Source: Tsuneonella litorea (lineage in GTDB: Bacteria; Pseudomonadota; Alphaproteobacteria; Sphingomonadales; Sphingomonadaceae). Taken from it: a stretch of 64,000 bases of DNA. The position numbers were made by a program, and so were the translations under genes. The stretch lies in NCBI RefSeq assembly GCF_025154015.1, contig NZ_JAOAMV010000001.1:558001-622000 (forward strand), read 5' to 3'. Below the pieces are notes generated by a model. That model made no database searches. It was not told the origin of the DNA and worked only from the letters and a program-made list of their open reading frames with translations. Positions 1-64,000 of the stretch are shown one piece after another. The stretch's first letter is position 1. Each line of letters opens with the position of its first letter.

Positions 1-1
1 G

Positions 2-619
2 CCTGCTGCACCGACCTATTACGGCCAGGGCTTTCCCGCGCCGCACGCGGGGGGCCATTACCCACCCCCGCAGCCCGGCTTCGATCGCGAGGCGTGGCTG
101 GCAGATTGCCGCGATCGCATTCGCGGGGTGGACCGCAAGGATCGCGCCCGGGTGATCGGCGGCCTCCTCGGCGCTGTGGCGGGAGGGGTCATCGGCAACC
201 GGGCCTGGGGTTCGCAGCGCCTCGCCGGAACGCTGATCGGGGCCGGCGTGGGCGGCATTGCCGGGCTCGTGATCGGCGGCGCGATCGACGCGGCGAGCGA
301 CCGCAAGCGCGACGACGAATGCGCCTGGCACCTCGATCGCTACATGGCCGGGGCGCCCCATGCGCCGGGCCATGCGTGGGGCGCTTATCCGGGCTATGGC
401 TATGGCTATGGCTATGGCTATGGCTATGGCTACCCCGCCGTCGCCTATGTCGCGGTGCTCATGCAGGTCCCGCAACGCGCGGTGGTTCGCGAATACGTCA
501 CCGAGGAATGGGTCGACGAGCCGGTCCGGGTCCGGTCCCGGTCGCTTCCGCGCAGCAAGACCATCCGTCAGCCCGCGCCGCGCGGCGACAAGCGAACCAA
601 GCTGATCAAGTCGAAATAG
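2..619 (+). CDS. Glycine-zipper 2TM protein (5' truncated)
   Basis: The reading frame is open from the left edge, so the true start lies outside the window; 205 residues are visible. The middle, from the VIGGLLGAVAGGVIGNR region through GTLIGAGVGGIAGLVIGG, is a Gly-rich pair of hydrophobic stretches typical of glycine-zipper 2TM domains found in small envelope proteins. The part before it is rich in Pro, Tyr, Gly and His. After the zipper comes a tract of seven Gly-Tyr pairs and a basic C-terminus ending KLIKSK. It converges with the usher gene that ends 50 bp downstream. An envelope location is inferred; the exact function is unknown. Confidence 0.75.
   Translation, partial: PAAPTYYGQGFPAPHAGGHYPPPQPGFDREAWLADCRDRIRGVDRKDRARVIGGLLGAVAGGVIGNRAWGSQRLAGTLIGAGVGGIAGLVIGGAIDAASDRKRDDECAWHLDRYMAGAPHAPGHAWGAYPGYGYGYGYGYGYGYPAVAYVAVLMQVPQRAVVREYVTEEWVDEPVRVRSRSLPRSKTIRQPAPRGDKRTKLIKSK
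392..433 (+). repeat. Hexanucleotide tandem repeat encoding (Gly-Tyr)7
   Basis: Six perfect tandem copies of GGCTAT are followed by one GGCTAC, in frame with the glycine-zipper gene. A hexamer repeat can gain or lose units by replication slippage without shifting the frame, so the length of the GY tract may vary among strains. Confidence 0.9.
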
Positions 620-668
620 GCCCCGGCGCGGATCTCGCCCCCCCCCTGCGGGGCGCGAGACCCGCGGG

Positions 669-3131
669 TTAGTTGCGCCGCGCGACTCGGCGCGGGCCGG
701 CCCGCGCCGTTGCGCTCGCCACAGCGTCCGGTTCCTTCTCTTCCGCGGCGATGATCGCGGGCACGCAGACCAGCGGCGCCGCGGAGTCATCGGTCAGGTC
801 CATGCCCGCCAGCTCGACCACGCAGCCGCTGCCCGGCGTGCCGATCAGAAGCCGGGAATCCTCGGCGCCGGCATTGATCTCGACCAGCCCGTCGAACCCC
901 GTGAGCGTGGTTTCGCCCGAGGGCATGGCCCGCACGCGAAGCGCCGCGGGAAGCGGCCGGCCCGCGGCGTCGACCACCGGGCGCACCACCGGCACGAACC
1001 GAACCGCGTCGATCTCGACCAGTGCGACAGCGCGGCGCGGCACCCTGATCTTGTGATCGGTGCGCTTGACGAGCGCCTCGGCCGGGAGCCGGTCGGGGTC
1101 GACGTCGATCTTGACCGGGACCAGCGCGGGGACGTCTTCGACCAGAAGCGCACCGCGCGCGTTGGTGTGGCCGACGAGGCGGTTCTCGAGGGTTATCGGC
1201 ACGCCTGCGACCGTGCCGGTGCGAACGAGGACGAAGCCCATTTCGCTGCGCGCCTTGGCATAGAGCGTGCCGCCGGCCAGCAGGATCGAGCCGCGGGCCG
1301 TTCCCCGCGCGGCGAAGCGTCCGTCGACCTCTTCCACCTCGCCCTCGGCGCGCATCATCGGCAAAAGCATCGCCGCCCCGGCGTTCACCGCGTGCCCGCG
1401 ATCGGTGACCTGCGCACCGACGTGAAAGCCGAACGGATCGGTCCGGGTCTCGCTCTGCGAGAAAGTCGCGCCGGCGGCTCCATAGTTGCCCGACTTGCGC
1501 GCATACAGCGCCGCGCGGGTCCGCGGTCCCAGGTTGAGCGACAGCCCCGCCGACACGCTCGCCACCCCGCGCCCGTTCACACGCCGATACTCGGTCGAGC
1601 CGTAGAAGCGCAGCCGCGAACTGATCGGCAGCTGCAGGCTGGCGGCCGCGGTATCGGTCCGCTCCTTGAGGCGGGCGTAACGGGGTTCGGCGCGACTTTC
1701 GCTTCGAACCAGCGAAAGTTGCGCCTGGATGTTCGCTCCGATCCGATAGAAGGCGTTGGCGAAGATGCGTCTTGGCGGCGCCGGATCGCCCAGCCGCGTG
1801 GCGACATCGCGATAAGTCGCGCCGGGCAAAGTTGCGCCAATCGCCCCGCCGAACGCCTGTCCGATCGATTCGAGGCCGAGATTGAGCAGGTGTCCGCTCC
1901 CCGCCCGCGTGTCGTGGCTGAAACGTCCCTCCACGGTGGCCTTTGCGATGTGGCCGAGCGTGAAATCGGCCCTTGCGCCGAGATTAGCGGTGCCCTCGGT
2001 CCATTCCGCGCTCGTCTCGAGCGTCAGGGACGGCGAAAGCCCCCGCCTGAAATAGGCGGAGGCTGCGAAGGGCCCGTAGTCGGTGCTTGTTTCCCCAAAT
2101 CGTCGTCGGACGAACCCGGCGTTGACTGCATAGGCACTCCGGCCTGGCGCGAGCAGGTCGCGCGAAACGTAGAACCGCGCTGTCTCGATTCGCTCACGGC
2201 CGAGCGAATCGCGCAGGACCGCGGTAATCTCGCCCCGCCCCGGTTGCGCCGGGATGTTGCGGACGGTGAAATCGCCCGGCTCGAGCTTGGTGGTCAGATA
2301 GCGGCGGCTCGCGCCGACGAGGTCGATCGTAGTCGGCACCGCCACCGAGCCGGAAAACGCCGGCAGCGGGACGGTGACGAGATCGGGACGAAGGTCGAAA
2401 TCGGTGCCGACCTTGATCCCGCCCATGCGCACGGGTCGCTGGGACTGGCTGCCGGCGCTGACGAAGTCTCCCGCGGTGGCGACGAGGCCCTTCTTTTCCC
2501 ACAGGTAACGCACCGAGCTGTCGAGGCGGACGAACGCGGGATTCCCGGGCGCAGGGCTGGTCACCGCCCGGGCGGTCGATCCGGCGGACAGATTGCCGCG
2601 GATGAGCGCCGCTTCGAACAGGCCGCCGGCCTGCACTCCGGACGCGTTCGCGCTTGCGGTCACGTCGTAATCGATGCGGAAGGCGGTCAGCGGTCGGCTC
2701 TCGCTTGGCCCCCGGACCCGCGAAGTCAGGTCGCGAAAGTTCACCCCGTCGTTGTTGCGGAACAGCGTGACCTTGAGCTGCTGGCGCAGCGGATCGTAGG
2801 TCCACTGGTAGAGGCGTAGCGTTTCGAGCCGCACGGGCCCCTCGGCACCATCCTCGACCGGCAACCCGACTGTGCGGGCGTCGGCGGCCTCGATCGTCAT
2901 GGCACTGCCCTTGCCGTCGAGATGCACCATGCGGCGCGCCTTGGCGCCGTCGATCACGATCTCGGCCAGGACGGGGCCGGTCTCGGTGTCTGCAACCGCC
3001 TTGTACGTCAGCGAATGCGGAATGGCGAAGGGATCGGCCTGGGCGACCGAAGGAACCGGAAACAGCGCGGCGCCGGACGCCGCGATGAGGGTCAGGAGTG
3101 CGCTAGCCGCACGTGGTCTGGGGCTGCGCAT
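669..3131 (-). CDS. Fimbrial outer-membrane usher (FimD/CsuD-like)
   Basis: An 820-residue protein with an N-terminal signal peptide (about residues 1-31, ending near SVAQA), then a long beta-rich barrel region with alternating aromatic and polar segments (YFRRGLSPSLTLETSAEW, RLRFYGSTEYRR) and a C-terminal plug/CTD-like tail holding one Cys pair. This is the usual size and layout of chaperone-usher ushers, which export and assemble pilus subunits at the outer membrane. Its start overlaps the end of the chaperone gene by 29 bp, so the two are translationally coupled. It is the last gene of the four-gene pilus cluster; a tip-adhesin gene, usually downstream in Csu clusters, is absent. It converges with the gene ending at 619. 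Confidence 0.85.
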   Translation of the reverse strand: MRSPRPRAASALLTLIAASGAALFPVPSVAQADPFAIPHSLTYKAVADTETGPVLAEIVIDGAKARRMVHLDGKGSAMTIEAADARTVGLPVEDGAEGPVRLETLRLYQWTYDPLRQQLKVTLFRNNDGVNFRDLTSRVRGPSESRPLTAFRIDYDVTASANASGVQAGGLFEAALIRGNLSAGSTARAVTSPAPGNPAFVRLDSSVRYLWEKKGLVATAGDFVSAGSQSQRPVRMGGIKVGTDFDLRPDLVTVPLPAFSGSVAVPTTIDLVGASRRYLTTKLEPGDFTVRNIPAQPGRGEITAVLRDSLGRERIETARFYVSRDLLAPGRSAYAVNAGFVRRRFGETSTDYGPFAASAYFRRGLSPSLTLETSAEWTEGTANLGARADFTLGHIAKATVEGRFSHDTRAGSGHLLNLGLESIGQAFGGAIGATLPGATYRDVATRLGDPAPPRRIFANAFYRIGANIQAQLSLVRSESRAEPRYARLKERTDTAAASLQLPISSRLRFYGSTEYRRVNGRGVASVSAGLSLNLGPRTRAALYARKSGNYGAAGATFSQSETRTDPFGFHVGAQVTDRGHAVNAGAAMLLPMMRAEGEVEEVDGRFAARGTARGSILLAGGTLYAKARSEMGFVLVRTGTVAGVPITLENRLVGHTNARGALLVEDVPALVPVKIDVDPDRLPAEALVKRTDHKIRVPRRAVALVEIDAVRFVPVVRPVVDAAGRPLPAALRVRAMPSGETTLTGFDGLVEINAGAEDSRLLIGTPGSGCVVELAGMDLTDDSAAPLVCVPAIIAAEEKEPDAVASATARAGPRRVARRN

Positions 3132-3888
3132 CGACCGTCTGGCCCTCGACCTGCGCGATGATCGTCACCGCGCCGAGCGAGCAGCCCTTTCCGATCGGCC
3201 AGGCGATGGTCGAATTGCCGTGGACGTAGCGCAGGACATTGCGTCCCACGGTCACGTCTTTCCCGTTTGCCGTTTTCACCGCGAGGCTCACGATACGCGC
3301 CGTCGCGCCGCCGGAATTGACGACCTCAAGCTTGTCGTCGGCCAGCCGCCACGCAAGCGCGGGGGTGCCCGCCGTGTCGCGATCGACGAACACGGGAAGG
3401 GTGAAACGGATGCGCGTCTCGGCTCTGCCGCCTTCTGCGCTCTTGGGATCCGGCAACTGGTCGACAACCAGCCTGAACCGCTTTTCACCCGCACTCGATC
3501 CGGACTTGCGCAGGATGCGCACAATCTGGGTCTCGCCGGGCGGAATCATCGAAATGGACGGAGATACGGTCAGCTCGCCACTGGGCGCGTAGACGTCGTT
3601 GCCGGCGTCCTGCGACCAGCCGAAAAGCCTGGTCTGAACAGCCAGTTCGCGAGCCGAAGAGTTGGTCAGGTACACGGTGGCCCCGGTCGCATCGCTGTCG
3701 AGGTCGACCCGCAAGGGGGCGATCGACAGGGTCGCGCCGGCTTCGATCTCGGGATTGGCGACAGCCCCCGGATTGTCGGCGGCCACCTGGGCGACGACGG
3801 GAGATGCACCGATGACAGAGAGGCCGAGCAGCGACCCGCCGGCGGCGATGGCGGCAAATGCGCGCGATAGCTGCTGGTTGCGGATCAT
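3103..3888 (-). CDS. Periplasmic pilus-assembly chaperone (PapD/CsuC-like)
   Basis: A 261-residue protein with a signal peptide (about 1-34, ending VVAQV) followed by two Ig-like domains. The first has the pattern of PapD chaperones: LSIAPLRVDLDSD, TVYLTNSSAREL, then a basic-hydrophobic IPPGETQIVRI strand like the G1 donor strand that fills the groove of pilin subunits. Two Cys near the C-terminus may form a disulfide. Its role would be to carry the spore-coat-U type pilins encoded upstream to the usher encoded downstream; all lie on the same strand in pilin-pilin-chaperone-usher order. Confidence 0.85.
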   Translation of the reverse strand: MIRNQQLSRAFAAIAAGGSLLGLSVIGASPVVAQVAADNPGAVANPEIEAGATLSIAPLRVDLDSDATGATVYLTNSSARELAVQTRLFGWSQDAGNDVYAPSGELTVSPSISMIPPGETQIVRILRKSGSSAGEKRFRLVVDQLPDPKSAEGGRAETRIRFTLPVFVDRDTAGTPALAWRLADDKLEVVNSGGATARIVSLAVKTANGKDVTVGRNVLRYVHGNSTIAWPIGKGCSLGAVTIIAQVEGQTVDAQPQTTCG

Positions 3889-3920
3889 TGCTCGGTGGTC
3901 CCCCTAAGTCCGTGCCCGAA

Positions 3921-4403
3921 TCAGTAGTCGAGCGTGATCGTCAGCACGTCGGCATAATTGCCGGCAGCCACTTCGGTGGTCTGCACGAGCTTGCCGACCA
4001 TGCTGTAATTCTGGGCCGTGCCACTGCCCGTTCCGCCGACACCGGCGACGGGCCAGGCGGTCGTATCGGCCTGCAGCAGGTCGTAATCCACGGTGACGGT
4101 GCCCGCGGTGGCTTGCAGGCGGCGCTGGCCGCTGGTCAGATCGGCGTGCTGACCGTTGTCGACCCTGAGCGTGTATGGCGTGTTGGGCGTGCACTGAACC
4201 GAGGTGGTCGCCGTGGTGGTGGTGCCCGCGGTCACCGTGTTCACCGAACCGAAGTTCATCGCCGGCGGCGTGGTCAGCGTGCACGAGGTCTGGACGTTCA
4301 GAAGCACGTCCATGGTCTGGGTGATGGTGCCGTTCGGGCCAGCCATCGCCGGCGTCGCGACTGTCGCAGCCAGCGCGGCGGCGCAGATAGCAAACTTACG
4401 CAT
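3921..4403 (-). CDS. Spore coat U (SCPU) domain pilin, CsuA/B-like
   Basis: A 160-residue secreted protein with signal peptide (1-21, ending PAMA) and an SCPU domain (about 27-160): a DVLLNVQTSCTLTTPPAMNFG opening strand, a conserved Cys pair (one in SCT, one in VQCTPNTPYTL) and a final ADVLTITLDY strand. SCPU proteins form the rod of archaic (Csu-type) chaperone-usher pili. The start is supported by an AGGGGA ribosome site about 8 nt upstream. It lies 32 bp upstream of the chaperone gene, so co-transcription is likely. High Thr and Ala content is typical of these pilins. Confidence 0.85.
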   Translation of the reverse strand: MRKFAICAAALAATVATPAMAGPNGTITQTMDVLLNVQTSCTLTTPPAMNFGSVNTVTAGTTTTATTSVQCTPNTPYTLRVDNGQHADLTSGQRRLQATAGTVTVDYDLLQADTTAWPVAGVGGTGSGTAQNYSMVGKLVQTTEVAAGNYADVLTITLDY

Positions 4404-4454
4404 GATAAAGATCCCCTAACAGTCTGGCTAAGTGCCAAGCCGCCCTATGCAGGC

Positions 4455-4472
4455 CAAAATCTTGCGATTTTG
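4455..4472 (-). promoter_or_regulatory. Perfect 7-bp inverted repeat upstream of the SCPU pilin gene
   Basis: CAAAATC and GATTTTG flank a 4-base TTGC loop, 52 bp upstream of the pilin start at 4403, within a 203-bp AT-rich gap (4404-4606) between the two pilin genes. It could be a leader hairpin or an operator. Apart from this and the ribosome site no clear signal is seen in the gap. Confidence 0.4.
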
Positions 4473-4606
4473 CTAAACGTTACTCGGAAATTTGCCGTCC
4501 ATTACGGGGAATTGCCTAGGCACTTATGGTTAACGCGAGGTAAAGTCCGGGCTGACTTTTTTGGACCTTTCTCGCGCTTGGGGCGGGTGCGTTCCCGCGC
4601 GAAGCG

Positions 4607-5095
4607 TCAGAAGTCGAGCTGGACGATGACGGTATCGCGATAGGGCGCCGGGCGCAGGTTCTTGATCTGCGTCACGCCATAGACGGTGTAGGTCTTGCCA
4701 GGCAGGCCAAGTACCCCGGCCGCCGCGGTTGCCCCCATGCCCCAGGGCAGCAGATGAAGCGCATCGTGATAGAGCTGGTAGTCGGCATACCAGACCTGGC
4801 CATTCGCGCTGCCGCCATACATCCGGCGGGTGCTGCCATCCCAGTAGAGCCCGTTATCGATTCCGATCGAATATACGGTCCCCGGCGTGCAAGTAAGCGT
4901 GATCGTGGTTGTCGATGTTGCAGCCTTGGCCTTCGGGTCGGGAATGCCGAAATCGAGCGGCTGGGTGACGAGGCGACAGGCCTGCTCGACCGTCAGCACG
5001 ACCGGCATCGTCTGGGTGGTGCGTTTCTGCGCCTGCGCAGGCGTAGCGGTCGACGCGATCGCGATCGCGCCGATCGCAGCGCCCATGCGCTGCAT
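4607..5095 (-). CDS. Spore coat U (SCPU) domain pilin-like protein
   Basis: A 162-residue protein from the ATG at 5095 (a second ATG three codons later is possible). A short signal peptide ends near PAQAQ; then follow TTQTMPVVLTVEQACRLV, a PLDFGIPD strand, a second Cys in ITLTCTPGTVYS and a terminal DTVIVQLDF strand. This is the SCPU pattern: the first Cys follows the opening strand and the protein ends in a hydrophobic beta strand. It is the first gene of the pilus cluster, so it could be the major or base subunit. The open frame continues upstream to 5365, but that stretch has no signal peptide and runs into the parB 3' end, so it is not used. Confidence 0.75.
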   Translation of the reverse strand: MQRMGAAIGAIAIASTATPAQAQKRTTQTMPVVLTVEQACRLVTQPLDFGIPDPKAKAATSTTTITLTCTPGTVYSIGIDNGLYWDGSTRRMYGGSANGQVWYADYQLYHDALHLLPWGMGATAAAGVLGLPGKTYTVYGVTQIKNLRPAPYRDTVIVQLDF

Positions 5096-5117
5096 CCGAG
5101 AAAGGCTGGTTCGGTCC

Positions 5118-5131
5118 CCCACGATCGTGGG
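5118..5131 (-). promoter_or_regulatory. 14-bp perfect palindrome upstream of the pilus cluster
   Basis: CCCACGATCGTGGG, centred about 30 bp before the first pilin start, in the 106-bp gap between parB and the pilus genes. Such a site is a reasonable operator candidate for a dimeric regulator of the cluster, but no regulator gene lies next to it. Confidence 0.4.
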
Positions 5132-5201
5132 CCAATAAGGCAAAACCCTTACCGGGCCTTTAAGCGTCCTCGCACACCTTAACCGCCGAAATCGGTCTGA
5201 G

Positions 5202-6164
5202 TCAGATATCTCCGCCAGTAAGTCTTTGACAAATAAGGTCAAGTTGATCGAGCGTGCGGTACCGGATCGTGACGGCTCCAGACCGCGGATCCTCGTCGGT
5301 CTTGATCCGCACGGTAAGACCGAGGAACTCTTCCAGGTGGCGCTGCACCGCGGCGATATCGGCATCCTTCGCGGGGTCGCGAGGCACCCGCGCCTGCCTG
5401 CGGGCGGATTCTTTCCCGTTGGTGCGGCGCACGAGCGATTCGACCTCGCGCACCGAGAGATTGTCGCGCGCGGCGCGGGCGGCCAGCGATTCCGCTTCGG
5501 GATGGCCGATCAGCGCACGGGCGTGTCCCATCGAGAGCTGCGCTTCCTCGACCAGGTCGAGCACCGCCTCGGGTAGCTGCAACAGGCGCTGGAGGTTGGC
5601 GACGTGGCTGCGCGACTTGTCGACGAGCGAGGCGATCTCGGCCTGGCTCATCCCTTCCGAATCGGCAAGACGCTGGTAGGCGCGTCCCTCTTCGACCGGG
5701 TTGAGATCCTCGCGCTGGAGGTTCTCGATCAAGGCGAGGGCCATGACCTCGCGCTCGTCGAGATCGCGCACGAGCGCGGGTATCTCGTGCAGGCGCGCCT
5801 TTTGCGCGGCACGCCAGCGGCGCTCTCCCGCGACGAGCTGGTAACGCCCCCCGGCAAGCGGCCGGACGATCACCGGCTGGATGACCCCGCGCTGCGATAT
5901 CGATGCCGCGAGTTCCTCCAGTGCAGCCTCGTCGAATCGGCGGCGTGGCTGGCCCGGCAAGGGCTCGATCGCCGAAACCGGCAGGGACGCCAGGCCTCCT
6001 GCCCGGGAAGCATCTGATTTACCGGCGCTTTCTCCCTTGACGAGTGGTTCCTCGCGACGGGTTTCACCCATCAGCGCACCCAGTCCCTTGCCAAGCCGCT
6101 TGCGCGAATCGTCCCTGGGCCGCTCGGGGATGGAAAAACGGATAGGATCGGTCGGTTCGCTCAT
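5202..6164 (-). CDS. parB: Chromosome-partitioning protein ParB
   Basis: A 320-residue CTP-dependent DNA clamp that loads at parS and spreads, working with ParA in origin segregation. The N-terminus has the ParA-stimulating KRLGKGLGALMG motif (22-33). The CTP-binding domain shows GERRWRAA (113-120) and ENLQREDLN (147-155). A helix-turn-helix that reads parS (around MSQAEIASLVDKSRSHVANL) and a C-terminal dimerisation segment follow. The ATG at 6164 is chosen because a GGAAGG ribosome site precedes it and it overlaps the parA stop (ATGA). Four parS sites lie 0.8-3.3 kb upstream in the same operon. Confidence 0.97.
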   Translation of the reverse strand: MSEPTDPIRFSIPERPRDDSRKRLGKGLGALMGETRREEPLVKGESAGKSDASRAGGLASLPVSAIEPLPGQPRRRFDEAALEELAASISQRGVIQPVIVRPLAGGRYQLVAGERRWRAAQKARLHEIPALVRDLDEREVMALALIENLQREDLNPVEEGRAYQRLADSEGMSQAEIASLVDKSRSHVANLQRLLQLPEAVLDLVEEAQLSMGHARALIGHPEAESLAARAARDNLSVREVESLVRRTNGKESARRQARVPRDPAKDADIAAVQRHLEEFLGLTVRIKTDEDPRSGAVTIRYRTLDQLDLICQRLTGGDI

Positions 6165-6937
6165 GCGGCCTTCCTTTCGGCGGGCAGGCGCCCGATCAGC
6201 TCGCGTGCCAACGCCATGTAAGCGCGGCTGCCGGTGCAGTTGTGATCGTAGACAAGCGCCGGAAGGCCATGGCTGGGTGCCTCCGACAGGCGCACGTTCC
6301 GCGGGATCACCGCTTCGAACACCAGAGGGCCAAGACACGCGCGGACGTCGTCTGCGACCTGGTCGGTCAAACGGTTGCGGCGGTCAAACATCGTCAGGAC
6401 GACCCCGATGATGCCGAGATCGGGATTGAAGCGTTGCTGCACCCGCTCCACGGTGAGGAGAAGCTGGGACAATCCCTCGAGCGCGAAGAACTCGCACTGG
6501 AGCGGAACGAGCAGCGTGTCCGCCGCGCCGAGCGCGTTGAGCGTGAGAAGACCGAGAGACGGCGGGCAATCGATGAAGGCGATCTCGTGCCCGCGATGGT
6601 CGGCCAATGCAGCCGTCAGCCGGGCGGTCCGGTCCTCGACGTTGACCAGCTCCACCTCGGCACCTGACAGATCAACGGTCGCAGGGACGATGTCGAGCCC
6701 GGGGATCGACGTGGCACCGACGCAATCACCAAGTGCAGCCCCTTCGACCAACAGGTCATAGCTCGATCGGTGGCGATCCTCGCTCGAAATTCCCATCCCG
6801 GTCGATGCATTGCCCTGAGGATCAAGATCGATCAGCAAGGTTTTCCAACCGGTTGCGGCCATCGCCGTAGCGATGTTGATCGCCGTGGTCGTCTTGCCGA
6901 CCCCGCCCTTCTGGTTGGCTACAGCGATTGTGATCAT
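6161..6937 (-). CDS. parA: Chromosome-partitioning ATPase ParA
   Basis: A 258-residue Walker-type ATPase. The deviant Walker A KGGVGKTT is at residues 10-17 and is followed by DLDPQGNAS, diagnostic of ParA/Soj. The protein forms a DNA-bound gradient that pulls ParB-parS complexes toward the pole. The ATG at 6937 places the P-loop at the normal distance from the N-terminus; the frame stays open further upstream but without similarity. Its stop overlaps the parB start by 4 bp and it begins 8 bp after the rsmG stop, so it belongs to an mnmE-mnmG-rsmG-parA-parB transcription unit. Confidence 0.97.
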   Translation of the reverse strand: MITIAVANQKGGVGKTTTAINIATAMAATGWKTLLIDLDPQGNASTGMGISSEDRHRSSYDLLVEGAALGDCVGATSIPGLDIVPATVDLSGAEVELVNVEDRTARLTAALADHRGHEIAFIDCPPSLGLLTLNALGAADTLLVPLQCEFFALEGLSQLLLTVERVQQRFNPDLGIIGVVLTMFDRRNRLTDQVADDVRACLGPLVFEAVIPRNVRLSEAPSHGLPALVYDHNCTGSRAYMALARELIGRLPAERKAA

Positions 6938-6945
6938 TGTCCGGC

Positions 6946-7569
6946 TTACTCCGTCAACCGCCCCGTCACGATACCGGCCTCCGGATCGCTGACCGATTGT
7001 TCCACGTGGAACATACTGCGCAGCCGCTTGGGCAGTTCGTTCACTTCCTGCGCCGCCGAGCGCCCCTTGGGCAACAACCAGACTGTGTCGGCTGTGGAAA
7101 AACGCCGGCCGATTGCGATCGCCTTCGGAAGCGGCGCGAAGGCGCGCGCACTCAGGACGGCCGCTTCTTCCGCCGGCAGGACCTCTGCGCGGCCATGGCT
7201 CACCTCGCACTTATCAAGCCCCAGGGCATCGATGCAAGACGAGAGCCATGCGCTCCGCAAACGCCGCGATTCCACGAGCTTAACGTGAAGATCGGGTCGC
7301 ATCATGGCGATCACGAGGCCTGGAAATCCCGCTCCCGATCCCAGGTCCACCCACGTTCCACGTGGAACCTGCGGCGCGAACTCGAGCAGCTGAGCACTAT
7401 CGGCTATGTGGCGCTGCCACACGTGGTCCAGGGTCGCCGCCGCAACCAGGTTCTGCCGCTCGTTTTCCTCGACCAGCAGGTCGATGAACCGTCCGATTCG
7501 CGCCATGGCCCGCTCGTCGCAACGCGCCGCGACGTAATCCATCGAATCCCGCTCACCCACGAGGATCAT
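6946..7569 (-). CDS. rsmG: 16S rRNA (guanine-527-N7)-methyltransferase RsmG
   Basis: A 207-residue SAM-dependent methyltransferase (old name GidB) that methylates G527 of 16S rRNA. It shows the conserved RHIADS (53-58), the SAM-binding [11 protein letters not shown] (74-84) and KLVES after the next strand. The start at 7569 overlaps the mnmG stop (ATGA); an alternative ATG nine codons in is less favoured. Two parS sites are built into this coding sequence, at the codons for VPRGTW and for SMFHVEQ, showing that the protein sequence tolerates the ParB sites. Confidence 0.95.
6998..7013. promoter_or_regulatory. parS site 1 (inside rsmG)
   Basis: TGTTCCACGTGGAACA, a perfect 16-bp palindrome matching the near-universal parS consensus TGTTYCACGTGRAACA. 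It lies in the rsmG 3' part, 61 bp before the parA start. ParB would nucleate here. Confidence 0.95.
7354..7369. promoter_or_regulatory. parS site 2 (inside rsmG)
   Basis: CGTTCCACGTGGAACC; the inner 14 bases GTTCCACGTGGAAC are a perfect palindrome and match the parS core. The outermost pair differs from the consensus T/A. Confidence 0.88.
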
Positions 7570-9416
7570 GCCACTTCCTGCTGGCGCCGCCTTGCGTGCA
7601 CGAGGACGGCTGCCAGTGCCGCCGGAGTGATCCCGGGTACCCGACCGGCCGCCGCCATGGTTGCCGGGCGAGCGGCCTCGAGGCGATCCACCATTTCGTT
7701 GGACAGTCCGGGAACCGTGCGAAACGGAAACGCGGGGTCGAGCGCCAAGCTCTCCGAGGCACGCAGTTCGCGCAGTTCGGCCTCTTGGCGCGCAACATAG
7801 GGGGCATAGGCGGCATCTTCGGCCAATTCGATCCCCACCTCGTCGGTGGCGAACCCGGCCGGTAGCCAAGGCCCGAGGCTGCCCGGTTCCAGCCCCTGCG
7901 CCAGCCAGTCCGACAGGGGTTGGCGCGGCGTGTCCCGGCGCGCCGGGACGCCCGCCTCGAAAAGAACCTTTCCGGATACTCCAGTCTCCAAGGCGGCGTT
8001 CCACGTGGAACGCCGTTCCTCGCGCTTCCTGTACCACTCAAGACGATCAGGTCCGATACATCCGGATTCGATGGCCAGCGGGGTAAGCCGCGTGGTAGCA
8101 TTGTTGGCGCGCAGACGAAGGCGGTATTCGGCGCGCGCGGTCAGCATCCGGTACGGTTCGGACACGCCGTGCAGCGTCAGGTCGTCCACCATCACGCCCA
8201 GATACGAATTCGCCCGATCGAGCGCGAGCGGTATCCGATCGAGAGCCTGCGCGGCTGCGGCAGAACCGGCGACGAGTCCCTGGGCTGCTGCCTCTTCATA
8301 CCCGGTCGTGCCGTTGATCTGGCCGGCGCAATAGAGCCCGGGCATGACCCGGACCTGGAGATCGCGGCCGAGCGCGCGCGGGTCGATGTGGTCGTATTCC
8401 ACAGCGTAACCGGGGACGGCGATATCGGCTTGCTCAAGCCCGGGCATCGAGCGGACCATCGCCAGTTGCACATCAGCGGGGAGCGAGGTGCTGATCCCGT
8501 TGGGATAGACCAGGTGGGTGTCGAGGCCCTCCGGCTCGAGGAAGACCTGATGGCCATCGCGATCGCCGAAGCGGTGAATCTTGTCCTCGATCGAGGGGCA
8601 ATACCGCGGCCCCTGTGCGCCGATCGCACCACTGAACAAGGGCGACCGGTGGAGCGCGCCCCGAATGAGATCGTGGGTCCGCGCATTCGTCCGCGTGATC
8701 GCGCAGGCAAGCTGGGCGTTGCCCCGGTGCGGGCTCAAGGGCGACATGATCCAATGGTCGCTGTCCGAGGGTTGCTCCTCGAGCATGGCCCAATCGATCG
8801 TCCGTCCGTCGAGCCGGGGCGGCGTGCCGGTCTTGAGCCGCGCCATCGGCAACTCCGCCGCGCGCAACTGCTCGGCGAGGCGATGGGCCGCGCCTTCCTC
8901 GATCCGGCCGCCCTCGAACCGTTCCTCTCCCCGGAACAGTCGCCCGCCCAGGAACGTGCCGGTGCACAGGACGACAGACTTGGCGGCGATCGCTGTCCCA
9001 TCGGCCAGCACGATCCCTGCGACCCGACCTCCGTCCATGCGCAGCGCCGCTGCCTCGCCCTCCACCACTTCGAGCTTGCCCTGTCGCCTGAGCTGACTCT
9101 GGATCGATTTGCGAAACAAGGTCCGGTCTGCCTGCACTCGCGGGCCCCAGACCGCACTGCCCTTGGACCTGTTGAGCATTCGGTAATGGATTGCCGCGGC
9201 ATCGGCCGCTCGCGCGATCAGGCCGTCGCAGGCATCCACCTCGCGTACGAGATGGCCCTTCCCCAGCCCGCCGATCGCCGGGTTGCAGCTCATCGCCCCG
9301 ATCGCAGCGCGATCGAATGTCACCAGCGCGACGTGCGCGCCCATCCGCGCGGCAGCGGCCGCTGCCTCGACTCCGGCGTGTCCGCCGCCCACCACGATGA
9401 TATCGAACCGGTGCAT
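7566..9416 (-). CDS. mnmG: tRNA U34 carboxymethylaminomethyl modification enzyme MnmG (GidA)
   Basis: A 616-residue FAD protein that, with MnmE, installs cmnm5U at the wobble position of certain tRNAs. The FAD-binding GGGHAG is at 10-15, followed by the family's [20 protein letters not shown] block and a second conserved block around [12 protein letters not shown] and the [16 protein letters not shown] signature. The ATG at 9416 is used because the 13 codons before it open with a TTG and precede the FAD fold. It is flanked by mnmE upstream and rsmG downstream, the usual order. parS site 3 is embedded in its 3' third; parS site 4 sits just upstream. Confidence 0.96.
7997..8012. promoter_or_regulatory. 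parS site 3 (inside mnmG)
   Basis: CGTTCCACGTGGAACG within a 20-bp perfect palindrome (7995-8014). The parS core is intact while the outermost bases extend the symmetry as GC pairs. It encodes RSTWNA of MnmG. Confidence 0.88.
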
Positions 9417-9464
9417 ACTGACCCTGCCCGTAGGCGAGCGCGGTTTACGCGTCAAAGCGTGCGC

Positions 9465-9480
9465 TGTTCCACGTGAAACA
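9465..9480. promoter_or_regulatory. parS site 4 (mnmE-mnmG intergenic)
   Basis: TGTTCCACGTGAAACA, matching TGTTYCACGTGRAACA at all 16 positions. It abuts the mnmE stop codon (9481) in the 64-bp gap before mnmG. Confidence 0.93.
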
Positions 9481-10752
9481 TCACTTTCCGATGCAGAACC
9501 GACCGAAAAGGCCGTCGAGCATGTTCTCGGTCGAAGCTCGCCCGGTCAGGCGGTCGAACGCCAACCGGGCTAGCCGCAACTGTTCGGCGAGGATAAGCGG
9601 CCTCGTCTCACCCATGGCATGGCGCAATTCGTCTGCCGCCACAACCAATGCAGCTCGCTGACGCTGGTTGAGTGCCACCTCACCGGGGACCAGAAGCAAG
9701 CTGCCTGCGCGATCGACCAGCACGCGCCAGAGTCCGGCTATGCCGGCACCCGTCATCGCCGAGACAGTGGCAACGGCGCCCGACTTGGAAGGCCCGGGAA
9801 GGTCGGACTTTGCTGCCACCTCGACCGCGCCCGCCGGCCCCTCCCCTTCGGCGCCGAGCCACAGCACGATGTCCGCCCGCGCCAGTTCCGCCCCCGCCCG
9901 CTCGATTCCGATGATCTCCACCGCATCCGTGCCGCCCGAGCGAAGCCCGGCGGTGTCGACGAGGACGAATGGCACGCCTTCGACCGCGACGGGCCGCTCT
10001 ATCACGTCGCGTGTGGTGCCGGCGATGTCCGTGACAATGGCTGCCTCCGTATCCAGTAGAGCATTGAATAAACTCGATTTTCCGGCATTTGGAGGGCCAG
10101 CGAGAACGACCCTGACACCGTCGCGGAGGCGTTCTGCCGATGGACGTGCCAGCCAGGCGTCGATGTCCGTGCCCAGTTCCCCCACCCGGCGCGAAAAATC
10201 CGCGGGCAGCCCGCCCACGTCATCTTCGTCACCGAAGTCGAGGACTGCCTCGACCGCCGCCGACAGTTCGAGCACGCGCTCGCGCCATACCTCGACCTGA
10301 CGCGAAAGCGCACCGCCGGCCATCGCCACCGCCGCGCGCCGCTGGCTCTCGGTCTCGGCCGCAAGCAGGTCGGCGAGGCCCTCGGCTTCCGCAAGGTCGA
10401 TCCGCCCGTTGGCGAACGCGCGGCGGGTGAACTCCCCCGCCTGCGCCCGGCGCAGCCCCGGCATGCGGGCAAGTTCGGTCTCGACCGCGGCGACGACCGC
10501 CCGCCCCCCATGCAGGTGCAGCTCGGCGATGTCCTCTCCGGTCGCGGTCCGGGGGCCCGGCAGCCACAGCACCAGCGCCCGGTCGAGCGCGCCGCCCTCG
10601 GCACCGCGCAAGGTGGCGGCGGTCGCCCGGCGAGGTTGCGGAACGTTTCCCGCGAGCCGTTCGAGCGCGCCGCGCGCGTGGCTGCCGCTGATGCGCACGA
10701 CCGCGATCCCGGCGGGCGGTGCGCCGCTCGACAATGCGAAGATCGTGTCCAT
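9481..10752 (-). CDS. mnmE: tRNA modification GTPase MnmE
   Basis: A 423-residue GTPase, partner of MnmG in wobble-uridine modification. The formyl-THF-binding N-terminal domain begins [12 protein letters not shown] and includes the conserved [19 protein letters not shown] (102-120). The G domain has the P-loop GPPNAGKSS (219-227) and DTAGL (266-270). The C-terminus ends in CIGK, the invariant catalytic Cys motif. The ATG at 10752 matches the family start; in-frame sequence further upstream is unrelated. It begins 37 bp after the DUF6489 stop and is likely co-transcribed through to parB. Confidence 0.96.
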
Positions 10753-10789
10753 GCCGAAGTGCGGGCGGGCGCGAGGCCAGTCCCGCGCG

Positions 10790-11056
10790 CTAGCCTTCCT
10801 TGCTGCCCTTGCCCGCCTCGCCGGAGCGGCTCGCCGCCGCAGCGCCTTCGACGAAGTTCTGGAACAGCTTGAGCCCCACCTGACCCATCGGCGCAACCTG
10901 GGACGCGTATTCCTGCAGCTTTTCGATGTTGCCAACGCCCTTCATCGCCTTGGTCACCGCGTCGACGTAGACGTCGTTGACCTTGCCGACGTCGGGCAGA
11001 CCCATGAAGGTTCGGGCCTCCTCGGGGGTGCAGTCGATCTCGATATGGACCTTCAT
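10790..11056 (-). CDS. Small conserved protein (DUF6489-like)
   Basis: An 88-residue protein beginning MKVHIEIDCTPEEARTFMG, with an AGGAG ribosome site 6 nt upstream. It resembles the alphaproteobacterial family I know as DUF6489, often encoded near mnmE. After a short beta strand it is mostly helical (KVNDVYVDAVTKAMKGVG, LQEYASQVAPMGQVGLKLFQNF), and it has an Ala/Gly/Ser/Lys-rich tail. No function is known to me. It is the likely first gene of the mnmE-mnmG-rsmG-parA-parB unit and is divergent from the hydrolase gene at 11153. Confidence 0.7.
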   Translation of the reverse strand: MKVHIEIDCTPEEARTFMGLPDVGKVNDVYVDAVTKAMKGVGNIEKLQEYASQVAPMGQVGLKLFQNFVEGAAAASRSGEAGKGSKEG

Positions 11057-11152
11057 GGCGGGCTCCTGCGTTGTGGCAGCGACACCTGTCACAGGGGTTT
11101 GGCAAAGTCCATCGCGCGAGGCTAGGCTGGCCGCTTAAGAGGGAGAACCGAC

Positions 11153-11851
11153 TTGTCCGACATCCACCGCATTCCCACGCTCGACGAATATGGCACGTTT
11201 CCCGCCTACGTTGCCCGGCCGGACGGCGCGGCGAAGGCGGCGATCATCGTCATTCCCGAGATCTTCGGCGTCAACGCCGGCATCCGCGCCAAGTGCGATG
11301 CGTGGGCGCGCAAGGGCTACCACGCCGCCGCGCCCGACATCTTCTGGCGCTTTGCCGAAGGCGAGGAGCTCGACCCCGACGTGCCCGAACAGTTCGACCG
11401 GGCGATCGCCAACATGGGCAAGTTCGACGCCGACGCCTGCATTCGCGACATCGAGGCGCTGATCCACTGGCTCGAGCGCACGCAGGGCTGCGGCAAGGTC
11501 GGACTGGTGGGGTACTGCCTGGGAGGCCGGATGGCCTATCTCGCCGCGACCCGGACCGATATCGATGCGGCCGTCGGCTATTACGGAGTGATGATCGACC
11601 AAATGCTCGGCGAAGCGCACGCGATCGCCAATCCGCTGATGCTCCACATCCCCACTGCCGATCACTTCGTCGGGCCGGAGGCGCAGGCCAGGATGCACGC
11701 CGGGCTCGACGACCATCCCAAGGTCACCCTCCACGACTACGTGGGACTCGACCACGGCTTCGCAACCGAAAGCGGCAACCGCCGCGACGAGGCTGGCGCC
11801 CGACTCGCCGACAGCCGTACCGAAGCGTTCTTCGCCGAGCATCTCGCCTAG
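11153..11851 (+). CDS. Dienelactone hydrolase family protein
   Basis: A 232-residue alpha/beta hydrolase. The catalytic set of the dienelactone hydrolase family is present: Cys122 in GYCLGG, Asp170 in TADHF, His201 in LDHGF, and Glu36 in PEIFG. It would hydrolyse a lactone or ester; the substrate cannot be read from sequence. Translation starts at a TTG preceded by GGGAGA; no ATG lies nearby. The next gene starts immediately after its TAG stop, so the three genes 11153-13872 form an operon. Confidence 0.9.
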   Translation: MSDIHRIPTLDEYGTFPAYVARPDGAAKAAIIVIPEIFGVNAGIRAKCDAWARKGYHAAAPDIFWRFAEGEELDPDVPEQFDRAIANMGKFDADACIRDIEALIHWLERTQGCGKVGLVGYCLGGRMAYLAATRTDIDAAVGYYGVMIDQMLGEAHAIANPLMLHIPTADHFVGPEAQARMHAGLDDHPKVTLHDYVGLDHGFATESGNRRDEAGARLADSRTEAFFAEHLA

Positions 11852-13468
11852 ATGATCAACCGCGCCCAGTGGCGCTGGTCGGCGAACGTGGGCACGCGGT
11901 TCGCGCTGCCGATCGTTCTGGCGATCCTGTCGATCGCTTTCGTGCTGCTCGGCGACAGGTGGCCGTGGCTGCTGCTGGTCACGCTTCCGCTGCTGGGGAT
12001 CGCGGCGTGGGATTTCTTCCAGGACGACCACACGCTGCGGCGCAACTACCCGCTGCTGGCCCGCGTGCGCTGGATCATGGAGGACCTGCGCCCCTACGCC
12101 CGCGCGTACGTGGTCGAGGGCGACCTCGAAGGCCGGCCGTTCAATCACGACGAGCGGGCGCTGGTCTATGCGCGGGCCAAGGGAGAGCTCGATTCGCATC
12201 CGTTCGGAACCGAGCTCGACGTCTATTCCGAAGAATACGAGTGGCTTGCCCATTCCATCGTGCCCAACGCCCAGGCACCGCTCGAATGGCGGGTCCCGGT
12301 TGGCAGTTCGCAATGCGCGCGGCCCTACGAAGCGGCGCTGCTCAACATCTCTGCGATGAGCTTCGGCTCGCTGTCGGCGAACGCGATCATGGCGCTCAAC
12401 AAGGGTGCTGCGGCCGGCGGCTTCTACCACGACACCGGCGAAGGCGGCCTCTCGCGCTACCACCGCTCGGGCGGCGGCGACCTCGTGTGGGAGATCGGCA
12501 GCGGATACTTCGGATGCCGCGATGCCAACGGCAACTTCGATCCGGCGCGCTTTGCCGAGACCGCCCAGATCGATCAGGTGAAGATGATCGAAATCAAGCT
12601 GAGCCAGGGCGCGAAGCCAGGGCACGGCGGAGTGCTCCCCGGTTCAAAGGTCAGCGCGGAAATCGCCGCTACCCGCGGCATCCTTCAGGGCCACGACTGC
12701 GTGTCACCCCCCGCGCACGCGACCTTCTCCACCCCCACCGGGCTGCTCGATTGGGCGGCGAAGCTGCGCGACCTGTCCGGCGGGAAACCCGTGGGCGCGA
12801 AGCTGTGCGTGGGCCAGCCGCACGAAGTCTTCGCGCTGATGAAGGCGATGCGCGAAACCGGCATTCGGCTCGACTACATCGTCGTCGACGGAGCGGAAGG
12901 CGGGACCGGGGCCGCACCGGTGGAACTGTCGAACCGGGTGGGAATGCCGCTGCGCGAAGGATTGATCCTGGTCCGCAACGCGCTCGTCGGGTCGAGGCTG
13001 AAGGACGAGGTCAAGCTTGCCGCGGCCGGCAAGATTCATTCGGGCGCGGGTATGGCGATCAACTTCGGACTCGGCGCAGACTGGTGCAACGCCGCGCGCG
13101 CGTTCATGTTCGCGCTGGGCTGCGTGCAGTCGATGCGCTGTCACGAGGACACCTGCCCGACCGGGATCGCGACACAGGATGCCACCCGCCAGCGCGGGCT
13201 GGTGGTCGCCGACAAGGCAGAGCGGGTCGCACGCTTCCAGCGCCAGACTTTGCATGGCTTGCGCGAAATGGTCGTCGCGATGGGTCTGGACAACCCCTGG
13301 CAGATCGAGCCGTTTCACATCAGCGAAAGGCTCGACGGCGCGCGCGCCGCGCCGATCGACGAGATCTACGGCTTTCTCGGGGAAGGTGCGCTGCTCGACG
13401 ATCCCGACGCGACGCAGTATGCCCGCTACTGGGCGGCCGCACGGGCCGACAGTTTCGGGAGAGGTTGA
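11852..13468 (+). CDS. FMN-binding glutamate synthase-like protein
   Basis: A 538-residue protein: two N-terminal membrane helices (about 14-33 and 36-53), then a full glutamate synthase central FMN barrel with SAMSFGSLS, KPGHGGVLPGSKV, the EGGTGAAP loop and a Cys-rich CHEDTCPTG motif near residue 430 like the 3Fe-4S site of GltB. The glutaminase and C-terminal domains of true GOGAT are absent, so it is not ordinary glutamate synthase; homologues of this stand-alone, membrane-linked type are widespread but not well characterised. It follows the hydrolase stop directly and overlaps the next gene by one base. Confidence 0.88.
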   Translation: MINRAQWRWSANVGTRFALPIVLAILSIAFVLLGDRWPWLLLVTLPLLGIAAWDFFQDDHTLRRNYPLLARVRWIMEDLRPYARAYVVEGDLEGRPFNHDERALVYARAKGELDSHPFGTELDVYSEEYEWLAHSIVPNAQAPLEWRVPVGSSQCARPYEAALLNISAMSFGSLSANAIMALNKGAAAGGFYHDTGEGGLSRYHRSGGGDLVWEIGSGYFGCRDANGNFDPARFAETAQIDQVKMIEIKLSQGAKPGHGGVLPGSKVSAEIAATRGILQGHDCVSPPAHATFSTPTGLLDWAAKLRDLSGGKPVGAKLCVGQPHEVFALMKAMRETGIRLDYIVVDGAEGGTGAAPVELSNRVGMPLREGLILVRNALVGSRLKDEVKLAAAGKIHSGAGMAINFGLGADWCNAARAFMFALGCVQSMRCHEDTCPTGIATQDATRQRGLVVADKAERVARFQRQTLHGLREMVVAMGLDNPWQIEPFHISERLDGARAAPIDEIYGFLGEGALLDDPDATQYARYWAAARADSFGRG

Positions 13469-13872
13469 TGAGCGCCGAAAAAGGCCTGCAGAACTGGCAC
13501 CGGGTCCTCGAAGGCGGCAATCAGCCCGAAGATCTGGCGGCCATCATCCGCGAGGACGCGGTATTCCATTCGCCGGTTGTCCACACGCCGCAACGCGGCC
13601 GGGCGCTGGTCGTCGCCTACCTCGCAGCGGCAGGCGTGGTGCTCAACACCGACAAGTTCCATTACATGCGCGAATTCAGCGGGGGCGACAACGCGCTGCT
13701 CGAATTCGTCACCGAGCTCGACGGCATCCACATCAACGGCGTCGACATTATCACGTTCGACGACGACGGCATGATCGCCGACTTCAAGGTCATGGTCCGC
13801 CCGCTGAAGGCGATCAACAAGGTCTGGGAAATGATGGGAGCGCAGCTCGAGCGCTCAGTATCGACAAGTTAG
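13468..13872 (+). CDS. NTF2-like (SnoaL-type) small protein
   Basis: A 134-residue protein with the cone-shaped alpha/beta pattern of the NTF2/SnoaL fold: an N-terminal helix (LQNWHRVLEGG), IREDAVFHSPVVHTP, then strands rich in aromatic and acidic residues (ALLEFVTELDGIHINGVDIITFDDDGMIADFKVMVRP). Members act as small-molecule isomerases, cyclases or dehydratases, or just bind ligands. Its ATG overlaps the upstream TGA (TGATG), so it is coupled to the FMN protein and probably acts in the same pathway. Confidence 0.8.
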   Translation: MSAEKGLQNWHRVLEGGNQPEDLAAIIREDAVFHSPVVHTPQRGRALVVAYLAAAGVVLNTDKFHYMREFSGGDNALLEFVTELDGIHINGVDIITFDDDGMIADFKVMVRPLKAINKVWEMMGAQLERSVSTS

Positions 13873-13894
13873 GGGCGACTGCTAGAAACGGCGC

Positions 13895-14749
13895 ATGCCG
13901 CGCCAACTCATAGTTTATTGTGATGAGTCTTCGAAGAAGGGACCGCACTTCTCCAATTTCTACGGAGCTTCGATCATCAAGTCAGAAGATCTAGCTGTAA
14001 TAGAGAATGCATTGAACGAGCGCGTTCAGCAACTTGGCCTAACATGTGAGGTGAAATGGAACAACATTTCACCAAGTACGCATGAGCGGTTCATCGCAAT
14101 CATAGATACCTACTTTGATTTCGTGCGCGACGGATTCATCAAATTCAGGTGCCTTTTTACGCAAAATATATGGGTTCCGCTCGGCCTTACGCATGACCAG
14201 CACCGAAACGCCTATTTTTTGCTATACTACCAGTTCATCAAAAATGGATTGGGCCTGTCGTCATACGACCGCCAGTTCGGCGACAGAGACCTACGCTTGA
14301 TCTTTGATCAATTTCCGCGAAATGCGGAGCACATCGCAACTTTCAAGGATTTTTTGGCGAGACTGAATCGTCGAACGCTCGCCTCCAACGGACTTAATTT
14401 GCAGCCAGAGAACATCGGCGAGGCCAAATCACACTCTCACATTATCCTGCAATGCACAGATGTTGTGCTAGGATCGATGCACTTTCGATTAAATGACCTC
14501 CATTTGGCCAAGCCCCTTGGGCAACGTCGGCGGGGCAAGAAAACTCGGGCAAAAGAGAAGGTCTACCAGCACATTTCACGACGCATCCGAGACATTTATC
14601 CCCATTTCAACATCGGTATCAGCACTGGACATCAAGGCAATCGAGCAAACAGGTGGCTCCATCCTTACCGGCACTGGTTATTCATTCCGCGATTGCGGGC
14701 CTACGATAAGGCTATGGGAAAGAAGAAAAAAACTCTGCACGAGCTATGA
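13895..14749 (+). CDS. DUF3800 domain protein (putative nuclease-like, acquired)
   Basis: A 284-residue protein with the DUF3800 hallmarks: an N-terminal strand ending in YCDES (8-12), a short FYGASII strand, a helix with ERFIAIIDTYFDF, a central RDLRLIFDQF strand, and a later SHIILQCTDVVLGSMHF segment with an acidic residue. The spacing of acidic residues suggests an RNase H-like fold, an inference. The gene is clearly unlike its neighbours: lines 14161-14220 plus 14341-14400 hold 56 G/C of 120 bases, against 44 of 60 at 12421-12480. It uses AT-rich codons and has a weak ribosome site. Proteins of this family turn up as lone genes in defence or mobile islands; its role here is unknown. Confidence 0.75.
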   Translation: MPRQLIVYCDESSKKGPHFSNFYGASIIKSEDLAVIENALNERVQQLGLTCEVKWNNISPSTHERFIAIIDTYFDFVRDGFIKFRCLFTQNIWVPLGLTHDQHRNAYFLLYYQFIKNGLGLSSYDRQFGDRDLRLIFDQFPRNAEHIATFKDFLARLNRRTLASNGLNLQPENIGEAKSHSHIILQCTDVVLGSMHFRLNDLHLAKPLGQRRRGKKTRAKEKVYQHISRRIRDIYPHFNIGISTGHQGNRANRWLHPYRHWLFIPRLRAYDKAMGKKKKTLHEL

Positions 14750-14837
14750 ATCTCTCGATTCGTGCAACAGGATAACCTGAAGCTTCGCTTCGTGCAGAGC
14801 CAGCTTTGAATCTATACACTCTTGACTCCACGTCAAG
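14733..14837. repeat. Short inverted and direct repeats after the DUF3800 gene
   Basis: CTCTGCACGA (14733-14742) and its exact inverse TCGTGCAGAG (14790-14799) enclose the DUF3800 stop codon. AGCTATGAATCT (14742-14753) recurs as AGCTTTGAATCT (14802-14813). CTTGAC/GTCAAG (14821-14837) forms a further small hairpin. The low-GC composition continues to about 14880. This may be the border of the inserted segment or a terminator region shared with rho. Confidence 0.4.
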
Positions 14838-14912
14838 AATCTGAATCGAATTTATTGCGACTCGAACAAACTGGAAACACCTCCCTGCCGCCTGGCGTCG
14901 GCATTCGCGCTC

Positions 14913-16178
<1,266 letters not shown>

Positions 16179-16360
16179 TGTCTTGGTAATCCGTAATATG
16201 GAGTGCGGCCGGCCGTCGTAAGGGCTTGGGGAAAGCGCGACCCGGTCCCGCCGCTCGGCGAGACCGGCAGGAGCCGGTTGGTCCGCGGGAAATAGGCGCG
16301 TAGCCGCGCGCGGTCAATTCGCCCGGCGTTCGGCTCGTCGCAGGATCGCCGGCTCCAGCC

Positions 16361-16813
16361 TCAGAACGGCCGGACGATCACCAGCACCACGATCAGCGCG
16401 ACGACGAGGCCGGGCACCTCGTTGAGCAGCCGCAGCTGCTTGCCGGTCAGCGTCCGTTCGCCGCGGGCAAGCTTCTTCGAATAGGCCGACAGCCATCCGT
16501 GATAGCCCGACAGCAGCAGGACCAGCAGCAGCTTGGCGTGCAGCCACGGCTCGCCCCACAGGTGCTGCGAGGTCGCCAGGAGGATCCCCAGCAGCCAGAC
16601 CGCGATGATCGAGGGCAGGAGGATGATCTTGAGCAGCTTGCGCTCGCGCTCGGTCCACAACGCCTCCTCGGGAGAACCGGGAGCCGCTTCCTGGTGATAG
16701 ACGAGATAGCGCGGCAGCATGAACAGGCCCGCCATCCAGAAGATCACGAAGATCACGTGGCCGGCCTTGAGCCAGAGATAGATCATCGCGAGGACGCTTT
16801 CCATGTGGGCCAT
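16361..16813 (-). CDS. hemJ: Protoporphyrinogen oxidase HemJ (membrane protein)
   Basis: A 150-residue protein with four predicted membrane helices. His19 (KAGHVIFVIFWMAGLF), MLPRYLVYH and Lys94 in HAKLLLVLLLSGYHGWL match the HemJ family, which oxidises protoporphyrinogen IX to protoporphyrin IX in bacteria lacking HemG and HemY. The ATG at 16813 has a GAGGGA site at good distance; another ATG three codons in is possible. It sits 22 bp after hemE, another haem-pathway gene, on the same strand. Confidence 0.9.
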   Translation of the reverse strand: MAHMESVLAMIYLWLKAGHVIFVIFWMAGLFMLPRYLVYHQEAAPGSPEEALWTERERKLLKIILLPSIIAVWLLGILLATSQHLWGEPWLHAKLLLVLLLSGYHGWLSAYSKKLARGERTLTGKQLRLLNEVPGLVVALIVVLVIVRPF

Positions 16814-16835
16814 GTAGGTTCCCTCGGCGGCATCG

Positions 16836-17861
16836 TCACCCCCTCCATCCACGCACCGTGTCACGCAGCAGCTCGACGTGCTCGATCGGAGTGTGCTGGC
16901 CGATCCCGTGGCCAAGATTGAAGACGTGCGGGCGATCGGCGAATGCTGCAAGGATTGCTTCGGTCCGGCGCACCAGCCGGTCGCCGCCCGCCAGCAGCAG
17001 TAGGGGGTCGAGGTTGCCCTGCACCGGCATTCCGGCGGGCAGCGCGCGCGCCGCCCATACGGGTTCGACGGTCTCGTCGATCCCGATGGCATCGACCCCC
17101 GTCTCGCGGGCATAGGCCGCCAGCTTGGCACCCGCGCCCTTGGGAAAGCCGATCACCGGTGCGTGCGGGCAGCGCGCCTTGACCGCGGCGGCGATCGCGG
17201 CGTTGGGGGCGATCACCCAGCGTTCGAACTCGTCGGGAGCGAGGCTGCCCGCCCAGCTGTCGAACAGCTGCACGGCCTCCGCCCCCGCCTCGATCTGGCC
17301 GACGAGGTAATCGACCGTGACATCGGCGATGGCATCGATGATGGCCTGGAAGGCGGCCGGGTCGCGGTAAGCCAGTTCGCGAGCGGCATGCTGGTCCTTG
17401 GACCCCTCGCCGTTCACCATGTAGGTCGCCACCGTCCACGGACTCCCGGCAAAGCCCAGGAGGGTCGTCTGCGGCCCGAGCCCGGCCTTCACGGCGGCCA
17501 CGGTCGCATAGATCGGCTCGAGGCGCTCAGGGACCCCCTCAAGGGCCACCAGCGCATGATCGGCGAGCCGGGGGGAGAGGTGGGGACCTTCGCCGGCAAG
17601 GAACTGCAGCTCCTGCCCCATCGCATAGGGCACGATCAGGATGTCGGAAAACAGGATCGCCCCGTCGAACCCGAACCGGCGGATCGGCTGGAGCGTCACC
17701 TCGGCCGCGGCGTCGGTATCGTACACCAGCTCGAGGAACCCGCCCTTCTCCGCCCTCAGCGCGCGATATTCGGGCAGGTAGCGCCCGGCCTGGCGCATGA
17801 GCCACATCGGAACTGCCTCGCCCCGATTTCCGCACAGAGTGTCGAGAAGCAAGCCGGGCAT
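16836..17861 (-). CDS. hemE: Uroporphyrinogen decarboxylase
   Basis: A 341-residue enzyme converting uroporphyrinogen III to coproporphyrinogen III in haem synthesis. The signature RQAGRYLPEY is at 23-32, with FSDILIVPYAMG and GFAGSPWTVATYM further on. A TTG five codons upstream is open but has no ribosome site, so the ATG at 17861 (GGAA upstream) is used. It is the left-hand neighbour of the predicted replication origin, as in Caulobacter, where the hemE promoter lies within oriC. Confidence 0.96.
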   Translation of the reverse strand: MPGLLLDTLCGNRGEAVPMWLMRQAGRYLPEYRALRAEKGGFLELVYDTDAAAEVTLQPIRRFGFDGAILFSDILIVPYAMGQELQFLAGEGPHLSPRLADHALVALEGVPERLEPIYATVAAVKAGLGPQTTLLGFAGSPWTVATYMVNGEGSKDQHAARELAYRDPAAFQAIIDAIADVTVDYLVGQIEAGAEAVQLFDSWAGSLAPDEFERWVIAPNAAIAAAVKARCPHAPVIGFPKGAGAKLAAYARETGVDAIGIDETVEPVWAARALPAGMPVQGNLDPLLLLAGGDRLVRRTEAILAAFADRPHVFNLGHGIGQHTPIEHVELLRDTVRGWRG

Positions 17862-18176
17862 CGGGTCTGATTCCAATTCAAGTAAGATTCTTAGATAAGA
17901 TGAAGGAGTCTGTTGGCCCTGTGGATTTCGGGGACAGCGGCGCCCTGCCCGATTTTTCCCGCGCTGACCAGAATTTCAGGGCCCTCGAATCGCGATGAAT
18001 CCGCGTCAACCAAAGCTTGTCCACGCTATCCCCGGCCTGTCGAAAAGCTTGTCGCCATGTCCACAAGCCTCGTCGCGGAATCGGGTCAGCGGGCATGAAA
18101 CGCCCCGGTTCGCTTGTCCCCGGTTCTCTCCCGTGGTTTATGCCGCGCATTCTCCACAGGCACCCGTCAGGAGCCG
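17862..18176. other. Predicted chromosomal replication origin (oriC)
   Basis: This 315-bp gap lies between divergent hemE and ppsR, the exact position of Caulobacter oriC, and the genes to the right follow the Caulobacter order ppsR-maf-aroE-coaE-dnaQ. DnaA-box-like nonamers: TGTGGATTT (17920-17928, reverse strand AAATCCACA), TTGTCCACG (18017-18025), ATGTCCACA (18057-18065) and TTCTCCACA (18150-18158). Five GANTC sites occur at 17869, 17886, 17987, 17997 and 18078. AAAGCTTGTC is repeated at 18012 and 18044, and GCTTGT/ACAAGC (18047-18068) forms an inverted repeat. An AT-richer stretch (17871-17905) could be the unwinding element. No box is a perfect TTATCCACA. Confidence 0.8.
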
Positions 18177-19022
18177 ATGCCCCGCCTTCACCTTCACCTG
18201 CTGTCGGATTCCACCGGCGAGACGCTGGAGATGATCGCCAAGGCCGCGCTCGCGCAGTTCGAGGAAGCGGAAGTCCAGCGGCATTTCTGGCCGATGGTGC
18301 GCAGCCGCCAGCACCTCGACCGGATCGTGCCCGATCTTGCCGCGAACCCGGGGCTGGTGCTGTTCACCCTCGTCAACGACGAGACCCGCGCCCGGCTCGA
18401 GGAGCATTGCCGGCACCTCGGCCTGCCGGCGGTCCCCGTGCTCGACGCGGTGACCGCCGCGCTCGAGAGCCATCTCGGCCAGGAGGCGCACGGACGCCCG
18501 GGCCGCCAGCACGCGATGGACGCCGCCTATTTCGCGCGGGTCGAGGCGATCCAGTACACCATCGCCCACGACGACGGCATCGCGCACGAGGACTGGGAGG
18601 CGGCGGACATCGTGCTTGCGGGCGTGTCGCGCAGCTCGAAGACGCCGACGAGCATCTATCTTGCCAACCGCGGCTACAAGGTGGCCAACATTCCGCTGGT
18701 CGTGGAAAGCCCGCCTCCGCCCGCGCTGTTCTCGCTGCGCCACCCGCTCGTGGTCGGGTTGACGACCTCGCCCGAACGACTGGTCCAGGTTCGCCGCAAC
18801 CGCCTGCTGACGATCGCCGAGGGCCGCGAATCGAGCTACGCGGATGCCGAACGGGTGGCGGAGGAAGTGCGCTTCGCCCGGCGGATGTTCGCCGACAACG
18901 ACTGGCCGGTGATCGACGTCACCCGCCGATCGATCGAGGAAACCGCCGCCGCGGTGATCCGGCTGCTGTCGGAGCGGCGGGCGCGCGGCGCGCCGCCGGT
19001 CGTCGGACCCAAGCCGATATGA
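18177..19022 (+). CDS. ppsR: Pyruvate, water dikinase (PEP synthetase) regulatory protein
   Basis: A 281-residue DUF299 protein, a bifunctional ADP-dependent kinase and phosphate-dependent phosphorylase that switches PEP synthase or pyruvate phosphate dikinase. The nucleotide-binding [11 protein letters not shown] is at 149-159, and the N-terminal [11 protein letters not shown] block is conserved. The ATG at 18177 has GGAG upstream (CAGGAGCCG). It is the right-hand flank of the predicted origin and heads a chain of genes overlapping by 4 bp each. Confidence 0.93.
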
Positions 19023-19600
19023 CGATCGTGCTCGCCTCGAAAAGCGCGTCGCGCGCCGCGATGCTGACGGCGGCGGGTGTCGCGTTCGAGGCGTGCCCCG
19101 TACCCATCGACGAGCGCGCGCTCGAGGCATCGCTGGCCGGTGCCCGGCCGGACCAGGTCGCGCTGGCGCTGGCCGAGGCAAAGGCGCTGGCGGTCTCCGC
19201 GGAAGACCGGCTCGTTCTCGGCAGCGATTCGCTGGTGGTCGTGGGCGACCGCCGGTTCGACAAGCCCGCCAGCCGCGCGGAGGCCGCCGAGCACCTGCGC
19301 GCCTTCTCGGGTCGGGCGATGCAGCTCCACTCGGCCGCCGCGATCGCCCGCGGCGGAACGATTGCATGGCGCCATGCGGCCATCGCGACGCTGCAGGTGC
19401 GTCCGCTCGGCGATGCGTTCATCGAAAGCTACCTCGATGCCGAATGGCCCGCGGTCGCGCAGTGCGTCGGCGTGTTCCGGATCGAGGCGCGCGGCGTCCA
19501 GCTGTTCGAGCGCATCGAGGGCGATCATTTCACCGTGCTCGGAATGCCGCTGCTCGCGGTGCTGGGGGCGCTGCGCGACCTGGGCGAGGTGCCCGCATGA
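19019..19600 (+). CDS. maf: Maf-like nucleotide pyrophosphatase
   Basis: A 193-residue Maf/YhdE family protein, hydrolysing non-canonical or modified nucleoside triphosphates. It opens [14 protein letters not shown], the family's phosphate-binding SxSxxR pattern, and has a conserved [10 protein letters not shown] strand where many members read GADT. The start overlaps the ppsR stop (ATGA) and the stop overlaps the aroE start (ATGA), so translation is coupled. Confidence 0.9.
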
Positions 19601-20454
19601 GCCGCCCCTACGCCGAAGTGATCGGAGACCCGATCGCGCAATCGAAATCGCCCGCGATACACCGGTTCTGGCTCGGGAAGCTGGGCATCGACGCCGATTA
19701 CCGCGCGTGTCACGTGACGCCCGATGCGCTTGCCGAATACATCGCCGGCCGGCGCGAGGATCCTGACTGGCGCGGCTGCAACGTGACGATGCCGCACAAA
19801 CAGGCGGTCATGCCGCTGCTCGACCGGCTCGAGATCGGCGCCGAACTCGTCGGCGCGGTGAACACGGTGACCCGGCGCCACACCGGCGCGCTGATCGGCA
19901 GCAACACCGACGTCGGCGGCTTTCTGGAGCCATTGGCGGGGGAACTGGGCGATACGCACTATTTCCGCATGGCGCGGGTGCTCGGAACCGGCGGCGCGGC
20001 GCGGGCGGTCGTCGCCGGCCTGGCCGACAACGGGTTCACCATCGTCCTCGCCGGGCGCGATGCGGGCAAGGCGCGCGCGATCCTCGACGCGATCGATCCG
20101 GGCGGCGATCATCACGCCGCCCCGCTTGCGCACTTCGCCGATACCACCGACTTCGCGTTCGATGACCGCGCGGGCTGTCTCGACCTGGTCGTCAACGCGA
20201 GCCCGCTGGGAATGCGCGGGCAGCCGCCGCTGGCATTCGACTGGAGCCACGCACCGCCGGGCGCGATCGCCTACGACATCGTGACCGACCCGCTCGACAC
20301 GCCGTTCCTGCGCGATGCGCGCGCTGCCGGTCACCGCACGGTCGACGGCCTCGCGATGCTGATCGGCCAGGCCGCCCTCGCCTTCGAGCGGTTCTTCGGC
20401 CGCTCGCCCCCGCGCGCATTCGATGCCGATCTTCGCGCGATGCTGCAGGCATGA
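19597..20454 (+). CDS. aroE: Shikimate dehydrogenase
   Basis: A 285-residue NADPH-dependent enzyme reducing 3-dehydroshikimate to shikimate in aromatic amino-acid synthesis. SKSP (16-19) and NVTMPHK (62-68, with the catalytic Lys68) mark the substrate site; NTDVGGF follows, and GTGGAARAV is the nucleotide-binding loop. Its start and stop overlap maf and coaE by 4 bp each. Confidence 0.95.
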
Positions 20455-21044
20455 GCCGCCCCTTCATCCTCGGCCTGACCGGATCGATCGGCATGGGCAA
20501 GTCGACCGTGGCCGCGATGTTCGAGGCGGCCGGCGTCCCGGTGTTCGATGCCGACGCGGTGGTGCGCCGGCTGCAGGGGCGCGGCGGCGCGCTGCTTCCC
20601 GCGATCGAGGCCGCCTTTCCCGGCTCGACCGGCCCCGACGGGGTCTTGCGCGAACAGCTCGGCGCCCAGGTCTTTGCCGACCCCCAGGCGCTCGCGCGGC
20701 TCGAGAGCATCGTCCATCCCGCTGTCGCCGCAGAGCGGCAGGCGTTCATGATCGAACACGCAGGCGAGCGGCTGGTGGTGTTCGACATCCCGCTGCTGTT
20801 CGAAAAGGGCGGATGGGAGCAGGTCGACGCCGTGGCGGTCGTTTCCGCTCCGCCCGAAGTCCAGCGCGCGCGCGTCCTTGCCCGGCCTGGCATGACGCCC
20901 GAGAAATTCGCGCATATCCTTTCGCTGCAGGTGCCCGACGCCGAGAAACGCGCAAGGGCCAACCACGTGATCGACACCGGGACGACGCTAAAGAAGACCG
21001 AGGACGCGGTTAAGTCGCTGATCGAGAAGGTTGCCGGGACATGA
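20451..21044 (+). CDS. coaE: Dephospho-CoA kinase
   Basis: A 197-residue kinase for the last step of coenzyme A synthesis. The P-loop GSIGMGKST is at 11-19, DADAVVRRL contacts dephospho-CoA, and the LID region follows VFDIPLLFEKGGWEQVD. The ATG overlaps the aroE stop. The gap to dnaQ is 64 bp. Confidence 0.95.
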   Translation: MSRPFILGLTGSIGMGKSTVAAMFEAAGVPVFDADAVVRRLQGRGGALLPAIEAAFPGSTGPDGVLREQLGAQVFADPQALARLESIVHPAVAAERQAFMIEHAGERLVVFDIPLLFEKGGWEQVDAVAVVSAPPEVQRARVLARPGMTPEKFAHILSLQVPDAEKRARANHVIDTGTTLKKTEDAVKSLIEKVAGT

Positions 21045-21108
21045 CCGGCGGCGGTCCGTCCGCAGCCCCTTGCAAGCCTGCGCCAACGGGTGAATAGATA
21101 GGGTCCTC

Positions 21109-21795
21109 ATGCGTGAAATCGTGTTCGATACGGAAACCACCGGCCTCGACCCGCGAACGGGCGACCGGATGGTCGAGATCGGCTGCATCGAACTGGTCAA
21201 TCGGGTCCCCACGGGTGCGACGTTTCACGCCTATTTCAATCCCGACCGCGACATGCCGGAACAGGCGGAAGCGGTGCACGGGCTGTCCGCCGCGTTCCTG
21301 TCGGACAAGCCGCGTTTTCGCGACACGTGCGACCAACTGCTCGCCTTCATCGCCGATTCCCCGCTGGTCGCCCACAACGCCGGGTTCGACTTCGCCTTCC
21401 TGAATGCCGAACTCGACCTGTGCGGGCTCGAAGCGGTGTGCATGAGTCGGATGGTCGACACGGTCGCCATCGCCAAGCGGCGGCATCCGGGCGCGAAACT
21501 GTCGCTCGATGCCCTGTGCACCCGGTACGGGATCGATCGCAGCCACCGGGTCAAGCACGGCGCGCTGCTCGATGCCGAATTGCTCGCCCAGGTCTACGTC
21601 GAACTCACCGGCGGGCGGCAGATCGGGTTCGCGCTGGCCGCCTCGGGCGGTGACGAGACGATCGTCGAGCCCGCCTTTCAGCCCGCGCGGGACCGGGCCT
21701 TCCGACCGCCGCGCCCGCACGCTCCCACCGCCGCCGAAATCGCGCGTCACGGCGCATTCGTCGGCGGAATCGAGGGAGCCATCTGGTCTGGCTAG
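21109..21795 (+). CDS. dnaQ: DNA polymerase III epsilon subunit (3'-5' proofreading exonuclease)
   Basis: A 228-residue DEDDh exonuclease. ExoI: Asp7 and Glu9 in FDTETTG; ExoII: HNAGFDFAFL; ExoIII: HGALLDAELLAQVY with the catalytic His and Asp. A C-terminal tail rich in Arg, Pro and Ala follows, which probably binds the polymerase alpha subunit. It proofreads the replicative polymerase and lies 3 kb from the predicted origin. Confidence 0.95.
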   Translation: MREIVFDTETTGLDPRTGDRMVEIGCIELVNRVPTGATFHAYFNPDRDMPEQAEAVHGLSAAFLSDKPRFRDTCDQLLAFIADSPLVAHNAGFDFAFLNAELDLCGLEAVCMSRMVDTVAIAKRRHPGAKLSLDALCTRYGIDRSHRVKHGALLDAELLAQVYVELTGGRQIGFALAASGGDETIVEPAFQPARDRAFRPPRPHAPTAAEIARHGAFVGGIEGAIWSG

Positions 21796-21841
21796 CGTTT
21801 GTTCGGTTGAAGGGTCGCACATGACAGGAGAAAGCGTGCCG

Positions 21842-22411
21842 ATGGACATTCGCGTTTCGGGCCACCAGGTCGATACCGGCGCAGCCTTGCAGGAACACGT
21901 CACCGATCGCCTCAATTCAATCGTCGAGAAGTATTTCAGCCGCGCACTGTCCAGCCACGTCACGTTCGGCAAGGCTCCTGCCGGCGCGTTCAGCTGCGAC
22001 ATCGTGACCCACGTGATGCAGGGGCTGATACTCAAGGCGCACGGCGTGGCGCAGGATGCGCACCAGGCGCTCGACCAGGCCGCCGAGAAGATCGACAAGC
22101 AGCTTCGGCGCTACAAGCGGCGGATCAAGGACAGGCACGAACAGGCCGACCACGCCGCGCGCGAAGAAACTGCGGCCTACACGATCTTCGCCGCGCCCGA
22201 TTCCGAAGTCGATGAGGTCGAGGAAAGCGATGCGCCGATGGTGATCGCCGAAACGACGTCGGACATTCCCGAAACGAGCGTGGCCGACGCCGTGATGATG
22301 CTCGACCTGCGCGACACCAACGCGATGCTGTTCAAAAATGCTGGAACGGGTCGGCACAATATGGTCTATCGCCGCCGCGACGGTTCGATCGGCTGGGTCG
22401 AACCGCGCTGA
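21842..22411 (+). CDS. hpf: Ribosome hibernation promoting factor, long form
   Basis: A 189-residue protein. The N-terminal S30AE/YfiA domain (MDIRVSGHQVDTGAALQEHV to about 105) binds the decoding region of the 30S subunit; an acidic linker follows, and the C-terminal domain (about 130-189, LRDTNAMLFKNAGTGRHNMVYRRRDGSIGWVEP) dimerises ribosomes into 100S particles. The ATG at 21842 matches family starts; an upstream GTG (21836) or ATG (21821) is possible because the AGGAG site lies at 21826-21830. It is followed by ptsN, the common pairing near rpoN in other bacteria, though rpoN is not here. Confidence 0.92.
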   Translation: MDIRVSGHQVDTGAALQEHVTDRLNSIVEKYFSRALSSHVTFGKAPAGAFSCDIVTHVMQGLILKAHGVAQDAHQALDQAAEKIDKQLRRYKRRIKDRHEQADHAAREETAAYTIFAAPDSEVDEVEESDAPMVIAETTSDIPETSVADAVMMLDLRDTNAMLFKNAGTGRHNMVYRRRDGSIGWVEPR

Positions 22412-22489
22412 CTTCGTGCCCGCGGTTCTCCTTGCCGGTCGAAGTCCCGCCAGACGAGTTCGGAAACCTGCCGGTCGCCCCCGGCGCCA

Positions 22490-22969
22490 GTGTCGATTGC
22501 CAATGCCATGAATGTCATCTTCAAGCTCCTTCCCGAGGCCGTGTGGATCGATTCCCCGACCGACAAGGGCGGCATCCTTTCGGCGCTCGCGACCCGGTTC
22601 GCGAAAGTCTACGCGCTCGACCGGACCGTCGTGCTCGAAGGTCTGGAAGAGCGCGAGGCGCTCGGCAGCACGGGGTTCGGCCGCGGTGTCGCCCTGCCGC
22701 ACGCGCGGATCGAGGGGCTCAAGCGGCCGGTCGCGGCGCTGCTCAAGCTGGCGCGGCCGGTCGAATTCGGAGCAGCCGACAGGATGCCCGTCGATCTCGC
22801 GATCGGCCTGCTTTCTCCGATCAACGCCGGCGCCACCCACCTCCACGCGCTCGCGGCCCTGTCGCGACTCGTGCGCGACGAGGAGATGCACCGCGCGCTG
22901 ACCGAGGCAGGCGATACCGAGACGCTCTACGCGCTGCTGACCAACGCCTCCGATCGTGACGCCGCCTGA
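22490..22969 (+). CDS. ptsN: Nitrogen PTS EIIA component PtsN
   Basis: A 159-residue phosphocarrier of the nitrogen phosphotransferase system, regulating potassium transport, carbon-nitrogen balance and stress pathways. The phospho-accepting His is in GVALPHARIEGL (His71 from the GTG start). No good ribosome site precedes the GTG at 22490 or the ATG at 22508, so either may be used. The coding end overlaps the next gene by 14 bp. Confidence 0.9.
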   Translation: MSIANAMNVIFKLLPEAVWIDSPTDKGGILSALATRFAKVYALDRTVVLEGLEEREALGSTGFGRGVALPHARIEGLKRPVAALLKLARPVEFGAADRMPVDLAIGLLSPINAGATHLHALAALSRLVRDEEMHRALTEAGDTETLYALLTNASDRDAA

Positions 22970-23441
22970 CGATGCCGCGAGCGGCCGGGCGAGCAGCGGT
23001 GCCGCCCTGCACTACCGCGCGCTCGAGCGCCTCTACGCCGCCGCGCCGGTCAACGCTCTGTTCGTCTCGCGGCTGGAGATCGTCGGCGAGGGGCGCTCGC
23101 GCCTGGTCTTCACCGTCGAGCCGGGCGTCTACCATGCCGCCGGCGCGGCGCACGGGACGATCTACTTCAAGATGCTCGACGATGCCGCCTTCTATGCCGC
23201 CAACACGCTGGTTACCGACCGCTTCCTGCTGACCACGTCGTTCAACCTGCACTTCACCAAGCCGGTCCGGCAGGGCGAGGTCGTGGCCGAGGGGCGCTGG
23301 ATCAGCGGTCGCAAGCGCGTGCTGGTGGCCGAATCGCGGCTGGTCGACGCCGAAGGCGACGAGATCGGCCGCGGTACGGGAACCTTCATGCGGTCGCGGA
23401 TACCGCTGTCGGGCCTGCCCGGTTACGCGGCAGGAAGCTGA
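22956..23441 (+). CDS. PaaI-type hotdog-fold thioesterase
   Basis: A 161-residue protein with a hotdog domain: a short ALHYRALERLYAAAPVN helix, a strand set SRLEIVGEGRSRLVFTVEPG, the central HGTIYFKMLDDAAFYAANTL helix, and FLLTTSFNLHFTKPVRQGEVVAEG. This is the pattern of PaaI/YiiD thioesterases that cleave acyl-CoAs. It starts at a GTG inside the ptsN end. The substrate is unknown. Confidence 0.85.
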   Translation: MTPPDDAASGRASSGAALHYRALERLYAAAPVNALFVSRLEIVGEGRSRLVFTVEPGVYHAAGAAHGTIYFKMLDDAAFYAANTLVTDRFLLTTSFNLHFTKPVRQGEVVAEGRWISGRKRVLVAESRLVDAEGDEIGRGTGTFMRSRIPLSGLPGYAAGS

Positions 23442-23445
23442 TCGG

Positions 23446-23781
23446 ATGGAGGGGCGACTGCCCGCGCACATAGAGGTCGCGGGGATTCGCCGCCTTGCCG
23501 AATCGCTCGGCGGGTTCGCGACGGTCCTCGCGAAAGGCGAGCGCGACGCGGGAACGATCGCGATCGTAATTATCGGTCGCGGTGAACCCGCGGCGCTTTA
23601 CGAACGTATGCCGCAACTCGACGGGAACCGTCGTTTCGTTCTGTCTGTTGAAGAAATATCTGAAAAAAAACAAGAATTCTCCGATATTCTGGCGCGCAGG
23701 ACGGCGCGGGACCCCGATTTGTGGTTAATCGAGGCGGATGTCCCGGATAAGGAACGGTTCGTCGCAGGTTTGCCCGCCTGA
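23446..23781 (+). CDS. DUF1491 family protein
   Basis: A 111-residue protein typical of the alphaproteobacterial DUF1491 family: RLPAHIEVAGIRRLAESLGGFATVLAKGERDAGTIAIVI, then a central YERMPQLDGNRRF and a helical end. It has no signal peptide, and the fold and function are not known to me. It begins 4 bp after the thioesterase stop, so it is probably the end of the hpf-ptsN-thioesterase transcription unit. Confidence 0.85.
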   Translation: MEGRLPAHIEVAGIRRLAESLGGFATVLAKGERDAGTIAIVIIGRGEPAALYERMPQLDGNRRFVLSVEEISEKKQEFSDILARRTARDPDLWLIEADVPDKERFVAGLPA

Positions 23782-23978
23782 TTTGACTTCGCAGCTGCAG
23801 CAATTATCTGGCGCCCACCTTCACGGACGCAGGCGGCATGGGCGACACGGGGTTGCCCAGCCAGCGCGCAGACGGGGGACGGCCGGCAGGCTGCAAAACG
23901 GATCCGCCTACAACCGCAGCTAACGCGGATGGATCCCCACCTGCGACGGGCAGTTCACCGCCTTGACCGACGGGATCA

Positions 23979-24629
23979 ATGCAGTTTCATCGTTCGACCA
24001 TCGCGGCGCTTGCCGCGACAGTGGTCCTTACCCTGTTCACCGCCGACGGATCCGGCGCAAACGCTGAGCCCAGCGAGATCCCCCAGACCGTCGCCACCGC
24101 GTCCGTCCTGACCGACGAGACGGTTCCAGAAATCGCCGCGGTCGAATTCGTTTCCGAGGAAGTCGTCCAGCCGGTCGCCGAGGCCGACGAAGCGATCGAG
24201 GCGCACGGCGCGCGCTCGCTGCGCGAGCTCGTGGCGGAAATCGACACGCCGTCTACGCTTTCGCGCGAGATGGAATGCCTCGCGGGCGCCATCTACTTCG
24301 AATCGCGCGGCGAACCGCTCGAAGGCCAGCTCGCGGTCGGGCAGGTCGTCGTCAATCGCGCCGATTCCCAGGCGTTCCCGTCCGATTACTGCGGCGTCGT
24401 CTTCCAGAAGGCGCAGTTCTCGTTCGTTCGCGGCGGGACGATGCCGCGCATCAATCGCTCCTCGACCGCCTGGAAGCGCGCCAAGGCCATCGCCCGAATC
24501 GCGCACGAGGGGCTGTGGGACAGCAAGGCCGGCGACGCGCTCTATTTCCATGCGAACTACGTGCGGCCCTCGTGGAGCCGGACGAAGATCGCCCGCGCGA
24601 CGATCGACACCCACATCTTCTATCGCTGA
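23979..24629 (+). CDS. SleB-type cell wall hydrolase
   Basis: A 216-residue secreted protein: signal peptide (about 1-29), an acidic linker, then the hydrolase domain of SleB (about 97-216) with the catalytic Glu108 in AIYFESRGEP, LAVGQVVVNR, and FQKAQFSF. Such enzymes are peptidoglycan amidases or lytic transglycosylases. The 197-bp gap before it holds an ATCCGC...GCGGAT inverted repeat near 23900 but no tRNA or clear operator. Confidence 0.9.
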   Translation: MQFHRSTIAALAATVVLTLFTADGSGANAEPSEIPQTVATASVLTDETVPEIAAVEFVSEEVVQPVAEADEAIEAHGARSLRELVAEIDTPSTLSREMECLAGAIYFESRGEPLEGQLAVGQVVVNRADSQAFPSDYCGVVFQKAQFSFVRGGTMPRINRSSTAWKRAKAIARIAHEGLWDSKAGDALYFHANYVRPSWSRTKIARATIDTHIFYR

Positions 24630-24648
24630 TGATTGCGCCGGCGGGCGG

Positions 24649-25422
24649 TCAATCGCTGATCTCGACCCAGACCGGGGCGTGGTCGCTGGCTTTTTCCCGG
24701 CCGCGGTATTCCTTGTCGACGCCCGCGGCGACGAGGCGATCCGCGAGCTCGGGCGAGAGCAGCAGATGGTCGATCCGGAAGCCGTGATCGCGCTGCCACG
24801 CGCCCGCCTGGTAATCCCAGAAGGTCCAGACCCCGCCCCGCGGGTTCAGCGTGCCCAGCGCGTCGGTCCAGCCGTCGCTGAGCAGCCGGGCATAGGCGTC
24901 GCGCGACTGCGGCTGCATCAGCGCGTCGGCGGCCATGGCCGCCGGTGACCAGACGTCCTTGTCCTCGGGGATGACATTGAAGTCACCGACCACCGCGACG
25001 GGCCGTTCGAGCGCCCACAGCTCGGCCATTCGCGCGCGCAGGCGCTCCATCCAGGCGAGCTTGTAGTCGAACTTGGGGCCGGGAACGGGATTGCCGTTGG
25101 GCAGATAGATGCACGCGATCCGCACGCCTTTCACGTCCGCCTCGATATACCGCGCGTGTTCGTCGTCGGGATCGCCCGGCAGCGTGCGCTGCGCCTCGAC
25201 CGGCTCGACCCCGTCGGCCAGGATCGCGACGCCGTTGAAGCCCTTCTGCCCGTGCCAGATCGCCTTGTAGCCGATCTTCTCGAACTCCTCGGCGGGAAAG
25301 CCTTCGTCCTGGCTCTTGATCTCCTGCAGGCAGGCGACAGTCGGCCGGGTTTCCTCGAGCCATTCGAGCAGGCGGGGAAGGCGTGCCTTCACGCCGTTGA
25401 TGTTGAAGGACGCTATTCGCAT
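24649..25422 (-). CDS. xth: Exodeoxyribonuclease III
   Basis: A 257-residue AP endonuclease/3' exonuclease of base-excision repair. It has metal-binding Glu34 in QEIKSQ, the YLPNGNPV block, VVGDFNVIPEDKDVW and the terminal SDHAPVWVEI with the catalytic Asp-His pair. It lies 10 bp downstream of the erpA stop on the same strand. Confidence 0.95.
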   Translation of the reverse strand: MRIASFNINGVKARLPRLLEWLEETRPTVACLQEIKSQDEGFPAEEFEKIGYKAIWHGQKGFNGVAILADGVEPVEAQRTLPGDPDDEHARYIEADVKGVRIACIYLPNGNPVPGPKFDYKLAWMERLRARMAELWALERPVAVVGDFNVIPEDKDVWSPAAMAADALMQPQSRDAYARLLSDGWTDALGTLNPRGGVWTFWDYQAGAWQRDHGFRIDHLLLSPELADRLVAAGVDKEYRGREKASDHAPVWVEISD

Positions 25423-25432
25423 CCCGCCGGTC

Positions 25433-25762
25433 TTAGATGCCGAAGCTGGAACCGCAACCGCAACCGGCCGCTGCCTGCGGATTGTCGACCTTGAAGGCCG
25501 CGCCGCCCAGCGATTCGACGAAATCGACCGTGCTGCCCGCGATGAGGTCGAGGCTGACCGGATCGACCACCAGCTTGACGCGGCCGGTCTCGCTTACGCT
25601 GTCGTCCGCCTCGGGCGCGTCGGCGAGATCGAACTTGTACTGGAAGCCCGAGCAGCCGCCGCCCTCGACCGAAAGGCGCAGGATCGCCGGCTTCGACTGG
25701 CGCGCGGCGATCGCGGCAACGCGCTTCGCGGCATTTTCGGTCAGGATCAACTGTTCGGCCAT
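25433..25762 (-). CDS. erpA: Iron-sulfur cluster insertion protein ErpA-type A carrier
   Basis: A 109-residue A-type carrier that hands [4Fe-4S] or [2Fe-2S] clusters to target proteins. The three cluster Cys are at 37 (GGGCSGFQY), 101 and 103 (GCGCGSSF). It is a different protein from the A-type carrier at the end of the suf operon (54573). It has no neighbour in iron-sulfur assembly here, as is usual for erpA in alphaproteobacteria. Confidence 0.9.
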   Translation of the reverse strand: MAEQLILTENAAKRVAAIAARQSKPAILRLSVEGGGCSGFQYKFDLADAPEADDSVSETGRVKLVVDPVSLDLIAGSTVDFVESLGGAAFKVDNPQAAAGCGCGSSFGI

Positions 25763-25793
25763 GGCGCCGATATGGGGTCTGTCGCCGCCCTGC

Positions 25794-26225
25794 TCAAGCG
25801 GTCTGGATGTAGGCGCGCATCGCCTCGGCTTCCTGCGCCAGGCTGTCGACCTGGGTCTTCACAAGGTCGCCGATCGAAACGAAGCCGCACATCGCCCCGT
25901 TCTGCACCACCGGAAGATGCCGCACCCGGCGCCGGGTCATCAGTTCGAGCGCTTCCTCGACCTTGGCGTTCGGCTCGACGGTGATCGCCGGGGCGGTCAT
26001 CACGTCGCCGACCTTTTTAGCCAGGCTCGCTTCGCCTTCGTGCTCGATGCAGTAGATCACGTCGCGCTCGGAAAAGATTCCGGCGACCTCTCCTTCGCGC
26101 ATGACCGGCAGTGCGCCGATTCGCCGCGTCGCGAGGATCGCCACCGCTTCGCGCATGGTCATGTCGACGTCGCAGGTGATCACGTCGCTGCTTGCGCGGT
26201 TCGCCAGCAATCGGGCGATGTCCAT
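25794..26225 (-). CDS. CBS-pair domain protein
   Basis: A 143-residue protein made of two CBS domains (about 12-65 and 77-130), with PVMREGEVAGIFSERDVIY and LPVVQNGAMCGFVSIGDLVK closing each. Such stand-alone CBS pairs bind adenine nucleotides or NAD and regulate partners. The ATG at 26225 is preceded by a good GGGGAGAG site. The partner cannot be inferred from the surrounding genes. Confidence 0.88.
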   Translation of the reverse strand: MDIARLLANRASSDVITCDVDMTMREAVAILATRRIGALPVMREGEVAGIFSERDVIYCIEHEGEASLAKKVGDVMTAPAITVEPNAKVEEALELMTRRRVRHLPVVQNGAMCGFVSIGDLVKTQVDSLAQEAEAMRAYIQTA

Positions 26226-26335
26226 CGGACTCTCCCCTGTCATGGTTCCAGGAGCGGGCAGGATGCCACGAATCACTCGTGAACGCCAGCTTGCGGCCAT
26301 TGCCAGCGCGCCGCGGCGGGCCCACATGACCCCCC

Positions 26336-26623
26336 ATGACCAGCCCCTCCCCCCTCGACGATCCCGAAAACGCCGCCTTCGCCTGGGCACGCTGGAGGCG
26401 GATGATGCGGCTCATGATCGCGATCACGATCGTCGCGGTCCTCGGGGTGCTCGCCTACGTCCGAATGGAGCTGCCCGAGGTATCGATCCACTTCTACATC
26501 GCGGTGGGCCTCGGGGTCGGCCTGTCGATGCTGCTGATGAGCGCGCTCATGGGGCTCGTCTTCATGTCGAACGGCACCGGGCACGACGATTCGGTCGTCG
26601 ACCCGCTGGCCGATCGCGACTAG
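26336..26623 (+). CDS. Small two-helix membrane protein of unknown function
   Basis: A 95-residue protein with two predicted membrane helices (about 25-44 and 51-76), Arg-rich residues before the first and a short acidic C-tail ([10 protein letters not shown]). Its 3' end overlaps the convergent ferredoxin-like gene by 4 bp. I recognise no named family. Confidence 0.65.
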
Positions 26624-26997
26624 CGCGCCGCGTCGGGGGCCTCGAGAAGGCGCAGGTCCTCCACCGGCTCGCCGCCGATGAGGTGCTGCTGGATGATCCG
26701 TTCGAGCGCCGCTTCGTCGCACGAATGATACCAGACCCGGTCGGGCCAGACGACCGCGATCGGCCCGGCTTCGCAGACCTGCAGGCAATCGGCCTTGGTC
26801 CGTTGCACGGTCTTTGCGGCAAGTCCCAGTTCCTTGAGCCGCCGCTTGAGGTACTTCCACGCGCGCGTGCCCTCCTCGCGCGAGCAGCATTTCTGCTTGT
26901 CCGACATCGCGCAAAGGAAAATTTGCCGCTCGATCCGCCCGCCGCCGATCTTGGCGAGCGCGGCGCGCGCCTTGGCGATGTCCCTCGAGGAATTCAC
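26620..26997 (-). CDS. (2Fe-2S) ferredoxin-like thioredoxin-fold protein
   Basis: A 125-residue protein from a GTG start. Cys29 ([13 protein letters not shown], with Cys37 and Cys38) and Cys71/Cys75 ([10 protein letters not shown]) match thioredoxin-like [2Fe-2S] ferredoxins, whose cluster uses one Cys pair from each region. The motif [12 protein letters not shown] is conserved in the family. Electron partner unknown. It follows the popZ stop by 19 bp; a TTG further upstream is unlikely because it would overlap popZ. Confidence 0.82.
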
Positions 26998-27016
26998 GGA
27001 CCGGGCAGGGCGCGGG

Positions 27017-27535
27017 TCAGCCGCGCTTGCCGGCAATCCGCGCGATCTCGTCCTTGACCATCCGCTCGACCATGCCGGGCAGGTTCTTGTCGAGCCATTC
27101 GGCGAGCATCGGGCGCAGGAGGTCTCGGGTCAGCCCCTCAAGCGAGGTCTCACCCGAGCGGACGATCTGCGGCGGAACGCCAGGTTCGGCCAGCATCGCG
27201 AGCGCGGCGAGGTTTTCCCGCATCGCGTCGCGCGCGCTCGCGGTCAGGAGAGGCGCCTCGGCGCCGGACGCGGCATCGTCTTCGTAATCGTCTTCGTCAT
27301 CCGATGCCTCCGCATCGGCATCGACGAACGCCGGGGCCTGCTCCACGAAGTCGACTGCAGCGAGATCGAGCACTTCCTCGGCCTCTTCGGCGTCGGCGGG
27401 TTCGGGCGCCGTATCTAGCCCCTCCGATTCGCGGCGGCGGCGGGTATCGAGCGCGGTCGCGCGATTGTCGCGCGCGATCACCTTCTTGATCGATTCGAGA
27501 ATTTCCTCGACCGACGCCTCGCCCTCCTGGCGCAT
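27017..27535 (-). CDS. popZ: PopZ-like polar organising protein (DUF2497)
   Basis: A 172-residue protein with the three-part PopZ layout: an N-terminal helix ([17 protein letters not shown], 8-24), a long Asp/Glu/Ala-rich spacer (about 38-95), and a conserved C-terminal oligomerisation region ([23 protein letters not shown]...[12 protein letters not shown]). In Caulobacter PopZ forms a polar microdomain that anchors ParB-parS after origin segregation. parA, parB, four parS sites and the predicted origin all lie within 22 kb here, which fits that role. It begins 40 bp after the tolC stop. Confidence 0.85.
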
Positions 27536-27575
27536 GTTTGCAGACCCCCTAAGCCCCTGAACGATTACGCGACAA

Positions 27576-29060
27576 TCATTCGCCGAGCGGAACCGGCGCC
27601 GAATCATCGTTAACGCGAATCTCCGCGGTCGGCGCGGGGATGTCAACGGTGCGCGTCGACTGGACAATCGGGTCCGGGTCGCGCGACCAGTCGTTCCACT
27701 TGTTCCTGACCCGGTCGTAGTTGACCTGCGGGTCGTAGAGCGGGCCGTCGTCCTCGAGGCCGAGATCGCGCGCCTCCGCCCTGCCCATCGCGGCCAGCAG
27801 GCTGAAGCCCGCGACATAGGCGTTGCGGCGCGCCGTGATCAACTGCGCGCGCGCGTTGACCAGTTCCTGTTCGGCGTTGAGGATGTCGAGGATCGTGCGG
27901 TTGCCGACCGTGTTCTCGGCGCGCACGCCTTCCAGGCTGAGGGCAGCCGCGTCGACCGCGGTCTGGTTGCTGGCGATGATCTGGGTCGCCGCGAGCCAGC
28001 TCGAATAGGCCGAGCGGACTTGCGCGATCACGTCTCGCTCGGTCGCGATCACGTTTTCCAGCGCGGCAGCCGACCGCGCCTGGGCCTGGCGCTGGAGCGC
28101 GGCCGGACGCCCGCCCTGGAACAGCGGGATCGACACGCTGACGCCGGCCTGGACCGCGGTGCTCGTCTGCGGAATCGACACGCCCGGCGTGGGGCTGGAG
28201 ATCGTCCCGAGGTAGTTGTTGTAGTCGGCCCCGGTGAAAATCGACACGCGCGGCAGGCGCCCCGAACCGGCGACGTTGATGTCGTAGCGCGACGCCTCGG
28301 CCCGCTCGCGCGCGGCGATGATGTCGGGGTTCTGCTCGAGCGCCACGGCGACGGCGTCCTCCGCGCTTGCCGGAAGGCCGGGCAGCGGGGGCGGCGGTTG
28401 GAGATCGTCGGGTGCCAGGCCGGTGAGCTGGATGTAGGTTTCGCGCGCGTTGACCAGGTTTGCCTGGGCGCTGCGGTAATTGCCCTGCGCGAGCGCCAGC
28501 CGTGCCTGTGACTGGGCGACGTCCGTGCGGGTGAGATCGCCGATCTCGAACCGGTCGCTGGTCGCCTGGGTGTTGACCGTCAGGACCTCGACCTGGCTGG
28601 CGTTGAGCCCGACGAGCGCCTCGCCGCGGATCACGTCCATGTAGGCCGCCACGACCTGGGTGAAGATCGCCGATTCGGTGCCGCGCAGGTCCGCCTGGCC
28701 GGCTTCGACGCGGGTTTCGGCCGCCTTGACCGCATTCCTGACCGCGCCGCCTGAATAGATCGGCACGCCGAGGTCCGCACCCGCGAGGATCGCCCGCTCG
28801 GGCGCGGTGAAGCTCGACGAGCTCTGCTTGACGAACTCGATATACTGGGCGCTGCCGGTCACGTTGGGCCGGCCGGCCGATTTCTCGATCGGCACGCTCT
28901 CGTCGACCGCGCGCTGCTGCGCGCGCGCCGCCTGCAGGGTCGGGTTGGTGCGGTATGCGCCGTTGAGCGCATCGCGCAGCGTGTCGGCGCGCACCGGGGT
29001 ACCGCCGATGGCGACCAGCGCGCCGCCGAGCAGCAGGATCGCGCGGAGCGGGGCGGTCAT
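27576..29060 (-). CDS. tolC: TolC-family outer-membrane efflux channel
   Basis: A 494-residue protein: signal peptide (about 1-25, ending VRADTL), then two OEP repeats of long amphipathic helices, with family features such as DVAQSQARLALAQGNYRSAQANLVNARETY and a repeated NRTILDILNAEQELVNAR. It forms a trimeric tunnel for type I secretion and efflux pumps. The ATG at 29060, 2 bp after the pcm stop, is preferred over a GTG five codons upstream. No pump components are next to it. Confidence 0.92.
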   Translation of the reverse strand: MTAPLRAILLLGGALVAIGGTPVRADTLRDALNGAYRTNPTLQAARAQQRAVDESVPIEKSAGRPNVTGSAQYIEFVKQSSSSFTAPERAILAGADLGVPIYSGGAVRNAVKAAETRVEAGQADLRGTESAIFTQVVAAYMDVIRGEALVGLNASQVEVLTVNTQATSDRFEIGDLTRTDVAQSQARLALAQGNYRSAQANLVNARETYIQLTGLAPDDLQPPPPLPGLPASAEDAVAVALEQNPDIIAARERAEASRYDINVAGSGRLPRVSIFTGADYNNYLGTISSPTPGVSIPQTSTAVQAGVSVSIPLFQGGRPAALQRQAQARSAAALENVIATERDVIAQVRSAYSSWLAATQIIASNQTAVDAAALSLEGVRAENTVGNRTILDILNAEQELVNARAQLITARRNAYVAGFSLLAAMGRAEARDLGLEDDGPLYDPQVNYDRVRNKWNDWSRDPDPIVQSTRTVDIPAPTAEIRVNDDSAPVPLGE

Positions 29061-29062
29061 TG

Positions 29063-29659
29063 TCAGAAGCTCCACGCCTTTGGCTTGTCGAACGCGGCGA
29101 GCCGGGGAATGCCGATCTCGGCGAGCGGCAGGAGTGCGATGGTCCCGCCCGAAGCACTGCCGATGGCGAGGCGGGTGACGCCGTCCTCCACCACGCCGGT
29201 CACGATCCGCCCGCCTTCAGCGAGGCGGCGCGCGAGCGCGTCCGGCACCTGCTCGGCAGCACCGTCGATCATGATGAGCGTGTAATCGCCCTTCCTGCCC
29301 TTGAGGGCTTCATCCGGGGACACGGCGGTAACCGAGCCGGCGACGCCGTCGAGCAGCGCGGGCAGGTATCCGCTGCCGCCGTCGATCACCAGCACGCGGT
29401 CGGCCGGTGTCGGTTTCGCTTCGGCTAGCATCCGCGCGTGGACCAGCGGCGCGGCGAGCATCGCCCCCCCGCCAAGCGGGACGGCCCGGTCGATGTAGGC
29501 GACGCCCTTCGCGCCCTCGGGCACGAAGTCCTCGCGCGGGACGGCGGCCATGCGGGCGAGCACCCAGGGCTCGTTGACGCCGCTGGTGCGCAGCTGGCTA
29601 TCGATCATCGCGCGGCGCGCGGCGGCGAAGTCGGTGAGGGGGCGGGGGGCGGATGCCAT
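29063..29659 (-). CDS. Protein-L-isoaspartate O-methyltransferase family protein (divergent)
   Basis: A 198-residue protein with the family opening ARRAMIDSQLRTSGVN and VPREDFVPE. However, the SAM-binding glycine motif reads VLVIDGGSGYLPALL instead of VLEIGxGSGY, and the usual SQP motif before it is replaced by AAPLVHARML. It may be a reduced-activity or repurposed member. It sits directly upstream of tolC, coupled by a 2-bp gap, an arrangement I have seen in sphingomonads; the reason is unknown. Confidence 0.75.
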   Translation of the reverse strand: MASAPRPLTDFAAARRAMIDSQLRTSGVNEPWVLARMAAVPREDFVPEGAKGVAYIDRAVPLGGGAMLAAPLVHARMLAEAKPTPADRVLVIDGGSGYLPALLDGVAGSVTAVSPDEALKGRKGDYTLIMIDGAAEQVPDALARRLAEGGRIVTGVVEDGVTRLAIGSASGGTIALLPLAEIGIPRLAAFDKPKAWSF

Positions 29660-29711
29660 CTTACGAGAACCTGTCTTAGCGATGCAATACAGCCGGTCAA
29701 CGATTTGGTCA

Positions 29712-29737
29712 TTGGCCCAAACGGGCGCAAGGGCCAA
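29712..29737. promoter_or_regulatory. 7-bp inverted repeat between pcm-like gene and fumarase
   Basis: TTGGCCC and GGGCCAA with a 12-base spacer, in the 148-bp divergent gap. It may be an operator for either direction; no regulator is identified. Confidence 0.3.
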
Positions 29738-29807
29738 GCGCTTTGACGCCCTAGAGCGGCAATCCTATCGCGGGTGTGGCGATTCGATCAGGAGGAGACA
29801 GGTTCCG

Positions 29808-31334
29808 ATGAGCAACATGGTTTCGATCCGCGAGGACGACCTGATCGAAAGCGTTGCCGACGCGCTGCAGTTCATCAGCTACTATCACCCGATGGACTAC
29901 ATCCGCGCGCTCGGCGATGCCTACGCGGCGGAGCAGGGCCCGGCGGCGAAGGACGCGATCGCGCAGATCCTCACCAACAGCCGCATGTGCGCCGAGGGCC
30001 ACCGGCCGATCTGCCAGGACACCGGGATCGTCAACGTGTTCGTCAGGTGGGGCCAGGATTGCCGCCTCGAATCGCAGCGATCGCTGCAGGACGTCGTCGA
30101 CGAGGGTGTGCGCCGCGCCTACAACCATCCCGAGAACAAGCTGCGCGCCTCGGTCCTCGCCGACCCCGCCTTCACCCGCCGCAACACCCGCGACAACACG
30201 CCCTGCGTGCTGTCGGTCGAGATGGTGCCGGGCCGGACGGTGTCGATCGACGTCGCCGCCAAGGGCGGGGGCAGCGAGAACAAGTCGAAGTTCAAGATGA
30301 TGAACCCCAGCGATTCGATCGTCGACTGGGTTCTCGAGATGCTGCCGCAGATGGGCGCGGGATGGTGCCCGCCGGGGATGCTCGGCATCGGCATCGGCGG
30401 CACCGCCGAACACTGCGTCAAGCTCGCCAAGCAGAGCCTGATGGACCCGATCGACATGGCCCAGCTCAAGGCGCGGGGGCCGCAGACCGACATCGAGGCG
30501 CTGCGGATCGAGATTTTCGACAAGGTCAATGCCCTCGGCATCGGCGCACAGGGGCTCGGCGGGCTGGCAACGGTGCTCGACGTCAAGATCATGGACTGGC
30601 CCTGCCATGCCGCGGGCAAGCCGGTGGCGATGATCCCCAACTGCGCGGCGACCCGCCACGCGCACTTCACCCTCGACGGCTCGGGACCGAGCTTCCTGGA
30701 GAAGCCGAAGCTGGCGGACTGGCCGGAAGTGCATTGGGCCCCCGATGCGGCGGCCAGGCGGGTCGATCTCGACAATCTCACACCCGAAGAAGTCGCGAGC
30801 TGGAAGGCCGGCGATCGCCTGTTGCTGAACGGGGCGATGCTCACCGGCCGCGATGCTGCGCACAAGCGGATCGCAGACATGGTGGCGAAGGGCGAGGAAC
30901 TGCCGGTCAGTTTCAGGGGGCGCGCGATCTACTACGTGGGTCCCGTGGACCCCGTGGTTGGCGAGGTGGTCGGCCCCGCGGGACCGACGACCGCGACGCG
31001 GATGGACAAGTTCACCGACATGATGCTCGACCTCGGCCTGCTGGCGATGATCGGCAAGGCCGAGCGCGGCCAGGGTGCAGTCCGGGAAATCGCCCGCCAC
31101 AAGGTCGCCTACCTGATGGCGGTGGGCGGCGCGGCCTACCTCGTCAGCCGGGCGATCCGCGAGGCCCGGGTCGTCGCGTTCGAGGAGCTGGGGATGGAGG
31201 CGATCTACGAGTTCCGCGTGGAGGACATGCCGGTGACGGTCGCGGTCGATTCGACCGGCGCCAACGTGCACACGCTGGCTCCCGCCGAATGGCGCGAGAA
31301 GATCGCCGCCGAGCATCTTCTGCCGACCGCCTAG
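29808..31334 (+). CDS. fumA: Class I fumarate hydratase
   Basis: A 508-residue iron-sulfur fumarase of the TCA cycle, interconverting fumarate and malate. The N-terminal alpha-region has Cys61 and Cys69 (RMCAEGHRPICQDTGIVNV) near the cluster, then GGGSENKSKF, GIGIGGTAEHCVKLAK and a further Cys in PNCAATRHAH; the C-terminal beta-region includes GPTTATRMDKF. Both halves are in one chain. The ATG follows a strong AGGAGG. Other class I enzymes (tartrate dehydratase type) are usually two-subunit, so fumarase is the better call. Confidence 0.93.
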   Translation: MSNMVSIREDDLIESVADALQFISYYHPMDYIRALGDAYAAEQGPAAKDAIAQILTNSRMCAEGHRPICQDTGIVNVFVRWGQDCRLESQRSLQDVVDEGVRRAYNHPENKLRASVLADPAFTRRNTRDNTPCVLSVEMVPGRTVSIDVAAKGGGSENKSKFKMMNPSDSIVDWVLEMLPQMGAGWCPPGMLGIGIGGTAEHCVKLAKQSLMDPIDMAQLKARGPQTDIEALRIEIFDKVNALGIGAQGLGGLATVLDVKIMDWPCHAAGKPVAMIPNCAATRHAHFTLDGSGPSFLEKPKLADWPEVHWAPDAAARRVDLDNLTPEEVASWKAGDRLLLNGAMLTGRDAAHKRIADMVAKGEELPVSFRGRAIYYVGPVDPVVGEVVGPAGPTTATRMDKFTDMMLDLGLLAMIGKAERGQGAVREIARHKVAYLMAVGGAAYLVSRAIREARVVAFEELGMEAIYEFRVEDMPVTVAVDSTGANVHTLAPAEWREKIAAEHLLPTA

Positions 31335-31410
31335 CCAAGCCGACGAAACGCCGAATCGCCTCGACGCGCGCTCTGGCGCCGGGCGTGCCGGTCGTGCACT
31401 ACCGGCACCG

Positions 31411-32634
31411 ATGAGCGGCTCCACTGTTCCCGCGCCCCCCGGCGTATCGCTGCGCACGGTGCTCGCTTCGATCGCGGGCCTGTGGACGTGCTATTTCGTG
31501 CTGGTCACCATCCGCGCCTGGATCGGGCTCGAGCTGCAGGGCGAGCTGCTCTGGCGCAGGGCCCTCGTGTGCCTGGCAGGAATGGCGATCACCTTCGTGC
31601 TCTGGTTGATCCTGCGCCTTGCCGACCGCCGCTCGCTCGGCTTCCAGATCGGGCTCGCGCTCGTGCTGGCGATTCCCGCTTCGCTGGCGATTGCCAAGTT
31701 GAACATCTTTGCCTTCGCCGAGGTGCAGGAGACGGTCGAAAGCAAGATCGCCGAACGGCGCGGCTATTCGATCCGCCGCGATGCCTCGGGCAACATCGTG
31801 ATCGAGGCGCCAGCGGTGCCCGGGCCGGACGTGGATGGACCACTGGGACCCGACAATGCCGGCCGCGCCAAGGTCGTGCTCCCCACCGAGTCGGACGCCG
31901 GCAGGCAGTGGCTTCCGGTGCTCGAACTGGCAATCGGCCGTTATTTCCTTCTGCTGTCGTGGGCGGCGCTGTACCTCGCGCTCAGCGCCGTCGGTCGGGC
32001 CCGCGAAGCGGAGCGGCGCGAGGCGCGGTTCCGCAGCGCGGCGCGCGCGGCCGAGCTGCGGTCGCTGCGCTACCAGGTCAATCCGCATTTCCTGTTCAAC
32101 GCCTTCAATTCGCTCTCCGCGCTGGTGATGACCGGCAAGGGAGAGCGTGCCGAGGAGATGATCCAGCGGCTCTCGAGCTTCTACCGCCACAGCCTGGCCG
32201 AAGACCCGACCGGCGACGTCGAGCTGGCCGACGAAATCGCGCTCCAGCGCGATTACCTCGCGATCGAGGCGGTGCGCTTTCCCAAGCGACTGAAAACGGT
32301 GATCGAGCTTCCCGAGGAGCTGGCGCACCTCCACGTGCCGGGCATGATCCTCCAGCCGCTGGTCGAGAACTCGGTCAAGTACGCGGTGGCGCCCGTCGCG
32401 CGGCCCGTGACGATCGTCATCTCGGCGCGCGAGGAATACGGCCGACTCGTCCTCACCGTTGCCGACGACGGACCCGGCGGTGCCGAGGTGGGCTCGCCCG
32501 GCTTCGGCATCGGACTTGCCAACGTGCGCGACCGGATCGAGGCGCGGTTCGGACCTGACGCCACGCTTGTATCGGGTCCGTTCGAAGGCGGCTATCGAAG
32601 CGAACTGCGACTGCCGATGGTGCAAGATGACTGA
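31411..32634 (+). CDS. LytS/YehU-type sensor histidine kinase
   Basis: A 407-residue membrane kinase: four hydrophobic N-terminal helices (to about residue 195), then the His_kinase domain with phospho-accepting His226 in QVNPHFLFN, and an ATPase domain with LVENSVKYAV and ADDGPGG...GFGIGLANVRDRI. The segment between helices (about 110-165) is probably periplasmic and could be the sensor. It overlaps the following response regulator by 8 bp, forming one signalling unit. Confidence 0.92.
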   Translation: MSGSTVPAPPGVSLRTVLASIAGLWTCYFVLVTIRAWIGLELQGELLWRRALVCLAGMAITFVLWLILRLADRRSLGFQIGLALVLAIPASLAIAKLNIFAFAEVQETVESKIAERRGYSIRRDASGNIVIEAPAVPGPDVDGPLGPDNAGRAKVVLPTESDAGRQWLPVLELAIGRYFLLLSWAALYLALSAVGRAREAERREARFRSAARAAELRSLRYQVNPHFLFNAFNSLSALVMTGKGERAEEMIQRLSSFYRHSLAEDPTGDVELADEIALQRDYLAIEAVRFPKRLKTVIELPEELAHLHVPGMILQPLVENSVKYAVAPVARPVTIVISAREEYGRLVLTVADDGPGGAEVGSPGFGIGLANVRDRIEARFGPDATLVSGPFEGGYRSELRLPMVQDD

Positions 32635-33391
32635 CATCCGCGAACCGACGACCGATGCCGGATCCGGCGAGCCCTTGCGCGCGCTGATCATCGACGACGA
32701 GCCGCTGGCGATCGAGCGGATGCAGATCATCTGCGCGAAGATTCCCCAGTTGCGGGTGATCGGTACCGCCAGCGACGGCGCCGCCGCACTGCGGCTGATC
32801 GACGCTCTGGCGCCCGATCTCCTTCTGCTCGACATGACGATGCCCGAACTCGACGGGCTCGCGGTTGCGCGCTCGCTTGCCAAGAAGACCCACCGGCCCG
32901 CGATCGTGTTCGTCACTGCGCACGAGCATTTCGCGGTCGAGGCATTCGATCTCGAAGCCGTCGATTACGTGCTCAAGCCGGTCACCCCCGAACGGCTCGG
33001 CCGCGCGATCGAACGGGTGGAGGCCCGGCGCGAGGTCGAGGCGGTGCGCTCCGAAAGCACCTGGCTGAGCGAACTGTGGGTGCCGCACCGGTCGGAACTG
33101 CTCAGGATCGAAGTATCGCAGGTCAGCCGCATCGATGCCGAGCGCGATTACGTCCGGCTGCACGTGGGCGACCGGAGCTATCTTCTCCTGCAGACGATCG
33201 CCGGCCTCGAACAGCGGCTCGATCCGGCACAATTCATCCGCATCCACCGGTCGACGATCCTGCGGCGCGACTGCATCCGCGGGCTGCGGCACGACGGGCT
33301 GGGCGTGTGGTCGATCGAACTCGACGATGGCGAGGCGCTGCGGATCGGGCGAACCTACATGGCCAAGGTCAAGGCGATGGCCGGCCGCTGA
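32627..33391 (+). CDS. LytTR-family response regulator
   Basis: A 254-residue regulator: receiver domain (18-135) with the acidic pair Asp23-Asp24, phospho-accepting Asp69 in LLLLDMTMPELDG and a conserved LKPV switch; then a LytTR DNA-binding domain (about 150-250, with IEVSQVSRIDAERDYVRLHVGDRSYL and RIHRSTI). LytTR proteins often bind tandem repeats upstream of their targets. The target genes are unknown; neither neighbouring gene carries an obvious site. Confidence 0.93.
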   Translation: MTDIREPTTDAGSGEPLRALIIDDEPLAIERMQIICAKIPQLRVIGTASDGAAALRLIDALAPDLLLLDMTMPELDGLAVARSLAKKTHRPAIVFVTAHEHFAVEAFDLEAVDYVLKPVTPERLGRAIERVEARREVEAVRSESTWLSELWVPHRSELLRIEVSQVSRIDAERDYVRLHVGDRSYLLLQTIAGLEQRLDPAQFIRIHRSTILRRDCIRGLRHDGLGVWSIELDDGEALRIGRTYMAKVKAMAGR

Positions 33392-33470
33392 ACCCGGCGG
33401 GCAACCCGCCCGGCGGCGCGCGGCCGGACCCGGGACGGATTGCCGCCCCGGGCCCGGATGCCGGCTTGCC

Positions 33471-33510
33471 TCTCCCCCCCGCCCGCCGCAGCGCGCGGGT
33501 GGGGGAGAGA
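33471..33510. terminator. Strong GC hairpin between convergent genes
   Basis: TCTCCCCCCCGCCCG pairs with CGGGTGGGGGAGAGA around a short loop. It lies 80 bp after the response regulator and 13 bp after the UrcA stop, so it may end both transcripts. No T-run follows, so termination could be Rho-assisted. Confidence 0.55.
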
Positions 33511-33523
33511 GGCGGCTGGGGGA

Positions 33524-33820
33524 TCAACCGCCCTTTTGCGACTCTTCGTCGATCAGCAGGGCGAGGCGTTCGCCGGCGAGCCGTTTGGCCTCCGCGACGC
33601 AGCGCGCCTCGTCCGGATGGCGGATCCGGGTCCCGGTGCGGGCCGCGGTCGCGCCGCAGTACTTGCGGGCGGCTGCCGCGATCCGGTTCTCCATCAATCG
33701 CTGGTCATGCTTGCTGGAAAGATCGAGATCGGCGCGCGGGATGACGAGATCCTCGGCCGAAGCGGCCGCCGATGTGGCGGCGAGTGACAGAGCGGCCAAG
33801 GCAGCAAGAGTTGTACGCAT
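33524..33820 (-). CDS. UrcA family secreted small protein
   Basis: A 98-residue protein with a signal peptide (about 1-22, ending SAEDL) and a UrcA-like mature part: VIPRADLDLSSKHDQRLMENRIAAAARKYCGA with a Cys, then a second Cys in DEARCVAEAK, likely disulfide-bonded. The ribosome site GAGGAG is 9 nt upstream. UrcA family proteins are common in sphingomonads; the function is unknown. The 203-bp divergent gap to 34024 holds a GACGACGG/CCGTCGTT hairpin near 33940. Confidence 0.85.
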   Translation of the reverse strand: MRTTLAALAALSLAATSAAASAEDLVIPRADLDLSSKHDQRLMENRIAAAARKYCGATAARTGTRIRHPDEARCVAEAKRLAGERLALLIDEESQKGG

Positions 33821-34023
33821 GGTTTCTCTCCTCGTTTCGGTTCGGGTGGCGTGGCCACCTTTCGGCCCCCTGCAATCAACATAGCCCCCGGCGGGCGGCG
33901 TGCAGTTCGTGATCGACGCGGTCGCCGAATCGCTCGACGACGGCACCGTCGTTACGACGACAAGCGTAATCGACCGGACCAACGGCTATTGTGGCCCGAC
34001 CGGCGCACACCACATTCACGCAT

Positions 34024-34290
34024 ATGCCGCTGACGCTCATCTTCCTGCTCGGGGTGGCCAATTTCGCGATGCACGCCGCGGTGATGCACAGCGACCACCC
34101 CCTGCTCGGCCGGAACCGGTGGTATCTTCACCGGCTCGGCGGAAGGGTCACCCTGACCACCGAGTTCCTGCTTCTCTTCGCCGCGCTTCTGCTCGTTGCC
34201 GAAGGCTGGCGATGGCTCGTTTGGGCCTATCTCGGTTACTCGCTGCTCAATGCGGTCGCGGTCTGGCTCATCCTCACCCGGCGGGTGTGA
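34024..34290 (+). CDS. Small membrane protein, first gene of a lipid-linked operon
   Basis: An 88-residue protein with three predicted helices (about 2-20, 38-56 and 60-85), the first starting MPLTLIFLLGVANFAMHA. It resembles small conserved sphingomonad membrane proteins but I do not recognise a named family. Its TGA overlaps the GTG of the diacylglycerol-kinase-like gene (GTGA), so the two are co-translated. Confidence 0.65.
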   Translation: MPLTLIFLLGVANFAMHAAVMHSDHPLLGRNRWYLHRLGGRVTLTTEFLLLFAALLLVAEGWRWLVWAYLGYSLLNAVAVWLILTRRV

Positions 34291-35183
34291 CGCCGCCGGG
34301 AACCGCGGACCCCCAGCGACGCTTTGCCCGCATGGACCTGCGCGGCGCGACCTGGCTGATCTACAACGGCTCGAGCGGAAGCCACGACGACGACGTGCTG
34401 CGCGACCTGGTCGAGGGTATGCGGGCCGCAGGCGCCGCGCCCGACGAGGTGCGCGACTGCAAGCACGGAACGCCGGACGCGCGCGAAGCCGAACGGCTCG
34501 GCATCGGGCTGGTCGTCATCCACGGCGGAGACGGCACCCTCAACCGAACGATCGGCGATCTCGAGGGATACGGCGGCGCGGTTCTCCCGCTTCCGGGCGG
34601 GACGTTCAACCTCCTCGCGCGCGAAATCTTCGGCGAGCGCGACGCGCGCGCGATTGTCTCCATGCTGGGACGGGGGGAACTCGTGGTCCGGCGGCGCACC
34701 TGCATCCGCGGCGATGGCGTCACCGCGCTCAGCGAACTGCTCGCCGGCCCCGGCGCCAAGTGGGCGGACGTGCGCGAGGAACTGCGCGAGGCCAACGTCG
34801 GCGAAGTGATCGTCAAGGGCTGGGATGCCGCCGCAACGAGCACCGTGGGGCCGATGGTCGCGCTCGAACGGCCGGCGCTGGGCCGGGACGATGGCTACGC
34901 CGGGATCAGGATGTGCCCACGCGCCGCCGGCATCGCGATCCAGGGATACGGAGCCGAAAACCTCGGCGATTACGTCCAGCAGGGGCTCGCCATCCTGAAG
35001 CGTGACTTCCGCGACGGCCCGCACGACGACCTGGGCCGCGCGCGCGCGGTGACCTGCCGCTCGCTCGAGGACGAGCCGATCCCGCTGATGATCGACGGCG
35101 AGCGGTCCGAAGGCGCTGCGACCGTGCGGTTTTCGCTCGACACGCTCGACGTCGATCTGCTTGGGATCGCGGATGGCCGATAG
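34287..35183 (+). CDS. Diacylglycerol/lipid kinase catalytic-domain protein
   Basis: A 298-residue protein from the overlapping GTG (an ATG at 34332 would give 283). The kinase core is present: WLIYNGSSG, HGGDGTLNRTIG (79-90, the nucleotide-binding GGDGT motif) and LPGGTFNLLAREI. The middle is divergent and the C-terminal region has a beta-sandwich feel (TVRFSLDTLDVDLL). It could phosphorylate diacylglycerol, a sphingoid base or an isoprenoid lipid; in a sphingomonad a sphingolipid substrate is worth testing. It overlaps the metallophosphoesterase gene by 11 bp. Confidence 0.82.
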   Translation: MTPPGTADPQRRFARMDLRGATWLIYNGSSGSHDDDVLRDLVEGMRAAGAAPDEVRDCKHGTPDAREAERLGIGLVVIHGGDGTLNRTIGDLEGYGGAVLPLPGGTFNLLAREIFGERDARAIVSMLGRGELVVRRRTCIRGDGVTALSELLAGPGAKWADVREELREANVGEVIVKGWDAAATSTVGPMVALERPALGRDDGYAGIRMCPRAAGIAIQGYGAENLGDYVQQGLAILKRDFRDGPHDDLGRARAVTCRSLEDEPIPLMIDGERSEGAATVRFSLDTLDVDLLGIADGR

Positions 35184-36033
35184 CACGCTGCTGTTTCACC
35201 TGTCCGACATCCATTTCGGGCTCGAACACAACCGCGCGCTCGACTGGGTCGCTGCCGAGATCGCGGCGCGGGAGCCGGCGGCGGTCATCATCACCGGCGA
35301 CCTGACGATGCGCGCGCGCACGCGCGAATTCGACGCGGCGCGCGCGTGGATCCTGTCGCTGCCCGCTCCCGTCACGGTCGTCGTCGGCAATCACGACCTG
35401 CCCTACTTCAATCTCGTGGAGCGGTTCTTCGATCCCTACCGGCGGTTTCAGGGCATGAAGCAGATGATCGAGAAGGAGATCGACCTTCCCGACATCGCGA
35501 TCGTGCCGCTCAAGACGGCCGCGCGGATGCAGCCGCGGCTCAACTGGTCGAAGGGCTGGATCAGCGACGAGGCGCTCGCCCGGTGCCTTGGCGCGATCGA
35601 TGCGCTGCCGCCGGGCAAGCGCGTGCTGGTGGCCGCGCACCACCCGCTGGTCGAGGTCGGCACGCGAGGCACCGCGCTCACCCACGGCGGCACGAGGGCG
35701 CTCGCCGAACTGGCCCGGCGCAACGTCACGGGCGTCCTCACGGGACACGTCCACGATCCGTTCGACCTGACGCAGGACACGGTCCACGGGCCCGTGCGGA
35801 TGATCGGCGCGGGCACGCTCTCGCAGCGGATCCGCTCCACTCCGCAAAGCTTCAACGAGCTGCGCTTCGAATCCGATGGCCGGTTGTGCGTCGAGGCGCG
35901 CAACCTCCAGGACGTCCCGACCGAAGCGATGAAGATCGACGCGGTGCCCGAAGACGCGATGCCGCCGCGCCGGCCCGGCGAACCGGTCGCCCCGGTCGGC
36001 GCGGTGCCGCGGACCGATCCGCCGGTGCGCTGA
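35173..36033 (+). CDS. Metallophosphoesterase
   Basis: A 286-residue calcineurin-like phosphoesterase with all five motifs: LSDIHFG (Asp12, His14), ITGDLTMR, VVGNHDLPYF, AAHHPLV and TGHVHDPF. The two-metal site cleaves phosphodiesters, perhaps cyclic nucleotides or phospholipid headgroups. The start ATG lies within the end of the lipid-kinase-like gene, suggesting linked action on phospholipid metabolites. A Pro-rich tail follows the domain. Confidence 0.88.
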   Translation: MADSTLLFHLSDIHFGLEHNRALDWVAAEIAAREPAAVIITGDLTMRARTREFDAARAWILSLPAPVTVVVGNHDLPYFNLVERFFDPYRRFQGMKQMIEKEIDLPDIAIVPLKTAARMQPRLNWSKGWISDEALARCLGAIDALPPGKRVLVAAHHPLVEVGTRGTALTHGGTRALAELARRNVTGVLTGHVHDPFDLTQDTVHGPVRMIGAGTLSQRIRSTPQSFNELRFESDGRLCVEARNLQDVPTEAMKIDAVPEDAMPPRRPGEPVAPVGAVPRTDPPVR

Positions 36034-36056
36034 CCCCGCGCAGGGGGGCAAACGAA

Positions 36057-36084
36057 AAGGGCGACCTCTTGCGAGGCCGCCCTT
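36057..36084. terminator. Bidirectional intrinsic terminator
   Basis: AAGGGCG(a)CCTC and GAGG(c)CGCCCTT form a 12-bp stem with a TTGC loop between convergent genes. On the minus strand, in the direction of rpsI, it is followed by TTTT; on the plus strand by CCTTTCC. It should end rplM-rpsI and probably the phosphoesterase transcript. Confidence 0.85.
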
Positions 36085-36109
36085 CCTTTCCGCCGTCGCG
36101 GAAAAACGC

Positions 36110-36628
36110 TTAGCGCTTCGAGAACTGGAAGCTGCGACGCGCCTTGGCGCGGCCGTACTTCTTGCGCTCCACCACGCGGCTGTCGCGGGTCAGGAACCCG
36201 GCGGCCTTGACCGTCGAGCGAAGCGCGGGCTCGAACTTCGACAGCGCCTGGGCGATGCCGTGCTTGACCGCGCCGGCCTGGCCCGAAAGCCCGCCGCCCT
36301 TGACGGTGGCGACGACGTCGTACTGGCCCTGGCGATCGGTGATCGCGAACGGCTGGTCAATGACGAGGCGCAGCGTCGGGCGCGCGAAATAGACTTCCTG
36401 GTCGCGGCCGTTGACGGTGATCTTGCCGGTGCCAGGCTTCAGCCAGACGCGCGCGGTGGCGTCCTTGCGGCGGCCGGTGGCATAGGCACGGCCCTGCTTG
36501 TCGAGCTCCTGCTCGCGCAGCGGCGCGGTGCTGGTGGCGACGGGCGCGGTGCCCTCTGCAGCCGGAGCGTCGCCGGCGATGTCCTTGAGGTCGGCGAGAT
36601 CCGACACGGTGTTGGTTTCGTCGGCCAT
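36110..36628 (-). CDS. rpsI: 30S ribosomal protein S9
   Basis: A 172-residue S9 with the conserved core from [18 protein letters not shown] through [30 protein letters not shown] to the basic tail [15 protein letters not shown] that reaches the P-site tRNA. A non-conserved, acidic, Ala-rich N-terminal extension of about 45 residues ([19 protein letters not shown]...) precedes it, unlike the E. coli protein. The ATG overlaps the rplM stop by one base (TAATG). Confidence 0.96.
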
Positions 36629-37107
36629 TACACGGTGACCTTGTTCTTGCGGTTCATCGAAGCGACGTCGAGCGTCTCGGGCTGGTTGCCAGCGTGCGGA
36701 TGTTCGGTGCCGGCATAGAGATGCAGCGCCTTCATCTGCTGGCGGCCAAGCGGGCCGCGCGGGATCATCCGCTCGACGGCCTTCTCGAGCACGCGCTCGG
36801 GGAAACGGCCTTCCAGCACCTTGGCCGGGGTCGTTTCCTTGATGCCGCCGGCATAGCCGGTGTGCTTGTAGTACTTCTTGTCCGACAGCTTGTTGCCGGT
36901 GAACCGCACCTTGTCGGCGTTGATCACGATCACGTGGTCGCCGCAGTCGACGTGGGGGGTGTAGCTCGGCTTGTGCTTGCCGCGCAGGATGTTGGCGACG
37001 ATCGAGGCGAGGCGGCCGACGACGAGTCCTTCGGCGTCGATCAGGTGCCACTTCTTCTCGACCTCGGCCGGCTTGATCGACCGGGTGGTCTTGCTGAGCG
37101 CCTTCAT
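36628..37107 (-). CDS. rplM: 50S ribosomal protein L13
   Basis: A 159-residue L13: [57 protein letters not shown] and a C-terminal [20 protein letters not shown] that is family-typical. It is cotranscribed with rpsI, the universal pairing. The pair runs leftwards, toward the predicted origin. Confidence 0.97.
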
Positions 37108-37180
37108 GGCTGGTCCTTAGGGTTGCGAATTACGTGCGCGGCTCATGCCGCTGCGAGCGGCGCCTTTGGCGTCCGAAGCT

Positions 37181-37236
37181 CCGCAAGTCAAGCAAAACGG
37201 CGGGTTCCGGAGGAGGTAAAATAATACCGCAAGTCA
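37181..37236. repeat. Tandem direct repeat upstream of rplM
   Basis: CCGCAAGTCAAGCAA (37181) and CCGCAAGTCAGGCAA (37227) differ at one base and start 46 bp apart, in the 126-bp gap between rplM and cutA. The minus-strand form TTGCYTGACTTGCGG contains a TTGAC-like -35 element. They may be part of a tandem promoter or operator for ribosomal proteins. The second copy overlaps the cutA stop codon. Confidence 0.45.
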
Positions 37237-37557
37237 GGCAAGGCCGTTGGCGAGGAAGTCGAGGGTCGCCGGCGGCGCGCGATCCGCCAGCCATCCGATT
37301 ACCACCGGGACATCGTAGGTATGCAGGTCCTCGACCATCGCGATCGCCGCGTCGAGCGTGCGGGCATCGAGCTTGAACAGCACGCCGTATTCCTCGCTCG
37401 ACTGCATCGCGCCCTGCCACACGAAGTGCGATTCGATCGGGCCGATGACGTTGGCACAGGCCGCCAGCCCCGAGCCCACGACGGCAATCGCGAGGGCGCG
37501 GGCGTTCTCGCCCGTGTCGATCGGGGTCCAGATCAGGGCCGGGGTGCCCAGGCTCAT
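37234..37557 (-). CDS. cutA: Divalent-cation tolerance protein CutA
   Basis: A 107-residue CutA1-like protein with the trimeric family's pattern: a DTGENARALAIAVVGSGLAACANVIGPIESHF core, a Trp-Gln-rich SSEEYGVLFKLDARTLDA section, and HTYDVPVVIGWL. The role in metal tolerance is debated in the literature. Its ATG overlaps the ctaA stop (ATGA). Confidence 0.85.
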   Translation of the reverse strand: MSLGTPALIWTPIDTGENARALAIAVVGSGLAACANVIGPIESHFVWQGAMQSSEEYGVLFKLDARTLDAAIAMVEDLHTYDVPVVIGWLADRAPPATLDFLANGLA

Positions 37558-38591
37558 GCCCTGCGCCCGAGAAGGTGCAGGCCCCACACGGTTGCCGCCA
37601 CCACGAGCGCGCCGACGAACTGGTGCAGCACCGCTATCCATAGCTCGACCGCGGTCAGCACGGTGGCGATCCCCAGCAGGATCTGGATGCCGAAGGCGGA
37701 ATGGATCGCGATCGAGGCGCGCCGCTCGATCCCGCGCACCCGCCGTGCCAGCACGATCAGGAATGCCACCGCGACCCATGCCCACCAGCGGTGGAGGAAG
37801 TGGATCAGGAACGGGTCGTGCAGCGCGGCCCACGCGAAGCCGCGGCTGGAATCGTATTCGGGCACCAGCCGCCCCTGCATCAGCGGCCAGGTGTCCGAGG
37901 CGAGACCCGCGTCGAGTCCCGCCACCCAGGCGCCGAGAAGAAGCTGGACGAACAGCACCGCGCCGGTCAGCGCCGCGAACCCGGTCATCCGCGCGGGTCG
38001 CGCCGCAGAATCGCGATCCAGCGCGCGCAGGTCGAGCGCGGTCCAGATCAGCCCGGCGAGCGTGAACAGCGCGGTGAGCAGGTGGATCGATAGCCAGAAG
38101 TGGCTGACGTCGGTCGATGTCTCGTTGATCCCCGAGCGGACCATGAACCAGCCGAACGCCCCCTGCAGCCCGCCGAGCGCAAGCAGCGCCAGGAGGCGCG
38201 GCTTGTAGCCCGCCGGGATTGCCCGGCGGACCCAGAACCACGCCAGCGGCAGCGCGAAGGCAAGGCCGATCACCCGGCCAAGCAGCCGGTGGAACCATTC
38301 CCAGAAATAGATGAACTTGTAGTCGGCCAGCGTCATCCCGGCCGGGCCGGTCACCTGGCGGTATTCGCCGATCTGCTTGTAGGCCTCGAACTCGGCCTTC
38401 CACTGCGATTCGTTCAACGGGGGCAGCGCGCCGGTGACCGGCTTCCACTCGGTGATCGAGAGGCCCGATTCGGTGAGGCGGGTGATGCCGCCCACGACGA
38501 CCATGGCGACGACGAGAAGGGCGACTGCGAAGAGCCAGCGGGCGAGCGCCTGCGGCCTGGCGCGATCGGCGGGATCGGCGGAGGGTTCCAT
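37554..38591 (-). CDS. ctaA: Haem A synthase (COX15/CtaA)
   Basis: A 345-residue integral membrane protein with eight predicted helices. Haem ligand His are visible in IYFWEWFHRLLGR, HFWLSIHLLTALF, FLIHFLHRWWAW and IAVLHQFVGAL; the TRLTESGLSITEWKPVTGALPP loop is family-specific. It converts haem O to haem A for cytochrome oxidase. The start ATG at 38591 is favoured since the upstream extension is unrelated. It is 82 bp from the divergent MerC gene. No cytochrome oxidase genes are in view. Confidence 0.95.
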   Translation of the reverse strand: MEPSADPADRARPQALARWLFAVALLVVAMVVVGGITRLTESGLSITEWKPVTGALPPLNESQWKAEFEAYKQIGEYRQVTGPAGMTLADYKFIYFWEWFHRLLGRVIGLAFALPLAWFWVRRAIPAGYKPRLLALLALGGLQGAFGWFMVRSGINETSTDVSHFWLSIHLLTALFTLAGLIWTALDLRALDRDSAARPARMTGFAALTGAVLFVQLLLGAWVAGLDAGLASDTWPLMQGRLVPEYDSSRGFAWAALHDPFLIHFLHRWWAWVAVAFLIVLARRVRGIERRASIAIHSAFGIQILLGIATVLTAVELWIAVLHQFVGALVVAATVWGLHLLGRRA

Positions 38592-38651
38592 CGGCCGCGC
38601 ACATGGGTCCGCCGGGCGCGAATCGCAAGCGCCGACAGTGTGCAAGCTTGC

Positions 38652-38669
38652 GTAACGATACAGCGTTAC
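38652..38669. promoter_or_regulatory. Zur-box-like palindrome upstream of merC-like gene
   Basis: GTAACG-ATACAG-CGTTAC has perfect 6-bp half-sites. The pattern is close to alphaproteobacterial Zur boxes I recall of the form GTAATG-TTATAA-CGTTAC. It sits 16 bp before the MerC start, where binding would block transcription or initiation. Assignment to Zur is inference. Confidence 0.45.
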
Positions 38670-38685
38670 ATACATGGGGCGGGCC

Positions 38686-39105
38686 ATGGCGAATGCATTC
38701 ATCACCTCGATTCGGGGCAACCTCGACCGTGCTGGCATCACGCTGTCCGCGCTGTGCGTGGTGCATTGCCTGGCGACGCTGGTGCTGGTGTCCGCGCTCG
38801 GCATCGGCGGCAGCGTGTTCGAGAATCCCCTGATCCACGAGGTCGGCCTCGCGCTGGCGATGGTGGTCGCCGCGGTGGCGATCGGCCTCGGCGCGCTGCG
38901 TCACCGGCGCCCGGTCCCCTTCGTCACGGCGATGACCGGCCTCACCTTCATGGGCGGCGCGCTGGCGATGCCGCACGGCTACGAAGAGGCCGTGCTGACG
39001 ATCATCGGCGTCGGGTTGCTGTCCGCCGGGCACATCCTCAACTTGCGCGCGTGCCGCTGTTCGCTATCTGGCGGGAATGCCTGCACCGCTGACCCTGACC
39101 GTTAA
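38686..39105 (+). CDS. MerC-domain membrane transporter
   Basis: A 139-residue protein with four predicted helices and a MerC-type Cys pair in [16 protein letters not shown] (helix 1). An ATG at 38674 also exists, but the candidate operator leaves no room for its ribosome site; GGGGCGG precedes 38686. MerC proteins carry Hg(II), but in many alphaproteobacteria MerC-like genes are zinc- or metal-regulated. Its last 29 bp overlap the thiS-thiG start. Confidence 0.8.
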
Positions 39106-40057
39106 CGGCGAAAGCCGCCGTACCACCGCCGCGACCGTCGCCGACCTCGTCCGCGAACTCGGCCTCGCGCCCGAGAAGGTCGCGGTCGAGCGCAACGGCG
39201 AGATCGCCCCGCGCTCGACCCTGGCCGAGGTCGCGCTCGGCGATGGCGACACGCTGGAAATCGTCCACTTCGTCGGCGGCGGCGATCACGAGGACACCTG
39301 GACCGTGGCCGGTCATACCTTTCGCAGCCGGCTGATCGTCGGCACCGGGAAATACAGGGACTTCGCGCAGAACGCCGCGGCGCTCGAGGCGTCGGGTGCC
39401 GAGATCGTCACGGTCGCGGTGCGCCGGGTCAACGTCAGCGACCCCAACGCGCCGATGCTGACCGACTTCATCGACCCGAAGAAAGTCACCTACCTGCCCA
39501 ACACCGCCGGGTGTTTCACCGCCGAGGAAGCGATCCGCACGCTGCGACTGGCGCGCGAGGCGGGGGGCTGGGACCTCGTCAAGCTGGAAGTGCTGGGCGA
39601 GGCGCGCACCCTCTATCCCGACATGCGCGAGACGCTGAAGGCGACCGAGGTCCTCGCCGGCGAGGGTTTCAAGCCGATGGTCTATTGCGTCGATGACCCG
39701 ATCGCGGCCAAGCAGCTCGAAGAGGCGGGCGCGGTCGCCGTGATGCCGCTCGGCGCGCCGATCGGCTCGGGGCTGGGCATCCAGAACCGGGTGACCATCC
39801 GGCTGATCGTCGAAGGCGCGAAGGTGCCGGTGCTGGTCGATGCCGGCGTCGGCACCGCGAGCGATGCCGCGGTGGCGATGGAGCTCGGCTGCACCGGGGT
39901 GCTGATGAACACCGCGATCGCCGAGGCGAAGGACCCGATCCGCATGGCCCGGGCGATGAAGCTGGCGGTCGAGGCCGGGCGCGGCGCATATCTCGCCGGA
40001 CGCATGGCGACGCGCAAGTACGCCGACCCCTCGAGCCCGCTGGCCGGACTGATCTAG
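39077..40057 (+). CDS. thiSG: Fused sulfur carrier ThiS / thiazole synthase ThiG
   Basis: A 326-residue fusion. ThiS (about 1-69) has the beta-grasp pattern and ends VHFVGGG, where free ThiS ends in Gly-Gly. ThiG (about 73-326) is a TIM barrel with GTGKYRDF, the Schiff-base Lys169 in [19 protein letters not shown] and [17 protein letters not shown]. It makes the thiazole phosphate of thiamine from glycine or tyrosine-derived imine, ThiS-thiocarboxylate and DXP. Here the carrier's C-terminus is not free unless cleaved. Fusions of this type occur in sphingomonads. Overlaps the MerC gene end, and may be metal-coupled. Confidence 0.92.
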
Positions 40058-40126
40058 CGAACGGGCCGCCTCGCGGAGGCGTGCGAGACTCCCGGAACGC
40101 CGCGCCGCCGCGCCCATTGTTCCTGC

Positions 40127-40561
40127 ATGACCACCGCCGAACTGACCGTGCTTGGCTGGGGCGTCCTGCTGCTGCTCGCCTATGGCGGGCTCCACGTGGG
40201 CGGGCTCGAACTGATCCGCCGCCTCAAGCCGAGCCAGGACAACCATCGCTACCTGGGGCTGCTGGCGACGTTCTGGGGCCTGGCGCTGCTGCACCTGGTC
40301 GAGATCGCGGTCGGCGCCGTCGCACTCGCGCTGGTGCTCTCGGGCGAGGGACACGGCTCGCTCAGCGAGGGTTTCGGCAGCACCGCGGCCGATTTCCTCT
40401 ATCTCGCGGGCACCTCGTTCGGCACGCTGGGCTATACCCAGCTCGACGCGACGGGGCCGATCCGGCTGCTGATCATGGTCCTGTCATTGAGCGGGTTCAT
40501 GCTGATCACCTGGTCGGCCACCTTCATCTACACCATCTGGGGCGAAAGCTTCCGCGAGTGA
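40127..40561 (+). CDS. Small membrane protein with a K+-channel-like pore segment
   Basis: A 144-residue protein with about three helices (6-28, 45-70, 108-135). Between the last two is TSFGTLGYTQLD (96-107), which resembles the pore loop of ion-channel family 2 (TxxTxGYGD) with changes. It may be a minimal two-helix ion channel; alternatively an unrelated membrane protein. No regulatory domain is visible. The gap before it is short and has no clear promoter. Confidence 0.6.
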   Translation: MTTAELTVLGWGVLLLLAYGGLHVGGLELIRRLKPSQDNHRYLGLLATFWGLALLHLVEIAVGAVALALVLSGEGHGSLSEGFGSTAADFLYLAGTSFGTLGYTQLDATGPIRLLIMVLSLSGFMLITWSATFIYTIWGESFRE

Positions 40562-40635
40562 TCGTCCCGCCACGAGGCTAACGGGAAATTAACCATCCTG
40601 GGCGAAGTTCCTCTTCGAACAGGGGGGTAGTGACC

Positions 40636-41163
40636 ATGGCCGTCACCAATGCCGCGTCGATGACGATTTCCGAGATGCGCGAGTTCGCGAGCTTCACGCC
40701 CGCCGAACAACGCTATATCCGCCGCAGCCTCGACATCGGGCTGGGACGGCAGGACGCCTTCAAGCTCTGGGCGCGGACCGCCGACGAGAACGCCGCGATC
40801 CGCAGCCAGTACGTCGCCTACCAGGACCTCAAGGTACTGCGTTCCTCGATCCCGGCGGAAAGCAGCTTCGAGTGCGTCGAGGGTTTCATCGGCAAGCTCA
40901 CCCGCGTCGCCGCGTTCGACCTCGCGCAGGACCGGATCGAGAGTTTCTCCGCCTTCCGCTTCCTCTACGAGCGGCTGATCGGCGCCGACGCGCGGCCGTG
41001 GCTGCCAAGCGCCTTCTGCGCCGCCAGCGCGCTGCCGCAGATCAAGCCGAGCCGCCGCAAGCTGCTGCTCCAGTCGCTGAGCGAAGCCGCCGCGACCGCC
41101 CCGGGCTGGAGCGACCGCGCGCCGAGCTTCTACCCGGAATACATCGATCGCGAGGCGGCCTAG
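40636..41163 (+). CDS. Conserved hypothetical helical protein
   Basis: A 175-residue protein, no signal peptide, mostly helical: MREFASFTPAEQRYIRRSLDIGLGRQDAFKLWART, a central KLTRVAAFDLAQDRIESFSAFRFLYE, and three spread Cys. A run of Gs (about 40622-40627) serves as ribosome site for the ATG. I recognise no family. Its stop overlaps the convergent DUF2165 gene by 4 bp. Confidence 0.6.
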   Translation: MAVTNAASMTISEMREFASFTPAEQRYIRRSLDIGLGRQDAFKLWARTADENAAIRSQYVAYQDLKVLRSSIPAESSFECVEGFIGKLTRVAAFDLAQDRIESFSAFRFLYERLIGADARPWLPSAFCAASALPQIKPSRRKLLLQSLSEAAATAPGWSDRAPSFYPEYIDREAA

Positions 41164-41657
41164 CTGCGGCTTCGGCGATCGTCCCGCAATCCGACGAACA
41201 GCGCAATGAGAGCAATGCAGCCGAGATAGCGGAAGGCCGAGTCGAGCACGGGTCCGCGCATCGCCTCCGAACGCCACATCTCGAACCAGCTCTCGGCGAT
41301 CACGATCCAGCCGGCGAAGAGCAGGAACATTGCGACGCCGCATCCCGCGAGCGCGAGGCGCTTGGCTGCCTCGAATTCGTACCCCCGGTCACGAGTACGC
41401 CACATCGCCCATCCGCCCAGCAGGCACAGCACCGCACTCGTCAACTTGAGCGCGGGGATCATGACAGCTCCGGCGAGAACCACGAACGGATTGCTCGTGG
41501 CCTTCCATGACGAGGCGCCGCCCTCCCAGGTCGCCATCGAGGTCGCCGCCGCGACCGCGCCGCGGGTGCCATCCCAGTCGACGAAGTTTCCAAGCGCCCC
41601 GACGAGTCCCCAGGCGGCCACGGTGGCGACGAGCGCGATCTTGACAGTCTTCAGCAT
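41160..41657 (-). CDS. DUF2165 small integral membrane protein
   Basis: A 165-residue protein with four predicted helices. The first begins VKIALVATVAAWGLVGALGNFVDWDGT, followed by a loop with WEGG and NPF typical of DUF2165, then ALKLTSAVLCLLGGWAMWRTR and FLLFAGWIVIAESWFEMWRS. Function unknown. Confidence 0.8.
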   Translation of the reverse strand: MLKTVKIALVATVAAWGLVGALGNFVDWDGTRGAVAAATSMATWEGGASSWKATSNPFVVLAGAVMIPALKLTSAVLCLLGGWAMWRTRDRGYEFEAAKRLALAGCGVAMFLLFAGWIVIAESWFEMWRSEAMRGPVLDSAFRYLGCIALIALFVGLRDDRRSRS

Positions 41658-41700
41658 CCGGTCGGTCCTCTCCCCCTAAAGGCGACCCTGCACGATTGTT

Positions 41701-43521
41701 TCAGCCCTTGTACAGCGCGTCCAGCCGGTCGCCGTAGCGTTCGCGGATCTTGTGGCGGCGGATTTTCAGGCTCGGGGTCATTTCCTCGTTGTCGGTGCTG
41801 AAGGGCTCGTCGGCGAAGGCGAACTGGCGCACTTTCTCGATCACCGACAGGTCCTGATTGGTCCGGTCTACCGCCGCGCGCACGGCGCTGCGGAACGCCG
41901 GCAGGTCCTGCAGTTCCTTGAGGTCGAAGCGGATGTCGTTCGCCTTGGCCCACTCGAGCGCCCACTCGGCGTCGGGCACGATCAGGCCGACGAGGTACGG
42001 GCGCTTGTCGCCGCTGACCATCGCCTGCGCGATCTCGGGCTGGAGCGTGAGCATCCCTTCCACCTTCTGCGGGGCGACGTTGTCGCCCTTGTCGTTGACG
42101 ATCATGTCCTTCTTGCGGTCGGTGATGACGATCCGGCCCTTTTCATCGAGGTGGCCGATGTCTCCGGTGTGGAGCCAGCCGTCCTTGAGCGCCTTTTCGG
42201 TCTCCGCCTTGTTCTGCCAGTAGCCGTGCATCACCAGCTCGCCGCGCACGAGGATCTCGCCGTCCTCGGCGATCTTCACCTCGACCCCGCGCATCGGCGG
42301 GCCGACCGTGTCCATCTTGATACCTGCCCTGGGACGGTTGCAGCTGATCACCGGGCCCGCTTCGGTCTGGCCGTAGCCCTGGAGCATCGTCAGCCCCATC
42401 GCCTCGAAGAAGTTGCCGACTTCGGGGTTGAGCGGCGCGCCGCCCGACACCATCGCCTTAATCCGTCCGCCGAACCGCTGGCGGATCTTGGGTCGCAGCA
42501 GTTTCTCGATGATCATGTCGGCGGGCCGGTCGCGCAGCCTTTTCTTGGGCTGCGCGGCGATCTGCAACGCGCGCGTCATCAGGTAGTTGGGGACCTTGCC
42601 CTGCTTTTCGACCTGCTTCATGATCCGCGTGCGCAGCACCTCGAACAGGCGGGGGACGACCACCATCACCGTCGGGCGCGTTTCCTCGATGTTGCTGGCG
42701 AGCTTTTCGAGGCCCTCGGCATAGAAGATTTCCGCCCCGCAGGCGATCGGCAGGTACTGGCCGCCGGTGTGTTCATAGGCATGGCTGAGCGGCAGGAACG
42801 ACAGGAACCGCTCGTCGTCGCCGAGCCCGAAATCCTCGACCAGGATTTCCGCCGCACCGGCCACGTTGCACAGGATCGCGCCGTGATGCTGAAGCACGCC
42901 GCGCGGCGCGCCGCCGGTGCCGCTGGTGTAGATGATGCAGGCGGTGTCGCCGCGCCCGATCGAGCCGATTCGCGCCTCGACCGCAGCCCGCGCTGTCGCC
43001 GCGTCGCCCTCGAGCATCGTCTTCCACGGATGACAGGAGACCTGCCCGCTCTGGAAATGGCGCACGCCGTCGATCGGGATCAGGTGCCCCGCAAGGCCCG
43101 AGCGCATGATCGCCGGGATCAGCGGCACCGACAGCTTCTCGGTCGAGACGATCACCGCCCGGGCGCCCGAATTGTCGAGGATGTGCTGGTGATCGCGCTC
43201 GGTGTTGGTGGTGTAGGCGGGGACGGTGATGCAGCCCGCGGCCATGATCGCGAGGTCCGCGATGCACCATTCGGGCCGGTTTTCCGAGATCAGCATCACC
43301 CGGTCCCCGTCGTCCAGGCCCAGCTTGCGCAGGTTCTCGGCGAGCAGGCAGACCTGGTCGGCCACTTCGCCCCAGGTCTGCGTGCGCCACTCGCCACCCT
43401 TGCGCGCGCCCAGGAACGGCCGGGCGCTTCGCGCGTCGGCACGCTTGAGGAACAGCTCGACGAGATTGCCCGCCGAATCGATATCGCTCAGCTGCAAGGC
43501 CCCTGGCTCCCTCTTACCCAT
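41701..43521 (-). CDS. fadD: Long-chain acyl-CoA synthetase (AMP-forming)
   Basis: A 606-residue adenylate-forming enzyme of the FadD15/ACSL type. The nucleotide loop is CIIYTSGTGGAPRGV, followed by the conserved YGQTEAGP, DGWLHTGDIG and ITDRKKDMIVNDKGDNVAPQKVE. It activates fatty acids to acyl-CoA via acyl-AMP. The chain specificity cannot be told. It is 69 bp from the gamma-glutamyltransferase stop, in the same direction but probably separate. Confidence 0.92.
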   Translation of the reverse strand: MGKREPGALQLSDIDSAGNLVELFLKRADARSARPFLGARKGGEWRTQTWGEVADQVCLLAENLRKLGLDDGDRVMLISENRPEWCIADLAIMAAGCITVPAYTTNTERDHQHILDNSGARAVIVSTEKLSVPLIPAIMRSGLAGHLIPIDGVRHFQSGQVSCHPWKTMLEGDAATARAAVEARIGSIGRGDTACIIYTSGTGGAPRGVLQHHGAILCNVAGAAEILVEDFGLGDDERFLSFLPLSHAYEHTGGQYLPIACGAEIFYAEGLEKLASNIEETRPTVMVVVPRLFEVLRTRIMKQVEKQGKVPNYLMTRALQIAAQPKKRLRDRPADMIIEKLLRPKIRQRFGGRIKAMVSGGAPLNPEVGNFFEAMGLTMLQGYGQTEAGPVISCNRPRAGIKMDTVGPPMRGVEVKIAEDGEILVRGELVMHGYWQNKAETEKALKDGWLHTGDIGHLDEKGRIVITDRKKDMIVNDKGDNVAPQKVEGMLTLQPEIAQAMVSGDKRPYLVGLIVPDAEWALEWAKANDIRFDLKELQDLPAFRSAVRAAVDRTNQDLSVIEKVRQFAFADEPFSTDNEEMTPSLKIRRHKIRERYGDRLDALYKG

Positions 43522-43590
43522 CCGATCACTGACTAGATTCCCGCGACCCCGGCGGCAAGCTGCGGACGGTCCGTGCGTAGAGCGTCCCGT

Positions 43591-45297
43591 TCATGGGGGA
43601 TCGATCAGGTCTTCCATCCGCGGTTCGCGGCCCGCTTCCCAGCCGTTCCGCGTACGGCGCAGCGCGTTGACCTTGATCGGGGCCTCGCCGGTGCGGAATT
43701 TCGCGTGCCCCAGCGCGCGGAACTGCGGCATCGCCGATTCGAGCCAGGTTCCCTTCTCGAGCAGGACTGTGTCGCCGAAAGCCATCGTGAAGGGCAGGGC
43801 GAGCGCCTCCTCGGCGCTCATCCCGAAATCGATCATGCCGACGATCGCGCGCGCAGTGGACACCGGAATGGTGCTGCCGCCCGCCGCGCCGACCGCGATC
43901 ACCGGCCGGCCCGCCGGGTCCCAGATCACCATCGGCGCCATCGAGCTGCGCGGCCGCTTGCCGCCTTCGACCCGGTTGGCGACGAGCCTGCCCCCAACCG
44001 TCGGCGCGCGGCTGAAGTCGGTCAGCTCGTTGTTGAGGTAGAAGCCGCCGGTCATCAGCCCCGATCCGAACGCGCTCTCGATCGTCGAGGTATAGCTGAC
44101 CATCGTGCCGCTGCCATCGACCGCGGCGAAATCGGACGTGCCGTGCTCCTCGGGCTCGTCGCCGTCGGCGAGCGCGATCGGCGCGCCGAACGGCACCCCG
44201 GCCTGGGGATCGGCAATCGTCTGCGCCGGATCGATCAGCCGCGACCGGCTGGCGACGTAGTCCGGGTCGACGAGCCCGGCGACCGGCACCGCGACGAAGT
44301 CGCTGTCGGCGAGATATAGTTCGCGGTCGGCATAGGCGAGCCGCTGCGCCTCGAGGAACAGGTGCCAGGTCACCGGGTTGCGCGCGCCGAGCTGCTTGAG
44401 GTCGAACCGCTCGAGCATTCCGAGGATCTGCAGGACCGCGATGCCGCCCGAGGTGGGCGGGCCCATGCCGCACAGGCGGTAGCCGCGATAGAGGCTGCAC
44501 ACCGCCGGCCGCTCCTTGGCCTCGTAGGCAGCAAGGTCGGCGGCGTTCATCGGCCGCGGGCGCGGCGTGGCGGCGGCCACGGTCGCTGCCAGCGCCTCGG
44601 CGCGCGGGCCGCGATAGAACGCGCCGGGCCCGGCCTTGGCGATCGCCTCGAAGGTCTGGGCCAGTTCCTCGTTGCGGACGATCGTGCCGGCCGGCAGGGG
44701 CTGGCCGTCCGCGCCGAAGAACAGCGCGCGGCCCGTGGCGGTCCATCCGGCGCGGTCGGGCGTCTGCGACAGCGACTGGACCAGCCGCGGGTTCATCGCG
44801 AACCCGTTCCGGGCCAGCGCGATCGCCGGTTCGAACAGCTTGGCCCAGGCAAGCCGGCCGTACTTGGCATGGGCCTTCGCCGCGAGCGCGATATTGCCGG
44901 GCACGCCGACGCTGAGGCCGCTCTTGACGGAAACCTCGAACGGCGGAACTTGGCCGTCTTCGAGGAACCAGTCGTGCCCGGCGCCTGCCGGCGCCTTCTC
45001 GCGCCCGTCGAAGGTGGTCACGCTGCCGTCGGCGGCGCCGCGCACCAGGAAGCCGCCGCCGCCGATGCCCGAACTCTGCGGCTCGACCACGGTCAGCGCA
45101 ATCATCGTGGCGATCGCCGCATCGGTGGCGCTGCCCCCGGCGCGAAGCATCGCGAGCCCCGCTTCTTCCGCGCGCGGATCCGCGGCGCTGACGTTGCCGG
45201 CAAGCGCGGCGGGCGGCTCGGCAGAGGGGGGAAGGGTGGCGCAGGCCGCGAGGAGCGACAGGGCGGCGAACGGGGTGAGGACCTTGAGTCTCATCAT
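43591..45297 (-). CDS. ggt: Gamma-glutamyltransferase (lipoprotein)
   Basis: A 568-residue Ntn hydrolase that cleaves glutathione and other gamma-glutamyl compounds. It has an N-terminal lipobox (LSLLAAC), so it is probably a membrane-anchored periplasmic protein. The autoprocessing nucleophile is Thr387 in EEHGTSDFAAVD, splitting the chain into large and small subunits; GSGLMTGGFYLNNELTDFS and GGSTIPVSTARAI are family-typical. The ATG at 45297 is used; an alternative at 45312 is close. Confidence 0.93.
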   Translation of the reverse strand: MMRLKVLTPFAALSLLAACATLPPSAEPPAALAGNVSAADPRAEEAGLAMLRAGGSATDAAIATMIALTVVEPQSSGIGGGGFLVRGAADGSVTTFDGREKAPAGAGHDWFLEDGQVPPFEVSVKSGLSVGVPGNIALAAKAHAKYGRLAWAKLFEPAIALARNGFAMNPRLVQSLSQTPDRAGWTATGRALFFGADGQPLPAGTIVRNEELAQTFEAIAKAGPGAFYRGPRAEALAATVAAATPRPRPMNAADLAAYEAKERPAVCSLYRGYRLCGMGPPTSGGIAVLQILGMLERFDLKQLGARNPVTWHLFLEAQRLAYADRELYLADSDFVAVPVAGLVDPDYVASRSRLIDPAQTIADPQAGVPFGAPIALADGDEPEEHGTSDFAAVDGSGTMVSYTSTIESAFGSGLMTGGFYLNNELTDFSRAPTVGGRLVANRVEGGKRPRSSMAPMVIWDPAGRPVIAVGAAGGSTIPVSTARAIVGMIDFGMSAEEALALPFTMAFGDTVLLEKGTWLESAMPQFRALGHAKFRTGEAPIKVNALRRTRNGWEAGREPRMEDLIDPP

Positions 45298-45322
45298 TGT
45301 GCGAAGCGACATGGCGGCAGTG

Positions 45323-46348
45323 CTACTCGCTCCCCACCGCCTCCGCAATCGAACTGAAGCCGCTCTCGCGCAGGCGCTTTTCGAGCCCCCGCACGATCCG
45401 GGTGCCGAGTCCCGGTCCTTCATAGACGAGCGCGCTGTAGAGCTGGACCAGGCTCGCCCCGGCCCGGATTCGCGCCCAGGCGTCGTCGGCGCTGGCGATC
45501 CCGCCCACGCCGACCAGCGGCAATGCGTTTCCCGCGACGGCGCGGAATCGGCGAATCTGTTCGAGCGCCAGGTCGCGCAGCGGCGCGCCCGACAGCCCCC
45601 CAGCCTCGCCCGCTTGCGCGGATCGCAGGGGCGGGCGGGTTATCGTGGTGTTCGACACGATCAGCCCCGCGATCCCGTGATCGAGCGCGGCGCGGACGAT
45701 CCGCTCGTGATCGCCGTCGGCAAGGTCGGGCGCGACCTTGAGGAAGACGGGCGGCGTCGCCGCGGTCCGCGCTTCGGCGATGGCTGCGAGCAGGGCGGCG
45801 AGCTCGCCTTCGGATTGCAGGTCGCGCAGGCCCGGCGTGTTGGGCGAACTGACGTTGACGGTGAGGTAATCGGCAAGCGGCGCGAATGTCCCGATACCGC
45901 TGACGTAGTCGGCGATGCGGTCGGGCGAATCCTTGTTCGCGCCCACGTTGATGCCGATCGTCCCGCGCCGCTTGCGGCGGGCGAGCCGCGCCGCCGCCGC
46001 CCCGGCGCCGCCGTTGTTGAACCCCATCCGGTTGATGACCGCGCGGTCCTCGGCCAGCCGGAACAGGCGGGGCCTGGGATTGCCCGGCTGCGGTCGCGGC
46101 GTGATCGAGCCGACCTCGACGAACCCGAAACCGAGGCCCAGCATCGCGTCGGGCACTTCGGCATCCTTGTCGAATCCGGCGGCAAGGCCGACCGGGTTCG
46201 CGAAGGCAATCCCGGCGACGGTCGTCGCCAGCGGACCGGGCGTCGGCGGCGGCAGCGCTGGCGCAGCCTTCAACGCGGCGATCGCAAGGCGGTGGGCGCG
46301 TTCGGGCCCGAGTGTGAAAAGCACGGGAGCGGCGAGGCGGTAGAGCAT
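45323..46348 (-). CDS. pyrD: Dihydroorotate dehydrogenase, quinone-dependent (class 2)
   Basis: A 341-residue FMN enzyme, oxidising dihydroorotate to orotate in pyrimidine synthesis. The N-terminal amphipathic helix pair (MLYRLAAPVLFTLGPERAHRL) reaches the quinone pool; VEVGSITPRPQPGNPRPRLFRL and the catalytic Ser in NVSSPNTPGLRDLQ mark class 2. Ends 25 bp before the ggt start. Confidence 0.95.
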   Translation of the reverse strand: MLYRLAAPVLFTLGPERAHRLAIAALKAAPALPPPTPGPLATTVAGIAFANPVGLAAGFDKDAEVPDAMLGLGFGFVEVGSITPRPQPGNPRPRLFRLAEDRAVINRMGFNNGGAGAAAARLARRKRRGTIGINVGANKDSPDRIADYVSGIGTFAPLADYLTVNVSSPNTPGLRDLQSEGELAALLAAIAEARTAATPPVFLKVAPDLADGDHERIVRAALDHGIAGLIVSNTTITRPPLRSAQAGEAGGLSGAPLRDLALEQIRRFRAVAGNALPLVGVGGIASADDAWARIRAGASLVQLYSALVYEGPGLGTRIVRGLEKRLRESGFSSIAEAVGSE

Positions 46349-46469
46349 CGGGGCGCCGCTATGGCGGGGGGCGGGTGGCTTGTCGAGGCGACAGATGGTT
46401 GCCCGATATGTCCAATCCTTACAACGATCGTCATCGATCCGACCGATTCCGCGTCGCTTTCATACAATC

Positions 46470-46585
46470 GCGCCCGAGCGAATCGGTCTAGTACGCACTT
46501 GCGACCCGAAGGGCTCGAAGCTTCATTGGCAACGAGTTCCTCCACTCAATGGCGGCCCCGGCTTCGGCCAGGGCCGCCCTTTTTT
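46470..46585 (+). ncRNA. Candidate trans-acting sRNA with anti-SD loop
   Basis: The 384-bp gap between pyrD (-) and the AraC-type regulator (+) ends, for transcription, in a strong intrinsic terminator (46551-46585). Upstream lies a hairpin CATTG/CAATG (46524-46528 with 46547-46551) whose loop carries TTCCTCC (46537-46543), complementary to ribosome-binding sites, a motif class known from alphaproteobacterial sRNAs. A further short hairpin CCCGAAGGG (46505-46513) and a TACAAT element (46463-46468) as possible -10 fit a 5' end near 46475. No open reading frame fits. The exact 5' end is inferred; the -35 is not clear. The stem overlaps the terminator by one base. Confidence 0.55.
46551..46585 (+). 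terminator. Strong intrinsic terminator
   Basis: GGCGGCCCCGGC and GCCAGGGCCGCC pair over a TTCG tetraloop with one mismatch, followed by C and six Ts. It lies 148 bp upstream of the AraC-family start, with no plus-strand gene before it, so it must end a short RNA. Confidence 0.93.
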
Positions 46586-46732
46586 AATCCGGACGCAGCG
46601 TCGCCGGGCTGTCCGCATTTCCGGCATCCGGAGTCCGAGGGTCCGCGCCGTCTGCGGGCAGCCGCATTGAAAGCGCGCGCCGATACGGGTAATCGCTGCT
46701 GCGGGCGCGAACAGACACAGGGGCAGACACCG

Positions 46733-47701
46733 ATGGATCGGGCGACCGACGCCGCCGCGTGGCGCGACGAACGCGAGATCGCTGAAGAGACATTGACCTC
46801 TCCCGAGGCGATGAGCCTCGCCTACATCGCCCCTCCGGCCGATCTCCAGCCCTTCGTGACCACCTTCTTCCTGTTCCGCTGCGACGAGCGGGTCATCCGC
46901 GACATCCAGCCCGCCGCCGTGGGCCAGTTCCAGGTCTACCTGCGCGGCAAGGGGCAGATGTATTATCCGCACGGCCGGGTCGATCGATCGCACCCGGTCA
47001 CCCTTCAGGGGCCGACCACCGTCGCCGCGCCGTTCGAGGTCGAGGGGCCCTTCCATGCTCTGGGTGCCGCGCTGTCCGCCCTGGGCTGGGTGGCGCTGAC
47101 CGGGATTCCGGCGGACGAGGCGGCCGATCGGCTCTACGACGCAGGGGAGGTGCTGGGGCCGAGCGCGCACGAGTTGGGCGCGACGCTGCGCGAGGCTTAC
47201 GAGGCCGACCCCGTGGCCGATGGCGAGGCGCTCGCCCGGCAGCTTTCCGATTTCATCCGCCCCCGCCTGCGGCCCGTTCCAGGCGGTCACGTGGACGTCC
47301 TCAGGCGCGTCGCCGACTGGCTCGGCAGCGACCTCAACCCGCCGGTCCAGGCGCTGTATGATGCGTGCGGCTATTCCCCGCGCCAGGTCCAGCGCCTCGT
47401 CGCGCGCTATTTCGGGTCGAGCCCGAGCCACCTCGTGCGCGCCTACCGTGCGACGCGAGTGGTCGCGCTCCTCGCCGAACCCGACGTGACCGACGAGCGG
47501 GTGGCCGAACTGACGAACGCGTTTTACGACCAGTCGCACATGATCCGCGAGATCCGCGAATTCGTGGGCCGAACGCCCACCCGCCTGTTCGCGGAAAGCG
47601 AGACGATCCTGCGCACCCTCGTCGACGTGCGCAACTTCCGCGAGATCAAGCCCAACGTCGCGCCCCTGCCGCCGCTTGAAACCGGGGGACACGACGCCTA
47701 G
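46733..47701 (+). CDS. AraC-family transcriptional regulator
   Basis: A 322-residue regulator. The C-terminal AraC HTH pair (about 215-310) contains ALYDACGYSPRQVQRLVARYFGSSPSHLVRAYRATR and DERVAELTNAFYDQSHMIREIREFVGRTPT, the typical two helix-turn-helices. The N-terminal half (about 25-140, PPADLQPFVTTFFLFRC...VGQFQVYLRGKGQMYYPHG) looks like a DUF6597-type sensor domain. A GGGG ribosome site precedes the ATG. It lies just upstream of the suf regulator but with its own stop 32 bp before it; target unknown. Confidence 0.9.
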   Translation: MDRATDAAAWRDEREIAEETLTSPEAMSLAYIAPPADLQPFVTTFFLFRCDERVIRDIQPAAVGQFQVYLRGKGQMYYPHGRVDRSHPVTLQGPTTVAAPFEVEGPFHALGAALSALGWVALTGIPADEAADRLYDAGEVLGPSAHELGATLREAYEADPVADGEALARQLSDFIRPRLRPVPGGHVDVLRRVADWLGSDLNPPVQALYDACGYSPRQVQRLVARYFGSSPSHLVRAYRATRVVALLAEPDVTDERVAELTNAFYDQSHMIREIREFVGRTPTRLFAESETILRTLVDVRNFREIKPNVAPLPPLETGGHDA

Positions 47702-47705
47702 GTGC

Positions 47706-47730
47706 AATTCGGACCGAATCATTCCGAATT
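47706..47730. promoter_or_regulatory. Candidate Rrf2 (IscR-type) operator
   Basis: AATTCGGA (47706-47713) and TCCGAATT (47723-47730) form an exact inverted repeat with a 9-base spacer, ending 3 bp before the ATG of the Rrf2 regulator. Binding here would cover the ribosome site region and block suf expression, fitting autoregulation. The regulator link is inference. Confidence 0.6.
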
Positions 47731-47733
47731 GAC

Positions 47734-48149
47734 ATGCGCCTTTCGAACCTAGCCGATTACGCCGTCGTCACGATGAGCGCCGCGGCCCGCCATTGCGGCG
47801 GGGGACGGACAAGTGCGGGCGAACTCGCCGTGGAGACGGGGCTGCCCGCGCCGACGGTGGCCAAGGTGGTCAGCAAGCTGACCGCCGCCGGCCTGCTGCG
47901 CTCGGTGCGCGGCGCCCACGGCGGGCTGCAACTCGCCCGGCCGGCGGCGGCGATCAGCCTCGCCGACATCGTCGAGGCGGTCGAAGGCCCCATCGCGCTC
48001 GCCGCCTGCATCGACGGGGGCGAATGCGCGGTCGACCACGACTGCCGCGTGCGCCCGCACTGGCCGATCGTCAACGAGACGCTCCGTGGCGCCCTCGCCG
48101 GGGTGACACTGACCCGCCTGGCGCAGGACTACGAACCGGAGACACCCGC

Positions 48150-48153
<4 letters not shown>
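47734..48153 (+). CDS. sufR: Rrf2-family Fe-S cluster regulator of the suf operon (IscR-like)
   Basis: A 139-residue winged-helix regulator: [18 protein letters not shown] and [28 protein letters not shown] form the DNA-binding domain. Cys92, Cys98 and Cys104 keep the exact positions and C-X5-C-X5-C spacing of IscR cluster ligands. It would hold a [2Fe-2S] cluster and repress suf when clusters are plentiful. No Shine-Dalgarno is evident before the ATG because of the palindrome. Its TGA overlaps the sufB GTG. Confidence 0.92.
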
Positions 48154-49636
<1,483 letters not shown>

Positions 49637-49640
<4 letters not shown>

Positions 49641-50170
49641 CCGAGCGCAAGACCCTCCAGCTCCGCGATCCGTCCGAGACCGCCGACGCCGCGCCCGCGA
49701 TCAGGAAGAAGGGGCGCGGGTGGGAGATTTCCGAAAAGCGTCTCGATGCGCTGCACGACATGGCGCGCGAGAAGCGGCGGCATTCGAGCCCCGCGCACAA
49801 GGCGCTCGCGGAAAAGTTTGCCAAGGCCGATTTCGGCAGGTGGAAGTTCACCCGCCATACGGTGATCGGCAGCGCGATCGTCGATTTCGGCAGCACCAAC
49901 CTGGGGCTGGCGATCATGCTCGACGAGGAGGGGCAGGATCCTGCGCTCGCCACCCGCCGCGACAAGAGCCTCGAGGCGGTCGGCATCCGCGTGATGCGGA
50001 TTGCAGCCGCCGACGTGCTCGACGACATGGACGCCGTGCTCGCCCGCATCACCGAGGTCATGCGCGAGCGGATCGCCGACAAGAAGACCGCCGCGCGCAG
50101 GCACGCCGCGGAAAATCCCAACCAGCATTACGAGCGGCCCAACCGCCGCCCGCGGGAGAACCGCGAATGA
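49637..50170 (+). CDS. DUF559 (PD-(D/E)xK-like) protein in the suf operon
   Basis: A 177-residue basic protein. The central part (about 45-125) follows the DUF559 pattern: [39 protein letters not shown], then [15 protein letters not shown]. The positions of VDF and LDEEG correspond to acidic metal residues of the PD-(D/E)xK nuclease fold, though the usual ExDG reads LDEEG. Arg/Lys-rich flanks may bind nucleic acid. It is not a standard suf gene; the ATGA overlaps on both sides argue for a functional link. I do not know the role. Confidence 0.75.
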
Positions 50171-50478
50171 CCCGGCCCTTCATCGCCGCGCTGGCTCTCG
50201 CGAGCCTTGCCGCGCCCGCATTCGCGGAGAGCGTGCCCGCCGACATTGCCGAGGGGCGCCTGCGCGGCTGCCTGCTGGCGAGCGCGACCTCGCCCACGCA
50301 ATCCGACCTCAATGCCAAGGTGATCGAGGCGCGCGCGTTCTGCGGCGCGCAGATCAAGCGGGTGCGCGAGAACCGCGCCGCTGCCGCATCGACTGCCAGT
50401 GCCAAGGCCGAAGCGGGCCGCAAGCTCGATGCTGAAATCGCGCAAGCGGTGGCCAACTTTTCCGGACTGACCTCATGA
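50167..50478 (+). CDS. Small exported protein in the suf operon
   Basis: A 103-residue protein with a clear signal peptide (1-20, ending AFA). The mature part has two Cys (GCLLASATSPTQSD, AFCGAQIKRVRE) and an Ala-rich helical tail; it could be disulfide-bonded in the periplasm. Its ATG overlaps the DUF559 stop and its stop overlaps the sufC ATG, so it is co-translated with the cytoplasmic SUF genes. No family recognised. Confidence 0.65.
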   Translation: MTRPFIAALALASLAAPAFAESVPADIAEGRLRGCLLASATSPTQSDLNAKVIEARAFCGAQIKRVRENRAAAASTASAKAEAGRKLDAEIAQAVANFSGLTS

Positions 50479-51227
50479 CCATGCTCAAGATCGAAAATCT
50501 CCACGCCACCGTCGGCGACACCGAGATCCTCCGCGGCCTTTCGCTCGAGATCGGCGCGGGCGAGGTGCACGCGATCATGGGGCCGAACGGCGCGGGCAAG
50601 TCGACGCTCGCCTATGTCCTCGGCGGCCGTCCCGGCTACGAGGTGACGGCAGGCTCGGTGACGTTTGACGGCGAGGACATGCTCGCGCTCGATCCGCACG
50701 AGCGCGCTGCGGCGGGACTGTTCCTCGGCTTCCAGTACCCGGTCGAGATCCCGGGCGTATCGAACGTCCAGTTCCTGCGCGAAGCGCTCAATTCGCAGCG
50801 TGCCGCCCGCGGGGAAGAGCCGCTCACCGGCGGCGAGTTCCTCAAGCTCGCCAAGGAGAAGGCCGGGCTGCTGCGGATGGACATGGAGATGCTCAAGCGC
50901 GCTGTGAACGTTGGGTTTTCCGGCGGCGAGAAGAAGCGCGCCGAGATGGTCCACATGGGCATCCTCGACCCGAAGCTGGCGGTGCTCGACGAGACCGATT
51001 CGGGCCTCGACATCGACGCGCTCAAGGTGGTCGGCGAGGGGATCAACGCGATCATGCGCGCGCCCGGCAAGGCGGTGCTGCTGATCACCCACTACCAGCG
51101 CCTGCTCGACTACGTGCAGCCCGACAAGGTGCATATCCTGTCGAAGGGCCGGATCGTGAAGTCGGGCGGCCCCGAACTCGCCATCGAACTCGAGCGCGAG
51201 GGCTACGAAGCGGCGGTGGCGGCGTGA
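50475..51227 (+). CDS. sufC: SUF Fe-S assembly ATPase SufC
   Basis: A 250-residue ABC-type ATPase driving the SufBC2D scaffold. Walker A GPNGAGKST (36-44), the FSGGEKKRAEMVHM signature, Walker B LAVLDETDSGLD and the H-loop LLITHYQRLL are all present. ATGA overlap upstream; the stop overlaps the next ATG (TGATG). Confidence 0.96.
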   Translation: MTMLKIENLHATVGDTEILRGLSLEIGAGEVHAIMGPNGAGKSTLAYVLGGRPGYEVTAGSVTFDGEDMLALDPHERAAAGLFLGFQYPVEIPGVSNVQFLREALNSQRAARGEEPLTGGEFLKLAKEKAGLLRMDMEMLKRAVNVGFSGGEKKRAEMVHMGILDPKLAVLDETDSGLDIDALKVVGEGINAIMRAPGKAVLLITHYQRLLDYVQPDKVHILSKGRIVKSGGPELAIELEREGYEAAVAA

Positions 51228-51637
51228 TGGGCTGGCTCGCCCCCGCATTGCTGATCATGGCCCAGGCCGCGCCGGCCGGAGCGCCTGCCAACGTTGATCG
51301 CTCCAGGATCGATCCCGGGGTCGCCGCGCAAGTGCCCAAGATCGCTGAGAAGCTGCGCGACTGGCGCGGCGGCTGGGGCGCGGTGGGCGACAAGCTCGCG
51401 TGCAAGACGGTCAGGTCCTCGGGCGACGAGGAGATCGACGCGATCGGCTGCTATGCCACGCTGTCGTGCGTCAAGCCCGCCTACCCCGAACTGAAGGCGA
51501 TCGCCGATGGCAAGGGGACTGAGGACGAGAAGAAGGCGAGGATGCGCGCCCACCTCGACGGGCTGCAGACCTGCATGACGCAGTATCGCGGACAGGGCAT
51601 CGCCGCGCTCGCGCGCAAGCGGGGGGGCGCGAAATGA
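51227..51637 (+). CDS. Second small exported Cys-containing protein in the suf operon
   Basis: A 136-residue protein with an N-terminal hydrophobic signal (about 1-17). The mature part has four Cys: one in KLACKTV, two in IGCYATLSCVKP and one in LQTCMTQY, likely paired in the periplasm. No recognised family. Linked to sufC by TGATG and to sufD by ATGA, so it is fixed in the operon. An alternative GTG start lies one codon upstream. Confidence 0.65.
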   Translation: MGWLAPALLIMAQAAPAGAPANVDRSRIDPGVAAQVPKIAEKLRDWRGGWGAVGDKLACKTVRSSGDEEIDAIGCYATLSCVKPAYPELKAIADGKGTEDEKKARMRAHLDGLQTCMTQYRGQGIAALARKRGGAK

Positions 51638-52377
51638 GCCTCGGGACGCTGCCCACGACGCGCGACGAGCAATGGCGCTATGCCGATCCGGCGGCGCTCG
51701 AGACACTGGCGCCGGCGGACCTCGACGCCTGGCGCGCGGTGACGCTGGCTCCGGGCGAAACGCGCACCAAGGACCTGATCCTGGGCGATGCGCACGCCGG
51801 CATCCACCGCGTTCGGCTCGATGTCGGCGCGGGCGCGCGGGCGGAGATCTTCGCGGTGCTCTCGGGCCAGGCCTATACCCGGCTCGAGGTCGAGGTGACG
51901 CTGCACGACGGCGCGCATTTCGAACTCGGCGGGGTGACCATTGGCGGGGGCGCGGCGACCCGCGAGATTGTCACCCGCGTGAACCACGCCGAGCCAGGGG
52001 CGACGAGCAACCAGGTCGTGCGCGCGGTCCACTGGGGCAGCGCGACCGGCAATTTCCTCGGCCGGATCGCGGTGGCGCGCCACGCGCAGAAGACCGATGC
52101 GGCGCAGAGCTTCAAGGGCCTTCTGCTCGAGCGCGGGGCGAGCGCGAATGCCAAGCCCGAGCTCGAGATCTTCGCCGACGACGTGAAGTGCGCCCACGGC
52201 GCCGCGGTCGGCCAGATGGACGAGGCGGCGCGGTTCTACATGGCGAGCCGGGGCTTGCCGCCCGAAGCCGCGCGGGCGCTGCTCGTGCGTGCATTTGTCG
52301 CTGATGCCTTCGCCGCGCACGGTAAACCCGATGCCCTGCTCGAAGCGGCGCTGTCGCCGCTGGAGGCGCGGGCGTGA
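51634..52377 (+). CDS. sufD: Fe-S assembly scaffold subunit SufD
   Basis: A 247-residue SufD, shorter than E. coli SufD (about 420) but typical of many alphaproteobacteria. It begins PTTRDEQWRYADPAALE, contains TRLEVEVTLHDGAHFELGG, and the family block GRIAVARHAQKTDAAQSFKGLLLERGASANAKPELEIFADDVKCAHGAAVGQMDEAARFYM near the end. It pairs with SufB and SufC. Confidence 0.92.
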   Translation: MSLGTLPTTRDEQWRYADPAALETLAPADLDAWRAVTLAPGETRTKDLILGDAHAGIHRVRLDVGAGARAEIFAVLSGQAYTRLEVEVTLHDGAHFELGGVTIGGGAATREIVTRVNHAEPGATSNQVVRAVHWGSATGNFLGRIAVARHAQKTDAAQSFKGLLLERGASANAKPELEIFADDVKCAHGAAVGQMDEAARFYMASRGLPPEAARALLVRAFVADAFAAHGKPDALLEAALSPLEARA

Positions 52378-53549
52378 ACCAGATGACCGCCATTGACCGC
52401 AAGAGCGAATTTCCCGGTCTTGCCGGCGGCTGGCACTATCTCGACACCGCGGCCACGGCGCAGAAGCCGCAGGGCGTGATCGACGCGGTCACCCGCGCGC
52501 TCGGGACCGATTACGCAACCGTCCACCGCGGGGTCTACGGCCGCTCGGCGCAGATGACGCTCGGCTACGAGGCCGCGCGCCGGCGGGTCGCGGCGTTCGT
52601 CGGCGGGGCCGAGGAGGAGATCGTCTTCACCCGCGGCGCGACCGAGGCGATCAACCTCGTCGCCTACAGTTACCCCGAAAAGGGCCGGGTGCTGCTCTCG
52701 ACGCTCGAACACCATTCGAACATCGTCCCCTGGCAGCTTGCCGGGTGGCAGGTCGATGTCTGCCCGCTGACGGACGACGGCCGGATCGACCTCGACGCGG
52801 CGCAAGCTATGCTCACGCCGGAACACACGATGGTCGCCCTCGCGCACGTCTCGAACGTGCTCGGCTCGACGCTCGACGCGACGCGCGCGGCGGACCTCGC
52901 GCACGCCGTTGGCGCGAAGCTGCTGCTCGACGGCTGCCAGGCGGTGCCGCGAATGCCGGTCGACGTCGCTTCGATCGGCTGCGATTTCTATGCCTTCAGT
53001 GCGCACAAGCTCTATGGCCCGACCGGGATCGGTGCGCTGTGGGGCCGCGCGGATCTGCTCGACGCGATGCCGCCGTGGCAGGGCGGCGGATCGATGATCG
53101 ACAAGGTCACGTTCCCCTTCACGACTTACGCTCCGCCGCCGCAGCGATTCGAAGCCGGCACGCCCGCGATCGTCGAGGCGATCGGCTTTGCCGCCGCGTG
53201 CGATTACGTCGACGCGATCGGCCTCGATGCCATTCATGCCCACGAAGCCGGGCTGGTCCGTTCGCTGCGCGATGCGCTGCGGCCGATGAACGACGTGACG
53301 CTGCTGGGTCCCGAGGACAGCGCAGGGATCGTCAGCTTTACGATGGAGGGCGTTCACCCGCACGACCTCGGCACGATTCTCGACGAGGAGAACGTCGCGA
53401 TCCGCGCGGGGCACCACTGCGCGCAGCCGCTGATGGAGCACCTCGGGGTGTCGGCCACCGCGCGGGCCAGCTTCGGGCTCTACAGCTCGCAGGACGACAT
53501 CGACGCGCTGGTCCGCGGGATCGAGCGCGCCCGGAGGATATTCTCGTGA
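52374..53549 (+). CDS. sufS: Cysteine desulfurase SufS
   Basis: A 391-residue PLP enzyme that takes sulfur from cysteine for cluster synthesis. PLP Lys212 is in FSAHKLYGPTG; the persulfide Cys349 is in RAGHHCAQPL; GGGSMIDKV and ARASFGLYSSQDDID are family blocks. It starts at the GTG overlapping the sufD stop; an ATG three codons in is possible. No separate SufE gene is in the window. Confidence 0.95.
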   Translation: MNQMTAIDRKSEFPGLAGGWHYLDTAATAQKPQGVIDAVTRALGTDYATVHRGVYGRSAQMTLGYEAARRRVAAFVGGAEEEIVFTRGATEAINLVAYSYPEKGRVLLSTLEHHSNIVPWQLAGWQVDVCPLTDDGRIDLDAAQAMLTPEHTMVALAHVSNVLGSTLDATRAADLAHAVGAKLLLDGCQAVPRMPVDVASIGCDFYAFSAHKLYGPTGIGALWGRADLLDAMPPWQGGGSMIDKVTFPFTTYAPPPQRFEAGTPAIVEAIGFAAACDYVDAIGLDAIHAHEAGLVRSLRDALRPMNDVTLLGPEDSAGIVSFTMEGVHPHDLGTILDEENVAIRAGHHCAQPLMEHLGVSATARASFGLYSSQDDIDALVRGIERARRIFS

Positions 53550-54076
53550 CGCAGGATTTTCGCATGAGCACCGAAACCGACGCCGACGACGTCAAGAAGA
53601 CCTGGGTCGCCGCGCCCGCGCCGAATGAGGAGGTGGTCAAGCCGCCCCGCGCCCGCGTGTCCGACGCGGCGGACGCGGACGAGTCCCCCCGCGAGACTTT
53701 CGAGCGCAAGCGCGACTACCTTGAAGGGTTCCTCGCCAAGAAGCCGGACGTCGCGCACGCCGGCGAGCCGGGTGGCGACCTCTACGAGGCGGTGGTCGAG
53801 GCGCTCAAGGAAATCTACGACCCCGAGATCCCGGTGAACATCTACGATCTCGGCCTGATCTACGCGGTCGAGGTGAGCGAGGACGCCGATGCCAAGGTGA
53901 CGATGACGCTCACCACTCCGCACTGCCCGGTCGCCGAATCGATGCCGGGCGAGGTCGAACTGCGCGTCGGCGCGGTGCCCGGGGTACGCGATGCCGAGGT
54001 CAACCTCGTCTGGGACCCGCCGTGGGGCCCCGACAAGATGACCGACGAAGCGCGGCTCGAACTGGGCATGCTGTGA
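53546..54076 (+). CDS. sufT: SUF system MIP18-family protein (SufT-like)
   Basis: A 176-residue protein. The N-terminal 70 residues are polar and low-complexity; the DUF59/MIP18 domain (about 80-176) has LYEAVVEALKEIYDPEIPVNIYDLGLIYAVEV, and a Cys in LTTPHCPVAES followed by WDPPWGPDKMTDEAR. Such proteins help mature iron-sulfur targets. The GTG at 53546 has a strong GGAGGA site 8 nt upstream and overlaps the sufS stop; an ATG at 53564 is an alternative. Confidence 0.9.
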   Translation: MTQDFRMSTETDADDVKKTWVAAPAPNEEVVKPPRARVSDAADADESPRETFERKRDYLEGFLAKKPDVAHAGEPGGDLYEAVVEALKEIYDPEIPVNIYDLGLIYAVEVSEDADAKVTMTLTTPHCPVAESMPGEVELRVGAVPGVRDAEVNLVWDPPWGPDKMTDEARLELGML

Positions 54077-54576
54077 GCGACGCGCTTGCCCCCGAACTGA
54101 CCGTCACGCGCGCCGACTATGCCGACCCGGCGGATGCCGCGGCGGTGGTCGACCTGCTGGACGCCTATGCCCGCGATCCGATGGGCGGGGGCGAGCCGCT
54201 GGCGGGCGAGGTGCGCGCGCGCCTCGTCGAGCGGCTCGCCGCGCATCCCGGCGCGTTCTCGCTGATCGCGCGGGTGGACGGCGAACCGGTGGGCCTCGCC
54301 AACTGCCTGACCGGGTTCTCGACTTTCGCCGCGCGCCCGCTGGTCAACGTGCACGACGTGGCCGTGCTGCCTGGCCACCGCGGAAAGGGCATCGGCAAGG
54401 CCCTGTTTGCCGCGATCGAGGCCGAGGCGAAGGCGCGCGGCGCCTGCAAGGTCACGCTCGAGGTCCTGTCGGGCAACGCGTCGGCGATCGCGCTCTACTC
54501 CGCGCTCGGCTACGGCCAGTATGCGCTTGATCCCGCGATGGGGAACGCCCAGTTCTGGGAGAAGAAGCTGCCATGA
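54073..54576 (+). CDS. GNAT-family N-acetyltransferase
   Basis: A 167-residue acetyltransferase. The acetyl-CoA binding motif is VHDVAVLPGHRGKGIGKALF, followed by GACKVTLEVLSGNASAIALYSALGY. The GTG overlaps the upstream stop (GTGA), and its stop overlaps the A-type carrier start, so it is part of the suf transcription unit; its substrate and link to cluster assembly are unknown. Confidence 0.88.
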   Translation: MSDALAPELTVTRADYADPADAAAVVDLLDAYARDPMGGGEPLAGEVRARLVERLAAHPGAFSLIARVDGEPVGLANCLTGFSTFAARPLVNVHDVAVLPGHRGKGIGKALFAAIEAEAKARGACKVTLEVLSGNASAIALYSALGYGQYALDPAMGNAQFWEKKLP

Positions 54577-54929
54577 CCGACACACCGATCCGCAAGCGCC
54601 CCGCCGCCGTGATCCTCACCCCCGCCGCCGAGGCGCGGGTGGCCGCGCTGATGGCGAAGGCGCCGCAGGGCGCAATCGGGGTCAAGCTGTCGACCCCGCG
54701 GCGGGGCTGCTCGGGCCTTGCCTACTCGGTCGACTACGTGACCGAGGAAGCGAAGTTCGACGAGAAGATCGAAACCCCGGGCGGCACCTTCTACATCGAC
54801 GGCGCCAGCGTGCTCTATCTCGTCGGCAGCACGATGGATTGGGTCGAGGACGATTTCACCGCCGGGTTCGTGTTCGCCAATCCCAACGCCAAGGGCGCGT
54901 GCGGGTGCGGCGAGAGCTTCATGGTGTGA
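54573..54929 (+). CDS. sufA: A-type Fe-S carrier protein of the suf operon
   Basis: A 118-residue A-type carrier with cluster Cys46 in RRGCSGLAY and Cys110/Cys112 in GACGCGESFMV. It would receive clusters from SufBCD and deliver them. It ends the suf operon; its ATG overlaps the acetyltransferase stop. No terminator is obvious in the 33 bp before the convergent lipoprotein gene. Confidence 0.93.
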   Translation: MTDTPIRKRPAAVILTPAAEARVAALMAKAPQGAIGVKLSTPRRGCSGLAYSVDYVTEEAKFDEKIETPGGTFYIDGASVLYLVGSTMDWVEDDFTAGFVFANPNAKGACGCGESFMV

Positions 54930-54962
54930 ACCCCGCCGGGGCCCGCGACCCGGCGGCGGCGC

Positions 54963-55379
54963 CTACTTCCCGAGCGCCCTGACGCAGGCCGCGCGGTCGA
55001 CATCGAGCCCATCGCTTGCCCGCCGTGCATCGACATAGGTCGCAGTCGGCGTCGCCCCCGCGCTCGGCGGGTAGAGGTAGACGTCGAGGACGCACGCCTC
55101 GCCCGAGAACTGCAGCTTCCTGGCGTCGCCTTCCCACACGTCGAGCCGCGCAGGTCCGAAGCGTCGTTGCAAGGCGGCGCTGTCGGCGCCGATCACCCCT
55201 TCGAGGCCCGGCATGTTCATCACCCGTGCCGGCCGGAAACCGCCCGCCGGTGGAGGCGCCGGCCTGGTCGCCGGGACCGCCGCGACGCGCGCGGGCGCAG
55301 GGGTCGAGGCAACCGGTGTGCCGGTGGTCGGTCCGCAGGCAGCGAGCGCGAGCGGAAGAAGATAGGCGAGACGGTTCAA
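54963..55379 (-). CDS. Putative lipoprotein
   Basis: A 138-residue protein with a lipobox LALAAC (Cys15), a Pro/Ala/Thr-rich linker and a C-terminal domain (about 66-138) with LQRRFGPARLDVWEGDARKLQF, ACVLDVYLYP and a terminal Cys pair (ACVLD, AACVRA). The TTG start overlaps the stop of the upstream EI24 gene (TTGA), the reason it was chosen. No named family. Confidence 0.65.
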   Translation of the reverse strand: MNRLAYLLPLALAACGPTTGTPVASTPAPARVAAVPATRPAPPPAGGFRPARVMNMPGLEGVIGADSAALQRRFGPARLDVWEGDARKLQFSGEACVLDVYLYPPSAGATPTATYVDARRASDGLDVDRAACVRALGK

Positions 55380-56074
55380 GGCTGATCGGTTCCGGGTTGG
55401 CGTTTGCGTGACTGGACGAGGTGGGTTGCCGCCGCCGCCCCCAGCACCGGGGCGAGCAGGTTGGCGAATGGCACCAGCAGCAACGCGGAAACGATCCCGC
55501 CAAGCGCGAAGCGTGTCAAGCCGGACAGCGGCAAAGCGTCCGCGTCCGACGCCCGATGCCGCAGCCAGGCCATGTCCATCAGCTCGCGCCCGAGCAGCCA
55601 GCCGTTGACCGCCCAGAACAGGATCGGCGTCCCGATCCCGGTCGCCAGCAGGAGGACCGCGACCGGCAGCGCCAGCGCGTTGACGAGAATCGCGCGCGCG
55701 ATCCCTTTCAAGGCGTTGCGGGCGTCCTGCGCGAACGACAGCGTGCGGGCGCTTGCCGCCGCGGCGGGATAGTTGCGCGCCTCGACCGCAAGTACCACTT
55801 CGTCCGCGAAGAACTGCAGCACCGCCAGCGCGACGATGCGGAAGCCGAGCCACCCTGCCAGCACCGTCAGCACCATCGCGGCGAGCGCCGACAGCTCGGC
55901 GCTGAACGCGACCTCGAGCGAGACCAGCCAGCGATGGAGCGCCAAAAGGCCCGCACCGCCGGCCACGACGAAGATCGCCAGGGTCACCGCCATGCTTTTC
56001 GCCAGCACCGCGAGTACGCGGCGGTCGCCGAGCTGGCCGAGAGCGAGCGCGAAAGCGTGAGGGACCCGGATCAT
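55376..56074 (-). CDS. EI24/CysZ-like membrane protein
   Basis: A 232-residue protein with about four to five helices, including AVTLAIFVVAGGAGLLALHRWLV, an internal GIGTPILFWAVNGWLLGRELMDM motif and a FALGGIVSALLLVPFANLLAPVLGAAAATHLV end, the EI24 family pattern (includes sulfate transporter CysZ). Substrate unknown. ATG at 56074 follows a TAGGAG site. Divergent from the kinase gene. Confidence 0.8.
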   Translation of the reverse strand: MIRVPHAFALALGQLGDRRVLAVLAKSMAVTLAIFVVAGGAGLLALHRWLVSLEVAFSAELSALAAMVLTVLAGWLGFRIVALAVLQFFADEVVLAVEARNYPAAAASARTLSFAQDARNALKGIARAILVNALALPVAVLLLATGIGTPILFWAVNGWLLGRELMDMAWLRHRASDADALPLSGLTRFALGGIVSALLLVPFANLLAPVLGAAAATHLVQSRKRQPGTDQP

Positions 56075-56158
56075 ATCCCGACTCCTACCGCTTGGACTCG
56101 CGGGCACAAGCGGCTAGGCGCGCCGGGATTTTCGCTTTCGTAATCCAAGGATACCCGA

Positions 56159-57163
56159 GTGACCGATACCCGCCCCGAGACGCGTTACGATGTGATCGCG
56201 ATCGGCAACGCCATCGTCGACGTGATGGCCGCCTGCGACGACGCCACGATCGAGCGGCTTTCGCTCAACAAGGGCGGGATGACCCTCGTCGACGCCGAGG
56301 GCGCCGCGCGGCTTTACGACGCGATGGGGCCGGCGAAGGAGATTTCCGGCGGTTCGGCCGCGAACACGCTCGCGGGCCTCGCGGCGCTCGGCAGCCGGTG
56401 CGCGTTCATCGGCCAGGTCGCCGACGACCAGTTCGGCAAGGTCTTCGCGCACGACATCCGCGCGGGCGGGATCGATTTCGACACCCCGGCGCGTGCGGCC
56501 GAGCCGCCGACCGCCCAGTGCCTGATCTTCGTCACCCCGGATGCGCAGCGCACGATGAACACCTTTCTCGGCGCCAGCCAGTACCTGCCGGCCGCCGCGC
56601 TCGACGAGGACGCGATCGCCGCGGCGAAAATCCTCTACCTCGAAGGGTACCTGTGGGACCCGGAAGAACCGCGGGCTGCGATGCGCCGGGCGATCGATGC
56701 CGCCCGACGGGCGGAGCGCGAAGTGGCCTTCACGCTCAGCGAGGTCTTCGTCATCGACCGTCACGGCGACGACTTCCGCGCGCTGATTGACGAGGGGCTG
56801 ATCGACGTGCTGTTCGCCAACCACACCGAACTCGCGGCGCTGACCGGCGAGAGCGACCTCGAATCGGGAATCGCAGCGCTGGCGGGCAAGGTGCCGACCC
56901 TGGTCGTCACCTGCAGCGCCGACGGGGCCGTGGCGGTGCGCGGCGCGGAACGGGCGCGCACCGACGCCTTGCCGACCAGGGTCGTCGACACCACCGGAGC
57001 GGGCGACCTGTTCGCCGCGGGCTTCCTCCACGGGCACGTCAACGGCGAACCGCTCGAAACCTGCCTCCGGCGCGGCGCGATCTGCGCGGCCGAGATCATC
57101 AGCCACTACGGTGCGCGGCCGGAAGCGGACCTCAGGGCGCTGATGGCGGAAAAGCTGGGCTAG
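56159..57163 (+). CDS. PfkB-family sugar/adenosine kinase
   Basis: A 334-residue ribokinase-fold kinase: N-terminal YDVIAIGNAIVDVMA, GGSAANTLAGLAALG (PfkB signature 1), and VVDTTGAGDLFAAGFLHG (signature 2 with the catalytic Asp). It is most similar in feel to the adenosine/inosine kinase group of alphaproteobacteria, but the substrate is not settled. Starts at GTG with AAGGAT upstream. Stop overlaps the convergent LuxR-like gene by 4 bp. Confidence 0.88.
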   Translation: MTDTRPETRYDVIAIGNAIVDVMAACDDATIERLSLNKGGMTLVDAEGAARLYDAMGPAKEISGGSAANTLAGLAALGSRCAFIGQVADDQFGKVFAHDIRAGGIDFDTPARAAEPPTAQCLIFVTPDAQRTMNTFLGASQYLPAAALDEDAIAAAKILYLEGYLWDPEEPRAAMRRAIDAARRAEREVAFTLSEVFVIDRHGDDFRALIDEGLIDVLFANHTELAALTGESDLESGIAALAGKVPTLVVTCSADGAVAVRGAERARTDALPTRVVDTTGAGDLFAAGFLHGHVNGEPLETCLRRGAICAAEIISHYGARPEADLRALMAEKLG

Positions 57164-57645
57164 GCGGTCGCGCGGCTCCTCTCGGCCGCGATCGGTTCGA
57201 TCAGGTCGTCGAGGAACAGCGCCATCAGGCCTGATTGTCCGCCCACCCCCGCCTTTGCATAGACCTGGCTGAGCTGCGAGCGGACGGTGCCTTGCGCGGC
57301 ACCGCGCAGGCGCGCGATCTCGGCGATCGGGCAACCCTTGAGCGCGAACAGCGCCACTTCGGTTTCGGCGGCCGAGAGGTTCCATTCGGCGAAACGGTCG
57401 CGCATGATCGCGCTCAATGCGCCGCGTGCTGCGGCGAGCGCGCGATCGCGGCGATGCGCCTCGGCATGAAGGGTGCGCAACGTCATCGCGGCCCAGGCGA
57501 TGCCGGCGAGCAGCGCCAGACCGACAATGATGTCGACCGGGGCGTATCCCTCGGCCGCTCCGTCGTAGATGAAATACGCGGCGGCCAGCGCCTGGAGCGC
57601 CAGCACCGCGAACGCCGCAATTTCCTGTCTGCCGCGCCCGGACAT
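57160..57645 (-). CDS. Membrane-anchored LuxR-type HTH regulator
   Basis: A 161-residue protein: two predicted membrane helices (about 8-27 and 36-54), a basic helix, and a LuxR/GerE-like DNA-binding domain (about 88-148) with LSAAETEVALFALKGCPIAEIARLRGAAQGTVRSQLSQVYAKAGV. No receiver domain or autoinducer domain. An AGGAG site is at 8 nt. It is divergent from the COG4705 membrane gene, 95 bp away, its likely target. Confidence 0.82.
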   Translation of the reverse strand: MSGRGRQEIAAFAVLALQALAAAYFIYDGAAEGYAPVDIIVGLALLAGIAWAAMTLRTLHAEAHRRDRALAAARGALSAIMRDRFAEWNLSAAETEVALFALKGCPIAEIARLRGAAQGTVRSQLSQVYAKAGVGGQSGLMALFLDDLIEPIAAERSRATA

Positions 57646-57740
57646 GTCCGCTCCTGCTTGAAACCGTTCCGATAAGCGCGTGCTTATGGGCAATCGCACG
57701 CGTGAATCCTAGCTGCGGCGTTCCGGACTGAGGAGCGACC

Positions 57741-58532
57741 ATGAGGAACGAATTGCGCGATACGCTGACCAAGGTCCCGGCGGTGACGCTGGGGTTCTGG
57801 ATCATCAAGATCCTCGCCACGACCTTCGGCGAAACGATGGGCGACACGGTCAGCATGAGCTGGCTGGGCGAGACCACCGCCAGGGCGGGGCAGCTCGGGA
57901 TCGACGGATACCTCGTCGGCACGGCGATCTTCGGTCTCGCGCTGGCGCTGCTGGTCGCCGCGCAGATCAGGGCGAGCCGATTCCACCCGTTTCTCTACTG
58001 GACGACGATCATCGCCTCGACCACCGCGGGCACCACGCTGGCCGATTTCGCCACGCGCTCGCTCGGCATCGGCTACCCGGGCGGTTCGCTGATGCTTCTG
58101 TCGCTGGTGCTCATTGCGCTGTTCGTCTGGCATCGCGCGATGGGGTCGGTTTCGGTCAGTTCGATCCACGAGCCGCGCGCCGAGGTCTACTACTGGCTCA
58201 CGATCACCTTCTCGCAGACGCTCGGCACCGCGCTCGGCGACTGGGTCGCCGACGGCGCGCTCGGGTACGCCGGCGCGGCGGCGATTTTCGGCGGGGCGCT
58301 CGCGCTCGTCGCGGCCGCGTACTTGCGCACCCGCATCAGCCACGTTGCGCTGTTCTGGGTCGCGTTCATCCTCACCCGCCCGCTCGGCGCGGTGGTCGGC
58401 GACTTCCTGGACAAGCCGGTTTCGCACGGCGGGCTCGAATTGAGCCGCGCGGCGTCCTCTGCGGCGCTGGCGGGGGCGATCCTGCTCCTGGTCCTGATCG
58501 TGCCCCAGCGCGCCGGCCGGGTCGGCCGCTGA
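57741..58532 (+). CDS. COG4705-type membrane protein with four internal repeats
   Basis: A 263-residue protein with about eight helices. A motif T-x-G-x-x-x-(G/A)-D recurs four times: TTFGETMGD (27-35), STTAGTTLAD (93-102), FSQTLGTALGD (157-167), LTRPLGAVVGD (211-221). This looks like a four-fold repeat protein. COG4705 members have been linked to manganese and acid stress in other bacteria; I am unsure. It faces a LuxR-type regulator. Confidence 0.78.
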   Translation: MRNELRDTLTKVPAVTLGFWIIKILATTFGETMGDTVSMSWLGETTARAGQLGIDGYLVGTAIFGLALALLVAAQIRASRFHPFLYWTTIIASTTAGTTLADFATRSLGIGYPGGSLMLLSLVLIALFVWHRAMGSVSVSSIHEPRAEVYYWLTITFSQTLGTALGDWVADGALGYAGAAAIFGGALALVAAAYLRTRISHVALFWVAFILTRPLGAVVGDFLDKPVSHGGLELSRAASSAALAGAILLLVLIVPQRAGRVGR

Positions 58533-58536
58533 CGGG

Positions 58537-59370
58537 TCAGACCGCCGGCGCGGCGTCGCGAACGCGTCGGCCCTCGCCGCTTGCCGGTGCGGCGCGCCAC
58601 CCCAGCCACGCGGCCCCGCCGCCGAGCAAGGCCGCCGCTGTAAGCGTCACGAACGCGGGTATCGCGGCATAGGCGCGGAAAAGGTCTCCGAGCGCCTTGT
58701 TTCCAGGCACGGTCCACATGACGACCGCCTGCGTCATCATAAACGCCGCCGCGACCAGCCACGGTGCACCGTGCCGGCGATTGCGAAAGTAGAGTGCCAG
58801 CGCGAATGCCGTCATCAGCAGGTCGCCGATCAGGATTTCGTCGAACACGGCCTGCGGTCCCTGGCTGTCGATCACGTTGAGCCACGGAAGGTACCGGTCG
58901 ATCACCCGGCTGAACGGCGATTCGAACAGGATCATCGGGGTGGCCAGCATATACCCGGCGTGCAGCCGCACGGTCCGGCGGTGGCGCAGCGCCTGGTAAT
59001 AAAGCGTGAGATAGGCCGCGATCGCGATCGCCATGCCGACGCCGAACGAGGGGCCGGCATAGAGGATGAAATCGTCCTCCCTGGCCGCAAAGCGCGCTGC
59101 GGCGTGGTTGATGATCATCATCAGCCCCACGATCAGCAACGGGAACAGCACGAAGCTCGCAAGGCCGATCGTGCGGTGCAGGGCGTTCATCCGCCGCTGG
59201 ATGGAGACGACCTGGACGATCAGCAGCGCGAGCCAGGTCATCGCGGTCATCGCGTGAACATGGAAAGCGAGCGGGACGTTTCCGATCGGCGCGAAATAGC
59301 TCGCCCAGAACCCGGCGAGGATGACGAGCAAGACGCCCGCGACGTAGTAATGGGCATGGCGATACGGCAC
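58537..59370 (-). CDS. Multi-span membrane protein of unknown function
   Basis: A 277-residue protein with seven predicted helices. His residues lie at helix ends: FHVHAMTAMTWLALL, ALHRTIGLASFVLF, RTVRLHAGYMLATP, a pattern seen in haem- or metal-binding membrane proteins (resembling DUF2306-type cytochrome-like families, tentative). It lies 4 bp from the convergent COG4705 gene. Confidence 0.6.
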   Translation of the reverse strand: MPYRHAHYYVAGVLLVILAGFWASYFAPIGNVPLAFHVHAMTAMTWLALLIVQVVSIQRRMNALHRTIGLASFVLFPLLIVGLMMIINHAAARFAAREDDFILYAGPSFGVGMAIAIAAYLTLYYQALRHRRTVRLHAGYMLATPMILFESPFSRVIDRYLPWLNVIDSQGPQAVFDEILIGDLLMTAFALALYFRNRRHGAPWLVAAAFMMTQAVVMWTVPGNKALGDLFRAYAAIPAFVTLTAAALLGGGAAWLGWRAAPASGEGRRVRDAAPAV

Positions 59371-59438
59371 GGCAGTTCCCTCCCCCCGGAGTTCCGCGAC
59401 CGCCGGGGGAGGCTATCAGGCGCGAATCGACGCGTCCA

Positions 59439-60734
59439 CTAGCCCACGGCTTCCGCCTCGCGCGCGGCTTCGCGCCACCCGATGTCCCGGCGGCAGAAGA
59501 GGCTTGGCGCTTCGATCGCGTCGACCGCGGCGTAGGCGCGCTCCCGCGCTTCTCGGACCGTGGCGCCCATCGCGGTGACGTTGAGCACGCGGCCGCCGCT
59601 GGCGACGAGGTCGCCGGCAGACCTGGCGGTGCCCGCCTGAAACACCTTCGCGCCGTTCGCCTCGGCATCGCCGAGGTCGATCGCGCCGCCCTTCGCTGGA
59701 GTGCCCGGATAGCCTTCGGCCGCCATCACCACCGTCAGCGCGACATCCTTGCGCATCCTGACCGGCTGGACGCGCGAAAGGCGGTTCTGGGCGCAGGCGA
59801 GCAGCAATTCGCCGAGGTCGTCCTCGAGCCGCATCATCAGCACCTGGCATTCCGGGTCGCCGAAGCGGCAGTTGTATTCGACGAGCTTGGGTCCCTCGCG
59901 CGTCAGCATCAGCCCGGCGAAGAGCACGCCCGAATACGGCATTCCCGCGTCCGCGAGCGCGCGCACGGTCGGCGCGACGATCCGCTCGATCACCTCGCCG
60001 CGCAGCAGCGGGGTAAGCACGCGCGCGGGGGAATAAGCGCCCATGCCGCCGGTGTTGGGGCCGGTGTCGCCTTCGCCGACCCGCTTGTGATCCTGCGCGC
60101 TGCCGAACGCGAGCACGCTGGCACCGTCGGTGAGCGCGAAGAAGCTCACTTCCTCGCCCTCCATGAACTCCTCGATCACGACCTCGGCGCCCGCGTCTCC
60201 GAAGCCGCCGCCGAACATGTCCGCGAGCGCCGCCTCGGCCTCTTCGAGCGTATCTGCGATCACCACGCCCTTGCCCGCGGCGAGCCCATCGGCCTTGAGC
60301 ACGTAGGGCGGGGTGAAGTTCTCCAGCGCCGCCGCGGCGTTGGCGAGCGAGGTCGCCCGGACGTACCCCGCGGTGGGGATGCCGGCCTTCTGGCACAGAT
60401 CCTTGGTGAATCCCTTGCTCCCCTCGAGCTGCGCGGCCTCCTTGCCGGGCCCGAACACGTCGAAGCCTTCGGCGCGCAGCGAATCGGCGAGCCCGTCGAC
60501 CAGCGGCGCCTCGGGCCCGATCACAACGAGGCCGATCCGCCTTTCCTCGCAGAAGCGGACGACGGCGGCGTGGTCGGCGGCGTCGAGCGCGACAAGGTCG
60601 GCGTGGCGTTCGATCCCCGGGTTGCCCGGCGCGGCGTAGAGCCTATCTCCCTCGTCCGAGAGCAGCCGGGATTGCGCGAGCTTCCATGCCAGCGCATGTT
60701 CGCGCCCGCCGCTGCCCAGCAAAAGGATGTTCAT
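59439..60734 (-). CDS. purD: Phosphoribosylamine-glycine ligase
   Basis: A 431-residue ATP-grasp enzyme, second step of purine synthesis. Blocks: [72 protein letters not shown] and an [11 protein letters not shown] turn. GGGAG precedes the ATG at 60734. Its start codon overlaps the divergent xseA start: both use the palindrome CATG (60732-60735). Confidence 0.96.
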
Positions 60735-62139
60735 GCCCGCTCCCGATTTCGATGCCGAAGGTAACCGTGCGGGGCTGGTAGCGAAGGGGCGGGCCGGGGA
60801 CAACGCCGAGCCGCTCACGGTGTCCGAACTGTCCGGCCTGCTCAAGCGCACGGTCGAGGACCGCTTTGGATTCGTCCGCCTGCGCGGCGAGCTGTCGGGC
60901 GTGAAGCGCGCCGCCTCGGGCCATCTCTACTGCTGCCTCAAGGACGACAAGGCGGTGATCGACGGGGTCATGTGGCGCGGGAGCGCCGAGCGACTGGCGT
61001 TCGTGCCCGAGGACGGGCTCGAAGTCGTCGCCAGCGGCAAGCTGACGACGTATCCGGGCCGCTCGAAATACCAGGTCGTGATCGACAACCTCGAACTCGC
61101 GGGCGAGGGCGCGCTGCTCGCGCTGCTCGAGAAAACGCGCCAGCGGCTTGCCGCCGAAGGGCTGTTCGCGCCGGAACGCAAGCGACCGCTGCCGTACCTG
61201 CCGGCGACGATCGGGGTCGTCACTTCGCCCACCGGGGCGGTGATTCGCGACATCCTTCACCGCCTGGCGGACCGGTTTCCGAGCCGCGTCGTGGTCTGGC
61301 CGGTGCTCGTCCAGGGGCAGGGCGCGGCCGACCAGGTCGCCGCCGCGGTGCGCGGGTTCTCGGCGCTGCCCGCGGGGCACGCACTGCGCCCCGACCTGCT
61401 GATCGTCGCGCGCGGCGGCGGATCGATCGAGGACCTGTGGAGCTTTAACGAGGAAGTCGTCGTGCGCGCGATCGCCGCCTCGACGATCCCGACGATCAGC
61501 GCGGTCGGGCACGAGACCGACACCACGCTTGCGGATTTCGCCGCCGATCGCCGCGCGCCGACGCCGACCGCGGCTGCCGAGATGGCGGTACCGGTGCGGC
61601 GCGAACTCGCCGCGACGCTCGCCGACTTCGCGGTGCGCAAGCAACGCTGCGCGCTGCGCCCGGTGGAACTGGGTCGCGAACGGCTCGAGGCGCGAGTCCG
61701 GCGGATGCCGCGGATCGAGGCGCTGCTCGCCCCGCAGGCGCAGACGCTCGACGACCTCGCCGGGCGGCTGCGCCAGGGGCTGCGCGACCGGGCCGGCGCG
61801 GCGCGCGAGGCGCTGCAGCACGATCGCGCCCGGCTTTCCCCCGCGCTGCTGCGGCACCGCGTCGAGCGCGCGCAGGACCGGCTCGACGCGGCCAAGCGGC
61901 TGATGGACACGATCAATCCGAACAACCTGCTGCAGAAAGGCTATGTCCGGGTCACCGGCGCGGGGGGGCAGACGCTCGTCGATGCCTCCGCCGCCAAGGG
62001 CGAGGCCGCGCTGACGCTGCACTTCCGCGACGGGCCGCTCGAGGTGGCCCCACTCGCGGGGGCGCAGCACAAGCCGCGCCGGGTGCCGCCGGCGCGACGG
62101 GCGGAACCGCCCGCCGGTCAGGACGATTTGTTCGGGTGA
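60733..62139 (+). CDS. xseA: Exodeoxyribonuclease VII large subunit
   Basis: A 468-residue subunit of ExoVII. N-terminal OB fold: [31 protein letters not shown] and [16 protein letters not shown]; then [56 protein letters not shown]; long coiled helices and [11 protein letters not shown] follow. The ATG at 60733 has AAAGGA 6 nt upstream; one at 60727 does not. The small subunit xseB is not adjacent. Its start overlaps purD. Confidence 0.95.
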
Positions 62140-62163
62140 GCGCGAGATGATAGAGGCGATGCC

Positions 62164-62364
62164 ATGCTGATGAATGCAAGCGATCGGGCGGCCCAACTGA
62201 TCTACGGGCCCAACGGGTTTCGCGTCATGCGGCCCGGCAACCACGTCGTCTGCGCGGCAAGCGGCGTTCCGGTGCCGCTCGAGGAACTGCGGTACTGGAG
62301 CGTGGAGCGGCAGGAGGCCTACGCCAGCGCCGAACTCGCAACGCGGAGGCTCATCTCCGGGTGA
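62164..62364 (+). CDS. DUF2093 family small protein
   Basis: A 66-residue protein with the alphaproteobacterial DUF2093 pattern AQLIYGPNGFRVMRPGNHVVCAASGVPVPLEELRYWSVERQEAYAS. The only Cys lies in VVCAAS. It begins 24 bp after xseA and overlaps the peptidase start by 4 bp (GTGA). Function unknown. Confidence 0.88.
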   Translation: MLMNASDRAAQLIYGPNGFRVMRPGNHVVCAASGVPVPLEELRYWSVERQEAYASAELATRRLISG

Positions 62365-63275
62365 AGCGTCGCGCGGTCGTAACCCTGTCGCTGGTCGTGG
62401 GTGCCTGCGTCCCGGCGGGCGCTCCGCCCGCGCCGGACAGCACCGCGATTGTCCAGCCGGTGCGCAAGCCGACCCCCGCGCCCACGCCCTCTGCCGCCGC
62501 GGTGCCCGCGCTCTCCGGCCCGAGCACGTTCGTGTTCGACGGACAGCTCACCCAGGGCGGCTGGATCCGCGGGCAGGCGCCCGCCGGCACCCGCAGCGCA
62601 AGCCTCGGCGACACGGCGCTTCGGCTCGACGCCGAGGGGCGGTTCTTCGCCGCGTTTGACCGCGATGCCGGCCCGTCGCAAACGCTGACCGCGCGGCTCG
62701 CCGACGGTCGCGTGGTCGAGAGCCCGCTGACGGTCAGCCCGCGGGCGTGGAACATCGAGCACATCGACGCCGCGCGCCTCCCGGGCGGGCCGACCGAGGC
62801 GTTCATGCGGATTCGCCGACCCGAACTGGCGCGCATTCGTGCCGCCCGCGCCACCGATCACGACGTCGATGGCTGGCGGCAGGCCTTCGTCTGGCCGGTC
62901 AAGGGGCGCATCTCGGGGCGGTTCGGCGCGCAGCGGATCTATCGCGGCGAGCCGGGTTCGTACCACTCGGGCCTCGACATCGCGCCTGGGGGTGGCACGC
63001 CTTACGTTGCGCCCGCCGACGGCATCGTCGTGCTGGCGGCGACCAGCCCGTTCTCGCTCGAGGGCAACCTGCTGATGATCGACCACGGCGGCGGGCTCAA
63101 CAGCGCGTTCCTGCACTCGGACCGGCTGGTGGTGAGCGAAGGGCAACGGGTCAAGCAGGGGCAGCTGCTCGGCTACGTCGGCGCGAGTGGGCGAACGACC
63201 GGGCCGCATCTTCACTGGTCGCTCGAATGGCAGGGCGCGCGGCTCGACCCGCTGCTGTTCCTCCCGCCGCAATAG
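62361..63275 (+). CDS. M23-family metallopeptidase (lipoprotein)
   Basis: A 304-residue protein with lipobox VVGAC (Cys16), a long Pro-rich and beta-rich middle (about 20-165), and a LytM domain (about 170-300) with zinc ligands in HSGLDIAPG and the catalytic HLHWSLEW, plus SPFSLEGNLLMIDHGGG. It would cut peptidoglycan cross-links or activate an amidase at the outer membrane. The N-terminal region is not the coiled coil seen in EnvC. Confidence 0.92.
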   Translation: MKRRAVVTLSLVVGACVPAGAPPAPDSTAIVQPVRKPTPAPTPSAAAVPALSGPSTFVFDGQLTQGGWIRGQAPAGTRSASLGDTALRLDAEGRFFAAFDRDAGPSQTLTARLADGRVVESPLTVSPRAWNIEHIDAARLPGGPTEAFMRIRRPELARIRAARATDHDVDGWRQAFVWPVKGRISGRFGAQRIYRGEPGSYHSGLDIAPGGGTPYVAPADGIVVLAATSPFSLEGNLLMIDHGGGLNSAFLHSDRLVVSEGQRVKQGQLLGYVGASGRTTGPHLHWSLEWQGARLDPLLFLPPQ

Positions 63276-63285
63276 GAAGGGCGGG

Positions 63286-63831
63286 TCAGTCCACCCGCTT
63301 GACGCGAATGCCGCGGCGGCCCGCGATGTTCGCCATATAGCTTCCCATCGCCGCCTTGCGGATCACGATCTCCTCGCCGCGGGTCGGGTCGCGGTAGAGG
63401 ACCTGGCTGTCGGTCTGTTGCCAGCGGGCACCGTCGGGAAGCACGAAATACCATTTGCCCGGGGCGTATTCGCCGGCCCGCGCAATCGTGCTGGTCAGGG
63501 TCTGGAACTCCTCGCTCTCGTCGTCGTCGCCCCCGAAGATGCCCAGCTTGGGAAGCGTGAACCCGAACAGGCCCTTGCGGGTTTCGCGCACCGCCTCGCG
63601 GTCGGCGAAGGCGATGTCCCTGGCCGCTTCGGCAGCGGCGAGCGCGGCCGACGCCGCATCGAAGCACGCGAGCCTGCGGTCGGCCTCGGCGATCTCACGG
63701 CAAGAGTAGATGCCTTCGATCACGGCCGGGGTGGCGGTTGGCTGGGGATCGCGCGCGGCCGCGGTGCCTCCGCCGAACGCGCCGGCGACAACGGCGCCGG
63801 TGACAAGGGCACAGGTGACAAGGCGTTTCAT
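63286..63831 (-). CDS. Exported protein of unknown function
   Basis: A 181-residue protein with a signal peptide (1-26, ending TAAARD). Cys residues in YSCREIAEADRRLACFDAASAALA match a common pattern of exported alphaproteobacterial proteins ('disulfide near the N-terminus'). The C-terminus has a beta-rich REEIVIRKAAMGSYMANIAGRRGIRVKRVD stretch. No named family. It converges with the M23 gene, 10 bp apart. Confidence 0.7.
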   Translation of the reverse strand: MKRLVTCALVTGAVVAGAFGGGTAAARDPQPTATPAVIEGIYSCREIAEADRRLACFDAASAALAAAEAARDIAFADREAVRETRKGLFGFTLPKLGIFGGDDDESEEFQTLTSTIARAGEYAPGKWYFVLPDGARWQQTDSQVLYRDPTRGEEIVIRKAAMGSYMANIAGRRGIRVKRVD

Positions 63832-63902
63832 CGTCGGCAACCCGTTTCTCCCGGCCGTTTTCTGGCTTGCGACCCCGGCATAGCATTGGCCAGACAACGC
63901 GA

Positions 63903-63937
63903 AAAGGGCGCGCGGACCGAGGTCTCGCGCGCCCTTT
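63903..63937 (-). terminator. Long intrinsic terminator for the right-edge gene
   Basis: AAAGGGCGCGCG and CGCGCGCCCTTT form a 12-bp perfect stem, with an inner GACC/GGTC. On the minus strand it is followed by TTTTC, so it ends the transcript from the gene truncated at the right edge. Confidence 0.88.
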
Positions 63938-63958
63938 CGAGCAGCCCTGGGACCGCAA

Positions 63959-64000
63959 TCAGGCGGCGGTCTTTTCCGCCTTCTTCAGCTCGCGCTTCAC
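63959..64000 (-). CDS. C-terminal fragment of an unidentified protein
   Basis: Thirteen codons and a TGA: VKRELKKAEKTAA. The gene continues beyond the window; a strong terminator follows. The Lys/Ala/Glu tail is too short to name. Confidence 0.5.
   Translation of the reverse strand: MKRELKKAEKTAA

Follow-up and report, generated by a model that had tools for sequence, protein, structure and literature searches.

The intergenic gap between hemE and ppsR (positions 17862-18176) is very probably the chromosomal replication origin (oriC) of Tsuneonella litorea, as judged by sequence comparison. The location, proposed in an earlier note on this DNA, is supported by gene order, a cluster of DnaA-box-like sites, GC skew in relatives, parS-like sites, and the conservation of sites across homologous gaps. 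The window, that is, the whole stretch of 64,000 nucleotides analyzed, corresponds to C11:558001-622000 in an assembly of 3.03 Mb and 32 contigs. As hemE starts at an ATG at 17861 (-) and ppsR at an ATG at 18177 (+), the coordinates of the gap are exact.

The region displays several features of a hemE-type alphaproteobacterial origin: divergent hemE and ppsR/COG1806 genes around the gap, a DnaA box cluster at up to two mismatches (five in 315 bp), parS and parAB nearby, and, if the terminus is set opposite, a switch in strand composition in 5/5 closed relatives. Such hemE-side origins, and dnaA genes distant from them, are already in print for the order, and the gap is ordinary of its kind. 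The oriC is placed near hemE in Sphingopyxis granuli, with the same predicted for most Sphingomonadaceae in DoriC (PMC4741004), and also in Novosphingobium sp. PP1Y (PMC4059872). Among the literature matches listed, no title concerned the Erythrobacteraceae's own origin.

Gene order and sites of the predicted origin

The genes flanking the gap, and the maf, aroE, coaE and dnaQ genes to its right, are arranged as the earlier note had described (Table 1). The order ppsR-maf-aroE-coaE-dnaQ is also that on the right side of the Caulobacter oriC. As for the flanks themselves, hemE and COG1806 (ppsR) are those of the Caulobacter crescentus Cori, as described in PMC1914354. In all 50 gaps read, including that of T. 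litorea, hemE and ppsR are divergent neighbors (30/30 in a first set, 20/20 in a later one); these gaps derive from the 56 genomes with ppsR among 60 searched, the remaining six with ppsR being left out. Phage records gave no match to the region.

Table 1. Features of the predicted origin and its surroundings (window coordinates)
Feature	Position	Strand	Remarks
mnmE, mnmG, rsmG, ParA-like, parB genes	5202..10935	-	Outer limits of open frames
parS-like site TGTTCCACGTGGAACA	6998..7013	.	
parS-like site TGTTCCACGTGAAACA	9465..9480	.	
hemE	16836..17861	-	Left flank
Predicted chromosomal origin (oriC)	17862..18176	.	hemE-ppsR intergenic gap
Further GANTC sites	17869, 17886, 17997, 18078		
AT-rich stretch, candidate unwinding element	17870..17914	.	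Beside hemE-side box; putative function
GANTC	17906..17910	.	Kept in 73/104 gaps
DnaA-box-like site AAATCCACA	17920..17928	-	Predicted; TCCACA core in 97/104 homologous gaps
GANTC (CcrM target)	17987..17991	.	Kept in 97/104 gaps, N = A (55) or C (42)
DnaA-box-like site TTGTCCACG	18017..18025	+	Predicted; commonest form among relatives TTATCCCCA
Weak tandem site CTATCCCCG	18026..18034	+	Mostly CTNTCCCCA-like in relatives; absent from earlier note
Weak DnaA-box-like site TTTTCGACA	18038..18046	-	Two mismatches; fifth site beyond the earlier note's four
DnaA-box-like site ATGTCCACA	18057..18065	+	Only TGT kept >90% in 104-gap alignment
Promoter-like TTGTCC-N17-TTTATG	18114..18142	+	In front of ppsR
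DnaA-box-like site TTCTCCACA	18150..18158	+	Predicted; TCCACA core in 91/104 homologous gaps
ppsR (DUF299/COG1806)	18177..19022	+	Right flank
maf	19019-19600		Downstream of ppsR; clear family match, below curated cut-off
aroE	19597-20454		Downstream of maf; clear family match, below curated cut-off
coaE	20451-21044		Downstream of aroE
dnaQ	21109-21795		Downstream of coaE

The four boxes listed in the earlier note, at 17920 (-), 18017 (+), 18057 (+) and 18150 (+), are present. They are imperfect with respect to the Escherichia coli consensus, as stated there, and the gap contains zero perfect boxes. It does contain five 9-mers resembling TTATCCACA (two mismatches or fewer) and three exact TCCACA motifs. 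Across 304,000 bases of the same genome (the window and 20 stretches of contig C11), any 315-bp stretch with at least five such 9-mers or at least three TCCACA overlaps the gap, which is the densest DnaA-box-like 9-mer cluster in the 304 kb scanned.

The decamer AAAGCTTGTC does recur 32 bp apart (18012 and 18044), and falls outside the columns conserved at 90% or more in the 104 homologous gaps. The hairpin claimed in the earlier note is rejected as a feature, folding no better than shuffled sequence (z -0.74; 16/100 shuffles fold equally well or better). Within the gap, AT content over 45 bp peaks at 0.69, in the stretch beginning at 17870; the highest value in the window as a whole is 0.73, at 23634. 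The box at 17920 satisfies a loose DnaA-trio rule, which asks for three or more NAN trios no farther than 16 bp from a box, like 3/57 box-like sites within the window. A BUS (DnaA box plus DnaA-trios) was nonetheless discarded, the rule being satisfied in 20/104 gaps versus 33% of shuffles, more rarely than in shuffles. For IHF (consensus WATCAANNNNTTR), the T. litorea gap has no site within two mismatches, and the 104 gaps have 56 sites at one mismatch versus 15.4 in shuffles.

Conservation and methylation sites in homologous gaps

For a deeper alignment, 80 further named loci were added; 107 of 110 loci gave a gap, and 104 distinct gaps remained after removal of three exact duplicates. The three omitted loci (L206, L231 and L241) lack hemE, and L206 and L231 hold fewer than 400 bases before ppsR. 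Three motifs are enriched in the 104 gaps relative to flanking coding DNA and to shuffles: TCCACA (6.62 vs 0.10 per kb; 226 sites vs 17.6), TCCCCA (3.51 vs 0.11 per kb; 120 vs 19.6) and GANTC (13.4 vs 2.24 per kb; 458 vs 128). At the first box (17920) the core is kept in 97/104 gaps, while the commonest leading three bases reach 41, 70 and 63%; at the last, TCCACA at 18153 is kept in 91/104, with the commonest leading bases at 51, 94 and 36%. Both predicted boxes retain their TCCACA core across the aligned gaps, with drift at the first and third bases. These conservation counts are not independent, because the genomes are close kin. The alignment provides a testable map of the origin bases that are kept, namely box cores rather than all box positions, together with a methylation palindrome that is free to vary at its middle base. 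The A or C found in the middle of the GANTC at 17987 is expected if the palindrome, and not the letter, is under selection.

The genome encodes GcrA and a CcrM-like protein, the latter scoring 604 bits, below the model cut-off of 830. Only five perfect TTATCCACA sites occur in the genome, one of them (G000:C22:527861-527869; locus L325, about 2314-2322) just upstream of the CcrM-like gene. Its surroundings contain several GANTC and a nearby TCCGCGTCAA block, which is also found in the origin gap. Elsewhere in the window, nine GANTC lie within about 210 bp at 14748-14957, in the interval that separates a DUF3800 gene from rho and overlapping both gene ends, a density greater than that of the origin gap. 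The DUF3800 gene (13895-14749) occupies a low-GC patch (0.556 in 13001-15000 vs about 0.65-0.67 around it) and was possibly acquired.

The Sphingopyxis granuli TFA/DoriC oriC shares the hemE position, conserved gene organization and several conserved putative DnaA boxes, and also has a putative unwinding element (PMC4741004); compared by description, the T. litorea group differs in its variable first and third box bases and the rarity of perfect boxes. The Caulobacter Cori likewise has several DnaA sites of varied strength and an AT-rich part (PMC1914354, PMC5043019). Unlike Cori, none of the 104 gaps contains a CtrA site of the form TTAA-N7-TTAA, so that a Caulobacter-type, CtrA-regulated origin is not indicated. 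This absence is expected: according to a review, CtrA sites are seen in the origins of Caulobacters, possibly in that of Rickettsia, and in no others (PMC4468827). TTAA alone occurs 56 times versus 91 in shuffles, yet at 1.64 per kb versus 0.20 in flanking coding DNA.

GC skew, parS and alternative readings

Skew was sampled in spaced stretches, 75-140 kb apart, covering 14-20% of each of five closed (single-contig) relatives. For every candidate origin, the half-chromosomes on either side were contrasted, with a correction for gene direction and the terminus set opposite. Relative to the hemE-ppsR gap, the best skew origin is offset by 149, 35, 31, -12 and 33 kb. Adjusted t values are 5.30, 4.17, 4.47, 6.37 and 4.14 at the gap versus 1.37, 2.96, 1.23, -2.31 and 0.94 at dnaA, and pooled z scores are 10.9 and 1.9, respectively; the underlying difference between half-chromosomes is weak, about 0.02. 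The skew switch that the earlier note expected at the gap is borne out in all five closed relatives, where the switch is nearest the gap and the contrast weaker at dnaA. In T. litorea itself, skew on its own contig runs in the right direction (left -0.0044, right +0.0032) without significance (p 0.26), and inside the window the cumulative skew reaches its minimum near 26-28 kb rather than at the gap. A fit with a looser terminus, covering three of the five relatives (G002, G003 and G009), was less clear, with the best origins offset from the gap by 249, -365 and 311 kb. Compared with these optima, the gap scored lower by 3.35, 0.87 and 1.64 log units, and dnaA by 5.59, 0.56 and 9.41; in 30-42% of bootstraps the origin lay no more than 200 kb away from the gap.

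The two parS-like sites in the window sit among the parB, ParA-like, rsmG, mnmG and mnmE genes, the ParA-like match being below curated cut-offs. In searches of whole genomes at up to two mismatches, 9/9 genomes had parS-like sites, all of them toward hemE and 7.7-11.8 kb away from ppsR, and a reversed parS control pattern gave a match in 1/9.

An origin adjoining dnaA, as in many bacteria, is extremely improbable here. Four single-contig genomes (G002, G039, G053 and G058) do begin at dnaA, and in G003 the looser fit made dnaA slightly better than the gap and so did not separate the two. Against this, skew and parS disfavor dnaA, where the skew contrast is the weaker in 5/5 closed relatives. 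In T. litorea, dnaA shares a contig with the gap at a distance of about 504 kb, a difference from Cori, and this distance differs among relatives; in Sphingomonadales dnaA is not kept close to the origin and parAB may be a good anchor, according to PMC8116508. The four genomes above begin at dnaA even though ppsR, which marks the likely origin, lies about 81-510 kb away. The present assignment places the origin in a genus with at least one closed genome (G002) numbered from a distant dnaA, allowing analyses of replichores, gene dosage and skew to be corrected.

It is also improbable, if less so, that the gap is merely a divergent hemE/ppsR promoter region at which DnaA and GcrA/CcrM act as transcription regulators, with the origin elsewhere. 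Such a reading would fit the presence of GcrA and the CcrM-like gene, and a TTGTC-N18-TTTAT pair, promoter-like, precedes ppsR in 84/104 gaps; a sigma-70 consensus scan detected no promoter. GANTC is moreover enriched in intergenic regions of most alphaproteobacterial chromosomes (PMC8116508), nine sites lie at 14748-14957, and methylation in the gap may serve promoters rather than the origin. The parS sites (9/9 genomes) and the skew contrast (5/5) nevertheless indicate the gap, nothing else in 304 kb matches its box cluster, and promoter and origin roles can coexist. At 18114-18158, the conserved pair is followed 7 bp downstream by a DnaA-box-like site, so DnaA may also regulate ppsR.

With the hemE-ppsR gap as the origin, DnaA would bind the conserved array of loose boxes, in which the core, TCCACA or TCCCCA, is constant and the first and third bases vary. 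It would then open the AT-rich stretch on the hemE side, after which forks would leave both ways, and ParB on parS, about 9-11 kb away, would separate the new origins. Through the GANTC sites, CcrM could read the origin's methylation state.

DnaA residue 435 and loose boxes

The earlier note suggested that this lineage may use degenerate DnaA boxes, and the comparison within the family agrees. DnaA of the T. litorea group reads DHST, and other readable members of the order read DHTT (residue 435 being unreadable in 3/50 genomes). A perfect TTATCCACA occurs in 1/24 gaps of genomes with Ser435 versus 7/9 with Thr435 (Fisher 6e-5); the third box position is A in 16/60 versus 22/32. As the genomes are related, this association, strong within the family, may reflect one event. 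Position 435 contacts bases, and Ser is common there in Epsilon- and Deltaproteobacteria; in one epsilonproteobacterium the boxes are degenerate at the first three bases (PMC5043019).

It is possible, albeit unlikely, that the group's DnaA, with Ser at E. coli Thr435, reads a shorter core of about TNTCCACA, that the array was rebuilt from loose boxes, and that timing depends on CcrM methylation of conserved GANTC and not on CtrA. Ser435 alone as the cause of loosening failed one independent check. A separate Ser435 lineage (G368 and G429) retains TTATCCACG boxes with A at position 3, as does G301, of the same genus but without the Ser pattern; Ser435 alone is therefore insufficient to account for the loosening. 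In a class sample, 11/387 genomes matched the Ser pattern, which was limited to TCN codons. Both matches in G267 are not dnaA, and those in G229, G356 and G231 are dnaA-like, in genomes that yielded no hemE-ppsR gap for comparison.

Scores for the DnaA ATPase domain (G000:C11:72219-72701 and relatives) are 169.5-175.8 bits in the nine searched members of the family, and 234-242 bits in four genomes from other families of the order. These lower scores suggest that the DnaA of the family may have diverged.
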